Assembly (NCBI GenBank): GCA_017849435.1
Contig: JAFIGY010000002.1
Coordinates: 62,001 to 126,000, forward strand
Source: Chitinophaga niabensis
Lineage (GTDB): Bacteria; Bacteroidota; Bacteroidia; Chitinophagales; Chitinophagaceae
Length of the DNA stretch: 64,000 bases
Reading direction: 5' to 3'
Shown piece by piece: positions 1-64,000 of the stretch (within the stretch, counting starts at the first letter, position 1; the number at the start of each line of letters is the position of its first letter). A program made the position numbers and the translations under genes. A model generated the notes under the pieces. The model was not told the origin of the DNA and ran no database searches. It was given only the letters and a program-made list of their open reading frames with translations.

Positions 1-226
1 GCATGATGTATTCAAAGAAGGACCAGCAAAAAATGGCTCCGGCAAATATCAGCGCTATCTTCCCCAGACTGAATCCCAACGTATCATAGCTGTAGTACAA
101 GCTGTACCCGATCATCGGGATGTACATTCCCCAGATCACAAGGGGGTGGGTTTTGGTCAGCATTTCGAGATAACGGCTTTCGAACAATCTTGCCTGTCCT
201 TTATTCTTGATCTTTTCAAACTTCAT
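1..226 (-). CDS. Fatty acid hydroxylase / sterol desaturase family protein (partial, 3' end cut by window edge)
   Basis: About 75 N-terminal codons are visible, beginning MKFEKIKNKGQARLFE at the ATG complementary to 224-226 and running off the left edge. A basic, soluble N-terminus is followed by a hydrophobic stretch (about residues 28-48) and a second one (about 55-75) ending in WSFFEYIM. A W-x-F-F-E-Y sequence just before the first His box is typical of membrane di-iron fatty acid hydroxylases and sterol desaturases, and Bacteroidota proteins of this family start very similarly. The His boxes themselves lie outside the window, so activity and substrate cannot be judged. The gene lies downstream of the deacetylase fusion gene on the same strand, separated by 59 bp. 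Confidence 0.6.
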   Translation of the reverse strand, partial: MKFEKIKNKGQARLFESRYLEMLTKTHPLVIWGMYIPMIGYSLYYSYDTLGFSLGKIALIFAGAIFCWSFFEYIM

Positions 227-285
227 AACTCCCAAATTTTTAGTTCAACCAAATAAACTTTTTGGTAACAGAAGTAGGGAACTAA

Positions 286-2220
286 TTAATTGAGCAATAG
301 TCGGGGTATGGTAACCAATTCGTATCCTCTATATTGCAAATATCGTATCAATTTATCCAATTGAAAATAAAATTTATCTATACGGCGGGGGTCGGTACCT
401 ATATGTAGTAATAAAATAAAACCGTTGAGGCCCGCCGGGCGCTGTTTTTCGTAGTCGATAACGGATTGCAGGATGGCCTCGCTGCTGCGGTAACTTTTCC
501 CCAGTTCAGGATACGTATAGTCGGCATTACTGCGTGTACCCGGCGTGAAATTCACGAGCTGGAGACCGAGGCTATGCGTCCATTGTACGATGGAATCATT
601 GTACCATTCATAAGGCGGCAGAAAAAAATGCGGCGCGGGAATGCCGAACCGTTCCATGGCACGGTACCCTTCGGCCAGGTCTTCCTCAAACTGCCGCCGC
701 GTTACCAACAGGCTATCCCGTTTCCCCCAGTCGCAGTACAACAAATGCCGCCCGGAATGGCTGGCCAGGTAATGCCCGTCGTTCTTCAGTCTTTCTATGA
801 CGGGCGCAAAAGCGGGTGTTTCATAAAAGGTTCCCGTCAGAAAAAACGAAGCGGGCACCTTTCTCTTTTTCAACACATCAGCGATGTATTTTCCGCCGTC
901 TGCAAAATCATGTCCCGTGAAAACCACCGCCAGCCTTCGTTTTGTAGTGTCTCCGCGAGTGATGGCGCTCGCTGGCATGCCCAATCCTGCGGTGGCTTCT
1001 TCAAACAAGCCGAGATCAGGAACGTGCGGGCGTTTCCGCTGCAGTTCGTAATTGTAGATGATATCACCGGTTTCCTTAAAGAAAGGATAGCCGTCTTCTT
1101 CATACTCGTATTTGTCGTCATTCAACACACCATCCCGGTTCACATAGATACTTCCGCTGATCATGAATTCCACTTTGTTCTTAAAGTCGGCGAAATATGC
1201 AACATCTGTGAGGAAGCCGTAGGACCAGCCTGTTTTGTTGAACACACGAATGTAGGGCGGTATCTTACCGCGGCCGGCTTTGAAGCGGAAGAACTTCGTA
1301 TAGCTGTCGAAGTACTCGGCCGTATCATATTTCGGATGCGCTGATTCCGAGGGCAGGGCCGCCATGTAGCGGTAGAGGAACCGGTAATCGTCCGCCGACA
1401 GCTGGAATCTGCGGGCCGGGGGAACCGAGGCCGGGAAGAGCACGGACTGCAGAAGCTGTTGCAGGTCTTCCAGCGGAGCGTTGTTATGCTTCGTGAAATC
1501 CATCGGCCGATTCACAAGCTGATCATTGCGATCATAATGCGCCTTCCCGATGAACACTGGTTTGCTGTAATCGAACGTGGCCGTGCTGTAAGTTGCGGGC
1601 TGGTTGTACACCGTAACGCCATCCCGCACAAAGCGGACGGGATTAGTATGCCGGTTCTCTTCTTCATCCATCGGCACAAAGCGGCGCACGATGCGCATCT
1701 GCGGGTATCCTTTCGCCAGCAGCTGATCGTGGATGGTTTGCTGGCCGATGAACTCGTAGAGGCGGTTGTAGGCGTCGTTATCGCTGACGAGGAACACTTT
1801 CCTGATGTAATGCGCGATGGACGGGAGGAGGTTTTCGGACGAGGAGTCCCTGTACACGGCTGACTGTCCACTGAAAGCACTGTCCGTAAGCATGGGCGTA
1901 TATTTATCAATCCCCAGTTTACGCAGCTTTTCCAATGCGAGGAAAGCCAGCGGCATTTTTACAGTAGAGGCGGGATTGAAATATTTCTGCGCATCCACAT
2001 GGTAGTAATAATTTTTGAAGACAGGCCGGTTCTGCGCATCCCGATCGATCTGCGTATAAATCAGCTGCACCTGGAAGGAATCCGGGTATTGGAGGAGGTG
2101 CTGCAATTTGGGTGAAGCGTGCCGCAGCAACAGGTCTTCCAGGAATTTGTCCGTCCGCTGCTGTGCCGCAGCGATCAAAGTGCATAATATGCAGATAAGC
2201 GTGGCCGATAAACGAGACAT
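286..2220 (-). CDS. Exported fusion protein: class A beta-lactamase-fold serine hydrolase plus NodB-like polysaccharide deacetylase
   Basis: The 644-residue protein starts with a signal peptide (about 1-19). The N-terminal half carries all three class A serine hydrolase signatures: S85-T-V-K88, S146-D-N148 and K329-T-G331. The C-terminal half (about 430-640) looks like a carbohydrate esterase 4 (NodB) domain: a variant metal-aspartate motif around H437-D438 to D441, the H488-x3-H492 metal histidines, LPPYEW around 535-540 in place of the usual RxPY motif, and a late LLLHIG histidine (H606). Inference: a periplasmic enzyme acting on cell-wall or surface glycan, with one half handling a peptide or penicillin-like bond and the other an N-acetyl group. 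The lactamase half could equally be a D-alanyl-D-alanine peptidase relative. Normal length for such a fusion is not known to me. The start is an ATG with no competing upstream frame. Confidence 0.75.
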   Translation of the reverse strand: MSRLSATLICILCTLIAAAQQRTDKFLEDLLLRHASPKLQHLLQYPDSFQVQLIYTQIDRDAQNRPVFKNYYYHVDAQKYFNPASTVKMPLAFLALEKLRKLGIDKYTPMLTDSAFSGQSAVYRDSSSENLLPSIAHYIRKVFLVSDNDAYNRLYEFIGQQTIHDQLLAKGYPQMRIVRRFVPMDEEENRHTNPVRFVRDGVTVYNQPATYSTATFDYSKPVFIGKAHYDRNDQLVNRPMDFTKHNNAPLEDLQQLLQSVLFPASVPPARRFQLSADDYRFLYRYMAALPSESAHPKYDTAEYFDSYTKFFRFKAGRGKIPPYIRVFNKTGWSYGFLTDVAYFADFKNKVEFMISGSIYVNRDGVLNDDKYEYEEDGYPFFKETGDIIYNYELQRKRPHVPDLGLFEEATAGLGMPASAITRGDTTKRRLAVVFTGHDFADGGKYIADVLKKRKVPASFFLTGTFYETPAFAPVIERLKNDGHYLASHSGRHLLYCDWGKRDSLLVTRRQFEEDLAEGYRAMERFGIPAPHFFLPPYEWYNDSIVQWTHSLGLQLVNFTPGTRSNADYTYPELGKSYRSSEAILQSVIDYEKQRPAGLNGFILLLHIGTDPRRIDKFYFQLDKLIRYLQYRGYELVTIPRLLLN

Positions 2221-2260
2221 ACCTTAAAGCTATAAAAATCCGATCGTTCCCCAAAAGGAC

Positions 2261-2268
2261 TATATTTG
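2261..2268 (+). promoter_or_regulatory. Bacteroidota -7 promoter box TATATTTG for the FAH/flavin reductase pair
   Basis: TATATTTG matches the Bacteroidota primary sigma -7 consensus TAnnTTTG exactly and ends 26 bp before the ATG at 2295. No convincing TTTG -33 element is visible at the expected distance. Confidence 0.55.
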
Positions 2269-2294
2269 ACCACCAAAACCACCAAAACAAACCG

Positions 2295-3311
2295 ATGAAA
2301 CTCGTTACCTATTTACGGGAAGAAGTAGACCAGCTGGCACTTTTAGTGAACGGCCAGTTATATGACGTGCAGGAACTGCATCCGGACCTGCCCACTACGA
2401 TGCATATGTTCCTCCAGATGTGGGAAGAAGTGATAGATCTGGCTAAACAGATCGATGCGCAGCTGAAGGCCGGGAAGATGCCGCGGGCTACTACCTGGGG
2501 TGTTCCCTATGAAAGCGTGCAGATCCTCGCGCCGGTACCTTTTCCCACCTCCTGCCGCGATGGTTACGCCTTCCGGCAGCATGTGGCGGCAGCGCGCAGG
2601 AACCGTAAAGTGGATATGATCCCCGAGTTTGATCAATACCCGATCTTCTATTTCACCAATCACAATGCCATTCAGGGTCCCGGTGAGATCCAGTGTATGC
2701 CGGATCATTTCCGCAATCTCGACTTCGAACTGGAAGCGGCCGTGGTGATCTGCAAGCGCGGGCGAAATATCACCGCCGCCGAAGCGGATGAGTACATCGG
2801 AGGATATATGATCATGAACGATATGAGTGCCCGCCTGCTGCAGATGGAAGAAATGAAGCTCAACCTCGGGCCTGCCAAGGGAAAGGATTTCTCCACCGTG
2901 ATCGGCCCCATGCTCGTTACGCCCGATGAGCTCGAGCCTTATCGTATTCCCGCGAAGGAAGGCCACACCGGTAACAATTATAATCTCAAAATGCGTTGCT
3001 GGGTGAATGGCAAACAGGTGAGCGAAGGGAATATGGGGGATATGGACTGGACCTTTGCCGAGATCGTGGAAAGATGCGCTTATGGAACAGACATCCTTCC
3101 CGGGGACATCATTGGCAGCGGCACCGTAGGTACCGGTTGTTTCCTTGAGCTCAACGGCACCGGCAAGCTCAACGATCCCAACTACCAGGAACAATGGCTG
3201 CAGCCCGACGACGTAGTGGAAATGGAAATAGACGGTCTGGGCAGACTCAGCAATACCATCGTGGCGGAAGAATCTGATTTCTCCATCCTCTCCCTGAAAA
3301 AGAATGTATGA
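2295..3311 (+). CDS. Fumarylacetoacetate hydrolase family protein
   Basis: The 338-residue protein has the FAH/2-hydroxyhepta-diene-dioate isomerase fold signatures in its second half: an acidic metal-ligand segment DFELEAAVVI followed by GGYMIMNDMSARLLQ, then GKDFSTVIGPMLVTPDEL and a C-terminal GDIIGSGTVGTGCFLE segment. Enzymes of this family hydrolyse or isomerise C-C bonds in beta-diketo or enol acids using Mg2+ or Ca2+ in the cytosol. The length is shorter than true fumarylacetoacetase (about 420), so the exact substrate is open. It overlaps the following flavin reductase gene by ATGA, implying translational coupling. In many Bacteroidota this pair accompanies homogentisate or other aromatic catabolism genes, but none of those is in the window. 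Confidence 0.8.
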   Translation: MKLVTYLREEVDQLALLVNGQLYDVQELHPDLPTTMHMFLQMWEEVIDLAKQIDAQLKAGKMPRATTWGVPYESVQILAPVPFPTSCRDGYAFRQHVAAARRNRKVDMIPEFDQYPIFYFTNHNAIQGPGEIQCMPDHFRNLDFELEAAVVICKRGRNITAAEADEYIGGYMIMNDMSARLLQMEEMKLNLGPAKGKDFSTVIGPMLVTPDELEPYRIPAKEGHTGNNYNLKMRCWVNGKQVSEGNMGDMDWTFAEIVERCAYGTDILPGDIIGSGTVGTGCFLELNGTGKLNDPNYQEQWLQPDDVVEMEIDGLGRLSNTIVAEESDFSILSLKKNV

Positions 3312-4189
3312 AAATAACGCCCGGTGAAGTAAAGACCAGTGAACTGCATGCCTACCTGCTTGGATCCATCGCACCACGACCGATCTGTTTTGCCAGTACG
3401 GTAGACAGTGACGGAAGGCCTAATCTCTCCCCCTTCAGCTTCTTCAACGTGTTCGGGTCCAACCCGCCCACACTCATCTTTTCTCCATCCCGGCGGGTGC
3501 GGGATAATACGGTGAAGCATACACTGGAAAACATTTACGCAACAAAGGAAGTGGTGATCAACGTTGTAAGCTATGCTATGGTGCAACAGGTATCCCTGGC
3601 CAGCTGCGAATACCCGAAAGGCGTGAACGAATTCGAGAAGGCAGGCTTCACACCGCTTCCTGCGGAAAAGGTAAAACCTTTCCGGGTGAAGGAAAGTCCG
3701 GTGCAATTGGAATGCATTGTAAAGCAGGTGATAGAAACCGGCACCGGTGGCGGCGCAGGAAATCTCGTGATCTGTGAACCGGTACTGTTACACATCTCGG
3801 AAACGATACTGGATGCCAACGGTCGTATCAATCCGCATAAAATAGATCTTGTAGCCAGGATGGGCGCTGATTATTACTGTCGTGCATCCGGAAGCGCCGT
3901 ATTTGAAGTGGCCAAGCCTAATACCCAACTCGGGATTGGTGTAGATGCGCTTCCTGCAGGCATCCGTAACAGCCATATCCTGAGCGGTAATGATCTCGGG
4001 CAATTGGGCAATGTGCATGAATTACCCGTCATTGATGCTGCTTTTCATGATGATCATCTCAAGAACATCATACAGTATTATAGTGTGAGCCCGGAGGAAA
4101 TGGAGAAGGAATTGCACACCTATGCCAAACAGTTACTGACGGAGCATAAAGTAATGGAAGCCTGGCAGGTGTTGCTGGCAGGCAATTAA
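3308..4189 (+). CDS. Flavin reductase family protein (FMN-binding split barrel)
   Basis: The 293-residue protein starts with the split-barrel flavin reductase pattern: LLGSIAPRPICFASTVDSDG, then NLSPFSFFNVFGSNPPTLIF, and later ELHxY-type C-terminal helices. GSIAPRPI and the NLSPFS segment are the usual flavin-contact region of this family. It probably reduces or binds FMN/FAD and may supply an oxygenase in aromatic degradation. This is inferred from the four-base overlap with the upstream FAH-family gene. The length is longer than a bare flavin reductase domain (about 170-210), the extra residues lying C-terminal. A strong terminator begins at its stop codon. Confidence 0.8.
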   Translation: MKITPGEVKTSELHAYLLGSIAPRPICFASTVDSDGRPNLSPFSFFNVFGSNPPTLIFSPSRRVRDNTVKHTLENIYATKEVVINVVSYAMVQQVSLASCEYPKGVNEFEKAGFTPLPAEKVKPFRVKESPVQLECIVKQVIETGTGGGAGNLVICEPVLLHISETILDANGRINPHKIDLVARMGADYYCRASGSAVFEVAKPNTQLGIGVDALPAGIRNSHILSGNDLGQLGNVHELPVIDAAFHDDHLKNIIQYYSVSPEEMEKELHTYAKQLLTEHKVMEAWQVLLAGN

Positions 4190-4221
4190 AAAAGGAAGGA
4201 TGTGTGCATCCTTCCTTTTTT
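4188..4221. terminator. Bidirectional intrinsic terminator between the flavin reductase and DUF4197 genes
   Basis: A perfect inverted repeat runs A6-GGAAGGATG, loop TGTG, CATCCTTCC-T6. The A and T runs make it a terminator in both directions, fitting the two convergent genes on either side. The first A residues overlap the flavin reductase stop codon. Confidence 0.9.
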
Positions 4222-4226
4222 GTTTA

Positions 4227-4952
4227 TCAGCTTTTATTGCCGAATACTTTTTTGAGCAGCTCGGAGGTTCTGGCTGCAGGGTTCTGCCGGATGGCCAGCT
4301 CTTCTTTCGCAACCTGGTCAAACAGTGCTTTCACGGCCTTTTCCGTCACATATCCTTTCAGATCAGGATTGATCTTGTTGAATGTGGTAGGCAGATTGTT
4401 GTACTTCGTCACCAGGTTTCCATAATACTTTGTAGCGGCCGTTTTATTCAGCGCGCTGTCGATCACCGGTGAGAATGCGGTTTTCAGCGCATCCGTTGTT
4501 TTACCTTCAAAGTAATCCGTTGCAGAGCGCTGTCCTCCGCTCAACAATTTCAATGCATCCGTGATCGTCATTTGTTTGATCGCATTCACGAAAATCGGCT
4601 TTGCGTACCCCACGGCATCTTCCGCTGCGCGGTTGATCTGAAGGATCGCTTTGTCCACCTCACTTCCCAGCCCGATGCTGCGGAGCACCTTCTCCGCTTT
4701 CAGCGCATCCGGCGGCAGCAATACTTTGTACAAATCATTCCCGAAGAAACCGTCTTTCTTGTTGAGCAGGGAAATGCCTGCGCTAACGCCTTTCTCCAGC
4801 GCTTCCTTGATACCCATACCCGCTTCACCTTCGGTAACGGAACCGGTGCTGGTACCGGATTTCAGAAGGCCGGAAGCTTTTTTCAGGAGCTGTGCCTGTG
4901 AAGTGTGCAGGACTAATACACCTGCCAGTAGTAACATTGTTCTTTTCAGCAT
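4227..4952 (-). CDS. DUF4197 domain-containing exported protein
   Basis: Starting at the ATG complementary to 4950-4952 the protein has 241 residues with a signal peptide MLKRTMLLLAGVLVLHTSQA. Longer in-frame starts (up to 5021) would overlap the upstream UspA gene's 3' end and bury the signal peptide, so I reject them. The body shows the DUF4197 pattern: GIKEALEKGVSAGISLL, KVLLPPDALKAEKVLRSIGL, NRAAEDAVGYAKPIFVNAI, then SATDYFEGKTTDALKTAFSPVI and a C-terminal basic helix. The family is widespread, periplasmic or lipid-anchored, and has no established function. It is the second gene after the universal stress protein on the same strand (25 bp gap), so the two may be co-transcribed. Confidence 0.8.
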   Translation of the reverse strand: MLKRTMLLLAGVLVLHTSQAQLLKKASGLLKSGTSTGSVTEGEAGMGIKEALEKGVSAGISLLNKKDGFFGNDLYKVLLPPDALKAEKVLRSIGLGSEVDKAILQINRAAEDAVGYAKPIFVNAIKQMTITDALKLLSGGQRSATDYFEGKTTDALKTAFSPVIDSALNKTAATKYYGNLVTKYNNLPTTFNKINPDLKGYVTEKAVKALFDQVAKEELAIRQNPAARTSELLKKVFGNKS

Positions 4953-4977
4953 AGTTGAATCGATTAATAAAAGGGAT

Positions 4978-5805
4978 TTATTCATGTATGGATAGTAACG
5001 GTACGTTGGTGTTGAATGCAATCCGGGAAGTATGGCTGCGTTTGAAGATACTGTCGAACAACCCGTGCTTCTTGGGAATGATCAACAGCAGGTCTGCCGA
5101 TTCTCCCTGTGCAAATTCCAGGATACCATCTACGATATTGGGATGATCCACGAAATGATATTGCGGATGATAATTGTGCAGCATATTGTCCAGCTCCTGA
5201 CTTTCTTCCGGTTTGATATGTTCTTTCCCTTCCTTGTGCACATTGAGTACATGCAATTCCGGCTCAAACTCATCCAGCATCTTGTGGAGCCATTCCTTGC
5301 GCGTGGTTTTTCCTACTTTCCGCAGATCGCAGGCAAACACGATCTTCTTCACAGGTCGGAATGAAGCCTGTGTGGGCACCACAATCACGGGGTAGCTGGA
5401 ATTCTTCACAACATCCACCGTATTCGAACCTACGAGTATTTCTTCCAGCTGGCTGCCTCCTGTGATCCCCATCACGATCAGCTCCGCGCCTTCTTCCCTG
5501 CACACCTGATCAATGTTGGCTGCGAGCAAATGGTTATCCGCGCGGGATTCCAGCGTAACACCGGCTGGCACTTCCGAAACCAGTTCGCTTTTCATTTTAT
5601 CGAGCCCTTCAATGCTCGCAGTTTTCAAATCTTCCATGTTCACCATAGGAACCGCCGTGGGCAGGTCAGGTATGGGAACAATCAGTTCATAGGCGTGGTA
5701 CAGCACGATCCGGGACGTCCCCAACTGTTTAGCAAGGCCAAGCGCATAACGGGCTGCATTGTATGCCGTTTCAGAAAAATCTGTTGGTATAATGATGGTT
5801 TTCAT
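4978..5805 (-). CDS. Universal stress protein, tandem UspA domains
   Basis: The 275-residue protein consists of two UspA folds. The first (about 1-145) starts MKTIIIPTDFSETAYNAARY and contains the ATP-binding pattern G-x2-G-x9-G-S (GITGGSQLEEILVGSN). The second (about 150-275) starts after PVKKIVFACDLR and lacks an equally clear nucleotide motif. Such proteins are cytosolic and bind ATP or AMP during stress or growth arrest. The specific role here is unknown. It reads divergently from lysS. A near-consensus -7 box, TAACTTTA, lies at 5822-5829 on the minus strand. Confidence 0.9.
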   Translation of the reverse strand: MKTIIIPTDFSETAYNAARYALGLAKQLGTSRIVLYHAYELIVPIPDLPTAVPMVNMEDLKTASIEGLDKMKSELVSEVPAGVTLESRADNHLLAANIDQVCREEGAELIVMGITGGSQLEEILVGSNTVDVVKNSSYPVIVVPTQASFRPVKKIVFACDLRKVGKTTRKEWLHKMLDEFEPELHVLNVHKEGKEHIKPEESQELDNMLHNYHPQYHFVDHPNIVDGILEFAQGESADLLLIIPKKHGLFDSIFKRSHTSRIAFNTNVPLLSIHE

Positions 5806-5886
5806 GTTGGGTGGTTTTCCATAAAGTTAGCAATAACCGCACCAATCGGCCTAAGTTATATATGAAAGAAAACCATTGAAATCAGT

Positions 5887-5894
5887 TATTTTTG
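5887..5894 (+). promoter_or_regulatory. -7 promoter box TATTTTTG for lysS
   Basis: An exact TAnnTTTG match places the transcript start near 5901. This rules out the upstream in-frame start at 5892 and supports the ATG at 5952 for lysS. Confidence 0.6.
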
Positions 5895-5951
5895 CACTCC
5901 GTTCAGGACCGGGGCCGGAAATCCCCGTTAAAAACCAGTATTACTCGAAAA

Positions 5952-7490
5952 ATGAGCGTAATTAGCCAACAACAGCTTTCCGAGCAGGAGATCATCCGCC
6001 GGGAAAAGCTGCAGGAACTGCAAAATCTGGGCATCGACCCGTATCCGGCGGCGGAATATCCCGTCAATGCGTATTCCGCAGATATCAAAGCCGGTTATTC
6101 AGAAGAAACAAAAGCGCAATACCAGGATGTATGCCTGGCCGGCCGTATCATGAGCACCCGCGACATGGGCAAGGCGAACTTCGCCGTGTTGCAGGACAGT
6201 AAGGGCCGCATCCAATTATACATCAAGCGGGATGATATTTGTCCGGGTGAAGACAAAACCCTCTACGACCTTGTCTGGAAAAAACTGACCGATATCGGGG
6301 ATTTCATCGGGGTGAAGGGATATGCTTTCATTACCAAAACCGGCGAGACCTCCGTGCATGTAAAAGAACTCACTGTTCTGGCCAAAGCCTTACGTCCCTT
6401 ACCGGTTGTGAAGAAGAAAGAAGACGAAACGTTCGACGCCGTTACCGATCCCGAATTCAAATACCGTCAGCGGTATGCGGACCTTGTTATCAATCCCGAT
6501 GTAAAGGAAGTGTTCATCAGGCGCACCCGTTTGATGCAGACCATCCGCGAGTTTTATAACGGGCTCGGCTACCTCGAGGTAGAAACTCCCATCCTCCAGG
6601 CCATTCCCGGAGGCGCCACTGCACGTCCGTTCATCACACATCATAATGCCCTCGATATTCCCCTTTATCTCCGCATCGCCAACGAGCTGTACCTGAAAAG
6701 ACTGATTGTAGGCGGGTTTGAAGGTGTGTACGAGTTTGCGAAGGATTTCAGGAATGAGGGGATGGATCGCACGCATAATCCCGAGTTCACGGTGATGGAA
6801 ATGTACGCCGCGTATAAAGATTATGACTGGATGATGCGTACCACCGAAAGCCTGCTGGAAAAAGTGGCCATGAATGTGAATGGTGGCACCGAAGTGGAAG
6901 TTTCCGGCAAAACCATCAGCTTCAAAGCCCCCTACCGCCGCGTTTCCATGTATGACGCCATTAAAGAGCACACCGGCATCGATATCAGCGGCATGGACGA
7001 AGCACAACTCCGCGAAGTATGCAAACAACTCGATATTCACGTGGAAGCCAGCTCCGGCAAGGGTAAACTGATCGATGAGATCTTTGGGGAGAAATGTGAA
7101 CATCATTACGTGCAACCTACTTTCATCATCGACTATCCCGTGGAAATGAGCCCGCTTACCAAGAAGCATCGCAGCAAAGAAGGTGTGGTAGAGCGTTTTG
7201 AGCTCATCGTAAATGGAAAGGAGATCGCGAATGCTTATTCCGAGCTAAATGATCCCATTGACCAGCGCCAGCGTTTTGAAGAGCAGGTGCAGCTAATGGA
7301 GCGCGGCGATGATGAAGCGATGTATATCGATTATGATTTCCTCCGCGCCCTTGAATATGGCATGCCGCCTACTTCCGGCATCGGTATCGGCATAGACCGT
7401 CTCACCATGCTGATGACCGGCCAGCCCTCCATTCAGGACGTTCTCTTCTTCCCGCAAATGCGTCCGGAGAAGCAACACAACGCAGAGTAA
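5952..7490 (+). CDS. lysS: Lysyl-tRNA synthetase, class II
   Basis: Charges tRNA-Lys with lysine in the cytosol. From the ATG at 5952 the protein has 512 residues, the usual bacterial LysRS length. It has an N-terminal OB-fold anticodon-binding domain (KANFAVLQDSKGRIQLYIK), a motif 1 region (EVETPILQAIPGGATARPF), motif 2 (FRNEGMDRTHNPEFTVMEMY) and motif 3 (TSGIGIGIDRLTMLMTG), which together form the ATP and aminoacyl-adenylate site. The longer reading frame from 5892 adds 20 residues that overlap the promoter, so it was rejected. It is transcribed alone: promoter upstream, terminator just downstream. Confidence 0.97.
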   Translation: MSVISQQQLSEQEIIRREKLQELQNLGIDPYPAAEYPVNAYSADIKAGYSEETKAQYQDVCLAGRIMSTRDMGKANFAVLQDSKGRIQLYIKRDDICPGEDKTLYDLVWKKLTDIGDFIGVKGYAFITKTGETSVHVKELTVLAKALRPLPVVKKKEDETFDAVTDPEFKYRQRYADLVINPDVKEVFIRRTRLMQTIREFYNGLGYLEVETPILQAIPGGATARPFITHHNALDIPLYLRIANELYLKRLIVGGFEGVYEFAKDFRNEGMDRTHNPEFTVMEMYAAYKDYDWMMRTTESLLEKVAMNVNGGTEVEVSGKTISFKAPYRRVSMYDAIKEHTGIDISGMDEAQLREVCKQLDIHVEASSGKGKLIDEIFGEKCEHHYVQPTFIIDYPVEMSPLTKKHRSKEGVVERFELIVNGKEIANAYSELNDPIDQRQRFEEQVQLMERGDDEAMYIDYDFLRALEYGMPPTSGIGIGIDRLTMLMTGQPSIQDVLFFPQMRPEKQHNAE

Positions 7491-7509
7491 GTAATGTATT
7501 GATCATAGT

Positions 7510-7546
7510 AAAGCCGGATCCTCTTCAGGGGTCCGGCTTTTTATTT
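7510..7546 (+). terminator. Intrinsic terminator after lysS
   Basis: Stem AAAGCCGGA / TCCGGCTTT extended by TCC/GGG pairs, a short loop, then a T-rich tail (TTTTTATTT). It starts 19 bp after the lysS stop codon. Confidence 0.85.
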
Positions 7547-7593
7547 GTTGCATCAAATGATAATTTTCATTAAATTTTACAAAATCTTTCTGC

Positions 7594-7967
7594 ATGAAAA
7601 TTCATATTCCAACCAGGATGGCCGTGGTGCTGTATGCGTTGATATGGGTGTACTTTGGCATCAATCATCTGTTACATGCCAAAGAAATGGGGCCAATGGT
7701 ACCGCTGCCTGGCGGTACTTTCTTTGTAGTGCTCACCGGTATTGCCATGATACTGGCGGCAGTAGCCATCATCTTCAACAAATATGCAAAGCCGGCCTGT
7801 TACCTGCTGGCATTGATGCTGGTGATTTTATCCTCACCATTCACGTACCGGGACTAATCAAGGGTAACCTCATGGCGCCCGGGAACATCCTGAAAGATCT
7901 GGGTCTGGCGGCCGGAGCGATCGTGATCGGGAATGTGATCAACCATATCAAGCAAATAGGGCAGTAA
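7594..7967 (+). pseudogene. DoxX-like small membrane protein, interrupted by a -1 frameshift
   Basis: The first frame (7594-7857) encodes MKIHIPTRMAVVLYALIWVY and continues through hydrophobic segments to YLLALMLVIL, then degenerates to SSPFTYRD and stops. From about 7827 the next frame continues the family pattern as ILTIHVPGLIKGN...ILKDLGLAAGAIVIG and stops at 7967. Adding one T to the run at 7826-7829 restores a single 124-residue DoxX-like protein with four membrane segments, the size expected for this family. This is either a genuine one-base deletion in a homopolymer or a sequencing error. The repaired stop codon sits inside the hairpin of repeat copy A. Function is unknown; DoxX relatives are often linked to redox or thiosulphate metabolism. 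Confidence 0.75.
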
Positions 7968-8012
7968 TCTTTTACTGCCCTATAAGCTTTCGACCATATC
8001 CTATGAAAAACC
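7959..8012 (-). repeat. Hairpin repeat family, copy A (diverged)
   Basis: Perfect hairpin GGGCAGTAA - TCTT - TTACTGCCC at 7959-7980, followed at 7993-8012 by ACCATATCCTATGAAAAACC, the conserved block shared with copies C and D. Read on the minus strand the block precedes the hairpin, which is followed by TATTTG. The 21-bp-spaced direct repeats of the other copies are not at the expected distance here. Two weak GGTA sequences 21 bp apart (8084 and 8105) may be a remnant. The hairpin overlaps the end of the DoxX-like gene. Confidence 0.7.
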
Positions 8013-8224
8013 ACTTCGAATGTACGTGGATTTGATACCGGCTGCTTACCAGACTTCCTATATGTCAGCTTTGAACCTATATCCGGTAGCTTTATGCCGA
8101 TGACTGGTAAACAACTGCCCGGTTTTCTCTGACCGCTGGTACATTTCATTCCCGTATTTGACATTTGATCTTTATTTTCGTCGCCTCGCGGAGCGTAATT
8201 ATCCGCACCACAACCTGTAAAATT

Positions 8225-10366
8225 ATGAGAAGCATGTACAAATCTCTGCCGGTATGGTTTGCCGGTCTCTCCCTGTTGACCGTTGCCTCACAGCCGGCCG
8301 GCGCACAGGAAAAAAAAGAGCTCTCCTTTGAGCAGATCTTCACCCGCCCGGTGAGCATCACAGAACCCCTGCCCCTGATCCGTGGATGGGCAGATAAAGA
8401 TCATTACATCGAGAACCGGGACGGGAAGCAGCTTTCCGTGGATGTAAAAACAGGCAATACAGCAACCTATGTACAGCCGCCGGCCACCGGCAGCACGGTG
8501 AGCGTAAAGAACAACGACATCTACCTGCAAAGACCCGGTGGTGGCGAAGAAATCAGGCTCACTAACGATGATGCCGTGGAAAAGAACCCCACGCTTTCTC
8601 CCGATGAAAAATATGTCGCCTTCACCCGCAACAATAACCTGTATGCGGTAGAAATAGCTACTAAAAAAGAAATACAGTATACAACGGATGGTTCCGATGT
8701 GATCTACAACGGCTGGGCCTCCTGGGTATACTACGAGGAGATCCTCGGCCGCCCGTCCCGATACCGCGCGTTCTGGTGGAGTCCGGACAGTCGCAAGCTG
8801 GCTTTCATGCGCTTCGACGATTCTAAAGTGCCCGTATTCCCGATCTACAGCGAAGTGGGGCAGCATGGTTACCTCGAGAACACACGTTATCCGAAGGCCG
8901 GGGACACTAATCCCGAAGTGCGGCTGGCAATCGTTCCCGTAACCGGCGGTACCATCACCTGGGCGGATTTTAATTCCAAAGACGACCAGTATTTCGGTCA
9001 GCCCTTCTGGACGCCCGATGGCAGCAGTCTCTGGGCCCAATGGATGCCCCGCGATCAGAACAATCTCATCATATACGCCATCGATCCGCAAACCGGCACG
9101 AAGAAAGCGATCTACGACGAGAAGCAGAAAACCTGGATCGACTGGTTCAAGGATATTTATTTCCTGGCCGGCAATAAAGGTTTCATCGTGATGAGCGACA
9201 AGTCCGGCTGGGATCATATTTACCTCCATAATATGGACGGCAGCCTGAAAAAGCAGCTGACCAGCGGTAACTGGCGCGTAAAGGAAGTATTGCAGATCGA
9301 TGAGAAAAAACAGACCGTTTATTTCACCGCACGAAAAGAGGCAACCACCCGTTACGATCTTTACAAAACCAGCCTCAACGGCGGAGAGCCGCAACGACTC
9401 ACTTTCGGGGAGTTTTCCCATGAAGTAAAAGTGGCGCCAGGCGGCGATTATTTCATCACCACCTACAGCAACCTGAAAACCCCTCCCCGAATGACCCTCC
9501 TGAATGACAAAGGAAAGGTCATTCGCGAACTGGGGAATGCCCATGGTACTGCATTTGACAGCTACCGCCTGGCCCTTCCGGAACTGCGGACCTACAAAAC
9601 CCGGGACGGACTGGAGCTGCCGCTGACTATCATCTGGCCACTGAAAATGGAACCCGGTAAAAAATATCCCGTGCTGATCAGCATCTATGGCGGTCCGGAT
9701 GCCGGCACCGTTTACGACACCTGGCGCCCTAACCTCCCCGCTCAATGGTATGCGAAGGAAGGTATCATTCAGGTAGCGATCGATAACCGCGCCGCAGGAC
9801 ACCTCGGTAAGATTGGTATGAATTATATCCACCGCCAGCTCGGCAAATACGAGATCGAAGATTATATGGATGCCACCCGCTGGCTCACCAGTCAGCCCGG
9901 CGTAGATGCCTCCAAAGTGTGCATCACCGGCGGCAGCTTCGGCGGATATATGACTTGCATGGCCCTGACTTACGGGGCGGATGTATTCACTCATGGCATC
10001 GCCAGCTTCTCCGTAACCGACTGGAGCCTGTATGACAGTCATTATACCGAGCGCTACATGGATACACCCAAAGACAACCCGGAAGGCTATAAGCTGACCA
10101 GTGTGCTCACCCATGCCGGCAAGTATAAAGGCCTGCTCCGCATCATCCACGGTACCATGGACGATAACGTACATATCCAGAACAGCATCCAGCTGGTGAA
10201 CAAGCTGGAAGACCTGGGTAAACACTTTGAATTTATGGTATACCCCGGCGAACGGCATGGCTGGGGTGGGGCCAAAGGGATGCATTCCCGGAACGAAGCC
10301 TACCGTTTCGTATACGAGCATCTGCTGGAAAAACCACTGCCGGATCTTTTTAAAGGCACTAATTAA
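8225..10366 (+). CDS. S9 family peptidase, dipeptidyl peptidase IV type
   Basis: A 713-residue exported serine peptidase of the prolyl oligopeptidase clan that removes N-terminal dipeptides, typically X-Pro. It has a signal peptide (about 1-24), a DPPIV N-terminal beta-propeller (about 40-480, with the WASWVYYEEILGR segment typical of DPP4 substrate glutamates), then an alpha/beta hydrolase domain. The catalytic triad is visible: S571 in GGSFGGYM, D646 or D647 in HGTMDDNVH, H678 in GERHGW. The nucleophile motif is G-G-S-F-G-G rather than the common G-W-S-Y-G-G. The ATG at 8225 gives a normal signal peptide; an earlier TTG at 8165 is unlikely because it precedes a promoter-like TATTTTCG at 8173. 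It is probably involved in peptide nutrition in the periplasm. Confidence 0.92.
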   Translation: MRSMYKSLPVWFAGLSLLTVASQPAGAQEKKELSFEQIFTRPVSITEPLPLIRGWADKDHYIENRDGKQLSVDVKTGNTATYVQPPATGSTVSVKNNDIYLQRPGGGEEIRLTNDDAVEKNPTLSPDEKYVAFTRNNNLYAVEIATKKEIQYTTDGSDVIYNGWASWVYYEEILGRPSRYRAFWWSPDSRKLAFMRFDDSKVPVFPIYSEVGQHGYLENTRYPKAGDTNPEVRLAIVPVTGGTITWADFNSKDDQYFGQPFWTPDGSSLWAQWMPRDQNNLIIYAIDPQTGTKKAIYDEKQKTWIDWFKDIYFLAGNKGFIVMSDKSGWDHIYLHNMDGSLKKQLTSGNWRVKEVLQIDEKKQTVYFTARKEATTRYDLYKTSLNGGEPQRLTFGEFSHEVKVAPGGDYFITTYSNLKTPPRMTLLNDKGKVIRELGNAHGTAFDSYRLALPELRTYKTRDGLELPLTIIWPLKMEPGKKYPVLISIYGGPDAGTVYDTWRPNLPAQWYAKEGIIQVAIDNRAAGHLGKIGMNYIHRQLGKYEIEDYMDATRWLTSQPGVDASKVCITGGSFGGYMTCMALTYGADVFTHGIASFSVTDWSLYDSHYTERYMDTPKDNPEGYKLTSVLTHAGKYKGLLRIIHGTMDDNVHIQNSIQLVNKLEDLGKHFEFMVYPGERHGWGGAKGMHSRNEAYRFVYEHLLEKPLPDLFKGTN

Positions 10367-10393
10367 AGAGAAGGTATCCCCTATCTCCCTATA

Positions 10394-10429
10394 AAAAATG
10401 CCCCCGCCTTGTTCAGCGGGGGCATTTTT
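10394..10429. terminator. Bidirectional terminator after the DPP IV gene
   Basis: A5-TGCCCCCGC, 8-base loop, GCGGGGGCA-T5: a 14-bp stem with a U tract in either direction, 28 bp after the stop codon. It also insulates the peptidase gene from minus-strand transcription coming from repeat copies B and C. Confidence 0.9.
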
Positions 10430-10465
10430 ATGAGAATATCTTTCGGGAGTTAAGGGCAAAAAACA

Positions 10466-10593
10466 GGGCTGCAAGAATACAGCCCCGAAAAATTTTAACC
10501 ATATCTTTATTGAAAAACCTGTTACAAATTTCCATAATTTAGAAGTAACCCTCATCTGCAAATTCGCCAACGCTATATTTTTTCTGGTAAACG
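10466..10593 (-). repeat. Hairpin repeat family, copy B
   Basis: Hairpin GGGCTGCA - AGAA - TACAGCCC (10466-10485, one C/A mismatch), conserved block ATTTTAACCATATC...GAAAAACC (10492-10519), CAAA (10525-10528) and direct repeats TCGCCAACG (10564) and TGGTAAACG (10585), 21 bp apart. On the minus strand the order is repeat pair - TTTG - 21 bp - TATGGTT - hairpin - TTTTTT. The fifth stem pair is T:A where copies C and D have G:C. Confidence 0.75.
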
Positions 10594-10700
10594 TTCTAAA
10601 AACAGCATTAAACGATGTGAACTATTTGTTAATCCGGAGCAGAAAAGCGACATCAAGATAAGATTACAGTATCCTTAAAGAGCAGTTGCGGGAAATGAAA

Positions 10701-10828
10701 AAGGCGGTAAGAATACCGCCTTTGTAATAATTTTAACCATATCCTATGAAAAACCTAAGTCAAAGATAAGGCGGTTCTGATGCCTCGCAATCCGATTTCC
10801 GTGAACGTCATAATTTAGTTCGTAAAGC
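10701..10828 (-). repeat. Hairpin repeat family, copy C
   Basis: Perfect hairpin AAGGCGGTA - AGAA - TACCGCCTT (10701-10722), conserved block TTTTAACCATATCCTATG then AAAAACC (10731-10755), CAAAGATA (10761-10768) and direct repeats CCGTGAACG (10799) and TCGTAAAGC (10820), again 21 bp apart. Between the block and the direct repeats, CAAAGATA..GGCGG is shared with copy D. On the minus strand the hairpin is followed by TTTTT, so it can act as a terminator. Confidence 0.8.
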
Positions 10829-10887
10829 ATAAAAAACCGGTCTTTTGCAGACACATTAATATTATTTTTAAATTAAAAATAATTTCA

Positions 10888-11226
10888 CTAGGCGATTCTA
10901 TGTCCGTTTTTTACGGGCCTGTCCGGCTGAAGCAACACGATTTCCTTGTCTTCTCCCACTACCCCCAGCACCAGGCATTCCGAGAAAAAATTGGCGATCT
11001 GCTTCACCGGGAAGTTCACCACTGCCACCACCTGCCTGCCGGGAAGCTCTTCCGGCTGGTACAGGCGGGTGATCTGGGCGGAAGAGCGTTTAATCCCTAT
11101 TTCCGGACCAAAATCGATCTCCAGCTGGTAGGCAGGGTTCCGGGCCTTTTCAAATATCTGCGCGCGCAGGATGGTACCTACGTGAATGTGCACCTTTTCA
11201 AAATCATTCCAGGTAATGGCTTCCAT
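10888..11226 (-). CDS. csaA: CsaA-type tRNA-binding domain protein
   Basis: A 112-residue single-domain protein of the CsaA / EMAP-II-like tRNA-binding OB-fold family. MEAITWNDFEKVHIHVGTI and the segment GIKRSSAQITRLYQPEELPG, followed by VVAVVNFPVKQIANFFSECLVLG, are the characteristic pattern. Family members form dimers and have been described as chaperone or export-associated proteins; the tRNA-like binding role here is inferred. Start chosen at the ATG complementary to 11224-11226; a longer frame up to 11376 would translate through repeat copy D. A plausible promoter lies downstream of that hairpin: TTTG, 19 bp, then TACCTTCA on the minus strand. The gene is flanked by repeat copies on both sides. 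Confidence 0.88.
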   Translation of the reverse strand: MEAITWNDFEKVHIHVGTILRAQIFEKARNPAYQLEIDFGPEIGIKRSSAQITRLYQPEELPGRQVVAVVNFPVKQIANFFSECLVLGVVGEDKEIVLLQPDRPVKNGHRIA

Positions 11227-11297
11227 GTAAGAAATATTTAATAATGGATAAATAACGGGTTGAAGGTAGAAATTGTCGGGTTGAGGGCAAAAAAATA

Positions 11298-11422
11298 GGG
11301 CGGTAAGAATACCGCCCTCAAATATTTTTAACCATATCCTATGAAAAACCAATACAAAGATATGCAGGCGGCTCATATCTCCATTTCGCTTTTCGTAAAC
11401 GGGTGGTTTTATCTCGTAAACG
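11298..11422 (-). repeat. Hairpin repeat family, copy D (upstream of csaA)
   Basis: Perfect hairpin GGGCGGTA - AGAA - TACCGCCC (11298-11317), conserved block TTTTTAACCATATCCTATG then AAAAACC (11325-11350), CAAA (11355-11358) and two identical direct repeats TCGTAAACG at 11393 and 11414, exactly 21 bp apart. On the minus strand it reads CGTTTACGA x2 - TTTG - 18 bp - TATGGTTA - hairpin - TATTTTTTTG, then 70 bp to the csaA ATG. It is the best preserved copy. Confidence 0.85.
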
Positions 11423-11470
11423 CATTAAAAAAAAGCCTGTTAACATCGATTTAACCAAATCAATTCACCC

Positions 11471-12460
11471 TCAATGCGTTGCAGCCTTCGGTTTGGACTG
11501 CATAATATTGTCGATCTCTTCCATGATCGCGGTATCCAGCTTCGGATAAAGCTCCAGCGCCTTCAGGTTCTCGGTCAGCTGCTCTTCACGGGTAGCACCG
11601 AGGATGGCGGAGGTTACATGGGGGTTTTTGAGCACCCAGGCGATAGAAAGGGTAGCAAGACTGGTATTCAGCTTGTCAGCAACGGCCTCCAGCCGGGTCA
11701 CTCTTGCCAGGTTATTGTTCAGCAGGTTCCTGTCCCGCAGCCACTCGTATCCTTCCAAACCCAGACGGGCGCCTTCAGGGATGCCTTTATTGTATTTGCC
11801 GGTGAGTATCCCGGAGGCAAGGGGACTGAAAATGGTAGTGCCGAGGCCAACCGTTCTGAAAACGGGAAGGTATTCCATCTCCATTTTCTCTCTTCTGAAG
11901 AGGTTATATTCCGGTTGTTCTACCACGGGGCCGATGAGATTGTTCTCTTTCGCCACCATGTGCGCCTCCATCAGCTCTGCAGCTGTCCATTCGGAACCAC
12001 CCCAGTAAAGGATTTTTCCCTGCTGGATGAGGTTGGTCATGGTCCAGACAACTTCTTCCATGGGTACATTCCGGTCAGGGCGGTGACAATAGTAGAGGTC
12101 CAGGTAGCTCAATTGCAGGCGCTCCAGGGCTTCATGGCAGGCTTCCACCAGGTGTTTGCGGCTAAGACCGGTCTGATTGGGTTTGTTCGCTTTCCCTCTC
12201 CATCCGAAATATGCCTTGCTGGATACGGTGTAGGAGCTGCGATCCCAATTTTTCTTTTTCAGGATCCGGCCCATCATCTTTTCAGATTCGCCCAGGGCGT
12301 AAATCTCGGCATTATCGAAAAAGTTGATCCCGTTGTCATAAGCCAGGCCCATCAGGCGGTCAGACAGCGAATCATCCACCTGCTGATGAAAGGTCACCCA
12401 GCTGCCGAAGGAGAGCAGGCTCAATTGCAGCCCGGACTTACCAAGTCTTCTGTATTCCAT
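11471..12460 (-). CDS. Aldo/keto reductase, voltage-gated K+ channel beta-subunit-like clade
   Basis: The 329-residue protein is a TIM-barrel NADPH-dependent oxidoreductase reducing aldehydes or ketones in the cytosol. The catalytic tetrad is visible: D49 (FFDNAE), Y54 (EIYALG), K82 and H126 (YCHRPD). NADP-binding residues appear in TTIFSPLASGILTGKY and in the C-terminal AILGATREEQLTENL. The QPEYNLFRRE segment and MEYRRLGKSGLQLS start place it in the Kv-beta/YghZ-like subgroup. The physiological substrate cannot be told. It stands alone, with repeat copy D downstream of its stop codon and lptC's terminator region upstream. Confidence 0.92.
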   Translation of the reverse strand: MEYRRLGKSGLQLSLLSFGSWVTFHQQVDDSLSDRLMGLAYDNGINFFDNAEIYALGESEKMMGRILKKKNWDRSSYTVSSKAYFGWRGKANKPNQTGLSRKHLVEACHEALERLQLSYLDLYYCHRPDRNVPMEEVVWTMTNLIQQGKILYWGGSEWTAAELMEAHMVAKENNLIGPVVEQPEYNLFRREKMEMEYLPVFRTVGLGTTIFSPLASGILTGKYNKGIPEGARLGLEGYEWLRDRNLLNNNLARVTRLEAVADKLNTSLATLSIAWVLKNPHVTSAILGATREEQLTENLKALELYPKLDTAIMEEIDNIMQSKPKAATH

Positions 12461-12606
12461 AATCTGTTCTTGTTTTATAAATTGATGAAGGTCAAAAATA
12501 AATATTCAATTGTCGATTCGGAAGCGTTGAAAAATAATACTTTGGCATGGTTGTTGGGCAATCTGGTCAGGAAATTTTAGGTTAAAAAATAGGTTAAAGC
12601 GCACAG

Positions 12607-12624
12607 GCCGGTCAACAGACCGGC
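12607..12624 (-). terminator. Possible terminator after the lptC operon
   Basis: Perfect 7-bp stem GCCGGTC - AACA - GACCGGC, 36 bp past the lptC stop codon. There is no immediate U tract on either strand (a TTTTTT lies about 20 bp further), so efficiency is doubtful. Confidence 0.4.
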
Positions 12625-12659
12625 TTGTTGCGTTTAATAATAAGGTAAGTGCGGGGAGA

Positions 12660-13202
12660 TCAGAGTGTACTATCCGGCGGAGCAAATGAGCCGTACACAT
12701 CATCGAATTCGTACCAGGAGAAATCCTGGTTGGCTCGGAAACCTTTCCCGTAAAGGGTATCAAAAGGTGTGGCGAACCTGCAGAATTTTTCCGTTATAAA
12801 GAGCGCCTTCTGCGCATCCCATTTCAGGTCTTTACAATCCAGCCTTCGCATTTCTTTCAGGCTCAGGAACACAACGCTGTCCCGAAGATAGATATCGTTC
12901 TGGCCATCCATATATTTTCCGTAGCGGGATGTGAGTACGCTGGAAATGGACAGGGAATCATTATAGAACACCACTTTCAGTCCCCGCGGGAATTGGGTAT
13001 AAGGTGGTGTGGTGGTATACCTTTCCATATAGGGAGCCGTGAGAACGCCTTTCACATGCGCGGTCTGGCTCATGATGGCTTCCACATCAAAAGCTTCTTC
13101 CACGCCCACTTTGTTCTTGTCAAACGCTTGTACGGCGCTCATATCGTTCTCACAACTGCAGCAGACAAGTGCGATGGCCAGGTATGAAAGGAATCGCTTC
13201 AT
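12660..13202 (-). CDS. lptC: LPS export periplasmic protein LptC
   Basis: A 180-residue lipoprotein: signal MKRFLSYLAIALVCCSC with a lipobox ending at C17 (or C15). The remainder is a short beta-jellyroll typical of LptC: NDSLSISSVLTSRYGKYMDG, DIYLRDSVVFLSL, and the diagnostic YGKGFRANQDFSWYEFDDVYG near the end. LptC passes lipopolysaccharide from the LptBFG extractor to the periplasmic LptA bridge. Here a lipobox replaces the usual membrane anchor, as in many Bacteroidota. It is the last gene of a minus-strand operon running Lon-N protein, coaX, barrel protein, lptC, 9 bp behind the barrel gene. Confidence 0.85.
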   Translation of the reverse strand: MKRFLSYLAIALVCCSCENDMSAVQAFDKNKVGVEEAFDVEAIMSQTAHVKGVLTAPYMERYTTTPPYTQFPRGLKVVFYNDSLSISSVLTSRYGKYMDGQNDIYLRDSVVFLSLKEMRRLDCKDLKWDAQKALFITEKFCRFATPFDTLYGKGFRANQDFSWYEFDDVYGSFAPPDSTL

Positions 13203-13211
13203 TACAGGGCA

Positions 13212-14510
13212 TTAATCGTATTTGGTCTTGATAAACCAGCGATCGCTGAGCGTGAAGCCCAGGGTGAGTTTGTAGAAAGTTTCCTTCATGGAAACGCCGG
13301 CATCACCACGGGTACCGATCTCAAATGCAGCGTTGATCATGGAGAACTGGTAGATGGCCGGCATGATCCTTCTCACCGGGAACCCTGCCCCGATGGAGAA
13401 TCCCATCTGGTTCATACTCTTGTTCCCCAGCTTGATGTAATCTTTCCCGTAGTATCCTCCGAGGCGGTAAGTGACCTTGTTCCAATAACCGGTGAATGAT
13501 TCGGCATTGGGGATGAATTGGCCGCCCACACTCAGTTTCCAGCTGTTCTGCGTGGAGTCGGGAGCACCGTAATTCCGGAATTTGCTCCATTGAGCAGTAG
13601 TGAAATCCGCCCCAAGCGCGAATTTGTTCGTTTTGGTAAGCATGATACCGCCTCCCAGTTGCTGCGGGTAGATGATATCGCCCCGAACGCCTTTCTGGTA
13701 GTCTACTGTATCCTGCGTATCGTATTCATTGGAAGAAGCGGAGTAGTAAAGAGTTTCCCGCATCTGCTCGCGGCGGCCGGTCAGCTTTTGCTGGAAGCTC
13801 CCTGTAGCGCCAAGCGACAGTTCCAGGTCCTTTGTGAGGTTAATGGTCTGCTGTACACCCAGCGTGTAAAAGAAGCTGCCATAGCTGGTACGGCGACTGT
13901 GTTTGGAAGGAAGGATGTTGGAAGTAGCAGGGTAGAGCTCTTTGGTGCTGTTGGTGACGTTCCCGAAGAGATATCCAACGTTCACGCCTATACTGAATTT
14001 TCCGATCCCGTAACCGGTACCCACATATACCTGGTACAGGCCGCCGCTTCCTTCATATTGATGTACCACAGGCACTTTGAGCGTGTCGAAGAAGGTTTTG
14101 TCTTCCCCCTGCGTAATGTTGTAAGCCACGCGGCTCATCGGGCGGAGACCGATGTTCATCCCCCATTTCCTGGAGAGCGGCAGACCCAGCTGAAGGTAGC
14201 TCAGCGTACCGAAACCGGCGCGGGAGTTATTCTCTTTGTTGGACAGCCGGCGAACGCCTCCGTTCAGGCCTACATCAAAAGTTACCAGCTGCAGATTGGA
14301 GTAGCTGGCCGGATTCAGGAAGTTCACGGACTGGGCATCGGCATATGCCTGTGCCACCCCGCCCATACCGAGGCTGATCGCGTTTTGCGAACGGGCAAGC
14401 TCACCCAGGCCAAAGCGAGAGTAAGGAGTGTTATCCTGGGCGGCAGCATTTTTTGCCGAAAGCACAATAACGCCAAACAGGCAAAAGAAGCTAGCTTTTG
14501 TCCAATACAT
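13212..14510 (-). CDS. Outer-membrane beta-barrel protein (FadL/OmpP1-like)
   Basis: A 432-residue protein with a signal peptide (1-24, ending AKNAAAQ) and then DNTPYSRFGLGELARSQNAI and a GMGGVAQAYADAQSVNFLNPAS segment. The pattern of a small glycine-rich start followed by NPAS is typical of FadL/OmpP1-type Bacteroidota barrels. The rest is alternating amphipathic strands ending in an aromatic-rich FTLSDRWFIKTKY tail. The transported ligand is unknown; fatty acids are the best-known cargo of the family. Its start overlaps the coaX 3' end by 20 bp and it precedes lptC, so it belongs to an envelope-related operon. Confidence 0.75.
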   Translation of the reverse strand: MYWTKASFFCLFGVIVLSAKNAAAQDNTPYSRFGLGELARSQNAISLGMGGVAQAYADAQSVNFLNPASYSNLQLVTFDVGLNGGVRRLSNKENNSRAGFGTLSYLQLGLPLSRKWGMNIGLRPMSRVAYNITQGEDKTFFDTLKVPVVHQYEGSGGLYQVYVGTGYGIGKFSIGVNVGYLFGNVTNSTKELYPATSNILPSKHSRRTSYGSFFYTLGVQQTINLTKDLELSLGATGSFQQKLTGRREQMRETLYYSASSNEYDTQDTVDYQKGVRGDIIYPQQLGGGIMLTKTNKFALGADFTTAQWSKFRNYGAPDSTQNSWKLSVGGQFIPNAESFTGYWNKVTYRLGGYYGKDYIKLGNKSMNQMGFSIGAGFPVRRIMPAIYQFSMINAAFEIGTRGDAGVSMKETFYKLTLGFTLSDRWFIKTKYD

Positions 14511-15234
14511 TGAATTCTACGATTGAATTTAAACCTTTATACATTAAATACGGGCTTGCAAATATCTTACTTTTAAGACGGGAAGCAAAAAAATCCAAAT
14601 TCCCCCCTGTTAAAAGCACGTTAAAGTTCCGGTACCTGGCCGCATAGGAGGCGATCATACCGTCCACTTCCGCCAGCGCGCCTTCCTGTACACCGCTGAG
14701 AATACTTTGCCGGGTGTTGTAGCCGACGAAGGAATAACGGGGATTGGGCGCCACCAACGGCAGTTTATCCGTAAATGTATGCAATGCGCGGAAACGCATG
14801 TCAATACCCGGACTGATCCCTCCTCCAAGGAATTCCCCGTTCTTGTGCAGGAAATTGTAGGTGATGGCGGATCCGGTGCCGATGATCAGGCTGTGTGCGC
14901 CCGGGAAAAGGCGCCAGGCGCCGGCCGCCAGCGCAATCCGGTCTACCCCGAGGGTTTCCGGTTTGTCATACACCAGCCGGATGGGCAGGCGGGTGGTATG
15001 GTGAAGGCGGATAAAATGAGTATGTTGGGCCAGGAGCGTTTCCAGCTCCTGCGGATGGTCCACCACCGAAGAGAGGATAGCTTCCGCCGGGCGATATTGC
15101 GCAAGTGCGGCACGCACTTCACCCAGCAACGTTGCTTCCGAAAAATGCAGTTCTTCTGTCAATTCCCCATTTTCCATTACACCGCATTTCAGGCGGGAAT
15201 TGCCAAAGTCCAGGCAAAAAACAGTTCCAATCAT
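14491..15234 (-). CDS. coaX: Type III pantothenate kinase
   Basis: The 247-residue enzyme phosphorylates pantothenate, the first step of coenzyme A synthesis. Acetate-kinase-fold (ASKHA) signatures are present: D9-F-G-N-S-R-L-K (phosphate 1), G96-V-D-R99 with the catalytic aspartate D98, and GTGSAITYNF (119-128). Type III enzymes need a monovalent cation and are not feedback-inhibited by CoA. The ATG at 15232-15234 follows the Lon-N gene by 9 bp; its end overlaps the next gene. Operon membership with envelope genes is common in Bacteroidota but not obviously functional. Confidence 0.93.
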   Translation of the reverse strand: MIGTVFCLDFGNSRLKCGVMENGELTEELHFSEATLLGEVRAALAQYRPAEAILSSVVDHPQELETLLAQHTHFIRLHHTTRLPIRLVYDKPETLGVDRIALAAGAWRLFPGAHSLIIGTGSAITYNFLHKNGEFLGGGISPGIDMRFRALHTFTDKLPLVAPNPRYSFVGYNTRQSILSGVQEGALAEVDGMIASYAARYRNFNVLLTGGNLDFFASRLKSKIFASPYLMYKGLNSIVEFNVLDKS

Positions 15235-15243
15235 GGAGCCAAA

Positions 15244-15879
15244 TTAAAAATTATCTACGGATAAATTCCGGAAGTGTCCATTGAGCTTTATCCGGTCTTT
15301 CAACTTTTCCATTTCAGTCATCATCGGGATCACCTTGTGGAGATGGCGTTTGAGGTACTCCAGGCGCTGCAGTTCCTGGAAGAGGTGCAGCATTTCGTAT
15401 TCTTCCTGCAGGGAAAGCCCGGCATGATGCGCAAGGTCATAGGCGCGCAGCGACTCATCCGCGTGGGGAAAAGATTTGTTGACCTGCAAAATGTGATGCA
15501 GCTCGCGCACCGCTTTCAACACTTGCTTCTGCAGGGTATGATTGGTACGGTCCTGGCTCTCGGGATAATTCACGATGGCGCCGGCATACAGCTTCTCCGG
15601 CACTTCGCGGATCACTTCAAGGATGCGGAACACTCTCACCCCGCGGGTCTTGACATCCAGCTCACCGTTATCATATTGCTTTTCAATCGATATTACTTCT
15701 ACCAAAGTGCCGTATTCACTTACCTTCTTGTCAATCACCGATGGTATCCCGAAAGGTTTCTCTTCCCGGATGCAATCTGCTATCATTTGCTTGTAACGCG
15801 GTTCGAATATATGCAGGTTGAGTTGTTCTTCCGGGTACACCACAATCCCCAAGGGAAATATAGGAATGAAGTTAGTCAT
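15244..15879 (-). CDS. Lon N-terminal (substrate-binding) domain protein
   Basis: A 211-residue stand-alone LON-SB domain protein. MTNFIPIFPLGIVVYPEEQL, LHIFEPRYKQMIADCI and GTLVEVISIEKQYDNGELDV are the domain's beta-barrel pattern, followed by a helical second half. There is no AAA+ or protease module, so it is not Lon itself. Proteins of this type may bind unfolded protein or act as adaptors, but no role is established. Start chosen at the internal ATG (15877-15879), which directly begins the conserved PxFPLG motif; an upstream ATG at 15894 adds only five residues. First gene of the coaX-lptC operon, divergent from the glycosyltransferases. Confidence 0.82.
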   Translation of the reverse strand: MTNFIPIFPLGIVVYPEEQLNLHIFEPRYKQMIADCIREEKPFGIPSVIDKKVSEYGTLVEVISIEKQYDNGELDVKTRGVRVFRILEVIREVPEKLYAGAIVNYPESQDRTNHTLQKQVLKAVRELHHILQVNKSFPHADESLRAYDLAHHAGLSLQEEYEMLHLFQELQRLEYLKRHLHKVIPMMTEMEKLKDRIKLNGHFRNLSVDNF

Positions 15880-15947
15880 GATACTAAAATACATTTTTTA
15901 CATATAATCACCCATTGCCGTTAATCTGTACTATTTTGCACCGCAAT

Positions 15948-16757
15948 ATGCATCAGCAACGATCACAAACCACGCTTTCCATATCCACTTACAACTGGCC
16001 CGCCGCGCTGGAGCTTTGCCTGCAAAGCGTACTGGTGCAGCAGGTATTGCCGGGTGAGATATTGATCGCGGACGATGGTTCGCGGGAAGATACGAAAGCG
16101 CTGGTGGGCCGTTACCGGGAACGGTTTCCCGTTCCTTTGCAGCATATATGGCAACCTGACGAAGGATTCCAGTTGGCGAAGATCCGCAACAAAGCTATTG
16201 CAGCGGCCACGCAGCCGTACATCGTGCAGATAGACGGTGATGTGATCCTGCATCCGCGTTTCATCGAAGATCATGTGCGCTTTGCGCGGCAAGGCTGCTA
16301 TGTGACCGGCAGCAGGGTACTGATGAACGAAACGTTATCTGCACAACTACTGGAAACGAAACAGGTGAATATGCAACAGCTTCGCCGGCAGAGCAGGAAT
16401 TTCTTCAACAGTCTGCACATGCCCTGGATATCGGACCTTCTCGCTTTCCGTTACAAGCAGGATCCGTTTGATGTGAAAGGTTGCAACATGGCATTCTGGA
16501 AAGAAGACCTGGTGCGTGTGAACGGGTATAACGAAGCTTTCAGCGGATGGGGGCGGGAGGACAGTGAATTGTCGATCCGGCTGAGTAATGCCGGGGTGCG
16601 GAAGCGTTTCCTGAAAGGAGGCGGTATCATGTATCATATCCATCACCGGGAAGCGTCACGCAGTCGTGAAGCGGAAAACGACCGGCTGCTGGAGGAAACC
16701 CGGGTGCATAAAGTGCAATACGCAACAAAAGGTCTTTCACAATATCTGGCGTCATGA
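15948..16757 (+). CDS. Glycosyltransferase family 2 with galactosyltransferase-type C-terminus
   Basis: From the ATG at 15948 the protein has 269 residues. GT-A fold hallmarks: TLSISTYNWPAALELCLQSV at the start, ADDGSREDT (nucleotide), QIDGDVILHP (the D-x-D metal motif as DGD), and FSGWGREDSELSIRL, the acceptor/catalytic E-D motif of galactosyltransferase-like GT2 enzymes. It transfers a sugar from a nucleotide sugar, probably to a surface polysaccharide or lipid. Overlap of ATGA with the next GT4 gene indicates coupled translation. An upstream start at 15915 overlaps a promoter-like TATTTTG at 15932 and is less likely. Confidence 0.85.
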   Translation: MHQQRSQTTLSISTYNWPAALELCLQSVLVQQVLPGEILIADDGSREDTKALVGRYRERFPVPLQHIWQPDEGFQLAKIRNKAIAAATQPYIVQIDGDVILHPRFIEDHVRFARQGCYVTGSRVLMNETLSAQLLETKQVNMQQLRRQSRNFFNSLHMPWISDLLAFRYKQDPFDVKGCNMAFWKEDLVRVNGYNEAFSGWGREDSELSIRLSNAGVRKRFLKGGGIMYHIHHREASRSREAENDRLLEETRVHKVQYATKGLSQYLAS

Positions 16758-17923
16758 GATTAGCTTACGTTTCTTACGAATATCCTCCCGATACAGCATT
16801 CGGCGGTATTGGCACCTATGTTTACATGATCACCCGCGCTATGCGGCGCATGGGTTACGAAGTAGAAGTCTTCAGTGCCGGCACCTCACGTGAAAGCCTA
16901 CACGAAATTTTTGAAGAAGGGATCATCGTGCATCGTGTTCATTGCGCAAAGCGGAAACAGTTCCCTTCGGCCATAGCCCCTGTGTTCGCGGCACGCCATC
17001 AACAACAGGCGTTCGATCTCATCGAAAGCCCGGAGTTTGACGCGGATGGCCGCGTGATCCGCGAGCAGTTCCCGCATCTGCCGATGGCAGTCAAATTTCA
17101 TACACCGAAATTCCTGGTACGGGAGCTGAATAACTCCGTAAAAAAACCGGGATGGCTGAAACGCCTTTTCACAGGCAGCTATAAGAAGATGGACGATGCG
17201 GAATACCGGCTCGCGCTGGCTGCGGATGATCTGTCCGCCCCCTCTCTTTCCCTCCGCAGCATCATCGCGGAAAGATGGGAGATCGATAAAAGCCTGATCC
17301 GGCATCATCCTTACATATTCCTTCCAAATGAAACTTTCCTGCGCATCCCCGTAACCACACTTTCCCGTACAGTGACCTTCACCGGGCGGCTGGAAACACG
17401 GAAAGGCGTGCTCGCGCTGGCGCAGGCCATTCCCGAAGTATTGCAGAAACACCCCGACGTTACCTTCCGTTTCATCGGGAAACCAGACCCCGGGCCCAAC
17501 GGACAACCGATGGACGTGTATCTGAAAGCGAAACTCGCCCCCTTCGCCGCCAACATCCGGTTCATCCCCCGCGTACCGCCGGACCAGATACCGCTGCTCC
17601 TTGCTGAAACAGACATCTGCGTATATCCGAGCCTGTGGGAGAATTTTCCCAACGTTTGCCTCGAAGCCATGAGTGCGGCTCGCGGCATCGTAGCAAGCCG
17701 TAATGGCGGAATGGAAGATATGCTGGAGGATATCAAAGGCGGCATACTGATCGATCCCAAAAAACCGGGAGAGATCGCCAAAGGCATTTGCTACCTGTTG
17801 GAAAATCCGGAGGAACGGCAGGCGATGGGACAGCGTTGCCGGGATAAAATATTGACGTATTATGCGGGTTCTTTGCTGAAAGAGACCGCGGAAACCTACC
17901 GGGAGATAGCGGGGATCAAATAA
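16754..17923 (+). CDS. Glycosyltransferase family 4 (GT-B fold)
   Basis: A 389-residue GT-B enzyme. MRLAYVSYEYPPDTAFGGIG is the typical acceptor-side start, with the glycine-rich GGIGTY loop. TFTGRLETRKGVLALAQAIP begins the donor-binding domain, and PSLWENFPNVCLEAMSAARG holds the E-x7-E-type motif (ENFPNVCLE) that binds the nucleotide sugar. Likely acts with the preceding GT2 in making a surface glycan. The C-terminus overlaps the opposite-strand GT2 gene by 8 bp. Confidence 0.87.
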   Translation: MRLAYVSYEYPPDTAFGGIGTYVYMITRAMRRMGYEVEVFSAGTSRESLHEIFEEGIIVHRVHCAKRKQFPSAIAPVFAARHQQQAFDLIESPEFDADGRVIREQFPHLPMAVKFHTPKFLVRELNNSVKKPGWLKRLFTGSYKKMDDAEYRLALAADDLSAPSLSLRSIIAERWEIDKSLIRHHPYIFLPNETFLRIPVTTLSRTVTFTGRLETRKGVLALAQAIPEVLQKHPDVTFRFIGKPDPGPNGQPMDVYLKAKLAPFAANIRFIPRVPPDQIPLLLAETDICVYPSLWENFPNVCLEAMSAARGIVASRNGGMEDMLEDIKGGILIDPKKPGEIAKGICYLLENPEERQAMGQRCRDKILTYYAGSLLKETAETYREIAGIK

Positions 17924-18791
17924 CCCTGTAATTCCTGTAATCGAACAGTCGCCTGCCGGTTTTCTGTTCTATCCAATACAAAACGCGGCGTTTGAAATTC
18001 TTGAATTTCTTGCGGCTGATATCGTATTCAAACTGCCAGTTCTTCCTGTCAATACGATCCTGCATCACTGCGGGATGCGTGCCGGCAAAGCGTTTCAGAG
18101 AGTCGATACCGGAGTAGTCGAATTCCGCTTTTACAATATTCTGTTCCATTTTGGTCGTATCATTCCCATGATACAACGAGATGGAATTATTCAGTTTGCG
18201 CGCCTGCTCCTGCGGATTCTTTACCCATCCGTAATGATGGATCCAGGCGTTCACGGGTTTCACATGAAGCTTCCGGCCATCGAGGCGAAAGCCTTGTGCA
18301 TCGCGGTAAGAGCGGATGCGCTTGTTATAACGGAGGATGCGGATCTCTTTGTTATACCAGGTGCGGGAATCGCCGAGGTAATCATAGCTGCCGTAAAAAT
18401 GCCGGTAGTTGAACAACAATCCTTCTACCCGCTGATCATCTTTATATTGCTCCATTGCAGCACGGATCGCGGGATAATCGTTCTCATGCACCACTTCATC
18501 TCCCTGTATATAGAAAGCCCAGGTGGTATCTTCAGGGATATGATCATACGCTTTATCCGTTTCCACCGCCAGTACGCGCCCTCCTTCCTTCAATGCATCG
18601 TCCCATACGGAATGACAAATGCGGATCTTCGGTGAAGAGATGGATTGAATAAGTTCCAGCGTACCGTCATCACAATTGCCGATGCTTACCACTACTTCGT
18701 CGCACAGCGGAAGAATGGAGCGGATCGCCTCCACCACAGGGTAATCATATTTCACGGCATTTCTGACAAAGGTAAATCCGGTAACTTTCAT
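17916..18791 (-). CDS. Glycosyltransferase family 2
   Basis: A 291-residue GT-A protein starting MKVTGFTFVRNAVKYDYPVV, with IGNCDDGTLELIQS in place of the usual DDGS loop, then FYIQGDEVVHENDY, where Q-G-D-E provides the metal-binding acidic cluster. The aromatic, basic C-terminal third (ISRKKFKNFKRRVLYWIEQK) suggests peripheral membrane attachment. It looks like the group of GT2 enzymes that add sugars to surface polysaccharides. Convergent with the GT4 gene (8-bp overlap) and divergent from meaB (53 bp between starts). Confidence 0.8.
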   Translation of the reverse strand: MKVTGFTFVRNAVKYDYPVVEAIRSILPLCDEVVVSIGNCDDGTLELIQSISSPKIRICHSVWDDALKEGGRVLAVETDKAYDHIPEDTTWAFYIQGDEVVHENDYPAIRAAMEQYKDDQRVEGLLFNYRHFYGSYDYLGDSRTWYNKEIRILRYNKRIRSYRDAQGFRLDGRKLHVKPVNAWIHHYGWVKNPQEQARKLNNSISLYHGNDTTKMEQNIVKAEFDYSGIDSLKRFAGTHPAVMQDRIDRKNWQFEYDISRKKFKNFKRRVLYWIEQKTGRRLFDYRNYRVI

Positions 18792-18844
18792 GACGATCTT
18801 TTGGCTGCTGCAAAGATGTGGAAAATCATCGATACATTTGTTTT

Positions 18845-19759
18845 ATGTACGCACAATTGCTGCCGCGCCTGCTGCAAGGCGATGTAAGGGCCTTAGCCCG
18901 CTGCATTTCGCTCGTAGAGAACGAAGCGGAGGGTTATACCCGGCTGCTGGAAGAATTGCCGGCGGAGGAACATGCCCGCGTGATCGGGATCACAGGACCA
19001 CCGGGTGCGGGGAAAAGTACGCTGGTGAATGCATTGATCGGCGAGCTGATCCGGCAGCAACAAAAAGTGGCCATCATCGCAATCGATCCGTCTTCGCCTT
19101 TCAACTTCGGCGCATTGTTGGGCGATCGCATCCGGATGAGCGAACATTTTTCCGATCCGCACGTCTTTATCCGGTCAATGGCGAGTCGTGGTGCATTAGG
19201 CGGCCTTAGCCCCAAGATCCTTGAAGTCAGCGATCTTATCAGGGCCGCAGGATTTGATTACCTGTTCATTGAAACTGTGGGCGTAGGGCAAAGTGAAGTG
19301 GAGATCGCCGGCATTGCGGATACCACCGTAGTGGTAGTGGTGCCCGAAGCGGGCGATGAGATACAGACGATGAAAGCAGGACTGATGGAGATTGCGAACA
19401 TCTTTGCCGTGAACAAGGCAGACCGTCCCAATGCAGATGAATTTGTCAGAAACCTGCGCCTCCTCGCACACACGAAACGTACCGGTCAATGGGAGATACC
19501 GGTGATCAAAACCATCGCCACACAACAGCAGGGCATACACGAACTGATACAGGCACTGGATCAGCATCGGCAACAGATACAAAGCAACCATTCGCGCAAA
19601 GCCCTGCTGCTGGCGGAGAAAGCGTATCAGCTCATACAGCACCGGCGTATGCAGGATGTGGACAAGCAGGCGCTCTTTGCTGATGTGGTACAGCGACTCG
19701 ACGCTCCTCACTTCAACCTCTACCGCATCGTGCAGGAATATACACAATCCGCTTCCTGA
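18845..19759 (+). CDS. meaB: Methylmalonyl-CoA mutase-associated GTPase MeaB
   Basis: A 304-residue G3E-family GTPase that protects and reloads the B12-dependent methylmalonyl-CoA mutase. Walker A GPPGAGKST at 51-59, the IDPSSPFNFGALLGDRIRM segment (the switch and metal region typical of MeaB/ArgK), FIETVGVGQSEVEI (Walker B region), and NKAD for guanine specificity. Start chosen at the ATG at 18845, matching the usual short lead-in before LLQGDVRALARCISLVEN; an upstream ATG at 18818 adds nine unlikely residues. The mutase genes are not in the window. Confidence 0.93.
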   Translation: MYAQLLPRLLQGDVRALARCISLVENEAEGYTRLLEELPAEEHARVIGITGPPGAGKSTLVNALIGELIRQQQKVAIIAIDPSSPFNFGALLGDRIRMSEHFSDPHVFIRSMASRGALGGLSPKILEVSDLIRAAGFDYLFIETVGVGQSEVEIAGIADTTVVVVVPEAGDEIQTMKAGLMEIANIFAVNKADRPNADEFVRNLRLLAHTKRTGQWEIPVIKTIATQQQGIHELIQALDQHRQQIQSNHSRKALLLAEKAYQLIQHRRMQDVDKQALFADVVQRLDAPHFNLYRIVQEYTQSAS

Positions 19760-19768
19760 ATAATTCCG

Positions 19769-19776
19769 TATCTTTG
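19769..19776 (+). promoter_or_regulatory. -7 promoter box TATCTTTG upstream of the short ORF and SMR gene
   Basis: Exact TAnnTTTG match just after the meaB stop codon. The predicted transcript would start near 19783, 21 bp before the short ORF at 19804 and about 144 bp before the SMR transporter gene. Confidence 0.55.
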
Positions 19777-19803
19777 CCGGGTTCAAACAAAACAGCCACA
19801 GTA

Positions 19804-19869
19804 ATGGTTACTAATACAATCGTATTCCGACTGTCCTTCGCTTACGCCGTGTTCAACTACGGCCTGTAA
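19804..19869 (+). CDS. Possible 21-residue leader peptide, aromatic-rich
   Basis: An ATG-initiated frame follows a consensus promoter and encodes MVTNTIVFRLSFAYAVFNYG plus Leu, ending TAA. Five of 21 residues are Phe or Tyr. A hairpin (GCCGT/ACGGC, 19846-19863) lies over its last codons. No terminator-like hairpin with a U tract is visible between it and the SMR gene, so classical attenuation is not proven. I do not recognise it and it could be chance. Confidence 0.35.
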   Translation: MVTNTIVFRLSFAYAVFNYGL

Positions 19870-19926
19870 TACTGTGCGCTTCCTTTCCTTGTTTATTTAC
19901 TTATTCATTTATACAATCCTTTTGTT

Positions 19927-20253
19927 ATGGCCTGGTTATTTTTAATTCTTGGCGGCCTGTTCGAGGTCGGGTTTACCATTTCGTTGAAGTATTCGGAAAA
20001 TTTCAGCCGGTTATGGCCTTCCATTGCGTTCGTTATTTGCATCACACTGAGCTTTTTCCTGTTGAATAAAGCGATCAATAACGGACTGCCGATCGGTACG
20101 GCTTATGCGGTGTGGACCGGCATCGGCGCTGCAGGCACGGCCATTGCGGGAATGTTTTTCTTTAAAGAGCCTGTGATGTTGTGGCGTATATTTTTTCTGG
20201 CGATGTTGATCGGTTCCATTATCGGGCTGAAGTTTGTGTCGGATGGTCACTAG
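19927..20253 (+). CDS. Small multidrug resistance family transporter (SugE/Gdx-like)
   Basis: A 108-residue, four-helix inner-membrane protein. The conserved glutamate in the first helix (E13, in GGLFEVGFTISLKYS) and the AVWTGIGAAGTAIAGMFFFK signature in helix three are typical of SMR transporters; the WTGIGAAGTA pattern is closer to the SugE/Gdx subgroup (guanidinium or quaternary ammonium export) than to EmrE. Functions as a dual-topology dimer, exchanging substrate for protons. I see no guanidine riboswitch upstream. Its 3' end overlaps the opposite-strand ClC gene by 35 bp. Confidence 0.88.
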   Translation: MAWLFLILGGLFEVGFTISLKYSENFSRLWPSIAFVICITLSFFLLNKAINNGLPIGTAYAVWTGIGAAGTAIAGMFFFKEPVMLWRIFFLAMLIGSIIGLKFVSDGH

Positions 20254-21367
20254 CCGTCCGCTTCTTCAGCAGCAATCCCGCAACAACGTAAGCCATGGTG
20301 CACGCCAGCGCGGATGGGATGATGGCGTTGGGTTCCCGTGTGCATTCCACTGCAAACACGATAGCCGTCAGCCATCCGCGTGATGCGCCGGCGAACAGTG
20401 CGGCCATTCCGGCTAATGCTGCCATTGAAGGATGCAGCTGCGTTGCGGGAAAAGCCCATTGCAGGCCAAGTGCCGTCATGATCCCCAATGATGCGCCGAT
20501 GCTGAAGAGGGGCAGGAGCGTTCCGCCCTGTGTGCGGGTGCCGAGGGAGAAGGAGACGACGAAGAGTTTAAGCGTCAGCAGGTGTATGAGCAGTAGTAGC
20601 AATACACTTCCTTTCAGGATCATCCCGATTTGCTCTATTCCATTACCAAGGATATCCGGCGCATACCAGCCGGCGAGCCCTGTTACCGCAGCACTCACCA
20701 GCGGCCACCACCAGGCCGTCAAACGTTGCACTGCTTTTACGGCTACTATCAGTAATGCAGCTGTTAGTCCTGCTGCAATGCCTTCGAGACTATACAATCC
20801 CATCGCATCCCAGCCCGGGAATGACAGTGCAGGCATCTGCCAGAACGGCGCCATCCCTAACATCATAAAATGCATGCCTGCTCCAATCACCGCCGCCAGT
20901 GCAATGAAACTTGCCTTCCTGAGCGTCAACAGCTCAAAGATCAATACCATGGCTGCCAGCGGTGTACCGAACAATCCTGCAAAACCAGCGCTGATCCCGG
21001 CTAACATAAACAGTTCCTGTTCCGCGGCCGTTCCTTTCCCCCATTGCGCCACCATTCGTCCAAAGGCCATGGCAGCTCCTTCCGGGCCCAAAGGTATACC
21101 GCTGCCGATGTTCAATGCCGCTGCCAGCGGAGGCCATGCACGAAGAAACCAGGCACATAGCGCTCCCGCCACGGGGATCAGTATAACCGTTGCATTCAGA
21201 TCGTGAAACATCGGAGAAACCGCATCCACACTCCAATTCCCGTAATAGACCAGATTACTGAGCAGGCGGATCATCCACAGGATCACAACGGCTGCGGCGC
21301 CACTCACTGCGGCGAGCAATATCGTGCGTAATAATACAAAAACCGTTCTATCCAACCGTTCGTCCAT
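20219..21367 (-). CDS. ClC family chloride channel/transporter
   Basis: About 382 residues with at least ten hydrophobic helices. ClC selectivity signatures can be seen in order: GSGIPLGPEGAA (the GSGIP loop and a G-P-E-G variant of the G-K/R-E-G-P motif, keeping the gating glutamate) and GTRTQGGTLLPLF (variant of GGxFxP). Moves Cl- across the inner membrane, either as channel or H+ antiporter. The ATG at 21365-21367 is preferred; the frame extends to a TTG at 21439 but that part is hydrophilic and unconserved. Convergent overlap with the SMR gene; divergent from the MarR regulator. Confidence 0.85.
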   Translation of the reverse strand: MDERLDRTVFVLLRTILLAAVSGAAAVVILWMIRLLSNLVYYGNWSVDAVSPMFHDLNATVILIPVAGALCAWFLRAWPPLAAALNIGSGIPLGPEGAAMAFGRMVAQWGKGTAAEQELFMLAGISAGFAGLFGTPLAAMVLIFELLTLRKASFIALAAVIGAGMHFMMLGMAPFWQMPALSFPGWDAMGLYSLEGIAAGLTAALLIVAVKAVQRLTAWWWPLVSAAVTGLAGWYAPDILGNGIEQIGMILKGSVLLLLLIHLLTLKLFVVSFSLGTRTQGGTLLPLFSIGASLGIMTALGLQWAFPATQLHPSMAALAGMAALFAGASRGWLTAIVFAVECTREPNAIIPSALACTMAYVVAGLLLKKRTASDHPTQTSAR

Positions 21368-21643
21368 ATGCTGCAATGTTGGCGCATCAGCGAACACCGG
21401 CAGGCTATTGCGATGAGAAAAATAACCGATCAATTTCAAGTGTATGCGTTTAAATATTGTAAATATAATGCATGCTCTCTTCAGTGCAATTTTATAGGCT
21501 GCTGTACGTTATTTTCAGGCTGTTAAACAACATGAATGTGCTATTCATCAACATGAAAATTTTTGTACTTTAGACGCCTCCGCATGAAAGCCCAATAGAA
21601 CGGACAGAACCATTCATAAACAGATACAGCGATTTGAACCAAC

Positions 21644-22255
21644 ATGGCAAAGGAATCTACCTTTAACCCTGAACACCAGGCTGCTAATACCGCCAGCAAG
21701 GTCGTAGCCGCCCTTGAGAGGCTGTCTGAAGCTTTTCGCGTACTGCTTTGGCAGGAAGCCAAACAATATGGCATCAGCCCTATCCAGGTACAGATACTGA
21801 CCTATCTCCTGCATTATCCGGATAAGCTGAAGACCGTTACGCATCTCGCTTCTCATTTCAACATGACCAAGGCCACCATCAGCGATGCGATCAAAACACT
21901 GGAGTCAAAGATACTGTTGCGGCGCAAAGAAGATGCAAAAGACAGCAGAAGCCATATTTTGTTGCTGACACGCGAAGGTAAAACTGTGGCGCGGAAAGTG
22001 GAGAATTTTGCAAATCCGATGCTGGATTATGTGCAAATGTTGAACGATGAAAAACAGGGCGGATTATTGGAGCACTTACTTGGCATGATCCAGGACCTTA
22101 ACCGCAATCTTGTGATCACACCGCAACGCATGTGCTTCAATTGCGATTTTTACGAAAAGAAAGGCCGGCAACATTACTGTCACCTCCTGAAAACATTCCT
22201 GCAAAACAATGATCTGCGGGTAGATTGTCCGGAATTTCATTACAAGGAGAAATAA
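21644..22255 (+). CDS. MarR family transcriptional regulator with cysteine-rich C-terminus
   Basis: A 203-residue winged-helix protein. ISPIQVQILTYLLHYP, VTHLASHFNMTKATISDAIK (recognition helix about 69-86) and LLRRKEDAKDSRSHILLLT (wing) give the MarR DNA-binding fold. The C-terminal extension has four cysteines, C164-x2-C167, C179 and C195, with neighbouring histidines (H177, H180, H199), plausible as a metal or redox sensor. MarR proteins usually are about 140-150 residues, so this tail is extra. The target is unknown; it reads divergently from the ClC gene and convergently to the respiratory operon. Confidence 0.85.
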   Translation: MAKESTFNPEHQAANTASKVVAALERLSEAFRVLLWQEAKQYGISPIQVQILTYLLHYPDKLKTVTHLASHFNMTKATISDAIKTLESKILLRRKEDAKDSRSHILLLTREGKTVARKVENFANPMLDYVQMLNDEKQGGLLEHLLGMIQDLNRNLVITPQRMCFNCDFYEKKGRQHYCHLLKTFLQNNDLRVDCPEFHYKEK

Positions 22256-22266
22256 AGCGCGGTGCA

Positions 22267-22482
22267 CTATTCCGCTTTCTGGCTCCGCCACCAGCGGTAG
22301 CCCATGAAGGCGATCAGTGCCAGCGGCGTAAAGGCCAGCATGAGAATGCCGTTATTCAGTCCTTTTGCAGGACCTTCCCCTAACTGCTGCGCGGTTTTGG
22401 TACAAAGTGAACATTGCGCCAACAATTCGCTGCAGGGAAGCAGCAACGCCATCGTGATCAAAAAGAAAAACAACTTTTTCAC
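22267..22482 (-). CDS. Small Cys-containing membrane protein at the end of the cox operon
   Basis: A 71-residue protein from a GTG start: MKKLFFFLITMALLLPCSELLAQ as signal peptide, then CSLCTKTAQQLGEGPAKGLN (a C-x2-C pair) and one membrane helix ending YRWWRSQKAE. GTG at 22480-22482 is preferred because a consensus -7 box occupies 22501-22508, excluding the longer start at 22503, and because AAAAGGGAAT precedes the GTG. Similar short proteins sit at the end of oxidase operons in Bacteroidota. The CxxC suggests copper or disulphide handling in oxidase assembly, but this is inference. Confidence 0.7.
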   Translation of the reverse strand: MKKLFFFLITMALLLPCSELLAQCSLCTKTAQQLGEGPAKGLNNGILMLAFTPLALIAFMGYRWWRSQKAE

Positions 22483-22500
22483 ATTCCCTTTTATTTCATA

Positions 22501-22508
22501 CAAAGATA
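22501..22508 (-). promoter_or_regulatory. Internal -7 box TATCTTTG before the small Cys protein
   Basis: Exact TAnnTTTG on the minus strand, in the gap after the DUF420 gene. It would give an extra transcript start near 22494 for the last gene of the respiratory operon. Confidence 0.45.
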
Positions 22509-22540
22509 GACCATCCTGCCGGCATATGAACTGATCAGGA

Positions 22541-23110
22541 TCAGTAGTAAGGCTGGATCATGATATACACCACCACGCCGGTAATCGCCACATAGAACCA
22601 GACGGGCCAGGTGATGCGGGCGATCTTACGGTGGCGGGCATGATCTTCCTGGAACGCACGCAACAGCGTAAAAAGCACCAGCGGCACAATCACCGCCGCC
22701 AGCACAATGTGCGTCAGCAACAGGAAATAATATACATAACGAAGCCCTCCAACAGCGGCCTTCTCCGCAGCGTCCACAACGCCATTATGATCGATATCCC
22801 CGAATTTGGTGCTTTCCGTGAGGAAATGATAGGTTACGTAAGAGAGCAGGAAGATCACGGATAATGACACCGCGGTGAGGTTGGCCCACTTATGCGCTTT
22901 CTGATGACCATTCTTGATAAAATACAGGCTTGCCAGCAACAGCACGGCCGTAGCGGAATTCAGCACAGCATGAAAGAAAGGCATCATATGCACGTCAAAT
23001 CCGGTTTTGATCTCCGGTTTCGGCAGTATGAACAACACAGCTACCACCAAAGGGATAACAATGGATATGATGGCGATTGGCAGATTTAAATTCTTGTTCT
23101 TCAATTTCAT
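22541..23110 (-). CDS. DUF420 membrane protein (CtaM-like oxidase assembly factor)
   Basis: A 189-residue protein with about five membrane helices. MPFFHAVLNSATAVLLLASL, HKWANLTAVSLSVIFLLSYV, and LLLTHIVLAAVIVPLVLFTL followed by HRKIARITWPVWFYVAITGV form the DUF420 pattern with conserved intramembrane histidines. The family includes CtaM/YozB, required for maturation of heme-copper oxidases in Firmicutes. Position directly after cox structural genes and SCO supports the same role here. A short hydrophilic insert (FGDIDHNGVVDAAEK) between helices resembles a calcium-binding loop by composition only. Confidence 0.8.
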   Translation of the reverse strand: MKLKNKNLNLPIAIISIVIPLVVAVLFILPKPEIKTGFDVHMMPFFHAVLNSATAVLLLASLYFIKNGHQKAHKWANLTAVSLSVIFLLSYVTYHFLTESTKFGDIDHNGVVDAAEKAAVGGLRYVYYFLLLTHIVLAAVIVPLVLFTLLRAFQEDHARHRKIARITWPVWFYVAITGVVVYIMIQPYY

Positions 23111-23130
23111 AGCATCTCAAATTAAAAGCA

Positions 23131-23820
23131 TCAATTTCCGGAAGAGAACAATCTTTTTAATAATCCCGGTCTCTTTTTATCCTTGGCAATATGCAGCACG
23201 GCAATATCATTGACCATCCTCCTCACTTCATTCGTATCCAGCCCGTTATAGTAACCCCGGATATGCCGGTCTTTATCGATGATCACAAACTTTTCCGTGT
23301 GGATGAAATCATCCGGCCCGCCATTCCCCTGTACGGCGTTCACAAAGAACTCATTCCGGGCAAGATCATAGATCTCTTTCTTGGAGCCGGTGAGCAGCCA
23401 CCAGTTCTTCGGGTCGATATTATGTTTATCCGCGTACTTCTTCAAAGTTTGAACGGTATCCCTTTCCGGATCAACACTGAAGGAAAGTATCTGGATAACG
23501 GAATCATTCTTGGCATTCCCGAAAGCTTCCTGCACCATTTTCATATGGGCGGTAAGGGTGGGACAGATAGAAGGGCAGCTGGTGAAGAAGAAGTCCACCA
23601 CCAGTATCCGGTTCCGCACATCGGCGGGTTTTACTTTTTCGCCGAGCTGATTAGTGAGTGTAAAATCCTTTACCTGATGATACACCGTATCAAAAGTCAT
23701 CTTCCCGTCCCTGATCACCGTGTCCACTTTCTCCGCGATGAAATACGGCGGAATATGCACAACATTTTTCCCGTAATGGTCAACGATCAGGTACCCTGTC
23801 AGCGGCACCAGTATGGCCAA
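23131..23820 (-). CDS. SCO1/SenC family copper chaperone of cytochrome oxidase
   Basis: A thioredoxin-fold, membrane-anchored periplasmic protein that delivers copper to the CuA site of oxidase subunit II. Copper ligands are visible: C82-P-S-I-C86 and H174 in FIHTEKF; TSCPSICPTLTAHM is characteristic. There is no ATG or GTG at the 5' end: the frame opens with TTG at 23820, giving LAILVPLTGYLIV as anchor. Upstream in frame, an ATC at 23850 would give RKKALLGVA before the anchor, a more normal start. The start is therefore uncertain and non-standard. Placed after coxD in the operon. Confidence 0.85.
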   Translation of the reverse strand: MAILVPLTGYLIVDHYGKNVVHIPPYFIAEKVDTVIRDGKMTFDTVYHQVKDFTLTNQLGEKVKPADVRNRILVVDFFFTSCPSICPTLTAHMKMVQEAFGNAKNDSVIQILSFSVDPERDTVQTLKKYADKHNIDPKNWWLLTGSKKEIYDLARNEFFVNAVQGNGGPDDFIHTEKFVIIDKDRHIRGYYNGLDTNEVRRMVNDIAVLHIAKDKKRPGLLKRLFSSGN

Positions 23821-23953
23821 CGCAACTCCTAATAATGCTTTCTTTCTGATGGTGCAGGATTTTAAAAGTGATATAAATACAAAATGTAAAAGTGAAGTCT
23901 ATCAGTCTGATGGAATCACTTTTACATTTCGCGATTATTGTGGCAAAGGCCTG

Positions 23954-24349
23954 TTAGTGATGATGCCCGGACTGAGGTGCGGGGGCCTCTACCTTGGCGG
24001 GAGTGCCGGGGGCGAGGTCTTTACGCAGGTTCTTCCAGGAATCGCCGTCCGCGAGGAATGCGATGATGAACCAAACGAACAGCAGCAGCGGGAACAGGAT
24101 GGTCATGATCAGGTTCTTCACCTCGTGACGCAAGTGCATGAATTCCGCTACGATGAAAAAAGCTTTTACGATAGTCAGACCGATGAAAACAGAGTTCAGC
24201 AGCAGCTTGCCCGGAAAACCGGTATAAAGATGAAGGAACGCCAGACCGATCTCTACCACTGTAACGCCGAGTAATATCCAGAACGTTCTCCAGATGGTTT
24301 TTACTGCTGTATCTTTTTCGTTCGCTGTTGCAGCTTGTGTATGCGCCAT
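23954..24349 (-). CDS. Cytochrome c oxidase subunit IV family protein
   Basis: A 131-residue protein with three membrane helices (about 20-40, 50-72, 80-102). KAFFIVAEFMHLRHEVKNLI is the pattern of the prokaryotic cytochrome oxidase subunit IV/CyoD-like family, which stabilises the subunit I/III core. The C-terminus is a Pro/Ala-rich tail ending SGHHH. Start is the ATG at 24347-24349; a TTG two codons earlier is not needed. Confidence 0.85.
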   Translation of the reverse strand: MAHTQAATANEKDTAVKTIWRTFWILLGVTVVEIGLAFLHLYTGFPGKLLLNSVFIGLTIVKAFFIVAEFMHLRHEVKNLIMTILFPLLLFVWFIIAFLADGDSWKNLRKDLAPGTPAKVEAPAPQSGHHH

Positions 24350-24404
24350 GATCAATAAATGCTTTTCTCTTTAAAAAATACGTTCAATTTTTACTTCTGC
24401 TGTA

Positions 24405-25082
24405 CTAGAGCAGGTAGAAACAGGTGAATACGAATACCCAAACGAGATCCACAAAGTGCCAGTACAAGCCTACTTTCTCCACCATTTCGTAGTGACCGCG
24501 GTACTCGTAAGTACCTTTGATCACGTTGATCAATACGATGATATTGATGACCACACCGGATGTTACGTGTAAACCGTGGAAGCCGGTGATGGTAAAGAAG
24601 AAATCGGTAAAGTTCGTAGAAAGGGGTGCGGAACCGTCATGGTTCAGGAAAGGATTCTTTCCCCACCATGCACCGATCTCGTGCAGATGCGTCCATTCCC
24701 AAGCCTGGCAGCTCAGGAACATAAGACCACCCAGGATGGTGAGGGACAGCCATTTGATCACGGCTTTACGATCCATATGATGCCCGGCATGTACGGCCAG
24801 TACCATGGTTACAGAGCTCATGATCAGGATAAAGGTCATGAGACTCACGAATACGAGCGGCAATTCCATATGCCCCATAAAGGGGAAAGCGTAGAAAACC
24901 TTGTTAGGGTCAGGCCAGGCTTGCGCCATGAAACGCTGTGTGCCGTAAGCAATCAGCAATGCACCGAACGTGAAGGCATCGGAGATCAGGAAATACCACA
25001 TCATCAACTTTCCATAGCTCACGCTAAAGGGCGAATACCCTCCGTTCCACCATTTTTTCTTCGCGGTTACTGCGTTATCCAT
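24405..25082 (-). CDS. Cytochrome c oxidase subunit III (first of two, downstream copy)
   Basis: A 225-residue membrane protein with at least five helices. DFFFTITGFHGLHVTSGVV and GLYWHFVDLVWVFVFTCFYL are the subunit III signatures. The N-terminus includes KLMMWYFLISDAFTFGALLI. It shares a family with the neighbouring 25116 gene. Two consecutive coxC-type genes are common in Bacteroidota oxidase operons and appear to divide the helices of a classical subunit III. It helps keep the catalytic subunit active and may guide oxygen access. Confidence 0.9.
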   Translation of the reverse strand: MDNAVTAKKKWWNGGYSPFSVSYGKLMMWYFLISDAFTFGALLIAYGTQRFMAQAWPDPNKVFYAFPFMGHMELPLVFVSLMTFILIMSSVTMVLAVHAGHHMDRKAVIKWLSLTILGGLMFLSCQAWEWTHLHEIGAWWGKNPFLNHDGSAPLSTNFTDFFFTITGFHGLHVTSGVVINIIVLINVIKGTYEYRGHYEMVEKVGLYWHFVDLVWVFVFTCFYLL

Positions 25083-25115
25083 TTGTACGAATTATAGATT
25101 TTAATCTTAATTTTT

Positions 25116-25670
25116 TTATCTCGCCAGGCTGAGGAATATCAACAGATAGATCCAAAGCCCGTCTACAAAATGCCAGTAAGTGGAGGCCACTTCAATGGGC
25201 ACGGCGCTGTAAGTTTTAACCCTCGTGCGGAAAGCTCTCGCAAAAAGGATCAGCAACGCTATCACCCCACCGAGCACATGCAATACGTGTGCTCCCACAA
25301 TCACATAGATGAAGGAAGCAGACACTGTACTGTCCAGGCTCAGGCCATGATTCTTCATATCAGAAAAACCGATCACCTGGCACACCATAAAAGCAACACC
25401 CAGCAGGGCGGTGAGGGTAATGAGCTGTTTGTAGCTGCCCATATTCCTCGCTTTGAATTGCCGAAGCGCCATGTGGATGGTACCGCTGCTCAACAGGATG
25501 AGCGCAGTAGACACCCAGAAAATGGACGGCAGCTCAAAACTTTGCCAGTTTGCCTGGGAACGTTTCACAATATATGCACTCGTGAACCCTATGAACATCA
25601 TCGTGATGCTGGCCATAGCGATCCACATGGAATATTTGTGCGGATGTATTTTATTCTTTTGTGCGCTCAT
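25116..25670 (-). CDS. Cytochrome c oxidase subunit III-like protein (upstream copy)
   Basis: About 184 residues with five helices; VGAHVLHVLGGVIALLILFA and ASTYWHFVDGLWIYLLIFLS are subunit III hallmarks. The ATG at 25668-25670 (MSAQKNKIHPHKYSM) is preferred. Another ATG at 25679 and a GTG at 25685 are in frame, the last overlapping the ctaB stop codon. Coupling to ctaB is therefore close in any case. Confidence 0.87.
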   Translation of the reverse strand: MSAQKNKIHPHKYSMWIAMASITMMFIGFTSAYIVKRSQANWQSFELPSIFWVSTALILLSSGTIHMALRQFKARNMGSYKQLITLTALLGVAFMVCQVIGFSDMKNHGLSLDSTVSASFIYVIVGAHVLHVLGGVIALLILFARAFRTRVKTYSAVPIEVASTYWHFVDGLWIYLLIFLSLAR

Positions 25671-25681
25671 TGTGATCATCT

Positions 25682-26587
25682 TCACAGTTTTACTTTATCA
25701 AACAACAACGCCAGCAATATTACTGCCAGGTAGATGTACGATCCGAACATCAGCTTGCGGGCGGAAGGCACATCACATTTCCGGTACAGGGTGATGGCGC
25801 GGTACAGATAGAACCCGCCGATCAGGATCGCTGCTACTGCGGAATAAGGTCCCGTCAGTTTCAGCAGATAAGGCATTACCCCGGCCGGAATAAGCAACAT
25901 GGCGTACATCACGGTTTGCAGGGCGATCATTTTACCCGGACCGGCATCTGTTGGCATCAGCTTAAAGCCGGCTCTTGTATAATCCTTATGCGCTACCCAG
26001 GCAATAGCCCAGAAATGCGGGAACTGCCAGAGGAACTGGATGGCGAAAAGCGCCCAGCCACCTTCGGAAATACCGTCAGCGCCGGCTGCCCAGCCAATCA
26101 ACAGCGGTAATGCACCCGGAACGGCACCCACCAGTACGGCCAGGGAATTCCATTTTTTCCAGGGCGTGTATACGAAACCGTATAACACCAGGGAAAGCAG
26201 GCTTAATCCGGCACTCAGCCAGTTGAAGCCGAAACCGAGAATAGCGAGGCCGGACACTCCCGTTACCACTGCTACCACTGCCGCCTCGGGAACGGTGAGG
26301 CGCCCTGCGGGCAGGGGTCTGGGAGCGGTACGGGCCATCAGCTTGTCCGTATCCTTCTCCAATATCTGATTGATGATATTGGCAGAACCGGATACGAGGA
26401 TGCCGCCGGTGAATAATAAAAGAACTTTTATCAGGTTAAATTCCACACCGGGTACCAGCAGATAAGCCACCACGCAAGAGAATACTACCAGGAATGTAAG
26501 GGTGAACTTCATCATCATGAAGTAGTCCTTCACCCTGCTGGCAATGGCGTATGATACTGACAACTTTATGGAATTTTCTTGCAACAT
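25682..26587 (-). CDS. ctaB: Protoheme IX farnesyltransferase (heme O synthase)
   Basis: A 301-residue UbiA-type prenyltransferase with eight or nine helices that attaches farnesyl to heme b, giving heme O, the precursor of heme A for the oxidase encoded next door. Aspartate motifs: N-x2-N-Q-x2-E-x-DTDKLMARTAPRP (first polyprenyl-diphosphate/Mg2+ site) and GFVYTPWKKWNSLAVLVGAVPG plus VAHKDYTRAGFKLMP (second). No heme A synthase (CtaA) gene is in the window. Confidence 0.93.
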   Translation of the reverse strand: MLQENSIKLSVSYAIASRVKDYFMMMKFTLTFLVVFSCVVAYLLVPGVEFNLIKVLLLFTGGILVSGSANIINQILEKDTDKLMARTAPRPLPAGRLTVPEAAVVAVVTGVSGLAILGFGFNWLSAGLSLLSLVLYGFVYTPWKKWNSLAVLVGAVPGALPLLIGWAAGADGISEGGWALFAIQFLWQFPHFWAIAWVAHKDYTRAGFKLMPTDAGPGKMIALQTVMYAMLLIPAGVMPYLLKLTGPYSAVAAILIGGFYLYRAITLYRKCDVPSARKLMFGSYIYLAVILLALLFDKVKL

Positions 26588-26642
26588 ATGATTTCTTCAC
26601 AATTCTTATCAACACAAATTTTACAACTGTCACAGCGGATCA

Positions 26643-28472
26643 TCAATGTGAGGATTCATCGGCAGATACCGGAACGGTCTGCGGGATGAAGTCCTTACCA
26701 TCCTTGCTGTAATCATAAGCCCAGCGATGAACTTCCGGGATCTCACCAGGCCAGTTACCGTGACCGGGGTGGATCGGGGTGGTCCATTCAAGGGTAGTAG
26801 CTTCCCACGGGTTAGGCGTGGTGAGCTTACGGCCTTTGAATATGCTGTAGAAGAAGTTGAATACGAACAGCAGCTGGGTAGCGAATACAATGATCACCAC
26901 AAAGCTGATGAACTGGTTCAGTCCGCCGAACTGGCTGAAAGAAGTCCAGTTGGAGTAATCGAAATAACGGCGGGGCATACCGGCCATCCCTTCATAGTGC
27001 ATCGGCCAGAAGATCAGGTAAGCACCTATCAGTGTGATCCAGAAGTGGATGAAGCCCAGCGTCTGGTTCATATATCGACCGTACAATTTCGGGAACCAGT
27101 GATAGATACCTGCGAACATACCGAAGAAAGCGGACACCCCCATTACGATATGGAAGTGTGCGATCACGAAGTAAGTGTCGTGCAGGTGAATATCGATGGA
27201 AGAGTTACCCAGCCAGATACCGGTCAAACCACCGGAGATGAACGTGCTCACGAAGCCGATAGAGAAGAGGGAAGCCGGAGTGAACCGGATGTTCCCGCGC
27301 CAGATGGTCGTGATCCAGTTGAATACTTTGATGGCCGAGGGTACGGCAATCAGCAATGTCAGCAACACGAAGAACGCGCCGAGGAAGGGGTTCAGACCGG
27401 TTACGAACATGTGGTGTGCCCATACGAGGAAGGCCAGGATGGTGATCGCGAAGATAGAGCCCACCATGGCGAGGTAACCGAAGATCGGTTTGCGGGAGTT
27501 CACCGCGAGAACCTCAGATACTATACCCATCGCCGGGAGGATAATGATGTACACCTCGGGGTGTCCCAGGAACCAGAACAAGTGTTGGTACAGGATAGCG
27601 GAACCACCTTCGTTCGGGAGGATCTTGCCCTGTACAAACAGTTCGCTCAGGTAGAAGCTGGTACCGCCGTGACGGTCGAACAGCAGGAGCACGAAACCGC
27701 TCAACAGTACGGGGAAGGACAATACACCGAGCACTGCCGTGAAGAAGAACGCCCAGATTGTGAGTGGCATCTTGGTCATGCTCATGCCTTTCGTACGCAT
27801 GTTGAGGATCGTGGAAATATAGTTCAGGGAACCCAGGAGAGATGACACAACGAAGATTGCCATGCTCATCAACCAGAGGTCCATACCGATTTTAGAACCG
27901 ATAGACGCATCGCCCAATGCGCTCAGCGGAGGATAAGCGGTCCAGCCGCCGGAAGCAGGCCCTGTTTGCACGAACAGGGAGCTCATCATCAAAACGCTGG
28001 CCAGGAAGAAAAACCAGTAGCTCAGCATGTTCATGAAGGGGGATGCCATATCTCTTGCACCTACCTGTAACGGAATAAGCAGGTTGGAGAAAGTACCGCT
28101 CAGGCCGGCTGTCAATACAAAGAATACGAGGATGGTACCGTGCATGGTCACCAACGCATAATAGGCTTCAGCAGTGATCCTGCCACCCTCTGCCCAGTGA
28201 CCCAGGATGCTTTCCAGCCAGGGGAAAGTAGCATCCGGATAACCCAGCTGCAAACGGAACAATACAGAAAAGAACGCACCAATGATGGCCCAGATGATAC
28301 CAGTAATGAGGAATTGCTTGGCAATCATCTTATGGTCCATGCTGAAAACATACTTCGAAATGAAGGTCTCCTCATGATGATGGTCGTGACCATTATGGCC
28401 ATTACCATGCCCGTGCTCCACCGTGCCGTGATGCAGTAAATCTTGACTGTGCAATGTTGCTTCGTTACTCAT
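26643..28472 (-). CDS. ctaD: Cytochrome c oxidase subunit I
   Basis: The 609-residue catalytic subunit of an aa3-type heme-copper oxidase with 12 helices. Ligands visible: H111 and H441 (low-spin heme a), H304, H353 and H354 (CuB), Y308 (cross-linked Tyr in GHPEVY), H439 (heme a3, in the HDTYFVIAHFHIVMG run). The GHPEVY signature marks a type A oxidase; residues for the D channel cannot be settled by eye. The first 34 residues form an unusual His/Gly-rich tail (residues 14-33 hold 10 histidines) before the first helix. Works with coxB, both coxC proteins and coxD. Confidence 0.97.
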   Translation of the reverse strand: MSNEATLHSQDLLHHGTVEHGHGNGHNGHDHHHEETFISKYVFSMDHKMIAKQFLITGIIWAIIGAFFSVLFRLQLGYPDATFPWLESILGHWAEGGRITAEAYYALVTMHGTILVFFVLTAGLSGTFSNLLIPLQVGARDMASPFMNMLSYWFFFLASVLMMSSLFVQTGPASGGWTAYPPLSALGDASIGSKIGMDLWLMSMAIFVVSSLLGSLNYISTILNMRTKGMSMTKMPLTIWAFFFTAVLGVLSFPVLLSGFVLLLFDRHGGTSFYLSELFVQGKILPNEGGSAILYQHLFWFLGHPEVYIIILPAMGIVSEVLAVNSRKPIFGYLAMVGSIFAITILAFLVWAHHMFVTGLNPFLGAFFVLLTLLIAVPSAIKVFNWITTIWRGNIRFTPASLFSIGFVSTFISGGLTGIWLGNSSIDIHLHDTYFVIAHFHIVMGVSAFFGMFAGIYHWFPKLYGRYMNQTLGFIHFWITLIGAYLIFWPMHYEGMAGMPRRYFDYSNWTSFSQFGGLNQFISFVVIIVFATQLLFVFNFFYSIFKGRKLTTPNPWEATTLEWTTPIHPGHGNWPGEIPEVHRWAYDYSKDGKDFIPQTVPVSADESSH

Positions 28473-28566
28473 AATAAGTTCTGTTTATGATCAGCCTTTG
28501 AACGGGGCGGGTTCGTGGCTATTTCTTTAATTTTTTTCGCTCCTGTGATCTATGATCCTTCACAAA

Positions 28567-29613
28567 TTATTTTCCTGCCAATGCTACCGCTTTCGTTGAA
28601 TCTGCAGCTGCCGGTTTCCCGGGCTCTACGGCAGGCTTGGGCGCCGGGTGTGCCTGCGCGTACTGCGTAGGCTGAGCTGCTAACCAGGTATCATATTCCT
28701 CCTGTGTTTCAACGATGATGTTTGCCTTCATGGAATAGTGCCCGCTACCGCACATCTGGTCGCAGGACAATTCATACACGAAATCAGGATTGCCGGTGCG
28801 TTTCTTCATCTCTGCGGTTGTATATTTCGGCGTCAGCCACAATGTAGTGGGGATACCGGGCACTGCGTCCATTTTCAGACGGAAGTGCGGCAGACCAACG
28901 TCATGCACCACGTCGCGGGAGCCGATGATCAGCTTCACATTCTTATTCACTACCAGGTGCAGGTCAGGTGCGATGATATCATCATGGTTCAGACTGTCCG
29001 TCCAATCCTGGCCTACCGGGTTGTTCTCGTTATTGATGTTCTTGAAGCTCTTACGGCCCAGTTGCCCGTCTTTACCCGGATAACGGATCAGCCAGTTAAA
29101 TTGCTTTCCGGTCACTTCCACTACCATGGCGTCTTTCGGCGCTTCGGATGTGATACGCAGCCAGTGGCGGATACCAAAGGCAACCAGCACAGTCAGAACA
29201 ATGGCAGGAATGACGGTCCAGATCACTTCCAGCTTATTATTATGCGGGAAGTAGAAAGCGGTTTTTCCTTCTTTCTCCTGGTACTTGTAGGCAAACCAGA
29301 ACAGCAGTATCTGCGTTACCACAAACACCGCGATGGTGATGATGAAGGTTACCTTGATGAGGTGGTCGATGCCTTCTCCCTGCTCAGAAGCGGACTCCGG
29401 AAGCATTTTAGTTTCCAGGAGGTCATGGCACCACCACACGCCAATCAATCCCAACACCAGGAATACGATCATCAGGAAACCGTTGATGCGGTTGGATTGC
29501 TCGCGCGATTTCTTTTCACCTTTCAGAATGGACACATACTCGCTGGCCTTCGCAATCTGGAAGATCACGACGAATATGAGAACAACAACTAAAACTGCTA
29601 AAAATCCTGACAT
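28567..29613 (-). CDS. ctaC: Cytochrome c oxidase subunit II (CuA)
   Basis: A 348-residue protein holding the binuclear CuA centre that takes electrons. Ligands: H237 (VVHDVGLPHF), C284, C288, H292 and M295 in SCDQMCGSGHYSM. It has two standard membrane helices (about 88-109 and 130-150) preceded by two additional hydrophobic segments (1-21 and 45-62). There is no C-terminal cytochrome c domain; instead the protein ends in a Pro/Ala-rich tail. Electrons must therefore come from the Act cytochromes or a soluble carrier. Confidence 0.95.
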   Translation of the reverse strand: MSGFLAVLVVVLIFVVIFQIAKASEYVSILKGEKKSREQSNRINGFLMIVFLVLGLIGVWWCHDLLETKMLPESASEQGEGIDHLIKVTFIITIAVFVVTQILLFWFAYKYQEKEGKTAFYFPHNNKLEVIWTVIPAIVLTVLVAFGIRHWLRITSEAPKDAMVVEVTGKQFNWLIRYPGKDGQLGRKSFKNINNENNPVGQDWTDSLNHDDIIAPDLHLVVNKNVKLIIGSRDVVHDVGLPHFRLKMDAVPGIPTTLWLTPKYTTAEMKKRTGNPDFVYELSCDQMCGSGHYSMKANIIVETQEEYDTWLAAQPTQYAQAHPAPKPAVEPGKPAAADSTKAVALAGK

Positions 29614-29678
29614 TGCTATGAATAATAATTAAGTTATCTAATGCTTTACGTTGATTCTTTCCCTGTATACGCCACGCA

Positions 29679-30878
29679 TCAGGTGTGGTGTACAATACTT
29701 TCTTTCAGGTAAGGATGATTCTTCGGCGTCAGCGGTGCTTTTGCGAGCTGATTGGCGGTGATCCAGATGATCAGGCCAACGAAACCGAGACCAAGACCCA
29801 GTTCATACCAGGGGAAGTGCAGCTCCTTCACGGTGCCGGGCATTACCATCTGGAAGAAATCGAGCCAGTGACCGAAGATGATCAGTCCGGCCATGAAACC
29901 AACTGATGTATAGTTACGCTTGGTAGAGCGTTTCATCAAAATTAACAGCGGGCAGATGAAGTTGATGATCAGGTTCAGGAAGAACGTGGGCCTGAACGGC
30001 CCCCAAACGCGCGGCTGGAAGTAAACCGTTTCTTCCGGCATGTTGGCATACCAGATCAACATGTACTGGGAAAACCAGAGGTAGGTCCAGAAGATGCTGA
30101 AAGCAAACATGAACTTGCCCAGATCGTGCAGGTGTTCGTCGTTTACATTCTGCAGGTAACCCTGGCCTTTCAGATATATTACAAATAATGCGATCAAAGA
30201 CATGCCTGACACAAAGGTGCTCGCAAAAGTGTACCAGCTGTACATGGTAGAGAACCAGTGTGCATCAATGCTCATCAGCCAAAGCCACGGAGTAGTGGAT
30301 CCAACAGATAAAGCGAACACAACAATGAAAACCGCGCACCAAACCGTATTTCTCCAAAGGAGGCGCTTACCGGCATCCGGACTCATCGTCCAGGTATCTT
30401 CAGCGAGAGACATTTTGCGGATCTTCAGGGTCAGTGCCGTCCACGCACCCACTGTGATAACGGAAGCGATAGAAACAAAGCCTTTGTTCAGGAAGGGAGA
30501 TTTGAATTCCAGTACTTTGTCTCCTTCCGGGTGGATCCAGTGGTAGATATGTCCTTTCCCACCGAAGATCAGGAAACCCAGCACCACCAGTAAGATCGCG
30601 CCCAATACGGGAACTGCCATGGAAATAGCTTCCGGTACCCTGCGGAAACCGATCTGCCAGCCGCCATGCGCCAGTGTAGTGGCACCAATGAAGAACGTAC
30701 TGGCCAGCACCAACAGCAAAAAGTACGTGCTGTTCTGCAGTATACCTGCCCAGAAACGGGTAGACCCATGCTCTCCTGAGAATGCAAATAATCCGATCAA
30801 TAAAGTCAGCAAGCCAATACCCAAAAGCACGAAGCTGGTCGTTCTTAATCTTGCCGGTACTACAAATTGGTCTTTCAT
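29679..30878 (-). CDS. actF: Alternative complex III subunit ActF
   Basis: A 399-residue integral membrane protein with about ten helices: the ActF subunit of quinol:cytochrome c oxidoreductase. IDAHWFSTMYSWYTFASTFV, KFMFAFSIFWTYLWFSQYML and PEETVYFQPRVWGPFRP are typical of the family. ActF is a distant NrfD-type relative of ActC and helps form the membrane part that handles quinol and possibly protons. Between actE and ctaC in the operon. Confidence 0.92.
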   Translation of the reverse strand: MKDQFVVPARLRTTSFVLLGIGLLTLLIGLFAFSGEHGSTRFWAGILQNSTYFLLLVLASTFFIGATTLAHGGWQIGFRRVPEAISMAVPVLGAILLVVLGFLIFGGKGHIYHWIHPEGDKVLEFKSPFLNKGFVSIASVITVGAWTALTLKIRKMSLAEDTWTMSPDAGKRLLWRNTVWCAVFIVVFALSVGSTTPWLWLMSIDAHWFSTMYSWYTFASTFVSGMSLIALFVIYLKGQGYLQNVNDEHLHDLGKFMFAFSIFWTYLWFSQYMLIWYANMPEETVYFQPRVWGPFRPTFFLNLIINFICPLLILMKRSTKRNYTSVGFMAGLIIFGHWLDFFQMVMPGTVKELHFPWYELGLGLGFVGLIIWITANQLAKAPLTPKNHPYLKESIVHHT

Positions 30879-30921
30879 TACTGTTGTATATTAAATACTT
30901 AGTTGAAATGCGTTTAACAAA

Positions 30922-31548
30922 TTATTTGGCAGCCACTACCGTTGCTGCAGCTGGCCTGGCAGCTGCAGAATCTGCCGGTGCAGCCGGTGCCGGTGTACCG
31001 CCACCCTGCATGCTCTTGATGTAGGCCACTACTTTCCAGCGCTGTTCCATATCCAGCTGGCTGGCGTAGCTACCCATTACGTTATACCCGTAGGTGATCA
31101 CGTGAAAGATGCGGCCTTCGGTGTAACCCATCAGCTTGCCTGCGAGGAAAGACGGAGGCGCTGCCGGGTATGGGCCTTCACCGCCTTTATACAGCGGACC
31201 GTTGCCGTCCAGCTTCTGGCCGTGGCATACGCCGCAATAAATATCGAACAGGCGCTTGCCTTCCTTGATACCAGCCTCATCCAGCACCAGCGGATTTTTG
31301 GTGAGGTTAGCCTGCGCTGTATCTTCTGCTTTCAGGTGATAAGGCAGCATTGATCCTCTTTTAACCGTTCCTTCCACCGGTTTCATGCTGGCCAAACGGG
31401 GATTGTAAAACTCGTATGCACGGGATTCATACATATCGGGCACGTAAACCTTGCCGGGCTTTCTATTATGCGCTCCCTTGTTACAGGCGGATAACAAAGC
31501 TCCACCGGCCAAAGCAGCTACAATCAGTATGTTGGAAGTCCTTTTCAT
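30922..31548 (-). CDS. actE: Alternative complex III subunit ActE, monoheme cytochrome c lipoprotein
   Basis: A 208-residue lipoprotein: signal MKRTSNILIVAALAGGALLS and lipid-anchor cysteine C22. One heme c site, C105-G-V-C-H109, with a likely Met ligand in the YNVMGSYASQL segment. The C-terminus is a low-complexity Ala/Pro tail. ActE passes electrons out of complex III towards the oxidase. Start chosen at the ATG 31546-31548; a TTG one codon earlier is not needed. Confidence 0.92.
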   Translation of the reverse strand: MKRTSNILIVAALAGGALLSACNKGAHNRKPGKVYVPDMYESRAYEFYNPRLASMKPVEGTVKRGSMLPYHLKAEDTAQANLTKNPLVLDEAGIKEGKRLFDIYCGVCHGQKLDGNGPLYKGGEGPYPAAPPSFLAGKLMGYTEGRIFHVITYGYNVMGSYASQLDMEQRWKVVAYIKSMQGGGTPAPAAPADSAAARPAAATVVAAK

Positions 31549-31588
31549 CAAAATATTTATTTCTAACTGATCTGATCTTTCTTATTGT

Positions 31589-32182
31589 TTACGCATTCAG
31601 CGGTTGTACAGGCTGGCTGAACAATTTGTCCTCTTTGTCGAAACGACCCAGCCACCAACCGGCTTCTACTGTCTGTTCATGGATCTCTTTCGCGCCTACA
31701 CTGTCCAGGAAAGCTTTCACTTCCTCGGGACGGGTTTTATCGGTCAGTTCAATAGCCATTACAAACAGGTCATCGCTCTGACGCGGATGAAACACATGCT
31801 TCTTCACGAACGGTGCCAGCTGGCACAGGTAGCAGAAAGTAAGCACCATCCCTACAGCAGAGAACAACACAGTCAGCTCAAAGGTGATGGGAATGAAAGC
31901 CGGCAGCGGAAAGTGCGGCTTACCACCGATGTTCATCGGCCAATCTGTTGTAAATACCCAGCTCATGAAAGATAAAGCGGTAGTGGTACCGGTAATACCA
32001 TAAATGAACCCGGCAGTATGCAGGCTGGTCTCCCTCAGTCCCATCGCATGATCCAGACCATGCACCGGGAAAGGCGTATACACATCGTGAATCTTGTAAC
32101 CGGCAGAACGTACTTTCTTCACCGCCGGAAACAATACCGCCTCATCATCAAAACAGCCTACAACAAATTTTTTAACAGCCAT
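31589..32182 (-). CDS. actD: Alternative complex III subunit ActD (DUF3341)
   Basis: The 197-residue protein begins MAVKKFVVGCFDDEAVLFPA, has two membrane helices (about 56-77 and 98-120), and a soluble C-terminal domain ending TVEAGWWLGRFDKED. This is the DUF3341 pattern of ActD, a structural subunit with no cofactor that seals the membrane part of the complex. Confidence 0.92.
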   Translation of the reverse strand: MAVKKFVVGCFDDEAVLFPAVKKVRSAGYKIHDVYTPFPVHGLDHAMGLRETSLHTAGFIYGITGTTTALSFMSWVFTTDWPMNIGGKPHFPLPAFIPITFELTVLFSAVGMVLTFCYLCQLAPFVKKHVFHPRQSDDLFVMAIELTDKTRPEEVKAFLDSVGAKEIHEQTVEAGWWLGRFDKEDKLFSQPVQPLNA

Positions 32183-32222
32183 ATGGATAAATATTCAAAA
32201 ATCCGTTAATCAAATTCAATTC

Positions 32223-33656
32223 TTAGTGATGCGCCTGATCGTGTGCAAATTGGTCTGCATCCTGATCCTCATACTTCACCATCTTCTCCTTAAAGCTTTC
32301 ACCGGATGTTTTCAGCACGTGCTTGATCTCCGCTACTGCAATTACCGGGAAGTATTTCGCGAACAGGAAGTAGCAGGTGAAGAACAGACCAAAAGTACCG
32401 AGGTAGAAACCAACTTCTGGCCAGGCCGGACGATAGTAGCTCCAGCTGGAGGGCAGATAGTCGCGGTACAAAGAAGTACAGATGATCACAAAACGCTCAA
32501 ACCACATACCGATGTTCACGATGATGGACATGATGAAAGTAACCATGATATTTCTTCTCATTTTGCGGAACCAGAACACCTGCGGAGAGATCACGTTACA
32601 GGTCATCATGATCCAGTAGCTCCAGCCCAGGGGACCCGCGGCGCGGAACTTGTAGAAAGTATCAAACTCGTAGTTCACACCGGAGTACCACGCCATGAAC
32701 AATTCCGTCAGATAAGCAACGCCCACGATAGAACCGGTGAGTACGATCACTTTGTTCATCGCCTCAATGTGGCCCAAAGTGATGTATTCTTCCAGGTTCA
32801 GTATTTTCCGGGTGATGATCAGCAGGGTTTGCACCATGGCGAAACCGGAGAAGATCGCACCCGCAACAAAGTAAGGGGGGAAGATGGTGGTATGCCATCC
32901 GGGAATTACAGAAGTGGCGAAGTCGAAGGATACGATGGTGTGTACGGAAAGTACCAGCGGGGTAGACAAACCGGCCAACACCAGGGATAATGCTTCATGA
33001 CGCTGCCAGTGCTTGGTGGAACCGGTCCAGCCAAAGGAAGCAATACCATATAATAATTTACGCAGTTTCGTTCTTGCTCTGTCACGTACGGTAGCGAAGT
33101 CCGGCAACAGACCGGAGTACCAGAACAGCAGGGAAACGGTGAAGTACGTAGAGATCGCGAATACGTCCCACAGCAGCGGAGAGTTAAAGTTCACCCACAA
33201 AGGTCCGCGGGTGTTGGGATAAGGCAGTACGAAGAAGGCCATCCAAACACGGCCCATGTGCCAGATCGGAAACTGGCCCGCGCACATTACCGCAAAGATG
33301 GTCATCGCTTCCGCAGCGCGGTTCACCCCTGTACGCCATCCCTGACGAAACAGCAGGAGGATGGCGGAGATCAGCGTACCGGCGTGACCGATACCTACCC
33401 ACCATACGAAGTTGGTGATGTCCCAGCCCCAACCGATCGTTTTGTTCAGGTTCCACACCCCTGTACCCCAATATACTTCCCAGGTTACAGAGAAAACGCC
33501 AAACAACAGCAAGGCTACGGAAATGAATAATCCAATGTACCACAGCTTTCCGGGCTTGGCCTCAATAGGACTGATGATATCCTCCGTTACCTGGTGATAA
33601 TCCTTAACCCCATCTACTAAAGGTTCTCTCAGTGTGGATTCGTACTTTAAATGCAT
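32223..33656 (-). CDS. actC: Alternative complex III subunit ActC (NrfD/PsrC-like quinol-binding)
   Basis: A 477-residue membrane protein of the NrfD family with about ten helices. WWVGIGHAGTLISAILLLFR, FPIWHMGRVWMAFFVLPYPN, and the TRGPLWVNFNSPLLWDVFAI segment are typical. ActC is thought to bind menaquinol at the periplasmic side and pass electrons to the ActB iron-sulphur clusters. The ATG at 33654-33656 (MHLKYESTLREPLVDG) matches the usual start; a GTG at 33677 adds seven residues and is unlikely. Confidence 0.93.
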   Translation of the reverse strand: MHLKYESTLREPLVDGVKDYHQVTEDIISPIEAKPGKLWYIGLFISVALLLFGVFSVTWEVYWGTGVWNLNKTIGWGWDITNFVWWVGIGHAGTLISAILLLFRQGWRTGVNRAAEAMTIFAVMCAGQFPIWHMGRVWMAFFVLPYPNTRGPLWVNFNSPLLWDVFAISTYFTVSLLFWYSGLLPDFATVRDRARTKLRKLLYGIASFGWTGSTKHWQRHEALSLVLAGLSTPLVLSVHTIVSFDFATSVIPGWHTTIFPPYFVAGAIFSGFAMVQTLLIITRKILNLEEYITLGHIEAMNKVIVLTGSIVGVAYLTELFMAWYSGVNYEFDTFYKFRAAGPLGWSYWIMMTCNVISPQVFWFRKMRRNIMVTFIMSIIVNIGMWFERFVIICTSLYRDYLPSSWSYYRPAWPEVGFYLGTFGLFFTCYFLFAKYFPVIAVAEIKHVLKTSGESFKEKMVKYEDQDADQFAHDQAHH

Positions 33657-33761
33657 AGTATTTTGAGCTTTGCTCACGCTGCCTTTTCAGGCGGCGCTAC
33701 GTTGTTTCAAAACTTAAAACTGGTTCTTAACTAATTCAATCTTCTGTTTTGCTTCACTCTA

Positions 33762-36700
33762 TTAGTGATGCGCTGCTTTTTCTTCGCCTTTATGCGCTTC
33801 TTTTTTGGCTACCGGCGCTGCGTCCTTGTTACGGACCTTGGCGAGGTAGTTGATGGAAGGCAGTACGTGTGTTTCTTCCAGCACATAATACAGGCGATCC
33901 TGCTGCTCTTCGTTACGCACTTGATAGATACGGCTTTCTTTGTCGTTCACGTTACCGAATACGATGGCGTCGGCTGCGCAGGCCTGCTGGCAGGCAGTAC
34001 GCGCTGCACCGTCTTTCATCGGGTGGCCGGCTTTCTTGGCAGCCAGTTTCGCGTCCTGTAAACGTTGTACGCAGAAAGAACATTTTTCCATGGTACCACG
34101 GCTACGCACCACCACGTCAGGGTTCAGCACCATGCGGGTGAGCGCATCGTTCATGTCCGCAGTGTCTTTCAGGTTGCCTTCAAAGCTGTCAGCACCATTC
34201 CAGTCTCTCCAGTTGAAGCGACGTACTTTATACGGACAGTTATTTGCGCAATAACGGGTACCGATGCAACGGTTGTAAGCCATCTGGTTGATACCTTCAG
34301 AGCTGTGGTTGGTGGCGGCAACGGGACAAACGTTCTCACAGGGAGCGTTGTCGCAGTGCTGGCACAGCATCGGCTGGAACACTACTTCCGGATTGTTCTC
34401 ATCGCCGCTGAAATAACGGTCAATGCGGAGCCAGTGCATTTCGTGGGCTTTGATCACCTGGTCTTTACCTACCACTGAAACGTTGTTCTCAGCGGTACAG
34501 GCTACTACGCAGGCGCCGCAACCGAAGCAGGTGTTCAGGTCGATGGACATGCCCCATTTGATGCCCGGATACGGATGCTCAGGGTAAAGCGTGGCATCGC
34601 CGCGATAGTTATCTCCGTAGTGCTTCAGTTCATTGCGATCTTCATTTACTTCTTTCGGATTTCTGATGAATTCCTCCAGCGTGGTTTCTTTGATGATCGG
34701 ACGGCCTTCGTAGCTGTTATGCGTTTGCGTAAGGCCGAGAGCATATTTTTTACCGGCAGATGTTACGTTCACTTCAGGTGCGAAGTAATCAAAAGTCTGA
34801 CCGTTGAAAGATGCGAAAGGATAAGCATTCTGTCCCACTTCACCGGCTGCTTTACCGATGAACTCCTGCTTGCCGCGTCCATACCCTACTGCAATGGCCA
34901 CCACGTCCGGATGGATACCGGGCACGATCAGCAAAGGCAGTTCTTTTTCCACACCATTTGCGGTAATCTTCAATACCTGTTTCTCAGCGTTGATCTCGTA
35001 ATCATCACCCAGTTCGGTTTTGAAAGTTTTAGCGAGGGTATTGGAAACACAGGCGTAGTTGTCCCATGTAGCGCGCGAGATCGGATCTGGAGTTTCCTGC
35101 AACCAGGGGTTGTTGGCTTCTTTACCGCTACCGATGGTCACTTTTTGATAGAGCACCAGTTCCAGCTTGCCGCCTTTTTTGGCGCTGCTGATTTTGGCGG
35201 CTGCACCGGCGATGTCTCCGGCAAAGGAAGCGCCGCCTAAAGCTGCACCTGCCTGCGGTTCGATGATACCGTCCTGCAGCACTTTGTCCCATGCCTGCTG
35301 TGAGCCCAGCTTCGCGATCCATTCATTCTTCAGGTAGTCTTCCCAGGTGGTGGTGTTACCCATCCAGCTCAACAGGGACGCCTGGAATGCGCGGGTCTTG
35401 AACAGGGGCGCGATGGTGGGCTGAACGAAGCCGAAGTAACCGGTACGGCCTTCTGCATCATTCCAGCTTTCCAGGAAGTGATGGTCAGGAACAATATATT
35501 TACAGAGTTGTGTTGTTTCGTCGTAGCGGTCATTGAAAGAAATGGTCACGCCCACTTTCCTGATCCCGTCCGTGAATTTCTTCGCGTTGAAATAATCGTA
35601 AGCGGGGTTTGCTCCGTGTATGAACAAAGCGCCAACGCTGCCGGCGTTCATATCGCTCACCAGCTTCTCCATATCCGCATCAATACCCTGACGGTAGTTG
35701 CTGGTCACGGTCCAGTCGATAGTAGCGCCGTTAGCACCTGCGAGGTTATTGATCGCGTTTACGATAAGCTGTACGTTCACATCATTGGAACCGGATACCA
35801 CGAGGGTTTTGCCGGGATTCGCCTGAATAGCTTTGGCTGCTTTCGCGATCCCTTCTTTCAGGCGGGCATCTGCCAGCGTGGGAGCGGTTACATTACCACC
35901 GAGCGCCTGCAACAGCGCGAGTGCTACTGCGCCGGTTTCGGAGGGGCGGTGGGTGTATCTTTCATCCGCATTGGCGCCGGTGAGGCTCATCATGCTTTCG
36001 AAGTGGAAATGTTTGCTCATTTCCGGGTTCTTTGCATTGATCTTGCGGTTGGTGCCGTATTGACGGGAATATTCTGCAGGGTTCAGCCAGGTACCGAGGA
36101 AATCAGCGCCAAGACTTACTACTACTTTAGCATTCTCGAAATGGTAGGATGGCAGTGTTTTCTTTCCGTAGGAGGCTTCGTTGGCCTGCAGCATACCGGA
36201 ATAGGAAACTGCATCGTAAGTAACATGACGGGAGCCGGGATATTTGGCCAGGAACTCACCGATCAGTTTTTTGGTGGTAGGACTGATAATGGTAGAAGAC
36301 AGCAGTACGATGGATTTGCCGGCGAGTGCAGCAGTTACCTGCTTGTCCAGCTCAGCGTACATCAGTTCCTGTATCCTTTTCTCCAGAGCTTTCTCCTGAG
36401 GACCATTATTAATCCCCGGGTAACGGAGACGGGCTACATCGTACAGGCTGAGTACGGAGCCCTGCATTCTTGCAGTACCGGCGCCGCCTGTAACGGCTGA
36501 CATTTCGTTTCCTTCTATCTTGATCGGACGGCCTTCGCGGGTTTTAACCACCAGCGGAATGTATTCACCGTCTGTAGTATAGGCAGAAGCATAATAGTTG
36601 GGTACACCGGGAGTGATATCCTGCGGTTTATTTACGTAAGGAATCGCCTTTTTAACAGGGATATCACAGCTGGCAGCAATGGTAGCTGCTGCAGTGGTGA

Positions 36701-36863
36701 ACCCGAGGTATTTCAGGAAGTCCCGGCGGGGGGTAGTAGCTCCCAGAAAGCTTTCACTCTCTTCAAACGGCAGTTCTTCCCGGAATTCATTCTTCACAGC
36801 TTCCTGATGCGCAGCGGTATTGTGCAACTCCTCCAAGCCTTTCCAATACTTTTTTTGCTCCAT
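33762..36863 (-). CDS. actB: Alternative complex III subunit ActB, molybdopterin-oxidoreductase-like/ferredoxin fusion
   Basis: A 1033-residue periplasmic protein. Near the N-terminus is a Tat signal (T44-P-R-R-D-F-L-K51) followed by a hydrophobic stretch and C66 (TIAASC), a possible lipid anchor. The large central part (about 75-740) resembles a molybdopterin oxidoreductase but ActB proteins lack the cofactor. The C-terminal part is an iron-sulphur module with four cysteine groups: C779/C782/C785/C789, C834/C837/C842/C846, C866/C872/C876, and C928/C931 with two later cysteines (ACQQACAAD). It carries electrons from the quinol site to ActA. The gene lies 60 bp behind actA. Confidence 0.94.
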   Translation of the reverse strand: MEQKKYWKGLEELHNTAAHQEAVKNEFREELPFEESESFLGATTPRRDFLKYLGFTTAAATIAASCDIPVKKAIPYVNKPQDITPGVPNYYASAYTTDGEYIPLVVKTREGRPIKIEGNEMSAVTGGAGTARMQGSVLSLYDVARLRYPGINNGPQEKALEKRIQELMYAELDKQVTAALAGKSIVLLSSTIISPTTKKLIGEFLAKYPGSRHVTYDAVSYSGMLQANEASYGKKTLPSYHFENAKVVVSLGADFLGTWLNPAEYSRQYGTNRKINAKNPEMSKHFHFESMMSLTGANADERYTHRPSETGAVALALLQALGGNVTAPTLADARLKEGIAKAAKAIQANPGKTLVVSGSNDVNVQLIVNAINNLAGANGATIDWTVTSNYRQGIDADMEKLVSDMNAGSVGALFIHGANPAYDYFNAKKFTDGIRKVGVTISFNDRYDETTQLCKYIVPDHHFLESWNDAEGRTGYFGFVQPTIAPLFKTRAFQASLLSWMGNTTTWEDYLKNEWIAKLGSQQAWDKVLQDGIIEPQAGAALGGASFAGDIAGAAAKISSAKKGGKLELVLYQKVTIGSGKEANNPWLQETPDPISRATWDNYACVSNTLAKTFKTELGDDYEINAEKQVLKITANGVEKELPLLIVPGIHPDVVAIAVGYGRGKQEFIGKAAGEVGQNAYPFASFNGQTFDYFAPEVNVTSAGKKYALGLTQTHNSYEGRPIIKETTLEEFIRNPKEVNEDRNELKHYGDNYRGDATLYPEHPYPGIKWGMSIDLNTCFGCGACVVACTAENNVSVVGKDQVIKAHEMHWLRIDRYFSGDENNPEVVFQPMLCQHCDNAPCENVCPVAATNHSSEGINQMAYNRCIGTRYCANNCPYKVRRFNWRDWNGADSFEGNLKDTADMNDALTRMVLNPDVVVRSRGTMEKCSFCVQRLQDAKLAAKKAGHPMKDGAARTACQQACAADAIVFGNVNDKESRIYQVRNEEQQDRLYYVLEETHVLPSINYLAKVRNKDAAPVAKKEAHKGEEKAAHH

Positions 36864-36923
36864 GTGATTATATCGAGTTACGATTTAAAAATGTTGAGTT
36901 ACGTCGTCTGATGCGGTCTTGGT

Positions 36924-38201
36924 TTAGTAGTGGCATTTTTGACACTCGGTTCCACCCACCATCTCTACAGTTACATCTTTCACTTTGCCTTCCTTCACGT
37001 CGTTGTGCAATTTCTCAAAGATGCTGTAGTAGTTGTTTTCTGCAAATTGTACTTTGGTATTGCGGTGACAGTTCACGCACCATCCCATGGAAAGGTCTGC
37101 GAACTGGTGCACTTCGTCCATCTTCTGGATCTCTCCGTGGCAGGTCTGGCATTGTACTTTACCGGCTACCACGTGTTGGGAGTGATTGAAGTATACGTGG
37201 TCGGGAAGACTGTGGATCTTGATCCATTCGATCGGTTCACCGGCTTTTACATAGCGGCCGGCTTTCGGGTCCCAACCTACGTGATTATATAATTTCTGTA
37301 TCTCGGCAGTACCATTTACTTTCTTTCCTTCCGCAGTGAACAATTCCGGCCCGGTGTATTCCGTGATGGCCTTGTGGCAGTTCATACAAACATTCTCTGA
37401 AGGGATCATGGCATGTTTGCTCTTTTCTGCGGAGGAGTGGCAATACAAACAGTTGATCTGGTTAATGCCTGCGTGTACTTTGTGAGAGTAGAAAATCGGT
37501 TGCTCCGGCATGTAGTCCTGCTGACGTCCCAGACCGATAGCTCCCTGAATGGTGAAGTAACCGCCGATCACGAACAACACTACGATGCACAGGGCGATGT
37601 AAGCTTTGTTCTTGTAGAACGGAACAGGTTCTGTTTTTTCGTGTCCTTCTTTTTCTGCAGCCAGCTTGTTGAGGTTGCTGTTGATCTGCATGAGGATCAC
37701 GGCTACGATGGCGAGGATCAGGGTGATGATACCGAAGAGCAGGCTGTTGCTGCCGGGTTCTTCCTTGGCGCCCGCTCCTGCAGCTTCCGGAGCGCCTTTG
37801 GCGCCGCCGCCTGCGGGTTTGGCCGCTTCTGCGGAAATGTAAGCCAGGATGTTATCAATATCCGCGTCCTTCAGGGCCGGGAAGGCCGTCATCTGGAGTT
37901 TGTTATATTGATTAAAGAGATCGTTGGCGTACTTATCGCCGGTGGCAAGAACAGATGCAGAGTTGCGGACCCATTGATGGAGCAGCTTTTTATCTGTCCA
38001 TCTGTCTTCAACTCCCGCGAGAGCAGGACCTGTCAGTTTTTTGTGAACATTGTGACAGGATGCACAGTTCTGCTGAAATAGCGCCTTACCTGCACCAGGA
38101 TCTGCTGCCCGAGCCACGGAAATGGCACTCACCAGTCCCGCGCATAGGATAAGAACACTCACAAATTGCTTACGCAAACGAATGGAAACACGACGATACA
38201 C
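36924..38201 (-). CDS. actA: Alternative complex III subunit ActA, six CxxCH heme sites with an extra N-terminal cytochrome c domain
   Basis: A 425-residue protein. After a signal peptide (about 1-32) comes a class I-like cytochrome c domain with C46-A-S-C-H50 and a probable Met ligand (M104), an Ala/Gly-rich linker (128-150), two membrane helices (153-172 and 201-223), and a pentaheme domain with CxxCH at 251, 272, 351, 375 and 420, the last four residues from the end. In known ACIII, ActA supplies the pentaheme part; the fused N-terminal domain adds a sixth heme. Start is GTG at 38199-38201, giving a good signal peptide (MYRRVSIRLRKQF); no ATG is available. First gene of the operon. Confidence 0.92.
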   Translation of the reverse strand: MYRRVSIRLRKQFVSVLILCAGLVSAISVARAADPGAGKALFQQNCASCHNVHKKLTGPALAGVEDRWTDKKLLHQWVRNSASVLATGDKYANDLFNQYNKLQMTAFPALKDADIDNILAYISAEAAKPAGGGAKGAPEAAGAGAKEEPGSNSLLFGIITLILAIVAVILMQINSNLNKLAAEKEGHEKTEPVPFYKNKAYIALCIVVLFVIGGYFTIQGAIGLGRQQDYMPEQPIFYSHKVHAGINQINCLYCHSSAEKSKHAMIPSENVCMNCHKAITEYTGPELFTAEGKKVNGTAEIQKLYNHVGWDPKAGRYVKAGEPIEWIKIHSLPDHVYFNHSQHVVAGKVQCQTCHGEIQKMDEVHQFADLSMGWCVNCHRNTKVQFAENNYYSIFEKLHNDVKEGKVKDVTVEMVGGTECQKCHY

Positions 38202-38248
38202 AGCCTATTTAGTTTAGATTTGACCTAAGGTTTCGTTAAAAGTGCCAG

Positions 38249-38256
38249 CAAAAATA
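38249..38256 (-). promoter_or_regulatory. -7 box TATTTTTG, main promoter of the act-cox operon
   Basis: Exact TAnnTTTG on the minus strand, giving a transcript start about 40 bp before the actA GTG. The region upstream (AATTGTCAACATTC) shows no clear TTTG -33 at the standard spacing. This is the only strong candidate for the 16-kb operon. Confidence 0.55.
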
Positions 38257-38472
38257 AGACAGAATGTTGACAATTTATCAACAATCGAAAAAAATTTGTC
38301 CTTGTTTTGAAGACACATTTTATATATAATCCGCGCGGCTTTCAACCGCGAAAACACTCAACTGTAGCTGATTGCAGCCTTGTGCAAAGGAAGCTCTCCC
38401 CGCATCACGTTATAAATTCCTGATAAAAATCATATTTCCATAAACAGTGAATACCCTGCTCCCGAATGATAC

Positions 38473-38480
38473 TATTTTTG
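38473..38480 (+). promoter_or_regulatory. Distal -7 box TATTTTTG upstream of purN
   Basis: Exact TAnnTTTG match; a transcript from here would carry a leader of about 190 nt before purN. Confidence 0.45.
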
Positions 38481-38647
38481 CATGTAGAAAAGTGCCTGCC
38501 TGTTGATGAAGGGTACCCTGCTGCTGCTGACAATCCCCGACAAGATAATATAATAATGGTTGAAATCTCCTGATATAGATCAGCTGCTCTGCTCCTCTTG
38601 CTTAAATTTAAGGAAAAAAGACCTGAACGATAAAATCTTATCTCCCT

Positions 38648-38655
38648 TATTTTTG
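38648..38655 (+). promoter_or_regulatory. Proximal -7 box TATTTTTG of purN
   Basis: Exact TAnnTTTG match placing a transcript start near 38662, only 15 bp before the TTG start of purN. Confidence 0.5.
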
Positions 38656-38676
38656 CAGCTCATTAAATCTCCAGGC

Positions 38677-39243
38677 TTGAAAAACATCGTCATTTTTGCA
38701 TCGGGCGCCGGCAGTAATGCCCGGAAGATCATTGATCATTTCAAAGGTTCGGACCTGGCCAGGGTTACGTTGATCCTTTCCAATAAAGCGGATGCGGGCA
38801 TTTTGAAGATCGCGGAGCGGGAGCAGATCCCGGCCGTACTGATCGATAAGGAACTGTTCTTCCGCGGCGACACTTACGTGAAGCTCCTGCAGGAAGCTCA
38901 GGCCGACCTGATTGTACTGGCAGGGTTCCTGTGGAAAGTTCCGGCCAATCTCGTACAGGCATTTCCGGGCCGCATCATTAATATACATCCGGCCCTCCTG
39001 CCGAAATTCGGTGGCAAGGGTATGTACGGACATTTTGTACATGAAGCGGTACTGGCGGCCGGAGAAAAAGAAAGCGGTATCACTATTCATTATGTGAATG
39101 AAAAGTATGATGAGGGCGCTATCATTCTGCAGGAGCGTTGCGCCGTGAGTGTGGACGATACCCCGGAAACCCTCGCACGCAAGGTACAAGTGCTGGAACA
39201 TACCTGGTTTCCTGTAATTGTGGAACGATTATTGACACAATAA
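38677..39243 (+). CDS. purN: Phosphoribosylglycinamide formyltransferase (GAR transformylase), TTG start
   Basis: A 188-residue cytosolic enzyme that transfers a formyl group from 10-formyl-THF to GAR in purine synthesis. From the TTG the protein begins (M)KNIVIFASGAGSNARKIIDH, the canonical PurN start with the phosphate-binding GAGSN loop. Catalytic residues: N102 and H104 (INIHPALLPK) and D145 (NEKYDEGAI), matching N106/H108/D144 of the E. coli enzyme. An upstream in-frame TTG at 38560 would add 39 residues crossing a consensus promoter, so it is rejected. No ATG exists at the correct place. Confidence 0.92.
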   Translation: MKNIVIFASGAGSNARKIIDHFKGSDLARVTLILSNKADAGILKIAEREQIPAVLIDKELFFRGDTYVKLLQEAQADLIVLAGFLWKVPANLVQAFPGRIINIHPALLPKFGGKGMYGHFVHEAVLAAGEKESGITIHYVNEKYDEGAIILQERCAVSVDDTPETLARKVQVLEHTWFPVIVERLLTQ

Positions 39244-39264
39244 TGATGTAGCCTACAACTTGTT

Positions 39265-39930
39265 ATGACCAGAGTACTCCCCTTTCTCCTGACCCTCACT
39301 TTCATTAGTTTGTGTTCGGTTGCCCAGGAAACGGCGAAGCCCTTCCGGAAAGGCACCTATATTAAAGTAAATCCCACCACCATTATTAATGAGCTGGATG
39401 TTTACCTGGAACAGGACCTCTCGCAGAAACTAAGCCTGGAACTCGGCGTCGGCGGTATTTATACGGATTACCCGGATTATGTGTTCATGAAAAGGATAGA
39501 TATCGGCCAGCGGAAGCCGGGGGTTACCGCGGAACAATTTGTGGAAGGGCGCGGACTGGGTTTCCGGGCAGGTTTGAAATGGTACCTCGTACGGCCTGAT
39601 GCCGCTTTCCGCGCACGCGGCACTTATTTTCAACCGGTGCTCTTCTATAAAAAGGTATTCTACCCGTATGCGGACGTTACTTACGGCGGACAGATCTTCC
39701 GCGAAGACGGCGATAAAAACGTTTATGGCCTTCAGCTTCTCCTCGGCCGCCAGATGCAGCGGAATAAATTCGTCATCGACCCCTACCTCGGCATCGGGCT
39801 GCGCAGGAAAGTGTATCATTATACGGACTTCTCCGGAGGAGACGGCAGCCCCATTGTGCGCAGCAATGGGGAACTGGCCAGCATCCTCCCCAGTATCCAC
39901 CTCGGGATCAAGGTGGGACTGAAGCTATAA
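39265..39930 (+). CDS. Hypothetical outer-membrane barrel-like protein
   Basis: A 221-residue protein with signal peptide MTRVLPFLLTLTFISLCSVAQ. The rest shows alternating strands and Gly/Tyr-rich turns (LELGVGGIYTDYPDY, GLGFRAGLKWYLV, YLGIGLRRKVYHYTD, IHLGIKVGLKL), ending in L like small 8-strand outer-membrane barrels. I do not recognise a specific family. It lies 21 bp after purN, so it may be co-transcribed. Its last 6 bp overlap the convergent TonB receptor gene. Confidence 0.7.
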   Translation: MTRVLPFLLTLTFISLCSVAQETAKPFRKGTYIKVNPTTIINELDVYLEQDLSQKLSLELGVGGIYTDYPDYVFMKRIDIGQRKPGVTAEQFVEGRGLGFRAGLKWYLVRPDAAFRARGTYFQPVLFYKKVFYPYADVTYGGQIFREDGDKNVYGLQLLLGRQMQRNKFVIDPYLGIGLRRKVYHYTDFSGGDGSPIVRSNGELASILPSIHLGIKVGLKL

Positions 39931-42207
39931 CTTTGTAAATCTCGCCCCAAGGAATCCCCTGATTCCCTGATTAGGCGCAAATATGTAATTCGTATCAAAC
40001 GTCATCGCGTAAGGATTTTCTACCGTGGGCACTACATTTCCACCCGCATCCCGTACCACCCGCTTATCGAACGGATCATGCGGGCGGGCAATGGCATTCT
40101 TCGGCGGCGTATAGTTCAGCAGGTTTTTTACCCCTCCATATAATTCCCATCCTTTCCCGAATTTTTTGGTGACCTGGATATTCTGGATACTCCAGTATGG
40201 GGACTTCGCCGGACGGGGATCCAGCGGGCCCTGCAAAGGCAGCAGCATCGGTCCGTAGATATTACCGGTATAATCAATGCTGATGCGTGGGCGGGCGAAG
40301 GAGTAGGAAACAGACCAGGTACCGGAAAACCGTTCGGTCAACATAGGGCGCGTTTTCTGCGTGCCATCCTTTTCATATACATCCATGAAAGTAACACCCG
40401 CCAGGAGTTTCAGGGGAAAGGAGAACATCAGGTCTGTATTCAGACTGAAGCCCCTCGAAATGGCATGCCCTTTCAGGTTATCATAAATAATGGAGTCCTG
40501 CCTGGAATAGTCCGGCATGATCCTGTTCGAAAAATAGGTGTAAAAAGCCGTGGCATCCAATCCGAGGAAAGCGTTGTTGACAGGGATCTTCTTCGTATAG
40601 TTCAGATTGATGTTCCAGCTGCGTTCCGGTTTCAGTTCCGACCGAAGCACTACTTCCCGCGCGCCCGTCAGCGCCGCATGATCTTCCGTGAATATGGACA
40701 CTACCCTGTAACCCGTACCTGCATTGAGTCGCAGCACATTCTTATAGTCCGGCGACCATTTGTAGGCGATCCGTGGGGTGAAAATATTCCCGTGAACGGA
40801 GTTCCGGTCATATCGCATACCCAACAGTAGTGTATGTGCTGTGGCCAGCCTGATCTCGTCCTGCAGGAACAGGCCGGGCATGAGCGTACGCTGGGGCTTT
40901 TTCTTGATCCCTTCAGGTGTTTTTTCTTCCGTGGCCACTGTATTGTCGATATAATAAGTATATCGCAACGGCAGACCGGCTAACAAACTGTGCCGGCCCA
41001 GCTCTTTATCCCACGTGAACTGTCCGAAGGCAATCGTCTGCTTTGCCATGAACGGTTTGATACCGTAAAAGGAATTCTGGTCGTGGAAGTTGAAAGATCC
41101 CTGGAACATCACATGCTCTTTTACGGGCAACTGATATTGGCCGATGACTTCAACGCGACTGGTGAAGATGCTCTCCCCATACACGCTGTCCGATCCGCGC
41201 CAGTTCTTATTCCACTGCATTTGCCCGCCCCAGCGGTCTTCATAGAAATACCGCGCCGCAACAGAAGCCACGCGATCGTTCTTCCGGTTAAAGCTCCATT
41301 TATTGAAAACGGAAATGCGGTGCTGAAGGGTCACATCCGTGAATCCGTCCCCGTTTTTGTCCGTCGGATGCTGGAAGTTAAAATAGTTCACGCCCAGCAG
41401 TGCTTGCGCTTTTGCACCGGCACGCAGGCGGATGCCCAGGTCCACATTATGCTCCCGCCAGCTGGTAGTCATAACGTCCGCAGTGAAAGAAGGTGCGGTG
41501 GAAGGGGATTTGGTGATGATGTTGATGAGACCCGCCACTGCTTCGGAGCCGTACAGTGTGGATGCAGGCCCCTTCACGATCTCCACCCTTTCCACGAGGC
41601 TGTTGGGAATACCCGACAAACCGTAGACGGTGGACAATGCGCTCACAATAGGCATCCCATCAATCATCACCATTGTATATGGGCCTTCCAGTCCGTTGAT
41701 ATGAATATCTCCCGTATTACAAACATTGCAGTTCAGCTGTGGCCGCACCCCGTTCACATTCTGCAAGGCATCGAAGATGCTTGGCGTCGGGTTCTTGCGA
41801 AAGAACAGCGGGGTATAGACCTCTACCGGCACAGGGCTTTGCATTTTGGTGACCGGGCGGAGTGTGCCGCTTACCACCACTTCGTTGAGGCTGGAGGCCG
41901 AGGGCTCCAGTCGTATAACCGTTTCCGTGATACCCGCCGCCTTTATCTGAACAGGTTGCAGATACGTCACATACCCTACGGCGCTCACCTGTAGTAAATG
42001 CTTGCCCGGTGTAATATGCGGTATGTCAAACTCACCGCCCTCGCTGGTAGCGACCCCTGTTTTAAGGTCTTTAAATCCCACGGTGGCAAAAGGCACGGGC
42101 ACATCCCCTGCCATCACTTTTCCTTTCAGGCGCCCTTGCCCCAGGGTTTCCATCGTATATAGACATAACATCAAAAAACATATCGATCGTAAAAATCCTG
42201 CTTTCAT
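39925..42207 (-). CDS. TonB-dependent receptor (CarboxypepD_reg-like plus plug and barrel)
   Basis: A 760-residue outer-membrane receptor. Signal peptide 1-23; CarboxypepD-regulatory-like domain (about 25-105, GRLKGKVMAGDVPVPFATV); plug (about 108-235, with IHINGLEGPYTMVMIDGMPI and VERVEIVKGPASTLYGSEAV); 22-strand barrel ending in RGFLGARFTKL. An unusual LNCNVCNTGD motif with two cysteines lies in the plug. It is not SusC-sized (about 1000), so a metal, cofactor or siderophore cargo is more likely than glycan. A 16-bp palindrome of DtxR/MntR type lies in its promoter, suggesting iron or manganese control. The CobW/MerC genes lie upstream on the same strand. Confidence 0.88.
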   Translation of the reverse strand: MKAGFLRSICFLMLCLYTMETLGQGRLKGKVMAGDVPVPFATVGFKDLKTGVATSEGGEFDIPHITPGKHLLQVSAVGYVTYLQPVQIKAAGITETVIRLEPSASSLNEVVVSGTLRPVTKMQSPVPVEVYTPLFFRKNPTPSIFDALQNVNGVRPQLNCNVCNTGDIHINGLEGPYTMVMIDGMPIVSALSTVYGLSGIPNSLVERVEIVKGPASTLYGSEAVAGLINIITKSPSTAPSFTADVMTTSWREHNVDLGIRLRAGAKAQALLGVNYFNFQHPTDKNGDGFTDVTLQHRISVFNKWSFNRKNDRVASVAARYFYEDRWGGQMQWNKNWRGSDSVYGESIFTSRVEVIGQYQLPVKEHVMFQGSFNFHDQNSFYGIKPFMAKQTIAFGQFTWDKELGRHSLLAGLPLRYTYYIDNTVATEEKTPEGIKKKPQRTLMPGLFLQDEIRLATAHTLLLGMRYDRNSVHGNIFTPRIAYKWSPDYKNVLRLNAGTGYRVVSIFTEDHAALTGAREVVLRSELKPERSWNINLNYTKKIPVNNAFLGLDATAFYTYFSNRIMPDYSRQDSIIYDNLKGHAISRGFSLNTDLMFSFPLKLLAGVTFMDVYEKDGTQKTRPMLTERFSGTWSVSYSFARPRISIDYTGNIYGPMLLPLQGPLDPRPAKSPYWSIQNIQVTKKFGKGWELYGGVKNLLNYTPPKNAIARPHDPFDKRVVRDAGGNVVPTVENPYAMTFDTNYIFAPNQGIRGFLGARFTKL

Positions 42208-42263
42208 AATTTCATTTTGTAAGGCAAATTTAAAATCGGAATTGATATTTGTCTAAATTTATT

Positions 42264-42279
42264 TTTAGATTAATCTAAA
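42264..42279. promoter_or_regulatory. 16-bp palindrome TTTAGATTAATCTAAA, putative metalloregulator operator of the TonB receptor
   Basis: A perfect palindrome directly after the CobW stop codon and 57 bp upstream of the TonB receptor ATG. A further TCTAAA at 42252-42257 pairs with its TTTAGA half. The layout resembles DtxR/MntR-family operators (TTTAGG..CCTAAA type). The regulator is not in the window. Confidence 0.5.
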
Positions 42280-43512
42280 TTATAGGTTTGGGAATGGATC
42301 GGGGAACATACCCTTTTTCAGCCAGTGCCCGATCTCTTCTTCGTTACAAAGGCAGGCATTCAGCGCACGGGAGACCGCTTCTTTGTTGAGATCCTGACCG
42401 ATGATCACCAGCTCATTGTAGCGGTCGGCGTACACAGGGTGCCAGCGCTGCTGTATCAGATCTGCGATAGCCCTGTCAATATTCCACTGCTTCCGGGGAA
42501 TAGCGCACCACCAATGTCCCGCGCGATCCGCCATCAGGGAGGCGCCGGCCTGGCTCCAGTTGATAGCAATATCCGGTCGGGATGCGATCCAGCAAAGACC
42601 TTTACTGCGGATCACATTCCCCGGCCATTCGTGTTGAATGAAGCGCCAGAAACGCTCGGGGTGAAAGGGTTCCCGGCTGCGGTATACAAAAGAACTGATG
42701 CCATACTCCTCTGTTTCCGGCACATGCTCCCTTTCCAGTTCCGCGATCCAGCCTGCGCTCTGGGAGGTTTTATCGAAATCAAAGCGCCCTGTGTGCAGGA
42801 TCTCCTTCAGGTCCACCTGCGCCCTGGTAGCCTCGATGATGCGGGCATCCGCATTAAGCTTGCGCATCACGGCTTTGAGCGCGTTCCGTTGTTCATCCGT
42901 CACCAGGTCGCATTTATTGAGGATGATCACATTGGCGAACTCTATCTGCTCCGTCAACAGGTTCACGATGGTGCGGGTATCTGCCTCATCGTCCGTCAGT
43001 CCTTCGTCCTGCAGGAGTCTGCGGCTGGAAAAATCACGATGGAAATTGAAAGCATCCACTACCGTTACGAGCGTGTCCAGTGTGCTGAAGGCGCCGAGAT
43101 CGATACCCAGCGCATCATCGCGGTAGCTGAAGGTTTGGGCTACAGGGAGCGGTTCGGAGATACCGCTGGATTCTATCAGCAGGTAATCGAACCGCCCTTC
43201 TGCAGCCAGGCGCTGCACTTCCTGCAGGAGGTCTTCCCGCAGGGTGCAGCAGATGCAACCGTTGCTCATCTCCACAAGCTTTTCTTCCGTCTGATGCAAC
43301 ACGTTTTCATTCCTTACCAATTGTGCATCAATATTCACCTCGCTCATGTCGTTCACGATAACGGCTACACGTAAATTTTCTTTATTGTGCAGGATGTGAT
43401 GGAGCAATGTTGTTTTCCCTGCGCCGAGGAAGCCGCTCAATACGGTTACGGGCAGTTTTCTCTTCCCGGCCCTCTTCAAAAGGTCCGGCGTAAACTGAAT
43501 AGTACGGTCCAT
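42280..43512 (-). CDS. CobW/COG0523 G3E GTPase, putative zinc metallochaperone
   Basis: A 410-residue cytosolic GTPase. Walker [10 protein letters not shown] (27-35), the metal-binding C86-I-C-C89 in NGCICCTLR, the [14 protein letters not shown] switch region, NKCD for guanine, and a CobW C-terminal domain with [23 protein letters not shown]0523 proteins insert or traffic metals, most often zinc under limitation (ZagA/YciC, ZNG1). Placed 3 bp behind MerC and near a Fur-family regulator and operator palindromes, a zinc role is likely here. Cobalamin genes are absent. Confidence 0.85.
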
Positions 43513-43515
43513 AGA

Positions 43516-43926
43516 TTAATTTTTGTTGTTGATATCCTGGCAAACTTTACAATGGCGGCATTCTTTGAGGTTCTGCAAGTGCGCCCACACGATCAGCCCG
43601 GCCCCTATGGCAATCACAAAAGGCTCCCAGCCTTCCGGCGGAAAGAAGTGCCCTAACAGCAAAATGACATACCCGCCCGTAAAAAGCAGCAACGGCCGTA
43701 CGTGCCGGTGATGCCTGCGGTACCCCCGTATGAGCGCCGTATACCCTACGAGAAAGGAAACACCCAACAGCCCATACTCCAGCTTCTCGTTCTCCAGCAC
43801 TTCCAGCCCCAATAAGGGAAGCGCGGTGATCAGCAGTGGCAGCAGCACGCAATGTACCGCGCATACCAGCGATGCACCAATGCCCAGTGCATCCAGGTTC
43901 CATTTGGTAAATAGATTGATCCGCAT
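43516..43926 (-). CDS. MerC domain-containing membrane protein
   Basis: A 136-residue protein with four helices. ALGIGASLVCAVHCVLLPLL with C22-x2-H25-C26 is the MerC metal-contact motif in helix one. The C-terminal tail has C-R-H-C-K-V-C, another metal-binding cluster. MerC proteins carry mercury in Tn21-type operons; the chromosomal Bacteroidota versions occur with zinc genes and probably import or handle zinc. The ATG at 43924-43926 is used; an earlier in-frame ATG at 43980 lies inside the operator palindrome. First gene of the MerC-CobW pair. Confidence 0.82.
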   Translation of the reverse strand: MRINLFTKWNLDALGIGASLVCAVHCVLLPLLITALPLLGLEVLENEKLEYGLLGVSFLVGYTALIRGYRRHHRHVRPLLLFTGGYVILLLGHFFPPEGWEPFVIAIGAGLIVWAHLQNLKECRHCKVCQDINNKN

Positions 43927-43947
43927 CGTTTTAGTTTTTGTGGGGAA

Positions 43948-43955
43948 CAAATCTA
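43948..43955 (-). promoter_or_regulatory. -7 box TAGATTTG of the MerC-CobW operon
   Basis: Exact TAnnTTTG on the minus strand, about 21 bp upstream of the MerC ATG. The operator palindrome at 43965-43979 overlaps the -33 region. Confidence 0.55.
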
Positions 43956-43964
43956 CATTAATTT

Positions 43965-43979
43965 TGCAACAATGTTGCA
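43965..43979. promoter_or_regulatory. Fur-family (Zur-like) box 1, 7-1-7 palindrome
   Basis: TGCAACA-A-TGTTGCA is a perfect 7-1-7 inverted repeat, the geometry bound by Fur-family dimers. It covers the -33 region of the MerC-CobW promoter, as expected for repression. A Fur-family regulator gene is 3.1 kb away. Confidence 0.65.
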
Positions 43980-44046
43980 TTTAACAATAACTTTACAAAG
44001 AAAATTTAGGCAGGATAAGTATCCTGGGCTATTTTTATTCATTAAT

Positions 44047-44061
44047 TGCAACTATGTTGCT
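44047..44061. promoter_or_regulatory. Fur-family (Zur-like) box 2 upstream of the ABC transporter genes
   Basis: TGCAACT-A-TGTTGCT is an imperfect 7-1-7 repeat nearly identical to box 1, sharing TTGCAAC, then A, then TGTTGC. It lies 18 bp before the ATPase ATG and just downstream of a TATTTTTA -7-like box (44030-44037), so a bound repressor would block the start site. Confidence 0.6.
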
Positions 44062-44079
44062 TTTTAACAGGACGATATC

Positions 44080-44709
44080 ATGCTACACACCAATAATCTT
44101 GCTTACACTTATCCCGGCGGTGAACTGCTCCGGTTCCCTGACATGGAATGCGCCGGCAGCCAGACGCTGCTGATCACCGGCGCTTCAGGCACCGGGAAAA
44201 CTACGCTGCTGCATCTCGTAGCCGGATTACTACGGCCCAGCCACGGCACCATCCGTGTGGCGGAAACAGCCCTCCATTCACTGCGAACAGCAGCCATGGA
44301 TACTTTCAGGGGGCAACACATCGGCATCGTTTATCAACAGCCACATTTCATCGCGTCATTATCCATTCAGGAGAACCTGTTACTAACCGGCAGACTGGTG
44401 AAAAAAGCGGTGTCACTGGAACGGCTATACGATATGGCAGCACGACTGGGCATCCGGGACCTCCTCCATAAAAAACCGGCACAACTGAGCCTCGGAGAAC
44501 AACAACGCGCCGCTATCGCCAGGGCGCTCATGCCCTCCCCGCAATTACTGCTGGCGGATGAGCCTACCGCCAGCCTGGATGACCAGAACTGCGCCGCTGT
44601 AGCCGGTTTACTGGCAGAACAGGCACGGGAGCAGCACGCAGCATTGCTGATCGTTACGCACGACAATCGACTGAAACAACTTTTTGCTCATCATATCGCT
44701 TTATCATGA
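44080..44709 (+). CDS. ABC transporter ATP-binding protein (LolD/MacB type, ZrgB-like context)
   Basis: A 209-residue ATPase. Walker A GASGTGKTT (34-42), Q-loop YQQPHF (84-89), signature LSLGE (135-139), Walker B LLLADEP, and an H-switch in TVTHD-like IVTHDNR. Pairs with the FtsX-type permease whose ATG overlaps its stop codon. The triad ATPase/permease/DUF3299 resembles the zinc-related zrgBCD genes of Vibrio, and the Fur-type box upstream supports zinc control. Confidence 0.88.
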   Translation: MLHTNNLAYTYPGGELLRFPDMECAGSQTLLITGASGTGKTTLLHLVAGLLRPSHGTIRVAETALHSLRTAAMDTFRGQHIGIVYQQPHFIASLSIQENLLLTGRLVKKAVSLERLYDMAARLGIRDLLHKKPAQLSLGEQQRAAIARALMPSPQLLLADEPTASLDDQNCAAVAGLLAEQAREQHAALLIVTHDNRLKQLFAHHIALS

Positions 44710-45869
44710 TCCTGCGCATCGCTTTCCGGAATCTTCTTTATAAACCGTTATACACGATACTCTGCTGGTTATTGCTCACCTGCAGCACCACCGTATTGTT
44801 GCTCCTCATCACGCTCAGCCGGCAGGCAGGCGAGCAACTGGAACGCCAGATAGATGGTGTGGACATGGTGCTGGGTGCAAAGGGTAGTCCCCTCCAGCTC
44901 ATCCTCTCCAGCATTTACCATCTGGATGCCCCTACCGGTAACATCAGCCTCGCGGAGGCACAGCCCTGGATGCAGCATCCGCTCGTAGCTTCATCCATCC
45001 CGCTTTCATTGGGAGATTCCTATAAGGGTCACCGCATTATTGGCACTACTACGGCTTACCTCGACAAGCTCCGGTTGAAACCCGCCACCGGCAACACCTT
45101 TCATCATTCCATGGAAGCAGTGATTGGTGCGGATGTGGCGGAACATACGCGATTGACCGTTGGCAGCAGGTTTGCAGGCACGCACGGTCTTGGTGAGAGC
45201 GGCCATGTGCATGAGGAGCATGCTTATATCGTTACGGGCATTCTTCCACGCACGGGCCTGCCTGTGGATCAGCTGATCCTTACCCCGCTGGAAAGCGTGT
45301 GGGATATCCATGAAACGGCGCAGCGGCAGATCACTGCCGTATTACTCCGCTTCAAATCCCCGCTGGCGCAGTTGCAATTTCCCCGCATGATCAACGAGCA
45401 AACCAATATGCAGGCAGCCGTTCCCGCTATAGAAGTGAACCGGCTGCAATCCCTGCTGGGAACCGGCACGGAGGTGCTGCGTGTGCTCGGCTGGTTGCTG
45501 GCGGCCCTCGCGGCGTGCAGCATCTTTGTGATGCTGGTACAGGGCACTTACGAACGGCGATACGAACTGGCTCTTATCCGAAGCCTGGGTGGCGGACGCA
45601 GCCGGTTACTGGGACTCGTACTGGCAGAAGCCGCGATACTCGGCCTTTCCGGGGTATTAAGCGGTTTTCTGTTGAGCAGATTGTGCGGCTGGTTGTTGCA
45701 ACAACAGATACTCACCCGTTATCATCTTCATTTCTCCGGTATGTGGCGGCTTTCCGGAGCAGAAGCGCTGGCGGCTTCTCTGATCCTGTGCGCGTGCCTG
45801 CTGGCGGCGCTTTTACCCGCTATCCGGGCATTCCGGCTGAACATCTCTAAAACACTGGCAAATGCTTAA
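44706..45869 (+). CDS. ABC transporter permease, FtsX/MacB type
   Basis: A 387-residue membrane protein with one N-terminal helix (about 16-38), a large periplasmic MacB-like domain (about 40-260) and three C-terminal helices, the FtsX layout. Gly/Leu-rich LIRSLGGGRSRLLGLVLAEA is the cytoplasmic coupling segment. FtsX-type permeases usually do mechanotransmission rather than simple substrate transport. The periplasmic domain has several His residues (H-V-H-E-E-H region). Overlaps its ATPase partner by ATGA. Confidence 0.86.
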   Translation: MILRIAFRNLLYKPLYTILCWLLLTCSTTVLLLLITLSRQAGEQLERQIDGVDMVLGAKGSPLQLILSSIYHLDAPTGNISLAEAQPWMQHPLVASSIPLSLGDSYKGHRIIGTTTAYLDKLRLKPATGNTFHHSMEAVIGADVAEHTRLTVGSRFAGTHGLGESGHVHEEHAYIVTGILPRTGLPVDQLILTPLESVWDIHETAQRQITAVLLRFKSPLAQLQFPRMINEQTNMQAAVPAIEVNRLQSLLGTGTEVLRVLGWLLAALAACSIFVMLVQGTYERRYELALIRSLGGGRSRLLGLVLAEAAILGLSGVLSGFLLSRLCGWLLQQQILTRYHLHFSGMWRLSGAEALAASLILCACLLAALLPAIRAFRLNISKTLANA

Positions 45870-46428
45870 AACAGAAAAGATCCTGATCATCATCATGGCC
45901 TTTTGCTTCGTTTCCTGTTCGAATGTTTCGCAATGGTGTAAACATGGCAATAATTATCTGGCGCAGATCCTCAGGCTCCGGCAGCAGATGCCGGCGGCAG
46001 ATCTCCCTATGTCCACCGTTACCAGCCCTTCCCGGCAGGAAGAAGAGGGTAAGCCGGTATCCTGGAAGCGACTGTCTGACGTGATCTTCCAGCGCAGATG
46101 GGATGAAAAGCTGCAACTGCCCATGCTGTACCCTTCTTTTTCCCGAGACATCAAGGCACTGAACGGCAAAACCATTATCATCAGCGGATATGTGATACCG
46201 GTAGACGCCAAAGGCGGCATGTATGTACTGTCCGCCAACCCTAACAGCTCCTGTTTCTTCTGCGGCGGGGCCGGACCGGAAAGCATCATGGCGCTCAAAT
46301 TCCGCTCGGGCAGGCCGGCATTTACGACCGATGATTATGTGAAGTGCAAAGGACGATTAAGACTCAACGAGAAAAATATTTATGAATTATATTATAATCT
46401 TGACGATGTGGTGTTGCCGGGGCAGTGA
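45862..46428 (+). CDS. DUF3299-like lipoprotein (ZrgD-like)
   Basis: A 188-residue lipoprotein: signal with lipobox ending at C19 (FCFVSC). The core IIISGYVIPVDAKGGMYVLS, then ANPNSSCFFCGGAGPESIM, is the DUF3299 / COG3495 pattern with a C-x2-C pair. The fold is OB-like in relatives. In Proteobacteria the family accompanies Zur-controlled ATPase-permease pairs. Starts 8 bp inside the permease gene's 3' end, so translation is coupled. Confidence 0.75.
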   Translation: MLKTEKILIIIMAFCFVSCSNVSQWCKHGNNYLAQILRLRQQMPAADLPMSTVTSPSRQEEEGKPVSWKRLSDVIFQRRWDEKLQLPMLYPSFSRDIKALNGKTIIISGYVIPVDAKGGMYVLSANPNSSCFFCGGAGPESIMALKFRSGRPAFTTDDYVKCKGRLRLNEKNIYELYYNLDDVVLPGQ

Positions 46429-46449
46429 GGCGGTGTCGTGAAACTGTGC

Positions 46450-46457
46450 TAACTTTG
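46450..46457 (+). promoter_or_regulatory. -7 box TAACTTTG of the SCO - Fur pair
   Basis: Exact TAnnTTTG match 27 bp before the SCO ATG. It allows SCO and the Fur-family regulator to be expressed apart from the ABC operon. Confidence 0.5.
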
Positions 46458-46483
46458 TACATTGGTAAAAGCCGAACAGAAAT

Positions 46484-47110
46484 ATGTCAAGGAAAGGAAT
46501 TTTTTATATCATCTTTTTTGTGTTGTTGAGTGTGGGTTTTATGGCCTATTCCGGGTTAATGATCAAGGAAGGGACGGGCGCGTTCTTCGGGAAGGATAAA
46601 TTACCGGTGCTGGGTACACCCGGTCATACGGTACAGAGTTTTTCCTTTACGGACCAGGATGGGCAGACCGTAACAAGGGAACAGATGAGAGGCAAGATCT
46701 ATGTAGCGGAATATTTCTTCACCACCTGCACGAATATCTGTCCGGTGATGAACAAGAATATGGAAAAGGTGTATACGAAATACAAGAACACACCGAATTT
46801 CCTCATCCTTTCGCACACATCGGACCCGGATTATGATTCCATCCCCATACTGAAAGCCTACGCGCTGCAACACGGGGCCGATTCAAAGAACTGGCATTTT
46901 TTAACCGGCGATAAAAAACAATTGTACAAACTGGCCCGTGAAAGCTACCTCGTGGACGATGGGCATAATGCCGGTCCGGATGACTTCGTGCATACCCAAT
47001 GGTTTGCGTTGGTGGATGGGGACGGACAGATACGCGGTTTGTATGAAGGTACCAAGGATAAAGATGTTGAAAAGCTGATCAACGATATTGACCGGCTGAT
47101 CCATGAATAA
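46484..47110 (+). CDS. SCO1/SenC family protein (second copy)
   Basis: A 208-residue membrane-anchored thioredoxin-fold protein (anchor about 5-23). Copper-site residues C82-T-N-I-C86 and H170 (DDFVHTQWF). It differs from the cox-operon SCO at 23131 in sequence. Located 11 bp before the Fur-family regulator, inside the metal locus, so it may serve copper/zinc balance or redox quality control rather than oxidase alone. Confidence 0.87.
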   Translation: MSRKGIFYIIFFVLLSVGFMAYSGLMIKEGTGAFFGKDKLPVLGTPGHTVQSFSFTDQDGQTVTREQMRGKIYVAEYFFTTCTNICPVMNKNMEKVYTKYKNTPNFLILSHTSDPDYDSIPILKAYALQHGADSKNWHFLTGDKKQLYKLARESYLVDDGHNAGPDDFVHTQWFALVDGDGQIRGLYEGTKDKDVEKLINDIDRLIHE

Positions 47111-47121
47111 ACAGAAGTAAT

Positions 47122-47553
47122 ATGGCTGCAAAACACAAAGAACTCATCGTGCAGTTGTTACGCTCCAGCAAACTGAGCATAACAGATACGCGTGTAAAGA
47201 TCCTGGAGCTCTTTCTGAAAAGCAACGGCGCGCTTGAACATGCTGATTTTGAAAAATTAAGCGGGAAGGCGTTCGACAGGGTGACGATCTACCGCACTTT
47301 ACAAACCTTCCTCGACAAAGGGATCGTGCACAAGATCCCGACTACGGATACCACCGTGCGATATGCCATCTGCAAATCAGAATGCGGAGAACATGATCAT
47401 CACGACCATCACGTGCATTTTCGTTGTGAAACATGCGGCAGTACCCAATGCCTCGATGAAACAGATGTACCGATCATCTCCCTCCCCAGCGGTTATGCCG
47501 TGCATAATGTAGAAGTAGTGGTGAGCGGGGTTTGCAAGGATTGTAAAATGTGA
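47122..47553 (+). CDS. Fur family transcriptional regulator (probable Zur)
   Basis: A 143-residue metalloregulator. Winged-helix DNA-binding half with DRVTIYRTLQTFLDKGIVHK (52-71). The C-terminal half has a His-rich metal-sensing segment (CGEHDHHDHHVHF, 88-100) and the structural zinc cysteines C102-x2-C105 and C138-x2-C141. Given the neighbouring CobW, MerC and ABC genes and the 7-1-7 boxes, zinc sensing is likely, though PerR or Fur cannot be excluded. Confidence 0.85.
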   Translation: MAAKHKELIVQLLRSSKLSITDTRVKILELFLKSNGALEHADFEKLSGKAFDRVTIYRTLQTFLDKGIVHKIPTTDTTVRYAICKSECGEHDHHDHHVHFRCETCGSTQCLDETDVPIISLPSGYAVHNVEVVVSGVCKDCKM

Positions 47554-47577
47554 TATATTTTCCTTTATTCCATATAC

Positions 47578-49302
47578 TCACACAGTTGTGATCTTATCGA
47601 TCTCCTTTTGCACAAAGCCCGCAAGTTCTTTTACGTAAGCCGGTGAAAAATCGAACCTGATCCCCGCGGCGGTATAGAGCTCCCGGAGGGTTCTGGTGTA
47701 CCCGAGGCCGAGGGCTTTCATGTAGTTATCCAGCGCCTGCTGCGGATTTTCTTTATACTGCTTCCACATCGCAATAGCCCCTAATTGTGCAATGCCATAT
47801 TCGATGTAATAGAATGGCACTTCAAAAAGATGCAGCTGTCGCTGCCAGTTGCTCGCACGATAATTCTCATATCCGCTCCAGTCCACATTTCCGGGAGAGA
47901 ATTCATCCATGATCGCGATCCACTCGGTCGTCCGCTCCTCCACGGTATGCTGCGGATGCTCATACACCCAGTGCTGGAATTTATCGATCGTGGCGATCCA
48001 GGGGAAGATGGTGATGGTGCGCTCCAGCTGTTGAAGTTTGGCGCGGCGCAGATCGTCCGAACTGCTGAAGAAGATATCCCAATGATCCATACTGAACAGT
48101 TCCATGCTCATGCTCGCCACTTCCGCAATCTCCATAGGATACTCTTTGAAGGCGCTGAGGCGGAGGTTATGGCTGAGGAAGGAATGGATAGCGTGACCAC
48201 CTTCATGCACCATGGTGGTGAGGTCTTTCATTTGTCCTGCTGCATTCATAAAGATGAACGGCACACCTGTTTCCGCAAGCGGGCAGTTGTAACCACCGGG
48301 TGCTTTGTTCTTGCGGCTGTCCAGATCCAGGCGGCCCATCTCTTTCATGACCTGCAGGCACTCGCCGAAGAAAGGCCGCAGCCTGCTGAAACATTCGATG
48401 GATTTCCCGATCATTTCTTCTCCGTTGTGGAAGGGCTCGAGTGGCTTTATGCCCACCGGTTCGGCCTCTGTATCCCAGGGGCGCAGTGCATCCAGCTGTA
48501 ATTTGGCACGTTGCCTTTCCAGCGTTTGCTTCACCAGCGGCAGGATGTGTTCTTTCACGGCTGCATGGAACTGGAAGCAATCGTCCTTAGTATATTCAAA
48601 ACGACCCAACTCTTCAAACTTATAATCCCGGTAATTCTCGAAACCCGCGTTCAGTGCTATTTCGTGACGCTTCGCTACCAGCGTGGAATAAAGTTGATCC
48701 AGCTGATCCTTGTCCTGAAGACGGCGGGCTGCTGTTTTGGAAAAAACTTCCTGGCGAAGCTCGCGATCCGGATTCTCGAGGAATTTAGCGGCCTGCTGCA
48801 GCGTGAATTCCTGCCCGTTCACATGGATGGTCATGCTGCCGGAGATCACGCCGTATTGCTGTGCCAGTACATTCAGTTCCGCTTGTATCGGTACATTCTT
48901 TTCGTTGAAGAGTTTCACCTGTTTCTGCACATTGCGGAGATAGGTGAAATACAATTGCTGGTCCAGCTGATCTTTATACGGGCTGGCCAGGAGTTTGCGG
49001 TTGAGGGCGTCCGCATAAGGCTGTAACTTTGGCTGTATCTCCATGCAGAAATAAGTGAACGCTTCCTCATATTCTTTACTGGCGGTATCCCGCGTCATGC
49101 GGATCTGGCGCCAGCAGGCGTCTTCGCTGATCACTGCTTCCAGTTCGCTCAGGTCCTGCAGCCATTTTTCCAGTGCTGTCACATTGTTGATCTCCCTGTT
49201 CTGCAAGGTTTCGAAGTAAGGTTGCAGTACGTCCCAGGTGGTAACGGCAAAATCTGCGGGCAGAAAATGACGGGGTGCTGCTATAATATGTGCGTTTTGC
49301 AT
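47578..49302 (-). CDS. M3 family oligoendopeptidase (PepF-like)
   Basis: A 574-residue cytosolic zinc metallopeptidase cleaving oligopeptides. The zinc motif H366-E-G-G-H370 is in MVHEGGHAIHSFLSHN, followed about 28 residues later by EIAEVASMSMELF, which supplies the third ligand. Length matches the family. Convergent with the Fur gene, 24 bp apart with no visible terminator. Confidence 0.93.
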   Translation of the reverse strand: MQNAHIIAAPRHFLPADFAVTTWDVLQPYFETLQNREINNVTALEKWLQDLSELEAVISEDACWRQIRMTRDTASKEYEEAFTYFCMEIQPKLQPYADALNRKLLASPYKDQLDQQLYFTYLRNVQKQVKLFNEKNVPIQAELNVLAQQYGVISGSMTIHVNGQEFTLQQAAKFLENPDRELRQEVFSKTAARRLQDKDQLDQLYSTLVAKRHEIALNAGFENYRDYKFEELGRFEYTKDDCFQFHAAVKEHILPLVKQTLERQRAKLQLDALRPWDTEAEPVGIKPLEPFHNGEEMIGKSIECFSRLRPFFGECLQVMKEMGRLDLDSRKNKAPGGYNCPLAETGVPFIFMNAAGQMKDLTTMVHEGGHAIHSFLSHNLRLSAFKEYPMEIAEVASMSMELFSMDHWDIFFSSSDDLRRAKLQQLERTITIFPWIATIDKFQHWVYEHPQHTVEERTTEWIAIMDEFSPGNVDWSGYENYRASNWQRQLHLFEVPFYYIEYGIAQLGAIAMWKQYKENPQQALDNYMKALGLGYTRTLRELYTAAGIRFDFSPAYVKELAGFVQKEIDKITTV

Positions 49303-49343
49303 AATCCGTTTATTAATAAAGGTTAAAAGGTAAGCCCCTTTAA

Positions 49344-49380
49344 AAAAAATTCCAAATCCGATATGGATTTGGAATTTTTT
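49344..49380 (-). terminator. Intrinsic terminator after the DUF5606 gene
   Basis: Perfect 16-bp stem (A6-TTCCAAATCC / GGATTTGGAA-T6) with a 5-base loop and T runs on both strands. It lies between the DUF5606 stop codon and the M3 peptidase ATG, separating their transcription. Confidence 0.9.
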
Positions 49381-49401
49381 ATTTCGGTCCGTAGATGCGG
49401 A

Positions 49402-50022
49402 CTATTCTTCTGTTTTCTTTTTGCGGGTGGTTTTCGGCTTTTTCTCTTCTCCTTCCGCTGCTTCTGTGTCAGCCGCTGCTTTTTTTGCCGCCGCTTTCTT
49501 CTTGGGCACCGCTTTCTCCGCCGCAGGCGCTTCTTCCGCTACTCCTTCTTCCTTCTTCGCTTTCGCCTTTGCTTTCGGTTTAGCTTCTTCTGCAACAGCC
49601 GGGGCTTCCGTTTCCGTTGTTTCTTCCGCTTCTTCTTCAAACTTCAGCAGATCGTTGGCTTTGAGGATGGTGTACCATTTCACCATCTTCTTCATATCAC
49701 TTACATATACACGATCTTCATCAAACTCCGGGAAAACGTTCCTGAAATAAGATTTGATCGCGTTGTTATCCGCTTTGGCTTCGATGAGGGGGAATTGCGC
49801 TTCTTTTTCCTGGATAGCCTTGAAAACAGCCGTCAGGTTTACGTTATCGCCTGTTGTAAAAACTTCAATGCTTTCCAATGGGGTAAAATTATGTACCCGG
49901 GAAGATACGAAGCGGGTGCTCTTATCCTCCAGCGATCTTACAATAGCGCCGTCCTGTTTGCTGGCCAGCAATTGGAATAAACCGCCCAAACCGGTTACTG
50001 CAACAATTTCTCTGTACTGCAT
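49402..50022 (-). CDS. DUF5606 protein with histone H1-like Lys/Ala tail
   Basis: A 206-residue protein. The first 130 residues are the DUF5606 domain: MQYREIVAVTGLGGLFQLLA, SRVHNFTPLESIEVFTTGDN, FPEFDEDRVYVSDMKKMVKW. After an acidic stretch, residues from about 140 on are a low-complexity Lys/Ala/Glu/Pro tail with KKKAAAKKAA and TTRKKKTEE repeats, like histone H1 or Lsr2-type tails. The tail could bind nucleic acid; the domain's function is unknown. The ATG at 50020-50022 is supported by the -7 box at 50043-50050, which excludes a longer frame to 50088. Confidence 0.83.
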   Translation of the reverse strand: MQYREIVAVTGLGGLFQLLASKQDGAIVRSLEDKSTRFVSSRVHNFTPLESIEVFTTGDNVNLTAVFKAIQEKEAQFPLIEAKADNNAIKSYFRNVFPEFDEDRVYVSDMKKMVKWYTILKANDLLKFEEEAEETTETEAPAVAEEAKPKAKAKAKKEEGVAEEAPAAEKAVPKKKAAAKKAAADTEAAEGEEKKPKTTRKKKTEE

Positions 50023-50042
50023 GAATTCATTTTTAAGAACGG

Positions 50043-50050
50043 CAAATATA
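50043..50050 (-). promoter_or_regulatory. -7 box TATATTTG of the DUF5606 gene
   Basis: Exact TAnnTTTG on the minus strand, about 20 bp before the ATG. Confidence 0.55.
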
Positions 50051-50108
50051 AAAAAATAGCAATAGATATTGCCCTGACAAATTTTCATCCTCGCGGAGGT
50101 GGCTGTCG

Positions 50109-52628
50109 CTATTGCCGGATTATCAATACCACAGGGAGTTTCAGCGTTTTCACGGACCCTTCTGGCCGGAATATTTGTATAAAAATAACATATATGCCCG
50201 GTGATGAGGGTTCCCTCGTGTCTGAAAGTCCGTCCCAGTATATATTCCCCTTGTTCCCAAGCAGCAGATTCCGTGCCAGTTGACGGACCGGGCGCCCTTG
50301 TGCATCGTACACCGTGATCCGGGCGATATGCCCGGGGTCGGGGAGGTTCCAGAAAATGTAGACACGGTCGGATTGGCCGTCGTTATCCGGACTGAACACT
50401 TCGGGTTCAACGGAGAACGCCGCTTTCTCCGGCGCATCCGGCTGTTGCTGCGAGTTAACGTAGCCCGGTGTGGCATAACCGGCGGTAGAGGCGGCGGAAT
50501 GCCAGGAAGCAGGCTGTTGCGAAGGCAGGTCAGGATGCAGTTTTTCGAGGGAAATACCTTTGGTGGAACGGAGGATGCCGGAGTGCCAGGACTTTTTATA
50601 AGACACTTCATCAAGAATGCGGCCATCTGCTTTTAAAAGGATGATCGTTCCCTCGCTCTCCGGCAGGGTCGGTAATGTGCGGATCGTTTCCAGGTTGCCC
50701 TTACAGGCATATTGCCGGCAGAGTGCCGGTACATCCTGCGTAAAAGCCAGATATGCACCGGGGAGCAGCAACCAGGGCCCCTTCACCAAGGGCACCATTT
50801 GTTTCAACTGGTTGTTGACGTCCCGGGACGCGAAGTACAATGTGTTCAGATCGATCGTTTTGCGGCTGCGGTTGAATATCTCCACAAAATCCTCTGCGCC
50901 GGCAGGCGGATCGAAAAGCACTTCATGGATGATAACATCCATGGTATCCGCTACTTCCGGTAACCCGAATAATACCGGTTCCGGTTGATTTATCGGGCGA
51001 CCGGCACAATCTGTTATATCCCGTGTTTGCAGACCATATATCTTTCCCCTTTCCAGCGGCTGTTCCAGCTTTAAGGAAACGGTATGGAACAAGGGCGGAT
51101 GTGCCGTTACATGATGTATCCCCTCTGTGATGTAATGCGATGGCATTGCAGCGGCCCCACTGTCCAGCGTTCCGGAGAAATGCAATTGCAACAGCGTGCT
51201 GTCCGTAACGGATATGCGGATCATGGAAGGCAGCAGAGGTTCGCTGATACCTCCTTTCAGTGAGTTATGCCTGCCGGGAGTTCCACCTGTGGCGGCTTCC
51301 GAGGGTTTCCAGTTCTCTTTGCCTGTGCAAGGCCAATGCGTATCTGCCATTTCAAGGCTCCAGCCCCCTTCCCCTTTGACGCTGCCTGCATACCAGGCTC
51401 TCTCGTACGAAACAGCATGAATAGTGCGGCCCTGCGGATCATGGAGGGATAATAATTTCCCTTCTTTCGTTAAAGTGAGGAAGGCGGAGGTGTTGAGCGA
51501 TGGCTGGTACAGGGATTGCGCTTTCTTCGCGCATATCACTACTACACTGTCCGGCTGCAGGCGATAATCCGGTAATATTATTTCTTTGCTGGTATCGCGC
51601 AACGTCCAGCCGGCGAGGTTAATGGCGAAAGGGCAAACATTCCTCAATTCAACGAACTCATGTTCCAGCAATCCTCTGCCCGTGGAAGGGTTGGCGAGTA
51701 TTTCATGGATCAGTACTTCATGGGGTGCGGGAGTATGATAAAGCACGATCCCCTCATCCCTCAACATCCTGTTTCCCCATACGTCACTGATACCGGAAAC
51801 CGTGATGCGGACTGCCATGCCATCGGGGAAAGGTGAGTCAAAGAAAAGCCGGACCTGGTCTTTCGCCCACATCACTTTCTGCGGCTGCCCGTATCCTTCC
51901 GCCCAATACCGCTCCGGCTCTGCGGCACTGCTTTCCACCGGTTCGGAAAAACGGATTAGCACTTCGCGGGGGCTTACCGCTTCCATTTGCAATATGCGCG
52001 GGGGAATGGTGTCTTCTTCCAGCGGTTTTACGATAATGTCATCAAAGTAATGGCGGTTGAAGAAGCCGGAAGTGGATTGGCGGATGAGGAGACCAAAACA
52101 GCGGCCTGACATATACGTGGTATCCTTGGTGATCCCTTCCTGCACCCCGTCCGTGAACAACCGCCATTCCCCGCCCGTGGTGCGGGTTACACGAATGCGC
52201 AACGGCTTGTCCGACACACCGTCCCGCCCGTCTATCAGCTTCACCGGTGCGGCGCCCGGTGGTTTCCTGTACAGGCTTACTTCGTGCGTGGTATTCCCGA
52301 TCCGCACAAAGTACCCGGAGAGCTGCGGCGCTAAAAGATGGCAGGTATCCGCCAGGAGATATACGTCTGCATAATTCTGGGAAGAGGTGGTAAAGTCAAG
52401 ATGTACAAAAAAGGTCCATTCCGCCCCGGTTGCCAATGTAGAAGGTCTCGAAAGATAGAACAGGCTGTTGGGTTGCGCATACCTGCTGCGCAGCATGCCC
52501 TGGTATACCTGGAAAGCGGTGTCCATTCCCTGCCAGGAGATATCGCCGTCATCAAAGTTTTCGGAAAATTGTGCCGATGCAGCAACCGGCAGCATCGCCA
52601 GTAACAGGCCACAAACAATGGGTCGCAT
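50109..52628 (-). CDS. Large secreted lamin-tail-domain protein
   Basis: An 839-residue exported protein with signal peptide MRPIVCGLLLAMLPVAASAQ. Order of regions: a concanavalin/jellyroll-like part (about 20-210), an Ig-like SbsA domain (DTIPPRILQMEAVSPREVLI), a lamin tail domain (about 300-440, HEVLIHEILANPSTGRGLLE), a second Ig-like part, another lamin tail (about 560-700, DVIIHEVLFDPPAGAEDFVE), and a FlgD-like Ig end (EVFSPDNDGQSDRVYI, ARITVYDAQGRPVRQLAR). No classical type IX C-terminal signal is clear, though the end resembles CHU_C/FlgD modules. Surface or extracellular role likely, ligand unknown. Confidence 0.8.
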   Translation of the reverse strand: MRPIVCGLLLAMLPVAASAQFSENFDDGDISWQGMDTAFQVYQGMLRSRYAQPNSLFYLSRPSTLATGAEWTFFVHLDFTTSSQNYADVYLLADTCHLLAPQLSGYFVRIGNTTHEVSLYRKPPGAAPVKLIDGRDGVSDKPLRIRVTRTTGGEWRLFTDGVQEGITKDTTYMSGRCFGLLIRQSTSGFFNRHYFDDIIVKPLEEDTIPPRILQMEAVSPREVLIRFSEPVESSAAEPERYWAEGYGQPQKVMWAKDQVRLFFDSPFPDGMAVRITVSGISDVWGNRMLRDEGIVLYHTPAPHEVLIHEILANPSTGRGLLEHEFVELRNVCPFAINLAGWTLRDTSKEIILPDYRLQPDSVVVICAKKAQSLYQPSLNTSAFLTLTKEGKLLSLHDPQGRTIHAVSYERAWYAGSVKGEGGWSLEMADTHWPCTGKENWKPSEAATGGTPGRHNSLKGGISEPLLPSMIRISVTDSTLLQLHFSGTLDSGAAAMPSHYITEGIHHVTAHPPLFHTVSLKLEQPLERGKIYGLQTRDITDCAGRPINQPEPVLFGLPEVADTMDVIIHEVLFDPPAGAEDFVEIFNRSRKTIDLNTLYFASRDVNNQLKQMVPLVKGPWLLLPGAYLAFTQDVPALCRQYACKGNLETIRTLPTLPESEGTIILLKADGRILDEVSYKKSWHSGILRSTKGISLEKLHPDLPSQQPASWHSAASTAGYATPGYVNSQQQPDAPEKAAFSVEPEVFSPDNDGQSDRVYIFWNLPDPGHIARITVYDAQGRPVRQLARNLLLGNKGNIYWDGLSDTREPSSPGIYVIFIQIFRPEGSVKTLKLPVVLIIRQ

Positions 52629-52669
52629 GATATAAGAATTTAATGAGTTAACAATCTCATCGAATATAT

Positions 52670-52677
52670 TAATTTTG
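52670..52677 (+). promoter_or_regulatory. -7 box TAATTTTG of asd
   Basis: Exact TAnnTTTG match 25 bp before the asd ATG. Confidence 0.55.
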
Positions 52678-52702
52678 TGTTTCTTAAAAAAACAAAAAAC
52701 TG

Positions 52703-53695
52703 ATGAAAGTAGCCGTAGTAGGAGCGACCGGACTGGTAGGCTCTAAAATGTTGCAAGTACTGGCGGAAAGGAATTTCCCTGTAACAGAACTCATCCCAGT
52801 AGCTTCCGAGAAGTCTGTAGGGAAGGAAGTGATGTTCAAGGGCAAGCCGTACAAGGTGGTAACTGCAGATACGGCTATTTCCATGAAACCGAACGTAGCT
52901 ATTTTTTCCGCAGGCGGCAGCACTTCCCTCGAATGGGCGCCGAAGTTTGCGGCAGCGGGTATTACAGTGATCGACAATTCCTCTGCCTGGCGCATGGATC
53001 CCACCAAGAAGCTGGTGGTACCCGAAGTGAATGCCGATGTGCTCACGCCGGAAGATAAGATCATCGCCAACCCGAACTGTTCCACCATCCAGATGGTCCT
53101 GGTACTGGACCCGCTGCATAAAAAGTATGGTATTCAGCGTGTAGTGGTTTCCACTTATCAATCCGTGACCGGCACCGGCGTAAAGGCGGTAAACCAGCTC
53201 ATGGACGAGCGGAAGGGAGTGGAGGGCGAGAAAGCCTATGCGCATCAGATAGATCTGAACGTGATCCCGCAGATCGATGTGTTCCTTGAAAACGGTTACA
53301 CGAAGGAAGAGATGAAGATGGTAAAGGAAACAGTGAAGATCATGGGCGATGAGCGGGTGAAGGTCACCGCCACTACCGTACGTATTCCTGTTATCGGCGG
53401 GCACAGCGAAAGCGTAAATATTGCCTTTGAAAAAGATTTCGACCTGGATGAGGTACGGAAGATATTAAGTGCTACCCCGGGTGTGGTAGTGGTGGACGAT
53501 CCTTCCAAAGCATTGTATCCCATGCCGAAAGATGCGCACGATAAAGACGAAGTTTTTGTAGGCCGCATCAGAAGGGATGAAACACAGGCGAATACGCTGA
53601 ACCTCTGGATAGTGGCGGACAACCTGAGAAAAGGCGCCGCTACCAACGCCGTACAGATCGCGGAATATCTCGGCAAAAAGAACTGGCTGCAGTAA
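52703..53695 (+). CDS. asd: Aspartate-semialdehyde dehydrogenase
   Basis: A 330-residue NADPH-dependent enzyme that makes aspartate semialdehyde from aspartyl phosphate for lysine, threonine, methionine and diaminopimelate synthesis. GATGLVGSKML (7-17) binds NADP; C126 in ANPNCSTIQ is the nucleophile; H234 in IGGHSESVN is the acid/base. Transcribed alone between its own promoter and terminator. Confidence 0.96.
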   Translation: MKVAVVGATGLVGSKMLQVLAERNFPVTELIPVASEKSVGKEVMFKGKPYKVVTADTAISMKPNVAIFSAGGSTSLEWAPKFAAAGITVIDNSSAWRMDPTKKLVVPEVNADVLTPEDKIIANPNCSTIQMVLVLDPLHKKYGIQRVVVSTYQSVTGTGVKAVNQLMDERKGVEGEKAYAHQIDLNVIPQIDVFLENGYTKEEMKMVKETVKIMGDERVKVTATTVRIPVIGGHSESVNIAFEKDFDLDEVRKILSATPGVVVVDDPSKALYPMPKDAHDKDEVFVGRIRRDETQANTLNLWIVADNLRKGAATNAVQIAEYLGKKNWLQ

Positions 53696-53736
53696 TGCTG
53701 CATGCAGGTTGAAATACTTCATAAAAATTTATTACA

Positions 53737-53778
53737 GGGATGACGAATGTTATAACATTTATCATCCCTTTTTCTTTT
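53737..53778 (+). terminator. Intrinsic terminator after asd
   Basis: Outer stem GGGATGA / TCATCCC with an inner palindrome AATGTTATAACATT, followed by TTTTTCTTTTTT. Begins 41 bp after the stop codon. Confidence 0.85.
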
Positions 53779-54176
53779 TTAAATATCAAGCTGTACTTCA
53801 ATCACTTATCCCTGCTGGATTTAAGCCGATTATGATATAACCTCAGGCAGATCGGCTTGCCTGTTATTTATTCTCAACGATTTATACGTTTCTCTATTTG
53901 GAATTTGTAAAATTTAAATGTAAATTCACTTCCCCATCAATTTTACGATGGCGGATATACGAAAAATCTGTATTGAGAGGCCACTACGAAAGTGCCTACG
54001 GGCAAGCGTTTTATCAGAATATACAAAACTGTAAAATCATCCAACTAAAAACTACACAGAAGTAGTATGGATATATGAAGGATATGCGTCAACTTTGATA
54101 ATACAATCCTATGCAATTAAATTCTTTATCTGTTTTTTCGATGACAACTAAACAATCAAACTAAACACCCTTTCCT
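53779..54176. other. Intergenic region asd / small ORF (398 bp)
   Basis: AT-rich, no gene recognised. It contains one 8-bp inverted repeat AAGCCGAT / ATCGGCTT (53823-53858) with a 20-base loop and no U tract. No exact TAnnTTTG box is seen near the following ORF. It could hold an RNA element or a long 5' leader, but I cannot support one. Confidence 0.4.
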
Positions 54177-54428
54177 ATGAAAACCAACACGAACCGTGAA
54201 CTTTTGTTAATGCATAAGTTTACCGAAGAGTGGAGTACTAATTTTTCCTCACAGGTCTCCCGGATCATGAACATCGTTGATCAGAAAGATACCCTTGATG
54301 GAATTATGCCTATCATTGAAGTTGCGAACGTTTATAACCAGCGTTTTGCGCAAACCAGACTCGACAAAGAAAATCTTTTGAAAAACCGTAAATCACGCCC
54401 CTTTGAGTTTTTGATACACAAGAACTGA
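54177..54428 (+). CDS. Small hypothetical protein (83 aa)
   Basis: The frame encodes MKTNTNRELLLMHKFTEEWS and then an amphipathic helical protein ending SRPFEFLIHKN. No signal peptide, membrane helix or known motif. Charge is balanced and hydrophobics are spaced as in a small helical bundle, so it may be real. It is preceded by TTTCCTATGAAAA, a start context resembling the conserved TCCTATGAAAAA block in the hairpin repeats. I do not recognise a family. Confidence 0.5.
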   Translation: MKTNTNRELLLMHKFTEEWSTNFSSQVSRIMNIVDQKDTLDGIMPIIEVANVYNQRFAQTRLDKENLLKNRKSRPFEFLIHKN

Positions 54429-54508
54429 TTTACTGTTAACATCTTCTGCACCATACACCTGTCCCGCACCGGGAAAGAGATATTGTGCGCCGGTGAGCGC
54501 CCCGCCCT

Positions 54509-54533
54509 GGTTGCCGGAGCGTATCCGGTAACC
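54509..54533. terminator. Hairpin between convergent genes
   Basis: GGTTGCCGGA / TCCGGTAACC, 10 bp with one G-T wobble and a GCGTA loop. No U tract on either strand, so it is only a weak terminator candidate. Confidence 0.3.
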
Positions 54534-54547
54534 GGCAGAGCCGCCTG

Positions 54548-55210
54548 TTATTCATCCAGTGCGCTGTTCAGGAATTGCACGAACGGTTGCATTGCAGCGA
54601 ATTGACGCAATATTTCCCGTGCGAGCGTGGGTTGTGTGGCTGCTTCATCTGTAATGCCTGCGCTTACGATCAGGCTTTTCAGTTTGATATAGGCAATAGC
54701 CGGATTATCTTCATGATAACCCTGCGGGGCTGTTTTGAGGGATTCGCCATTCACTTTGCCAAACACCCGGATGAATTCCTTCTTCCCTACAATGCGCTGG
54801 AATTCGGCAAAGTTATAGTCGACCTCCTGCCTTACTTTTTTTAGCACAGGCGCTTCCGGCTGCCAGAGCCCTCCGGCAGTGAAGCTGTTGCCGCCCGGCT
54901 CCAGCTGGAAATAATAGCCGGCACGGGGACTCTTCTTTCCTCCTTTTGAAAAATAAGCGCCCATATTCGTCTTATACGGCGTTTTGTCTTTGGAGAATCT
55001 AACGTCTTTGTATATACGAAATACACAATCTTTCACACTCAGCTCCCCAAAAGCAGGGTCCATTTTAGCAAGGCCGTCAATAAGCTGCTGCACCAGGCTT
55101 TCAAAATCTTCTTTGGCCTGCTGATAATGCGCCTTGTTATCATCAAACCAGATCTTGTTATTGTTCTGCCTGAGATCTTTCAGGAATTTCAATGTGGAAC
55201 GTTGTAGCAT
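54548..55210 (-). CDS. DUF2461 domain-containing protein
   Basis: A 220-residue cytosolic protein. FLKDLRQNNNKIWFDDNKAH, FRIYKDVRFSKDKTPYKTNM, and GYYFQLEPGGNSFTAGGLW followed by PEAPVLKKVRQEVDY are the conserved DUF2461 (TIGR02453) segments. Function unknown across bacteria and fungi. Confidence 0.9.
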   Translation of the reverse strand: MLQRSTLKFLKDLRQNNNKIWFDDNKAHYQQAKEDFESLVQQLIDGLAKMDPAFGELSVKDCVFRIYKDVRFSKDKTPYKTNMGAYFSKGGKKSPRAGYYFQLEPGGNSFTAGGLWQPEAPVLKKVRQEVDYNFAEFQRIVGKKEFIRVFGKVNGESLKTAPQGYHEDNPAIAYIKLKSLIVSAGITDEAATQPTLAREILRQFAAMQPFVQFLNSALDE

Positions 55211-55333
55211 ATACAGATTTGTATCATTTTTTCCGATGGATAAGATACGAAAACTCCTGTTTGCCCGGACTGAATTTTTTCGGGAAAGCAGGAGTCTCGC
55301 AAGATGGTGGCCGGCAAGAACCGGAAGTGAGGA

Positions 55334-56392
55334 TCAGAATTTGTAAACAGCCGCGAGCAGCACATTGGCTGTTGATCTCTTAGGTGTTTCCGCTTTTTTC
55401 ATGAAGAGGTCCCTGGACCCCTGGTCCATCCGTACCTCCGGGATCAGCGTAAGTCCCCCTACCTTGTAATTCCCGCTCAGCGTGAGTGCGAACACGGAAC
55501 CGCCGTTCGGGAATTCGCCGGCATTGGTATATACCTTCAGTTTGTCTTTATCATTGAAATACTCTCCGCGCAAAGTAAGGCCGAAGCTTTCCGCAGGATC
55601 ATAGTTCAGATAAAGTGCGGAACCGTACCAGCTGGTTTTCGTACTCCCGTTCTTGTACATGCTGTAGGTACCGTTGTAACCCAGCCCGAATTTGGGGCTT
55701 ACCTGGTAAGTGATCACGGCATCGAGCTGATCATTGCGGGTCTTAAGCGTGTCTCTGCCGCCGATGTAGTTCAGGTAGAACTTGAAAGGCACGCTGGTGG
55801 GCGCAAAGCCATATTGCGCGCCGATGTACTTGATCCCACCCCAGCCCGCGGCGGATTTAAGATCCGTTGGATTAAACACACCCACCATGAAGTTGTGTGA
55901 CCCGAAAGTGAGGTCCGCCTTAACGCCGGTGTGGAAGAAGGGTCCGTAGGAAAACATGTAAGACATGCTGTAATTTCTGTTGGCCCAGGCATCTACTAGT
56001 TCGTACCCTACGTGCGTGGCAAAGCTGCCCATGGTGAACTTGAGGAAAGACGTTGGTGCATAGGAGATATACAGCTGTTTGATGGCCAGGCGGGTCTTGT
56101 CGTCATTATAAGAAAAATCTTCCGCCCGTTTCCCGAAGCCGACATCCGCTACGAGCCCTACATTCTTGAAAGTGCTCTCCAGTTTGAGAGAAATCATGCC
56201 CAGTTCAAAAGAGTTGTGGGAATTGGTAAAGCTGGTCTTGTTATCCGTATTGTTCTCGTTGAAGTTGTACTTGTAATACACATCTGCGGATCCGGATAGT
56301 TTAAAACCGACAGGCAGGAGGCGCAGGGAATCCTGGGCGCGGGTAGACATTGCAAAACAGACAGCCAGAAGCGCGAATAAACTTTTTCTCAT
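55334..56392 (-). CDS. Outer-membrane porin, BBP2/OmpL-like
   Basis: A 352-residue barrel protein with signal peptide (1-19, MRKSLFALLAVCFAMSTRA). LSGSADVYYKYNFNENNTDN, KQLYISYAPTSFLKFTMGSF, and GYELVDAWANRNYSMSYMFS are the pattern of the BBP2 (OmpL-like) porin family, and the final F (LLAAVYKF) is a standard barrel-assembly signal. It follows amt by 194 bp on the same strand. Such pairs are common in Bacteroidota, suggesting it admits ammonium or related small solutes. Confidence 0.83.
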   Translation of the reverse strand: MRKSLFALLAVCFAMSTRAQDSLRLLPVGFKLSGSADVYYKYNFNENNTDNKTSFTNSHNSFELGMISLKLESTFKNVGLVADVGFGKRAEDFSYNDDKTRLAIKQLYISYAPTSFLKFTMGSFATHVGYELVDAWANRNYSMSYMFSYGPFFHTGVKADLTFGSHNFMVGVFNPTDLKSAAGWGGIKYIGAQYGFAPTSVPFKFYLNYIGGRDTLKTRNDQLDAVITYQVSPKFGLGYNGTYSMYKNGSTKTSWYGSALYLNYDPAESFGLTLRGEYFNDKDKLKVYTNAGEFPNGGSVFALTLSGNYKVGGLTLIPEVRMDQGSRDLFMKKAETPKRSTANVLLAAVYKF

Positions 56393-56586
56393 TGTGTGAG
56401 CTTATTTTTTTGGTTAATAAAATGATAAGAGCCGCTGCTTGCTGAGGTGTTGAATAAATAATGATCTTCAATAGGGACATAGCACACCCGGATCGCTCAT
56501 CACCACGGCTCGCGCCATGGTGATAAACAATGATATCCGGTTAAACAAAAAAACGAACTATACTTGCGATGAAAAATGATGGATGA

Positions 56587-57972
56587 TCAGCTGTGTTGAA
56601 TACCGGTTTCTTCTTCCGCCAGTTTGCCCTGCCCGTCGATACTCATATTGTTGGGATGATACACTTCGTTGTGCTGGGACAGGTCCAGCCCCAGCTCTTC
56701 TTCTTCCTGCGTTACACGCAACGGGTGGATGAGGTTGATCAGTTTGAAGATACCGTAAGATACGGTGAAGCTGTAGGCCACAACCAGCAACAGTCCCAAT
56801 ACCTGTTTGTAGAACAGGTCGAAGTTACCATAGGCCCAGCCATCATTCCCCGCGGCGTTGATCGCTTTTGTAGCGAACACACCGGTAAGCAGCATCCCTA
56901 CCATGCCGCCTACACCGTGACAGGGGAATACATCCAGCGTATCATCAACAGAGGATTTATTCTTGAAGTGTACGACCAGGTTTGAAACGATCGCTGCAAA
57001 GAAGCCGATGAACATGCTCTGCGGGATGGCCACATACCCTGCTGCCGGCGTAATAGCTACCAGGCCAACAACGGCGCCGATACAGAAGCCGAGCACGGAG
57101 GGTTTCCTGCCGCGGATCACATCAAAAAATATCCAGGAAAGACCGGCAGCAGCGGCAGCAGTATTCGTTGCAGCAAAAGCAGAAACCGCCAGCGGGTTTG
57201 CCGCAAGGGAGGAACCTGCATTGAAGCCGAACCAGCCGAACCAGAGCAGACCGGTACCGATCAACACGAACGGGATATTGGCAGGTTGCAGCTCCTGTTT
57301 TGCGATATGCGCTTTACGGCGTTTAAGCACCAGTGCGCCGGCAAGTGCCGCACATCCGGCAGAGATATGCACTACCGTACCACCGGCAAAGTCCAGTACC
57401 CCCAGTTTAAAAAGGATGCCGTCGGAATGCCAGGTCCAGTGCGCGATGGGTGCGTATACCAGCAGGCTGAACAACACCATGAACAATACATAAGAAGTAA
57501 AACGGATACGCTCCGCTACCGCTCCCACCACCAGCGCAGGCGTGATCACCGCGAACTTGAGCTGGAACAATGCGAACAACAGCAGAGGGATGGTACCCCA
57601 GGCAGGACCGGACCCGACATGATTAAAAAAGAAGTAAGTGGCGGGATTGCCGATCAAACCACCCTGTGATTCACCGAAGGCAAGACTGAAACCTACCACT
57701 ACCCAGATCACACTGATCAGGCCTGCAGCGATGAAGCTCTGCATCATGGTGGAAATCACATTCTTTTTATTTACCATACCACCGTAAAAGAAAGACAAAC
57801 CGGGTGTCATCAGGAACACCAAAGTGGTGGCCACCAGGATCCAGGCAACATCTCCGACATTATACTTGCTCGTATCCGCAAATGTGGGGACCGTAGGTAT
57901 AAAAATGCCAATTACTGCAAGAGCAGTTAAAAAAAGGAAAGGGAGATAATCCTGAAATGAAGTTTTCTTCAT
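56587..57972 (-). CDS. amt: Ammonium transporter
   Basis: A 461-residue inner-membrane protein with an N-terminal signal-like helix and eleven further helices. MTPGLSFFYGGMVNKKNVIS is the Amt signature start, the pore histidines are H202 (DFAGGTVVHISAG) and the one in DVFPCHGVGGMVG. Conducts NH3/NH4+. No P-II (GlnK) gene adjoins it, which is unusual among bacterial amt genes but common in this phylum. Confidence 0.95.
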   Translation of the reverse strand: MKKTSFQDYLPFLFLTALAVIGIFIPTVPTFADTSKYNVGDVAWILVATTLVFLMTPGLSFFYGGMVNKKNVISTMMQSFIAAGLISVIWVVVGFSLAFGESQGGLIGNPATYFFFNHVGSGPAWGTIPLLLFALFQLKFAVITPALVVGAVAERIRFTSYVLFMVLFSLLVYAPIAHWTWHSDGILFKLGVLDFAGGTVVHISAGCAALAGALVLKRRKAHIAKQELQPANIPFVLIGTGLLWFGWFGFNAGSSLAANPLAVSAFAATNTAAAAAGLSWIFFDVIRGRKPSVLGFCIGAVVGLVAITPAAGYVAIPQSMFIGFFAAIVSNLVVHFKNKSSVDDTLDVFPCHGVGGMVGMLLTGVFATKAINAAGNDGWAYGNFDLFYKQVLGLLLVVAYSFTVSYGIFKLINLIHPLRVTQEEEELGLDLSQHNEVYHPNNMSIDGQGKLAEEETGIQHS

Positions 57973-57996
57973 AGCGTTTCGTTTTAAAATTCGAAA

Positions 57997-58027
57997 TAAA
58001 AGTAGGAATGGCGTTTAAAACGTCAAA
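57997..58027 (-). promoter_or_regulatory. Promoter of amt (-33 TTTG, 19 bp, -7 TACTTTTA)
   Basis: On the minus strand TTTG (58024-58027), a 19-bp spacer and TACTTTTA (57997-58004; last base differs from TAnnTTTG). The spacer contains CGTTTAAAACG, a perfect 11-bp palindrome placed where a repressor could bind. Confidence 0.5.
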
Positions 58028-58384
58028 TAGAAGGGCTTAAAATTGGAAAAATTTGAAAAAAGAGGGAAATATAGATGGGTTATGACAAATAAATAATAAT
58101 TATTTATAATATAAATATTACTTTCACGAATTCCTAAGGTTAGAATAGGTTAACTTTATCAACATAATTAATTGATTATTATATTTTTAAGAAAATTTAG
58201 CGGAGAATTGGAAAAATCTAATTGCAGTTGGAAGAAGTTGTACTGTAAAAACGCTATAATCGTTTTAAATATTTGATTAATAATTAAATAAATATAAAAA
58301 AGAATAATGCTGTTTTTATTGAAACCACATCATCCTTTCATTTATATTATAAATAATTCTATATAATGTTTATTGTTTTAGCAA
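58028..58384. other. AT-rich gap between amt promoter and uvrB stop (357 bp)
   Basis: Very AT-rich with long runs of A, T and TTATAATATAAAT-like sequence, no ORF, hairpin terminator or RNA I can support. Base composition is clearly lower in GC than the flanking genes. Confidence 0.55.
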
Positions 58385-60433
58385 CTAATTTCGCTTCATA
58401 TTTTCGAGTTCCTGTTGCATGGAGAACATCTGATCCCGTAAACGGGCAGCTTCCATGAAGTCGAGATCTTTCGCCGCCTTTTCCATTTCCTTTTTCACCC
58501 GGGCGATGGACTTCTCCATCTGCGGAATGCTCTTAATGGTATCCTGGTTGAATGAAGTTCCCTCGTCCGTCACCACCGCCATCTCATCATGCACGGCGTA
58601 AGGCGAGCTTTCATCAAAATGCCGGATCTCCAGTACGGAGGTTTGCCCGAGTATCTGCTCTTTCGATTTTCGTACGGTCCTTGGCGTTATATGATGCTCC
58701 TGGTTATGTTTTCGCTGCTTCTCCCGCCTACGGTCTGTTTCATCGATAGTGCGCTGCATGCTCTCGGTGATCTTGTCGGCATAAAATATCACTAATCCGT
58801 CCACGTTCCGCGCGGCACGACCGGCGGTTTGGGTGAGCGAGCGCTCATCCCGCAGGAAACCTTCCTTATCCGCATCCAGAATAGCCACCAGCGATACTTC
58901 CGGCAGATCCAACCCTTCCCGCAGGAGGTTCACACCTACGAGTACATCTATATTACCGAGCCGCAGATCACGGAGTATCTCCACGCGCTCCAGCGTATCC
59001 ACTTCGGAGTGGATGTAGCGGGATTTGATGTTGATACGATGCAGGTATTTATCCATTTCCTCGGCCATGCGCTTGGTGAGGGTGGTCACCAGTACGCGAT
59101 CCCCTTTCTGCACCCGCTTGTCGATCTCATCCAGCAGGTCATCCACCTGGTTCTTGCTGGGACGTACTTCTATCGGCGGATCGAGCAGACCGGTGGGCCG
59201 TACGATTTGTTCCACCACAATACCTTCCGTCTGTTTCAGTTCATATTCACCCGGTGTGGCACTTACGAAGATCGTTTGGTTGAGGAGGTTCTCGAATTCA
59301 TGGAAATTCAGCGGCCGGTTGTCCAGCGCGGACGGCAGCCGGAAGCCAAAGTCCACCAGCGTCAGTTTCCGGGAGCGGTCGCCGCCATACATCCCGCTGA
59401 CCTGTGGAATGGTGACATGGCTTTCATCGATCACCAGCAGGAAATCTTTCGGGAAATAATCCAGCAGGCAGAACGGCCGTGTACCAGGTCTTCTGCGGTC
59501 CAGGAAGCGGGAATAGTTTTCGATACCTGCGCAATATCCCAGTTCGCGGATCATCTCTACATCGTAATTCACTCTTTCAGACAATCGTTGTGCTTCGATC
59601 AGTTTGCCGTTGTTTTTGAAATATTCCACCTGTGCGGCCAGTTCATCCTGTATTTCCGCGAGTATCTGCACCATCAGGTCTTTCGGCGCCAGGTACAGGT
59701 TAGCCGGGAAAATGGCGGCTGTATCCAGCGTTGTGATCCTTTTGCCATTCGTTACATCAAAACTTTCGATCTCTTCGATCTCATCCCCGAAGAACGTGAT
59801 CCGGTAACCATAATCCACATACGGCAGGTTAATATCCACCGTATCCCCCTGCACCCGAAAGTTACCGCGATTGAAATCGCCGGTGGTGCGTGTATAAAGT
59901 GCGTTCACGAGGCCGTGGAGCAGGGTATTCCTGCCAATATTGAGGCCTTTGTGCAGGCGGATGATCCCATTCTCGAAATCGGTGGGATTCCCCATACCGT
60001 AAATGCAGGAAACGCTGGCTACCACGATGATGTCCCGCCTGCCGGACAGCAGGTTGGAAGTGGCGCGGAGGCGGAGTTTATCCAGTTCCTCGTTGATGGC
60101 GAGATCCTTTTCAATATACGTATCGCTCACCGGCATGTAGGCCTCCGGCTGGTAATAATCATAATAGCTGACGAAGTACTCCACTGCGTTTTCGGGGAAG
60201 AACTGTTTGAATTCACCGTAGAGTTGTGCCACGAGGGTTTTATTGTGGGTAAGTACCAACGTGGGTTTCTGCGTGTTCTGGATCACATTCGCAACGGTGA
60301 AGGTCTTTCCCGAGCCCGTTACCCCTAACAGGGTCTGGGCCCGTTCTCCATCCTGCAGGCCTTCGGTGAGCTGACGGATGGCCGAGGGCTGATCACCCGA
60401 GGGCTGATATGGAGCGTGAAGCTTAAAGGGCAT
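58385..60433 (-). CDS. uvrB: UvrABC excision nuclease subunit B
   Basis: A 682-residue DNA repair helicase-like protein. Walker A GVTGSGKT (37-44), the beta-hairpin YYDYYQPEAYMPVSDTYIEK that inserts between DNA strands, helicase motifs DESHVTIPQVSGMYGGDRSR, VDTLERVEILRDLRLG, and VGVNLLREGLDLPEVSLVAI, and a C-terminal UVR motif (KDLDFMEAARLRDQMFSM) that contacts UvrC. Full length. uvrA and uvrC are elsewhere. Divergent from the S1/P1 nuclease gene. Confidence 0.97.
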   Translation of the reverse strand: MPFKLHAPYQPSGDQPSAIRQLTEGLQDGERAQTLLGVTGSGKTFTVANVIQNTQKPTLVLTHNKTLVAQLYGEFKQFFPENAVEYFVSYYDYYQPEAYMPVSDTYIEKDLAINEELDKLRLRATSNLLSGRRDIIVVASVSCIYGMGNPTDFENGIIRLHKGLNIGRNTLLHGLVNALYTRTTGDFNRGNFRVQGDTVDINLPYVDYGYRITFFGDEIEEIESFDVTNGKRITTLDTAAIFPANLYLAPKDLMVQILAEIQDELAAQVEYFKNNGKLIEAQRLSERVNYDVEMIRELGYCAGIENYSRFLDRRRPGTRPFCLLDYFPKDFLLVIDESHVTIPQVSGMYGGDRSRKLTLVDFGFRLPSALDNRPLNFHEFENLLNQTIFVSATPGEYELKQTEGIVVEQIVRPTGLLDPPIEVRPSKNQVDDLLDEIDKRVQKGDRVLVTTLTKRMAEEMDKYLHRINIKSRYIHSEVDTLERVEILRDLRLGNIDVLVGVNLLREGLDLPEVSLVAILDADKEGFLRDERSLTQTAGRAARNVDGLVIFYADKITESMQRTIDETDRRREKQRKHNQEHHITPRTVRKSKEQILGQTSVLEIRHFDESSPYAVHDEMAVVTDEGTSFNQDTIKSIPQMEKSIARVKKEMEKAAKDLDFMEAARLRDQMFSMQQELENMKRN

Positions 60434-60583
60434 AATGATATCTTTTTTGGATCAGGGAGATCGAATTTCGGATTTTAGCAGGGAAATGCTTTGTTAAAAT
60501 TTTCCGTTAATTTGAGCATTCTGTTCAAAGATCGGGTCGCAATACCCGAAATTCGCGGAACAAAATTCGACAAATCCATTTAC

Positions 60584-61384
60584 ATGAAAAAACACTTTTT
60601 AAGTAGTCTCATTGCGGGCATCCTGCTGATCGGCACAATGCCGGTAAAAGCCTGGGGCCCTACGGGCCACCGGGTGATAGGAGAGATCGCTTCCTTTTAT
60701 CTGAGTCCTAAAGCACAGCTGGGTATCCGTGCGATCATCGGCAATGAAACACTGGCCATGATCTCCAACTGGCCGGACTTGATCAGGTCCGACACCACCG
60801 GTCAGTATAAATCCACTTCCCCCTGGCATTACCTCGATTTTCCGGGGCATTGCAGCCACACTGAGTTTGAATCCCTGCTGGCCGCTGCACATGGGGAGAA
60901 TCTCTACAGCCAGATCGAGGCCATGAGCAAAGAATTGAAGGATCCCAAAACACCCGCTGCCCGCAAACGTTTTGCATTGAGCTTTCTCGTACACCTGCTA
61001 GGCGACCTGCACCAGCCGCTGCATGTTGGTCGGGATGAAGACCTGGGTGGCAACAAGATACAGGTTACCTGGTTCGACCAGCCCACCAACCTGCACCGTG
61101 TATGGGACGAGCATCTTATCGATTTCCAGCAGTACAGCTATACTGAGTACGCCAATATTTTAAACCGAGTGGCAACGAAGGCCGATGTGAAAGATATACA
61201 GGCCGGGCGTTTGCAGGACTGGCTGTGGGAATCGCACCTGTTGTCAGACAAAGTGTATGACCGCACAAAGAATGGGGACAAATTGAGTTACCGCTACAAC
61301 TATCTTTTTGTGGATGATCTGAATGCACAGTTGTTGAAGGGCGGGGTGAGACTGGCGAAGGTGTTGAATGAGATATTTAAATAA
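60584..61384 (+). CDS. S1/P1 family nuclease
   Basis: A 266-residue secreted zinc nuclease cleaving single-stranded nucleic acids. Signal peptide 1-23 ends just before W24, the zinc-binding N-terminal Trp of the mature enzyme (WGPTGHRVIGEIA). Other ligands are in HLLGDLHQPLHVGRDEDLGG (HxxxDxxxPxH) and HRVWDEHLI. The ATG at 60584 fits the signal peptide; an in-frame upstream extension to 60491 would add 31 residues and bury it. It probably salvages nucleotides and phosphate outside the cell. Confidence 0.92.
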   Translation: MKKHFLSSLIAGILLIGTMPVKAWGPTGHRVIGEIASFYLSPKAQLGIRAIIGNETLAMISNWPDLIRSDTTGQYKSTSPWHYLDFPGHCSHTEFESLLAAAHGENLYSQIEAMSKELKDPKTPAARKRFALSFLVHLLGDLHQPLHVGRDEDLGGNKIQVTWFDQPTNLHRVWDEHLIDFQQYSYTEYANILNRVATKADVKDIQAGRLQDWLWESHLLSDKVYDRTKNGDKLSYRYNYLFVDDLNAQLLKGGVRLAKVLNEIFK

Positions 61385-61387
61385 GAA

Positions 61388-61413
61388 GAAAGGCGCTCAA
61401 ATGAGCGCCTTTC
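61388..61413. terminator. Bidirectional terminator between the S1/P1 nuclease and PfkB genes
   Basis: GAAAGGCGCTC - AAAT - GAGCGCCTTTC, an 11-bp perfect stem just after the nuclease stop codon and 7 bp from the convergent PfkB stop. Confidence 0.88.
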
Positions 61414-61419
61414 AAATAA

Positions 61420-62343
61420 CTATACTAATGCGATATCAAAGTTCACTAACTCCACAAACTGCTCCAGCCTTGCGCTGATGTCTTCTTTCGTGATCTCCCG
61501 CAACCTTGCCGCACCGAATTTTTCTACACAGAAGGAAGCCATGGCAGAACCTACGATGATCGCTGTTTTCATGTTCTCGAAAGAGATATCCTTTGTTTTC
61601 GCCAGATGCCCTATGAAGCCGCCGGCAAAGGTATCTCCCGCACCGGTAGGATCGAATACTTCTTCCAGTGGAAGAGCCGGAGCAAAGAATACGTTATTTC
61701 CATGGAACAGGAGCGCACCGTGTTCTCCTTTCTTGATAATAAGATATTTCGGACCCATGGTCAGCACTTTCTTAGCAGCTTTCACGAGAGAGAACTCGCC
61801 GGTCAGCTGCCGTGCCTCGCTGTCGTTCACCAACAGTACATCCACCATTTTCAGGGTTTTCAGCAGATCATCCAGGGCTACATCCATCCAGAAGTTCATG
61901 GTATCCATTACGATCAGTTTTGGACGGGGATGCATCTGGTTGATCACGCTCATCTGCACCTGCGGTGTAAGATTACCGAGGATAAGGAATTCGCTGCCCT
62001 GGTAGCTGGCCGGGATCACGGGCTGGAAATCTGCCAGTACATTCAATTCCGTTACAAGCGTATCCCTTGAGTTCATGTCCAGATGATAACGGCCGGCCCA
62101 GTAAAAGGATTTCTCGTCTTTTTTCACCTGCACACCGTCCAGCGCAACACCTCTTTGTGTCAGCGCATCCAGTTCCGCCTGCGGAAAATCACCACCGATC
62201 ACGGACACCTGATTCACGGGTTGTACAAAGTTGGAAGCGGCCCAGGCGATATAAGAAGCCGATCCGCCGACGATTTTATCCGATTTACCAAAGGGCGTTT
62301 CAATATCGTCGAACGCCATCGTGCCTACTACGGTAAGAGACAT
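61420..62343 (-). CDS. PfkB family carbohydrate/nucleoside kinase
   Basis: A 307-residue ribokinase-fold enzyme. GGSASYIAWAASNF (substrate side), GPKYLIIKKGEHGALLFHG, and DPTGAGDTFAGGF (231-243) with catalytic base D237 and the anion hole GAGD are the family signature. It phosphorylates a sugar or nucleoside with ATP. The substrate cannot be told; the residues MNFWMDVALDDL resemble nucleoside/adenosine-kinase-like members. Confidence 0.9.
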   Translation of the reverse strand: MSLTVVGTMAFDDIETPFGKSDKIVGGSASYIAWAASNFVQPVNQVSVIGGDFPQAELDALTQRGVALDGVQVKKDEKSFYWAGRYHLDMNSRDTLVTELNVLADFQPVIPASYQGSEFLILGNLTPQVQMSVINQMHPRPKLIVMDTMNFWMDVALDDLLKTLKMVDVLLVNDSEARQLTGEFSLVKAAKKVLTMGPKYLIIKKGEHGALLFHGNNVFFAPALPLEEVFDPTGAGDTFAGGFIGHLAKTKDISFENMKTAIIVGSAMASFCVEKFGAARLREITKEDISARLEQFVELVNFDIALV

Positions 62344-62395
62344 GTAATGAACAGATTAGAGGTCTAAAATTGGGCAAATGTAAGGAATTAGCCCC

Positions 62396-63799
62396 TTAAA
62401 CCTTCACTTTCTTCCAGTTCCCCCGTTTGAAGATCATAATAGCTGTTACCGCGATGATGGATTCCGCGATCACGATGGCCCAGAAAACCCCGGTAGGCCC
62501 CCATTCAAAGATGATCGCCAGCAGGTAGGCCAATGGGATCTGGATCATCCAGAAACCGAAAAGGTTGATGAACGTAGGCGTACGGGTGTCCCCGGCGCCA
62601 TTGAAGGATTGAGCCATCACCATACCGAACGCGTAAAAAACGTACCCGATGCTGACCAGGCGAAGGCCCTCCACACCATAAGCCAGCACAAAAGGATCAT
62701 GGGAGAATATCCGCAATATCCAGGGCGCGAAAATGATAAAGAATACAGACACGATGCCAAGGAAGATCATGTTCATATAAGCTGCTTTCCAGACGCTCTT
62801 CTCTGCGCGATCCGGCTCCCCTGCTCCAAGGTTCTGGCCAACCAGCGTGGCTGCAGCATTCGCGAGCCCCCAGGCGGGCAGGATGGCGAAGACGATGATG
62901 CGGATGGCGAAGGTGTATCCGGCGAGGGCGTCTTCCCCGAACCGGGAAATGATGCGGATAAGGAATATCCAGCTGGCCGAACTGATCAGGAATTGTAAGG
63001 TACCCCCGGCTGCTATGCGTATCATTTTAAGGATGGTATCCAGTTCCGGCTTTACATGATGCCAGGTCAGGCGGATCAGCTTTTTGCCGCTGCAAAGATG
63101 GTATAGCTGATACACTACCCCAACGCCCCGACCGATAGTGGTCGCTATAGCGGCGCCGGGCAAACCGAGGTCCAGGCCATAGATGCACAGAGGGCAAAGG
63201 AAGATATTCAGGATATTGGCCAGCCATAAGCTCCGCATCGCAATGCTCGCCTCCCCGGCTCCTCTGAATATTCCGTTAATCAGGAACAACAGCACAATCA
63301 CCAGGTTGCCGGCCAAAGCAATTTTCGTATAGCCATGACCGGATGCGATCATTTCTTTGTCCGCCCCCATAATCCCCAGTATCTCCCTGGAGTATATCAG
63401 CCCCACAATACTAACCAGCACAGAAAAAGCGAAGGACAAATACAGCGCCTGCATGGCGGCGCGGGAAGCGCCATCCGGATCCTTTTCCCCAATCCTCCTG
63501 GCCACCACCGCAGTGGCCGCCATACTGATACCGATGGCGATGGAATAAATAATGCTCAATACAGATTCCGTCAAACCTACAGTAGCCACTGCCGCTTTCC
63601 CCAAACCTCCTACAAAATAGGCGTCTACCAGGGCAAACAGGGATTCCATGGTCATCTCCAGCATCATGGGTATGGCCAGTAATACCAATGCCCGGTTAAT
63701 GCTGCCGGATGTATAGACTTTTTCTTCTCCTTTAACGGCCTCTTTAAAAAGCCTCCAAAGTTGCTGTACACGAGTCATAACCTGCGTAAATGTTCGCAT
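62396..63799 (-). CDS. MATE family efflux transporter
   Basis: A 467-residue membrane protein with twelve helices in two homologous halves (LVLLAIPMMLEMTMESLFAL and IRIAAGGTLQFLISSASWIF). MESLFALVDAYFVGGLGKAA with AVATVGLTES marks the N-lobe; AWGLANAAATLVGQNLGAGE and QSFNGAGDTRTPTFIN the C-lobe. Exports drugs or metabolites using Na+ or H+. The first ATG (63797-63799) is used; an internal Met at residue 8 is possible. A long leader with a hairpin lies upstream. Confidence 0.93.
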   Translation of the reverse strand: MRTFTQVMTRVQQLWRLFKEAVKGEEKVYTSGSINRALVLLAIPMMLEMTMESLFALVDAYFVGGLGKAAVATVGLTESVLSIIYSIAIGISMAATAVVARRIGEKDPDGASRAAMQALYLSFAFSVLVSIVGLIYSREILGIMGADKEMIASGHGYTKIALAGNLVIVLLFLINGIFRGAGEASIAMRSLWLANILNIFLCPLCIYGLDLGLPGAAIATTIGRGVGVVYQLYHLCSGKKLIRLTWHHVKPELDTILKMIRIAAGGTLQFLISSASWIFLIRIISRFGEDALAGYTFAIRIIVFAILPAWGLANAAATLVGQNLGAGEPDRAEKSVWKAAYMNMIFLGIVSVFFIIFAPWILRIFSHDPFVLAYGVEGLRLVSIGYVFYAFGMVMAQSFNGAGDTRTPTFINLFGFWMIQIPLAYLLAIIFEWGPTGVFWAIVIAESIIAVTAIMIFKRGNWKKVKV

Positions 63800-64000
63800 G
63801 TTTAACGAATTAGATAACGATAAAATTCAATAATAATAAATAATGCTTGTGGTGCTTGGGCTACACCATCAAACGAGGAGATGAATACTGTTAGCATCGA
63901 TCTGCTAACCACATTAGAATTTCATATGCATATAATTGAGGAATACAAAAGTAACAGAATTGCCGAATTCCTCTCGCTAAATCTTACCAGTTCAATTTAT
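63800..64000 (-). promoter_or_regulatory. Promoter and hairpin leader of the MATE gene
   Basis: An exact -7 box TACTTTTG lies at 63946-63953 on the minus strand. The transcript would start near 63939, with a leader of about 140 nt before the ATG at 63799. Within it GTTAGCA - TCGATC - TGCTAAC (63890-63909) forms a perfect 7-bp hairpin. No known riboswitch is recognised. Confidence 0.45.

Follow-up and report, generated by a model that had tools for sequence, protein, structure and literature searches.

A predicted FopS-like family of multi-copy small RNAs in Chitinophaga, with its own seed and an upstream direct repeat

The window analysed here, a stretch of 64,000 nucleotides from a Chitinophaga niabensis contig, carries four copies of a short element on its minus strand. 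A profile search of the window found them at the positions given in a first-pass annotation, with E-values of 8e-19 to 2e-12 under a model (R2) that contains the four copies themselves; the next-best matches scored 20.6 and 20.5 bits (E about 0.005). In each copy, reading along the minus strand, a TAnnTTTG-like promoter box is followed by a nearly invariant 5′ block, GGUUUUUCAUAGGAUAUGGUUAAAA, a covarying hairpin and a U-tract. The predicted transcript of copy D, about 62 nt long (11289–11350, E 2.9e-15), comprises a GG start, the seed block, a hairpin at 11297–11318 and the U-tract; its −7 box, TATCTTTG, lies at 11355–11362, and a direct repeat, CGTTTACGA-N12-CGTTTACGA, at 11393–11422 is the only match in the genome without a mismatch. 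Copy C (predicted transcript 10693–10755, terminator hairpin 10700–10723) has the same box, TATCTTTG, at 10761–10768 and a direct repeat at 10799–10828 with three mismatches to the consensus. In copy B (10458–10519, hairpin 10464–10487) the seed is a variant, GGUUUUUCAAUAAAGAUAUGG, the first base of the box, GAAATTTG (10525–10532), deviates from TAnnTTTG, and the direct repeat (10564–10593) has two mismatches. Copy A (7953–8012, hairpin at about 7957–7982), with its weak U-tract, degenerate −7 box TACATTCG (8017–8024) and no direct repeat (best match, eight mismatches), is possibly decaying. The genome holds six clear copies, the fifth (E) lying 4 kb outside the window and the sixth, a divergent one, elsewhere on the contig. 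The ends of the 128-bp unit delimited earlier (10593, 10828 and 11422) coincide exactly with the outer half of a direct repeat with 21-bp spacing, which lies upstream of the promoter box and had itself been overlooked.

The sequence anatomy supports the original reading of these elements as a family of short minus-strand RNAs with an intrinsic terminator at the end. At the inner pair of the hairpin, copies C, D and E have G:C, copy B has U:A and copy A has A:U; at an outer pair, A, B and D have G:C, and C and E have A:U. The AGAA loop (plus strand), noted before in B, C and D, is retained in E as well, and T-tracts follow the hairpins on the minus strand, the weakest being that of copy A. Covariation also exceeded chance in wider alignments, whose aligned rows are related, both among 65 Chitinophaga copies (0.356, the shuffled mean being 0.179) and among 26 copies from the wider family (0.695 against 0.203). 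What the earlier reading had passed over is that invariance resides in the 5′ block, which is unpaired, that a promoter box and a direct repeat lie upstream of that block, and that the element resembles the FopS RNAs of Bacteroides. In the consensus fold pairing is confined to the terminator; in single-sequence folds the 5′ block is also paired in copies A and E and, to the extent of a few bases, in C and D. The absence of a shared coding frame was likewise borne out, the hairpin being spread over all three frames relative to the AUG of the block (33, 24 and 8 of the 65 copies), and a coding function was rejected because no reading frame is retained across these copies.

Upstream of the transcripts, the promoter box and the direct repeat are conserved in the 65-copy alignment, whereas positions −41 to −14 are not. 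A strict TAnnTTT stands near the start in 40 copies and is absent from the other 25. The direct repeat, with the consensus CGTTYACGA and 21-bp spacing (9-nt repeats, 12-nt spacer), precedes 57 of the 65 copies at up to four mismatches, as against 0.1% of shuffles and none of 75 FopS copies. A wider regulon of the repeat was considered but not adopted: at up to three mismatches the C. niabensis genome contains 142 such sites, those of copies D, B and E among them, compared with 72 for the reversed pattern. LytTR-type sites are described as two repeats of 9–11 nt with 11–13 nt between them (PMC4847170), and the geometry of the upstream repeat fits that definition; assigning the putative regulator to the LytTR class on this basis is a guess.

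The family extends well beyond the four copies first noticed, with 5–21 matches (E up to 0.1) in every one of 36 genomes of the genus, some of which carry tandem arrays with a period of about 195–250 bp. Orthologous sites are retained, the D–C spacing being 596 bp in both of two genomes (G000 and G012). Where its carriers are named, the 24-nt form occurs in Chitinophaga, and 65 further genomes of Chitinophagaceae also match. A sequence-only joint model (R3) was derived from a joint alignment that replaced a MAFFT alignment in which GGTTAA was misplaced between two groups; since R3 was built from both groups, its matches cannot prove their kinship. Searched against 395 genomes of the phylum, it gave only three weak matches outside the family and five genomes of the class. 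On a viral origin, which was not adopted, viral_contigs gave a single sequence that fits the seed pattern exactly; it is of the family form and has a terminator-like hairpin.

The closest known kind is FopS (RF04319) of Bacteroides thetaiotaomicron, described as a set of paralogous sRNAs of 65–70 nt, counted at 12–15 per genome in Bacteroides, that repress SusC translation and are bound by the RRM protein RbpB (PMC11697453). RbpB belongs to the RRM_1 class, and the C. niabensis genome encodes one RRM_1 protein. Both families are multi-copy, with a length (predicted in Chitinophaga) of roughly 60–70 nt, a short linker and a Rho-independent terminator; both have a TAnnTTTG-like box, not always strict in Chitinophaga, at an equal distance from the start, and in both the 5′ seed opens with GUUUUUCAU, GUUUUUCAU-AG being identical. 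After CAUAG, however, the Chitinophaga seed diverges and is shorter; its terminator hairpin, with a UUCU loop, is conserved within the genus, whereas FopS terminators are highly variable. Near −36 FopS promoters carry a TTG-like element, accompanied in some copies by a palindrome, ATGTTNNNNAACAT; in Chitinophaga the 21-bp direct repeat occupies the place of these elements, and no conserved TTG near −36 was found in the promoters of the 65 copies. Against the Rfam FopS cut-off of 56 bits, the best score was 28.8 bits (copy D, full length 1–71), and copy C reached 21.9 bits in a small search. Weak Rfam scores to DapZ, L20_leader, sraA and others were judged to be chance terminator matches. GibS of Bacteroides also pairs with start regions, through its R1 seed, and from its description differs in that only one gene encodes it, that it has a second seed, R2, and that its promoter is of another type (PMC11697453). 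Among the matches listed, no description of the family in Chitinophaga was found in the open-access literature, and on its sequence features we regard it as a real FopS-like sRNA family not found described before. Several paralogous sRNAs under one regulator acting via a direct repeat are also known as the cia-dependent csRNAs of streptococci, which differ in phylum, regulator class and seed.

In the C. niabensis genome none of 200 shuffled seeds paired with start regions as well as the native seed did, although this general pairing is of modest strength (about −10.4, with shuffles at −8.7); when one half of the seed was shuffled, 0–9 of 100 decoys matched the pairing of the real seed. The B-type seed was not clearly above shuffles, which were as strong in 23 of 200 cases on susC and 17 of 200 on other genes. 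In a control with the FopS seed in Bacteroides ihuae, susC starts stood out sharply (−15.7, with other genes at −10.1; p 8e-12). The Chitinophaga seed, unlike that of FopS, showed no preference for susC in its own genome (−10.5 against −10.35, p 0.22), nor did the family seed when tested in G082, another Chitinophagaceae genome (p 0.75). Because the control worked and the own-genome test did not, SusC as a general target in C. niabensis is unsupported.

The best target candidate from these sequence comparisons is a secreted protein of about 191 amino acids whose gene adjoins prmA and which has no match in Pfam, NCBIfam or PDB. A pattern search of 60 genomes of the genus, with a pattern loosened after the C. 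niabensis instance was known, gave 29 matches against 17 for a reversed control, a modest excess; 11 of the 29, in 11 genomes, are starts of this one homologous gene. The orthologue set consists of pattern-fitting members only, so any estimate of site conservation from it is biased. The most divergent of these proteins (L477) has 40–47% identity to the other ten and retains the start region. On the common form of the start the predicted duplex reaches −26.4 kcal/mol, a strength equalled by none of 500 shuffled seeds. In C. niabensis itself the site lacks one base and its predicted pairing is weaker (−20.5), and the B-type seed pairs weakly with the candidate (−14.4).

We consider it fairly probable that the four elements represent paralogous genes encoding a noncoding RNA of about 60–65 nt on the minus strand; a TAnnTTTG-like promoter box and a Rho-independent terminator accompany each copy and suggest that it is transcribed. 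Translation start regions of the form UAACC-n-UAUCCUAUGAAAAA are complementary to the invariant 5′ end, and therefore the RNA would most likely block translation initiation on such mRNAs, much as FopS does in Bacteroides, with the prmA-neighbouring secreted protein as a putative target and SusC transporters, as a class, not favoured. A transcription factor binding the 21-bp-spaced CGTTYACGA repeat would probably activate most copies together.

Two alternatives address parts of this explanation, and neither excludes all of it. It is improbable that the family shares an ancestor with FopS and still has SusC/PUL mRNAs as its main targets, the pairing test being too crude to reveal them. Searched against the whole genome, the FopS model does place copy D at the top and copy E next, but at E-values of only 0.057 and 0.27, and the promoter box and spacing are equal in the two families; susC starts in C. 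niabensis are rich in T at −1 and in A after the ATG, matching the need of the seed, the seed exceeds all 200 shuffles on susC, and foreign seeds slightly prefer susC there (p 0.012 for the FopS seed and p 0.022 for the family seed). Against this stands the sharp result of the Bacteroides control beside the two null results within the family. Somewhat unlikely, though weightier, is convergence without shared descent, each family having arrived on its own at a 5′ end complementary to AUGAAAAAC start codons. Once GTTTTTCAT is removed from the block, no significant similarity to FopS remains (shuffles as good in 1068 of 5000 cases for Chitinophaga and 499 of 5000 for the wider family); the Rfam model misses the family forms in ten loci (E up to 1) and copies A, B and C in C. 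niabensis (E up to 10), and it weakly matches 8 of 14 control genomes, including E. coli, and the scarcity of joint-model matches across the phylum points the same way. Over the whole block, by contrast, shuffles did as well in 0 of 5000 cases for the family form and 2 of 5000 for Chitinophaga, the family form retains TATTnGATTT as in FopS, and multi-copy habit, promoter spacing, linker and terminator are common to both. Descent of the Chitinophaga family from FopS is likely but short of proof.

Far less probable is a cis-acting role as leaders or attenuators of adjacent genes, or as mere bidirectional terminators. U-tracts do terminate the hairpins, and copy D lies directly upstream of a tRNA_bind (CsaA-like) gene on the same strand, but beyond A, B and E, reading in the minus direction, the first protein genes encountered lie on the plus strand, and copy C is followed by copy B. 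Every element also comes with a promoter box of its own and with an invariant block for which a terminator would have no need. We give least credence to REP- or MITE-like DNA spread by transposition without RNA function. The copies are multiple and intergenic, with tandem arrays in some genomes; however, orthologous sites are retained, conservation is concentrated in separate blocks, namely promoter, seed and stem, with compensatory changes, and transposase is absent from the six adjacent proteins scanned.

Relative to FopS, the input and output of the Chitinophaga sRNA family have probably changed. More tentatively, the two may stem from an ancient Bacteroidota sRNA whose promoter–seed–terminator chassis has been retained in Bacteroidales and Chitinophagaceae, with regulator, target and seed exchanged in Chitinophaga: FopS would answer another signal and repress SusC, whereas the Chitinophaga regulator would bind the phased 21-bp repeat and the seed would have been rewritten to fit, and repress, a secreted protein conserved in the genus. 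Such a family is also a warning that the SusC-repression model should not be transferred on resemblance alone. FopS, as worked out in Bacteroides, is a multi-copy sRNA system of gut bacteria; a FopS-like family across much of Chitinophagaceae offers a second, distant branch in which the evolution of sRNA targets and inputs may be studied, and in which one may ask why many copies persist.

The four repeat copies that the first-pass annotation had proposed as a minus-strand RNA family prove to be one element, on the minus strand throughout: copy A at 7947-8014, B at 10454-10521, C at 10690-10757 and D at 11286-11352 score 59.1, 76.4, 82.5 and 85.8 bits, respectively, with R2, a search model built from 65 copies (A-D included) from 31 sources, and the next-best matches in the window reach 20.6 and 20.5 bits. 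R1, a model built from the five copies A-E, gives seven matches at E <=0.1 in the organism's own genome; the five listed are A-D and the fifth copy, E, ahead of the window (16:57874-57939, contig positions). A sixth, divergent copy is encoded on the plus strand (16:747104-747165). Read along the minus strand, every copy presents in the same order a -7 box (TATCTTTG in C and D, GAAATTTG in B, TACATTCG in A and TAATTTTA in E), 4-5 nt, a 5' block, a short linker, a hairpin of 9-12 bp with a UUCU loop (copy A deviates) and a U-tract. The 5' block reads GGUUUUUCAUAGGAUAUGGUUAAAA, with the variant CAAUAAAGAUAUGG in B and the ending GGUCGAAA in A. The copies' strands reach more stable folds than shuffled sequences do (z -2.7 to -4.8, B folded minus its first four bases). 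The earlier claim that no reading frame is shared also stands: in the alignment of the 65 copies, counted from the AUG of the block, the hairpin is in frame 0 in 33, frame 2 in 24 and frame 1 in 8, and that AUG opens no common frame.

The genes flanking A-D include those for a DPP-IV-like peptidase, a tRNA_bind protein, which we take to be CsaA-like, and an aldo/keto reductase. Near copy A, a short ORF of 87 aa (7594-7857, plus strand), for which Pfam gave no match, seems to be prolonged in another frame to a stop within the copy A hairpin, so that 7594-7968 (plus strand) is possibly a frameshifted membrane-protein gene. Between the DPP-IV-like gene and copy B, behind the former, lies a strong perfect inverted repeat (10394-10429), probably an ordinary terminator.

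The proposed covariation of the hairpin is upheld in the 65 copies (58 distinct rows), with a score of 0.356 versus 0.179 for shuffled alignments and 0 of 500 shuffles as high; pairing is kept in 98.7% of cells, and five of the nine pairs change on both sides. In 26 matches from the family all nine pairs do so (0.695 versus 0.203). Fitting to the model, by which both alignments were made, biases them towards the structure, and their rows are related, so that the counts are not independent events. RNAalifold on the 65-copy alignment returned the same helix plus one extra pair. Considered by themselves, copies A-E have two pairs with changes on both sides, a number matched by 120 of 500 shuffles, and the covariation score is matched by 3 of 500. 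The covariation sits in the terminator, and conservation is highest in the unpaired 5' block.

The element is found genus-wide. R1 gave 5-21 matches per genome at E <=0.1 in all 36 genus genomes, the own one included (best E down to 3e-15), whereas in other families of the order 8 of the 23 genomes searched had one or two weak matches (best E 3.5e-4). At E <=0.001, R2 had matches in 87 of the 298 order genomes searched: 6 belong to the genus, 65 to the rest of the family and 16 to other families. At least 14 family genomes had no match at that threshold. The block was present in 22 of 24 outside-genus loci inspected, mostly as GGUUUUUCAUAGGAUAUUGGAUUUUAAA followed by a hairpin and U-tract; it was not seen in L321 and L336, the two inspected loci that come from other families, whose R2 matches may be due to chance. 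A search by exact pattern found at least 118 stretches, and among the 80 loci listed the matches of the 24-nt form in named genomes (7) were all to Chitinophaga, so that Chitinophaga is very likely the genus of the window. Regularly spaced tandem arrays of the gene occur at G015:C108:19321-20398 (~253 bp), G030:C1:195047-195821 (~236 bp) and G032:C3:489889-490534 (~195 bp), which looks as though the number of copies were itself in flux. At L487:5815-5839, on a 236-kb contig classed as viral, a seed block of the family form (the variant of family genomes outside the genus) is followed by a terminator-like hairpin; the Bacteroides sRNA FopS has been reported in a phage too (PMC11697453).

Upstream of the 65 copies, sequence information peaks from -13 to -6, at -1/-2 and within a CGTTYAC repeat at about -72 and -51, and is scant from -41 to -14. 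A strict TAnnTTT lies close to the start in 40 of the 65. The element is probably transcribed. With up to four mismatches, CGTTYACSA-N12-CGTTYACSA is found in 57 of 65 copies, rows that include orthologues, versus 0.1% of shuffles, and none of the 75 FopS upstream regions has it; the end of the 128-bp unit described earlier coincides with the outer repeat. The element would be regulated through this repeat, whose geometry offers no more than a lead to a LytTR-type regulator, the sites of which typically comprise 9-11-nt repeats with 11-13-nt spacers (PMC4847170). In 11 B-type copies (L062, L066, L067, L074, L077, L080, L082, L083, L084, L085 and L089) the best repeat pair starts from -95, one 21-bp step further out, and several seemingly have three phased CGTTYAC repeats. 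At up to three mismatches the direct repeat has 142 sites in the own genome versus 72 for a reversed control, and a wider regulon is possible.

Rfam at its own thresholds matched no family to the copies; at relaxed thresholds FopS (RF04319) was the top family for copy D, at 28.8 bits versus a cut-off of 56. Over the whole own genome the FopS model placed D first (E 0.057) and E second (E 0.27), with A, B and C absent from the best ten matches listed, and it gave weak matches in 8 of 14 control genomes as well. Conversely, R1 scored FopS copies weakly (best E 0.011; 35 of 80 loci given, all preselected by pattern). FopS copies retain their 5' block and exchange terminators, a plan that the element shares, and one degenerate pattern recovers both groups (of 83 usable rows, 74 have the FopS 31-nt form, 7 have the 24-nt form and 2 measure 30 nt). 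The element might nevertheless not descend from FopS: past GTTTTTCAT the similarity between the blocks is not significant, the FopS model matched no family form in the 10 loci given (E up to 1), and R3, a sequence-only joint model of both groups, matched 20 of 395 phylum genomes, namely the own one, 11 of the 13 family genomes sampled, five class genomes (E <=6e-9; two of these, G556 and G706, were seen to have the FopS form) and three weakly. For these reasons we describe the element as FopS-like without assigning it to FopS. The upstream regions differ as well, FopS having a TTG-like element near -36 and, in place of the CGTTYACSA repeat, ATGTTNNNNAACAT (exact in 17 of 75, shuffles 0.1%; up to one mismatch in 26 of 75). 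This palindrome, which some of the Bacteroidales FopS promoters (L121-L200) carry around -69 or -37, is a candidate regulator site for FopS. Two FopS-form copies occur in a MAG labelled Clostridium sp. (L137), probably a mislabelled Bacteroidota genome.

FopS has been reported to pair at the start codon and repress SusC-like transporters (PMC11697453). We compared duplex energies of seeds on start regions, taking the most upstream ATG as start and genes from a simple codon score, and ignoring accessibility. In Bacteroides ihuae (G556) the FopS seed favoured susC (-15.69, 35 of 53 matches used, versus -10.11 for 132 other genes; p 7.8e-12). No susC preference was seen for the own seed in the own genome (-10.51, 56 of 56, versus -10.35 for 250; p 0.22) or for the family seed in the family genome G082 (-10.49, 35 of 53, versus -10.81 for 135; p 0.75). 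Foreign seeds also gave a susC signal (FopS seed, p 0.012 in the own genome and 0.04 in G082; family seed, p 0.022 in the own genome; Chitinophaga seed, p 6e-4 in G556), so that part of any such signal is generic. On start regions generally the own seed was stronger than shuffles (0 of 200 as good); with only one seed half shuffled, 0-9 of 100 decoys equalled it.

A complementary-start pattern, with the usual sRNA copies excluded, gave 29 matches, spread over 23 of the 60 genus genomes searched, and its reversed control gave 17. Eleven of the 29 fall at the beginning of a single homologous gene, which encodes a secreted protein of ~190 aa; another, L468, is close to an sRNA cluster and is itself apparently an sRNA copy. 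Since the pattern was designed after the own-genome gene had been seen, the result yields a candidate target and does not serve as a test. At the two loci checked (L458 and L022) the gene sits between a PrmA gene and a KH and S1 domain gene, presumably pnp. The L477 protein shares 40-47% identity with the other ten, but ATAACCTTATCCTATGAAAAA is retained in the start region of its gene, and the seed duplex on the common start form reaches -26.4 kcal/mol, with 0 of 500 shuffled seeds as strong. Throughout the genus, then, there is a multi-copy, noncoding, terminator-ended element that has a promoter box, and most copies also have a conserved repeat upstream; the element's 5' block would act in translational repression, and the secreted-protein gene would be its target.
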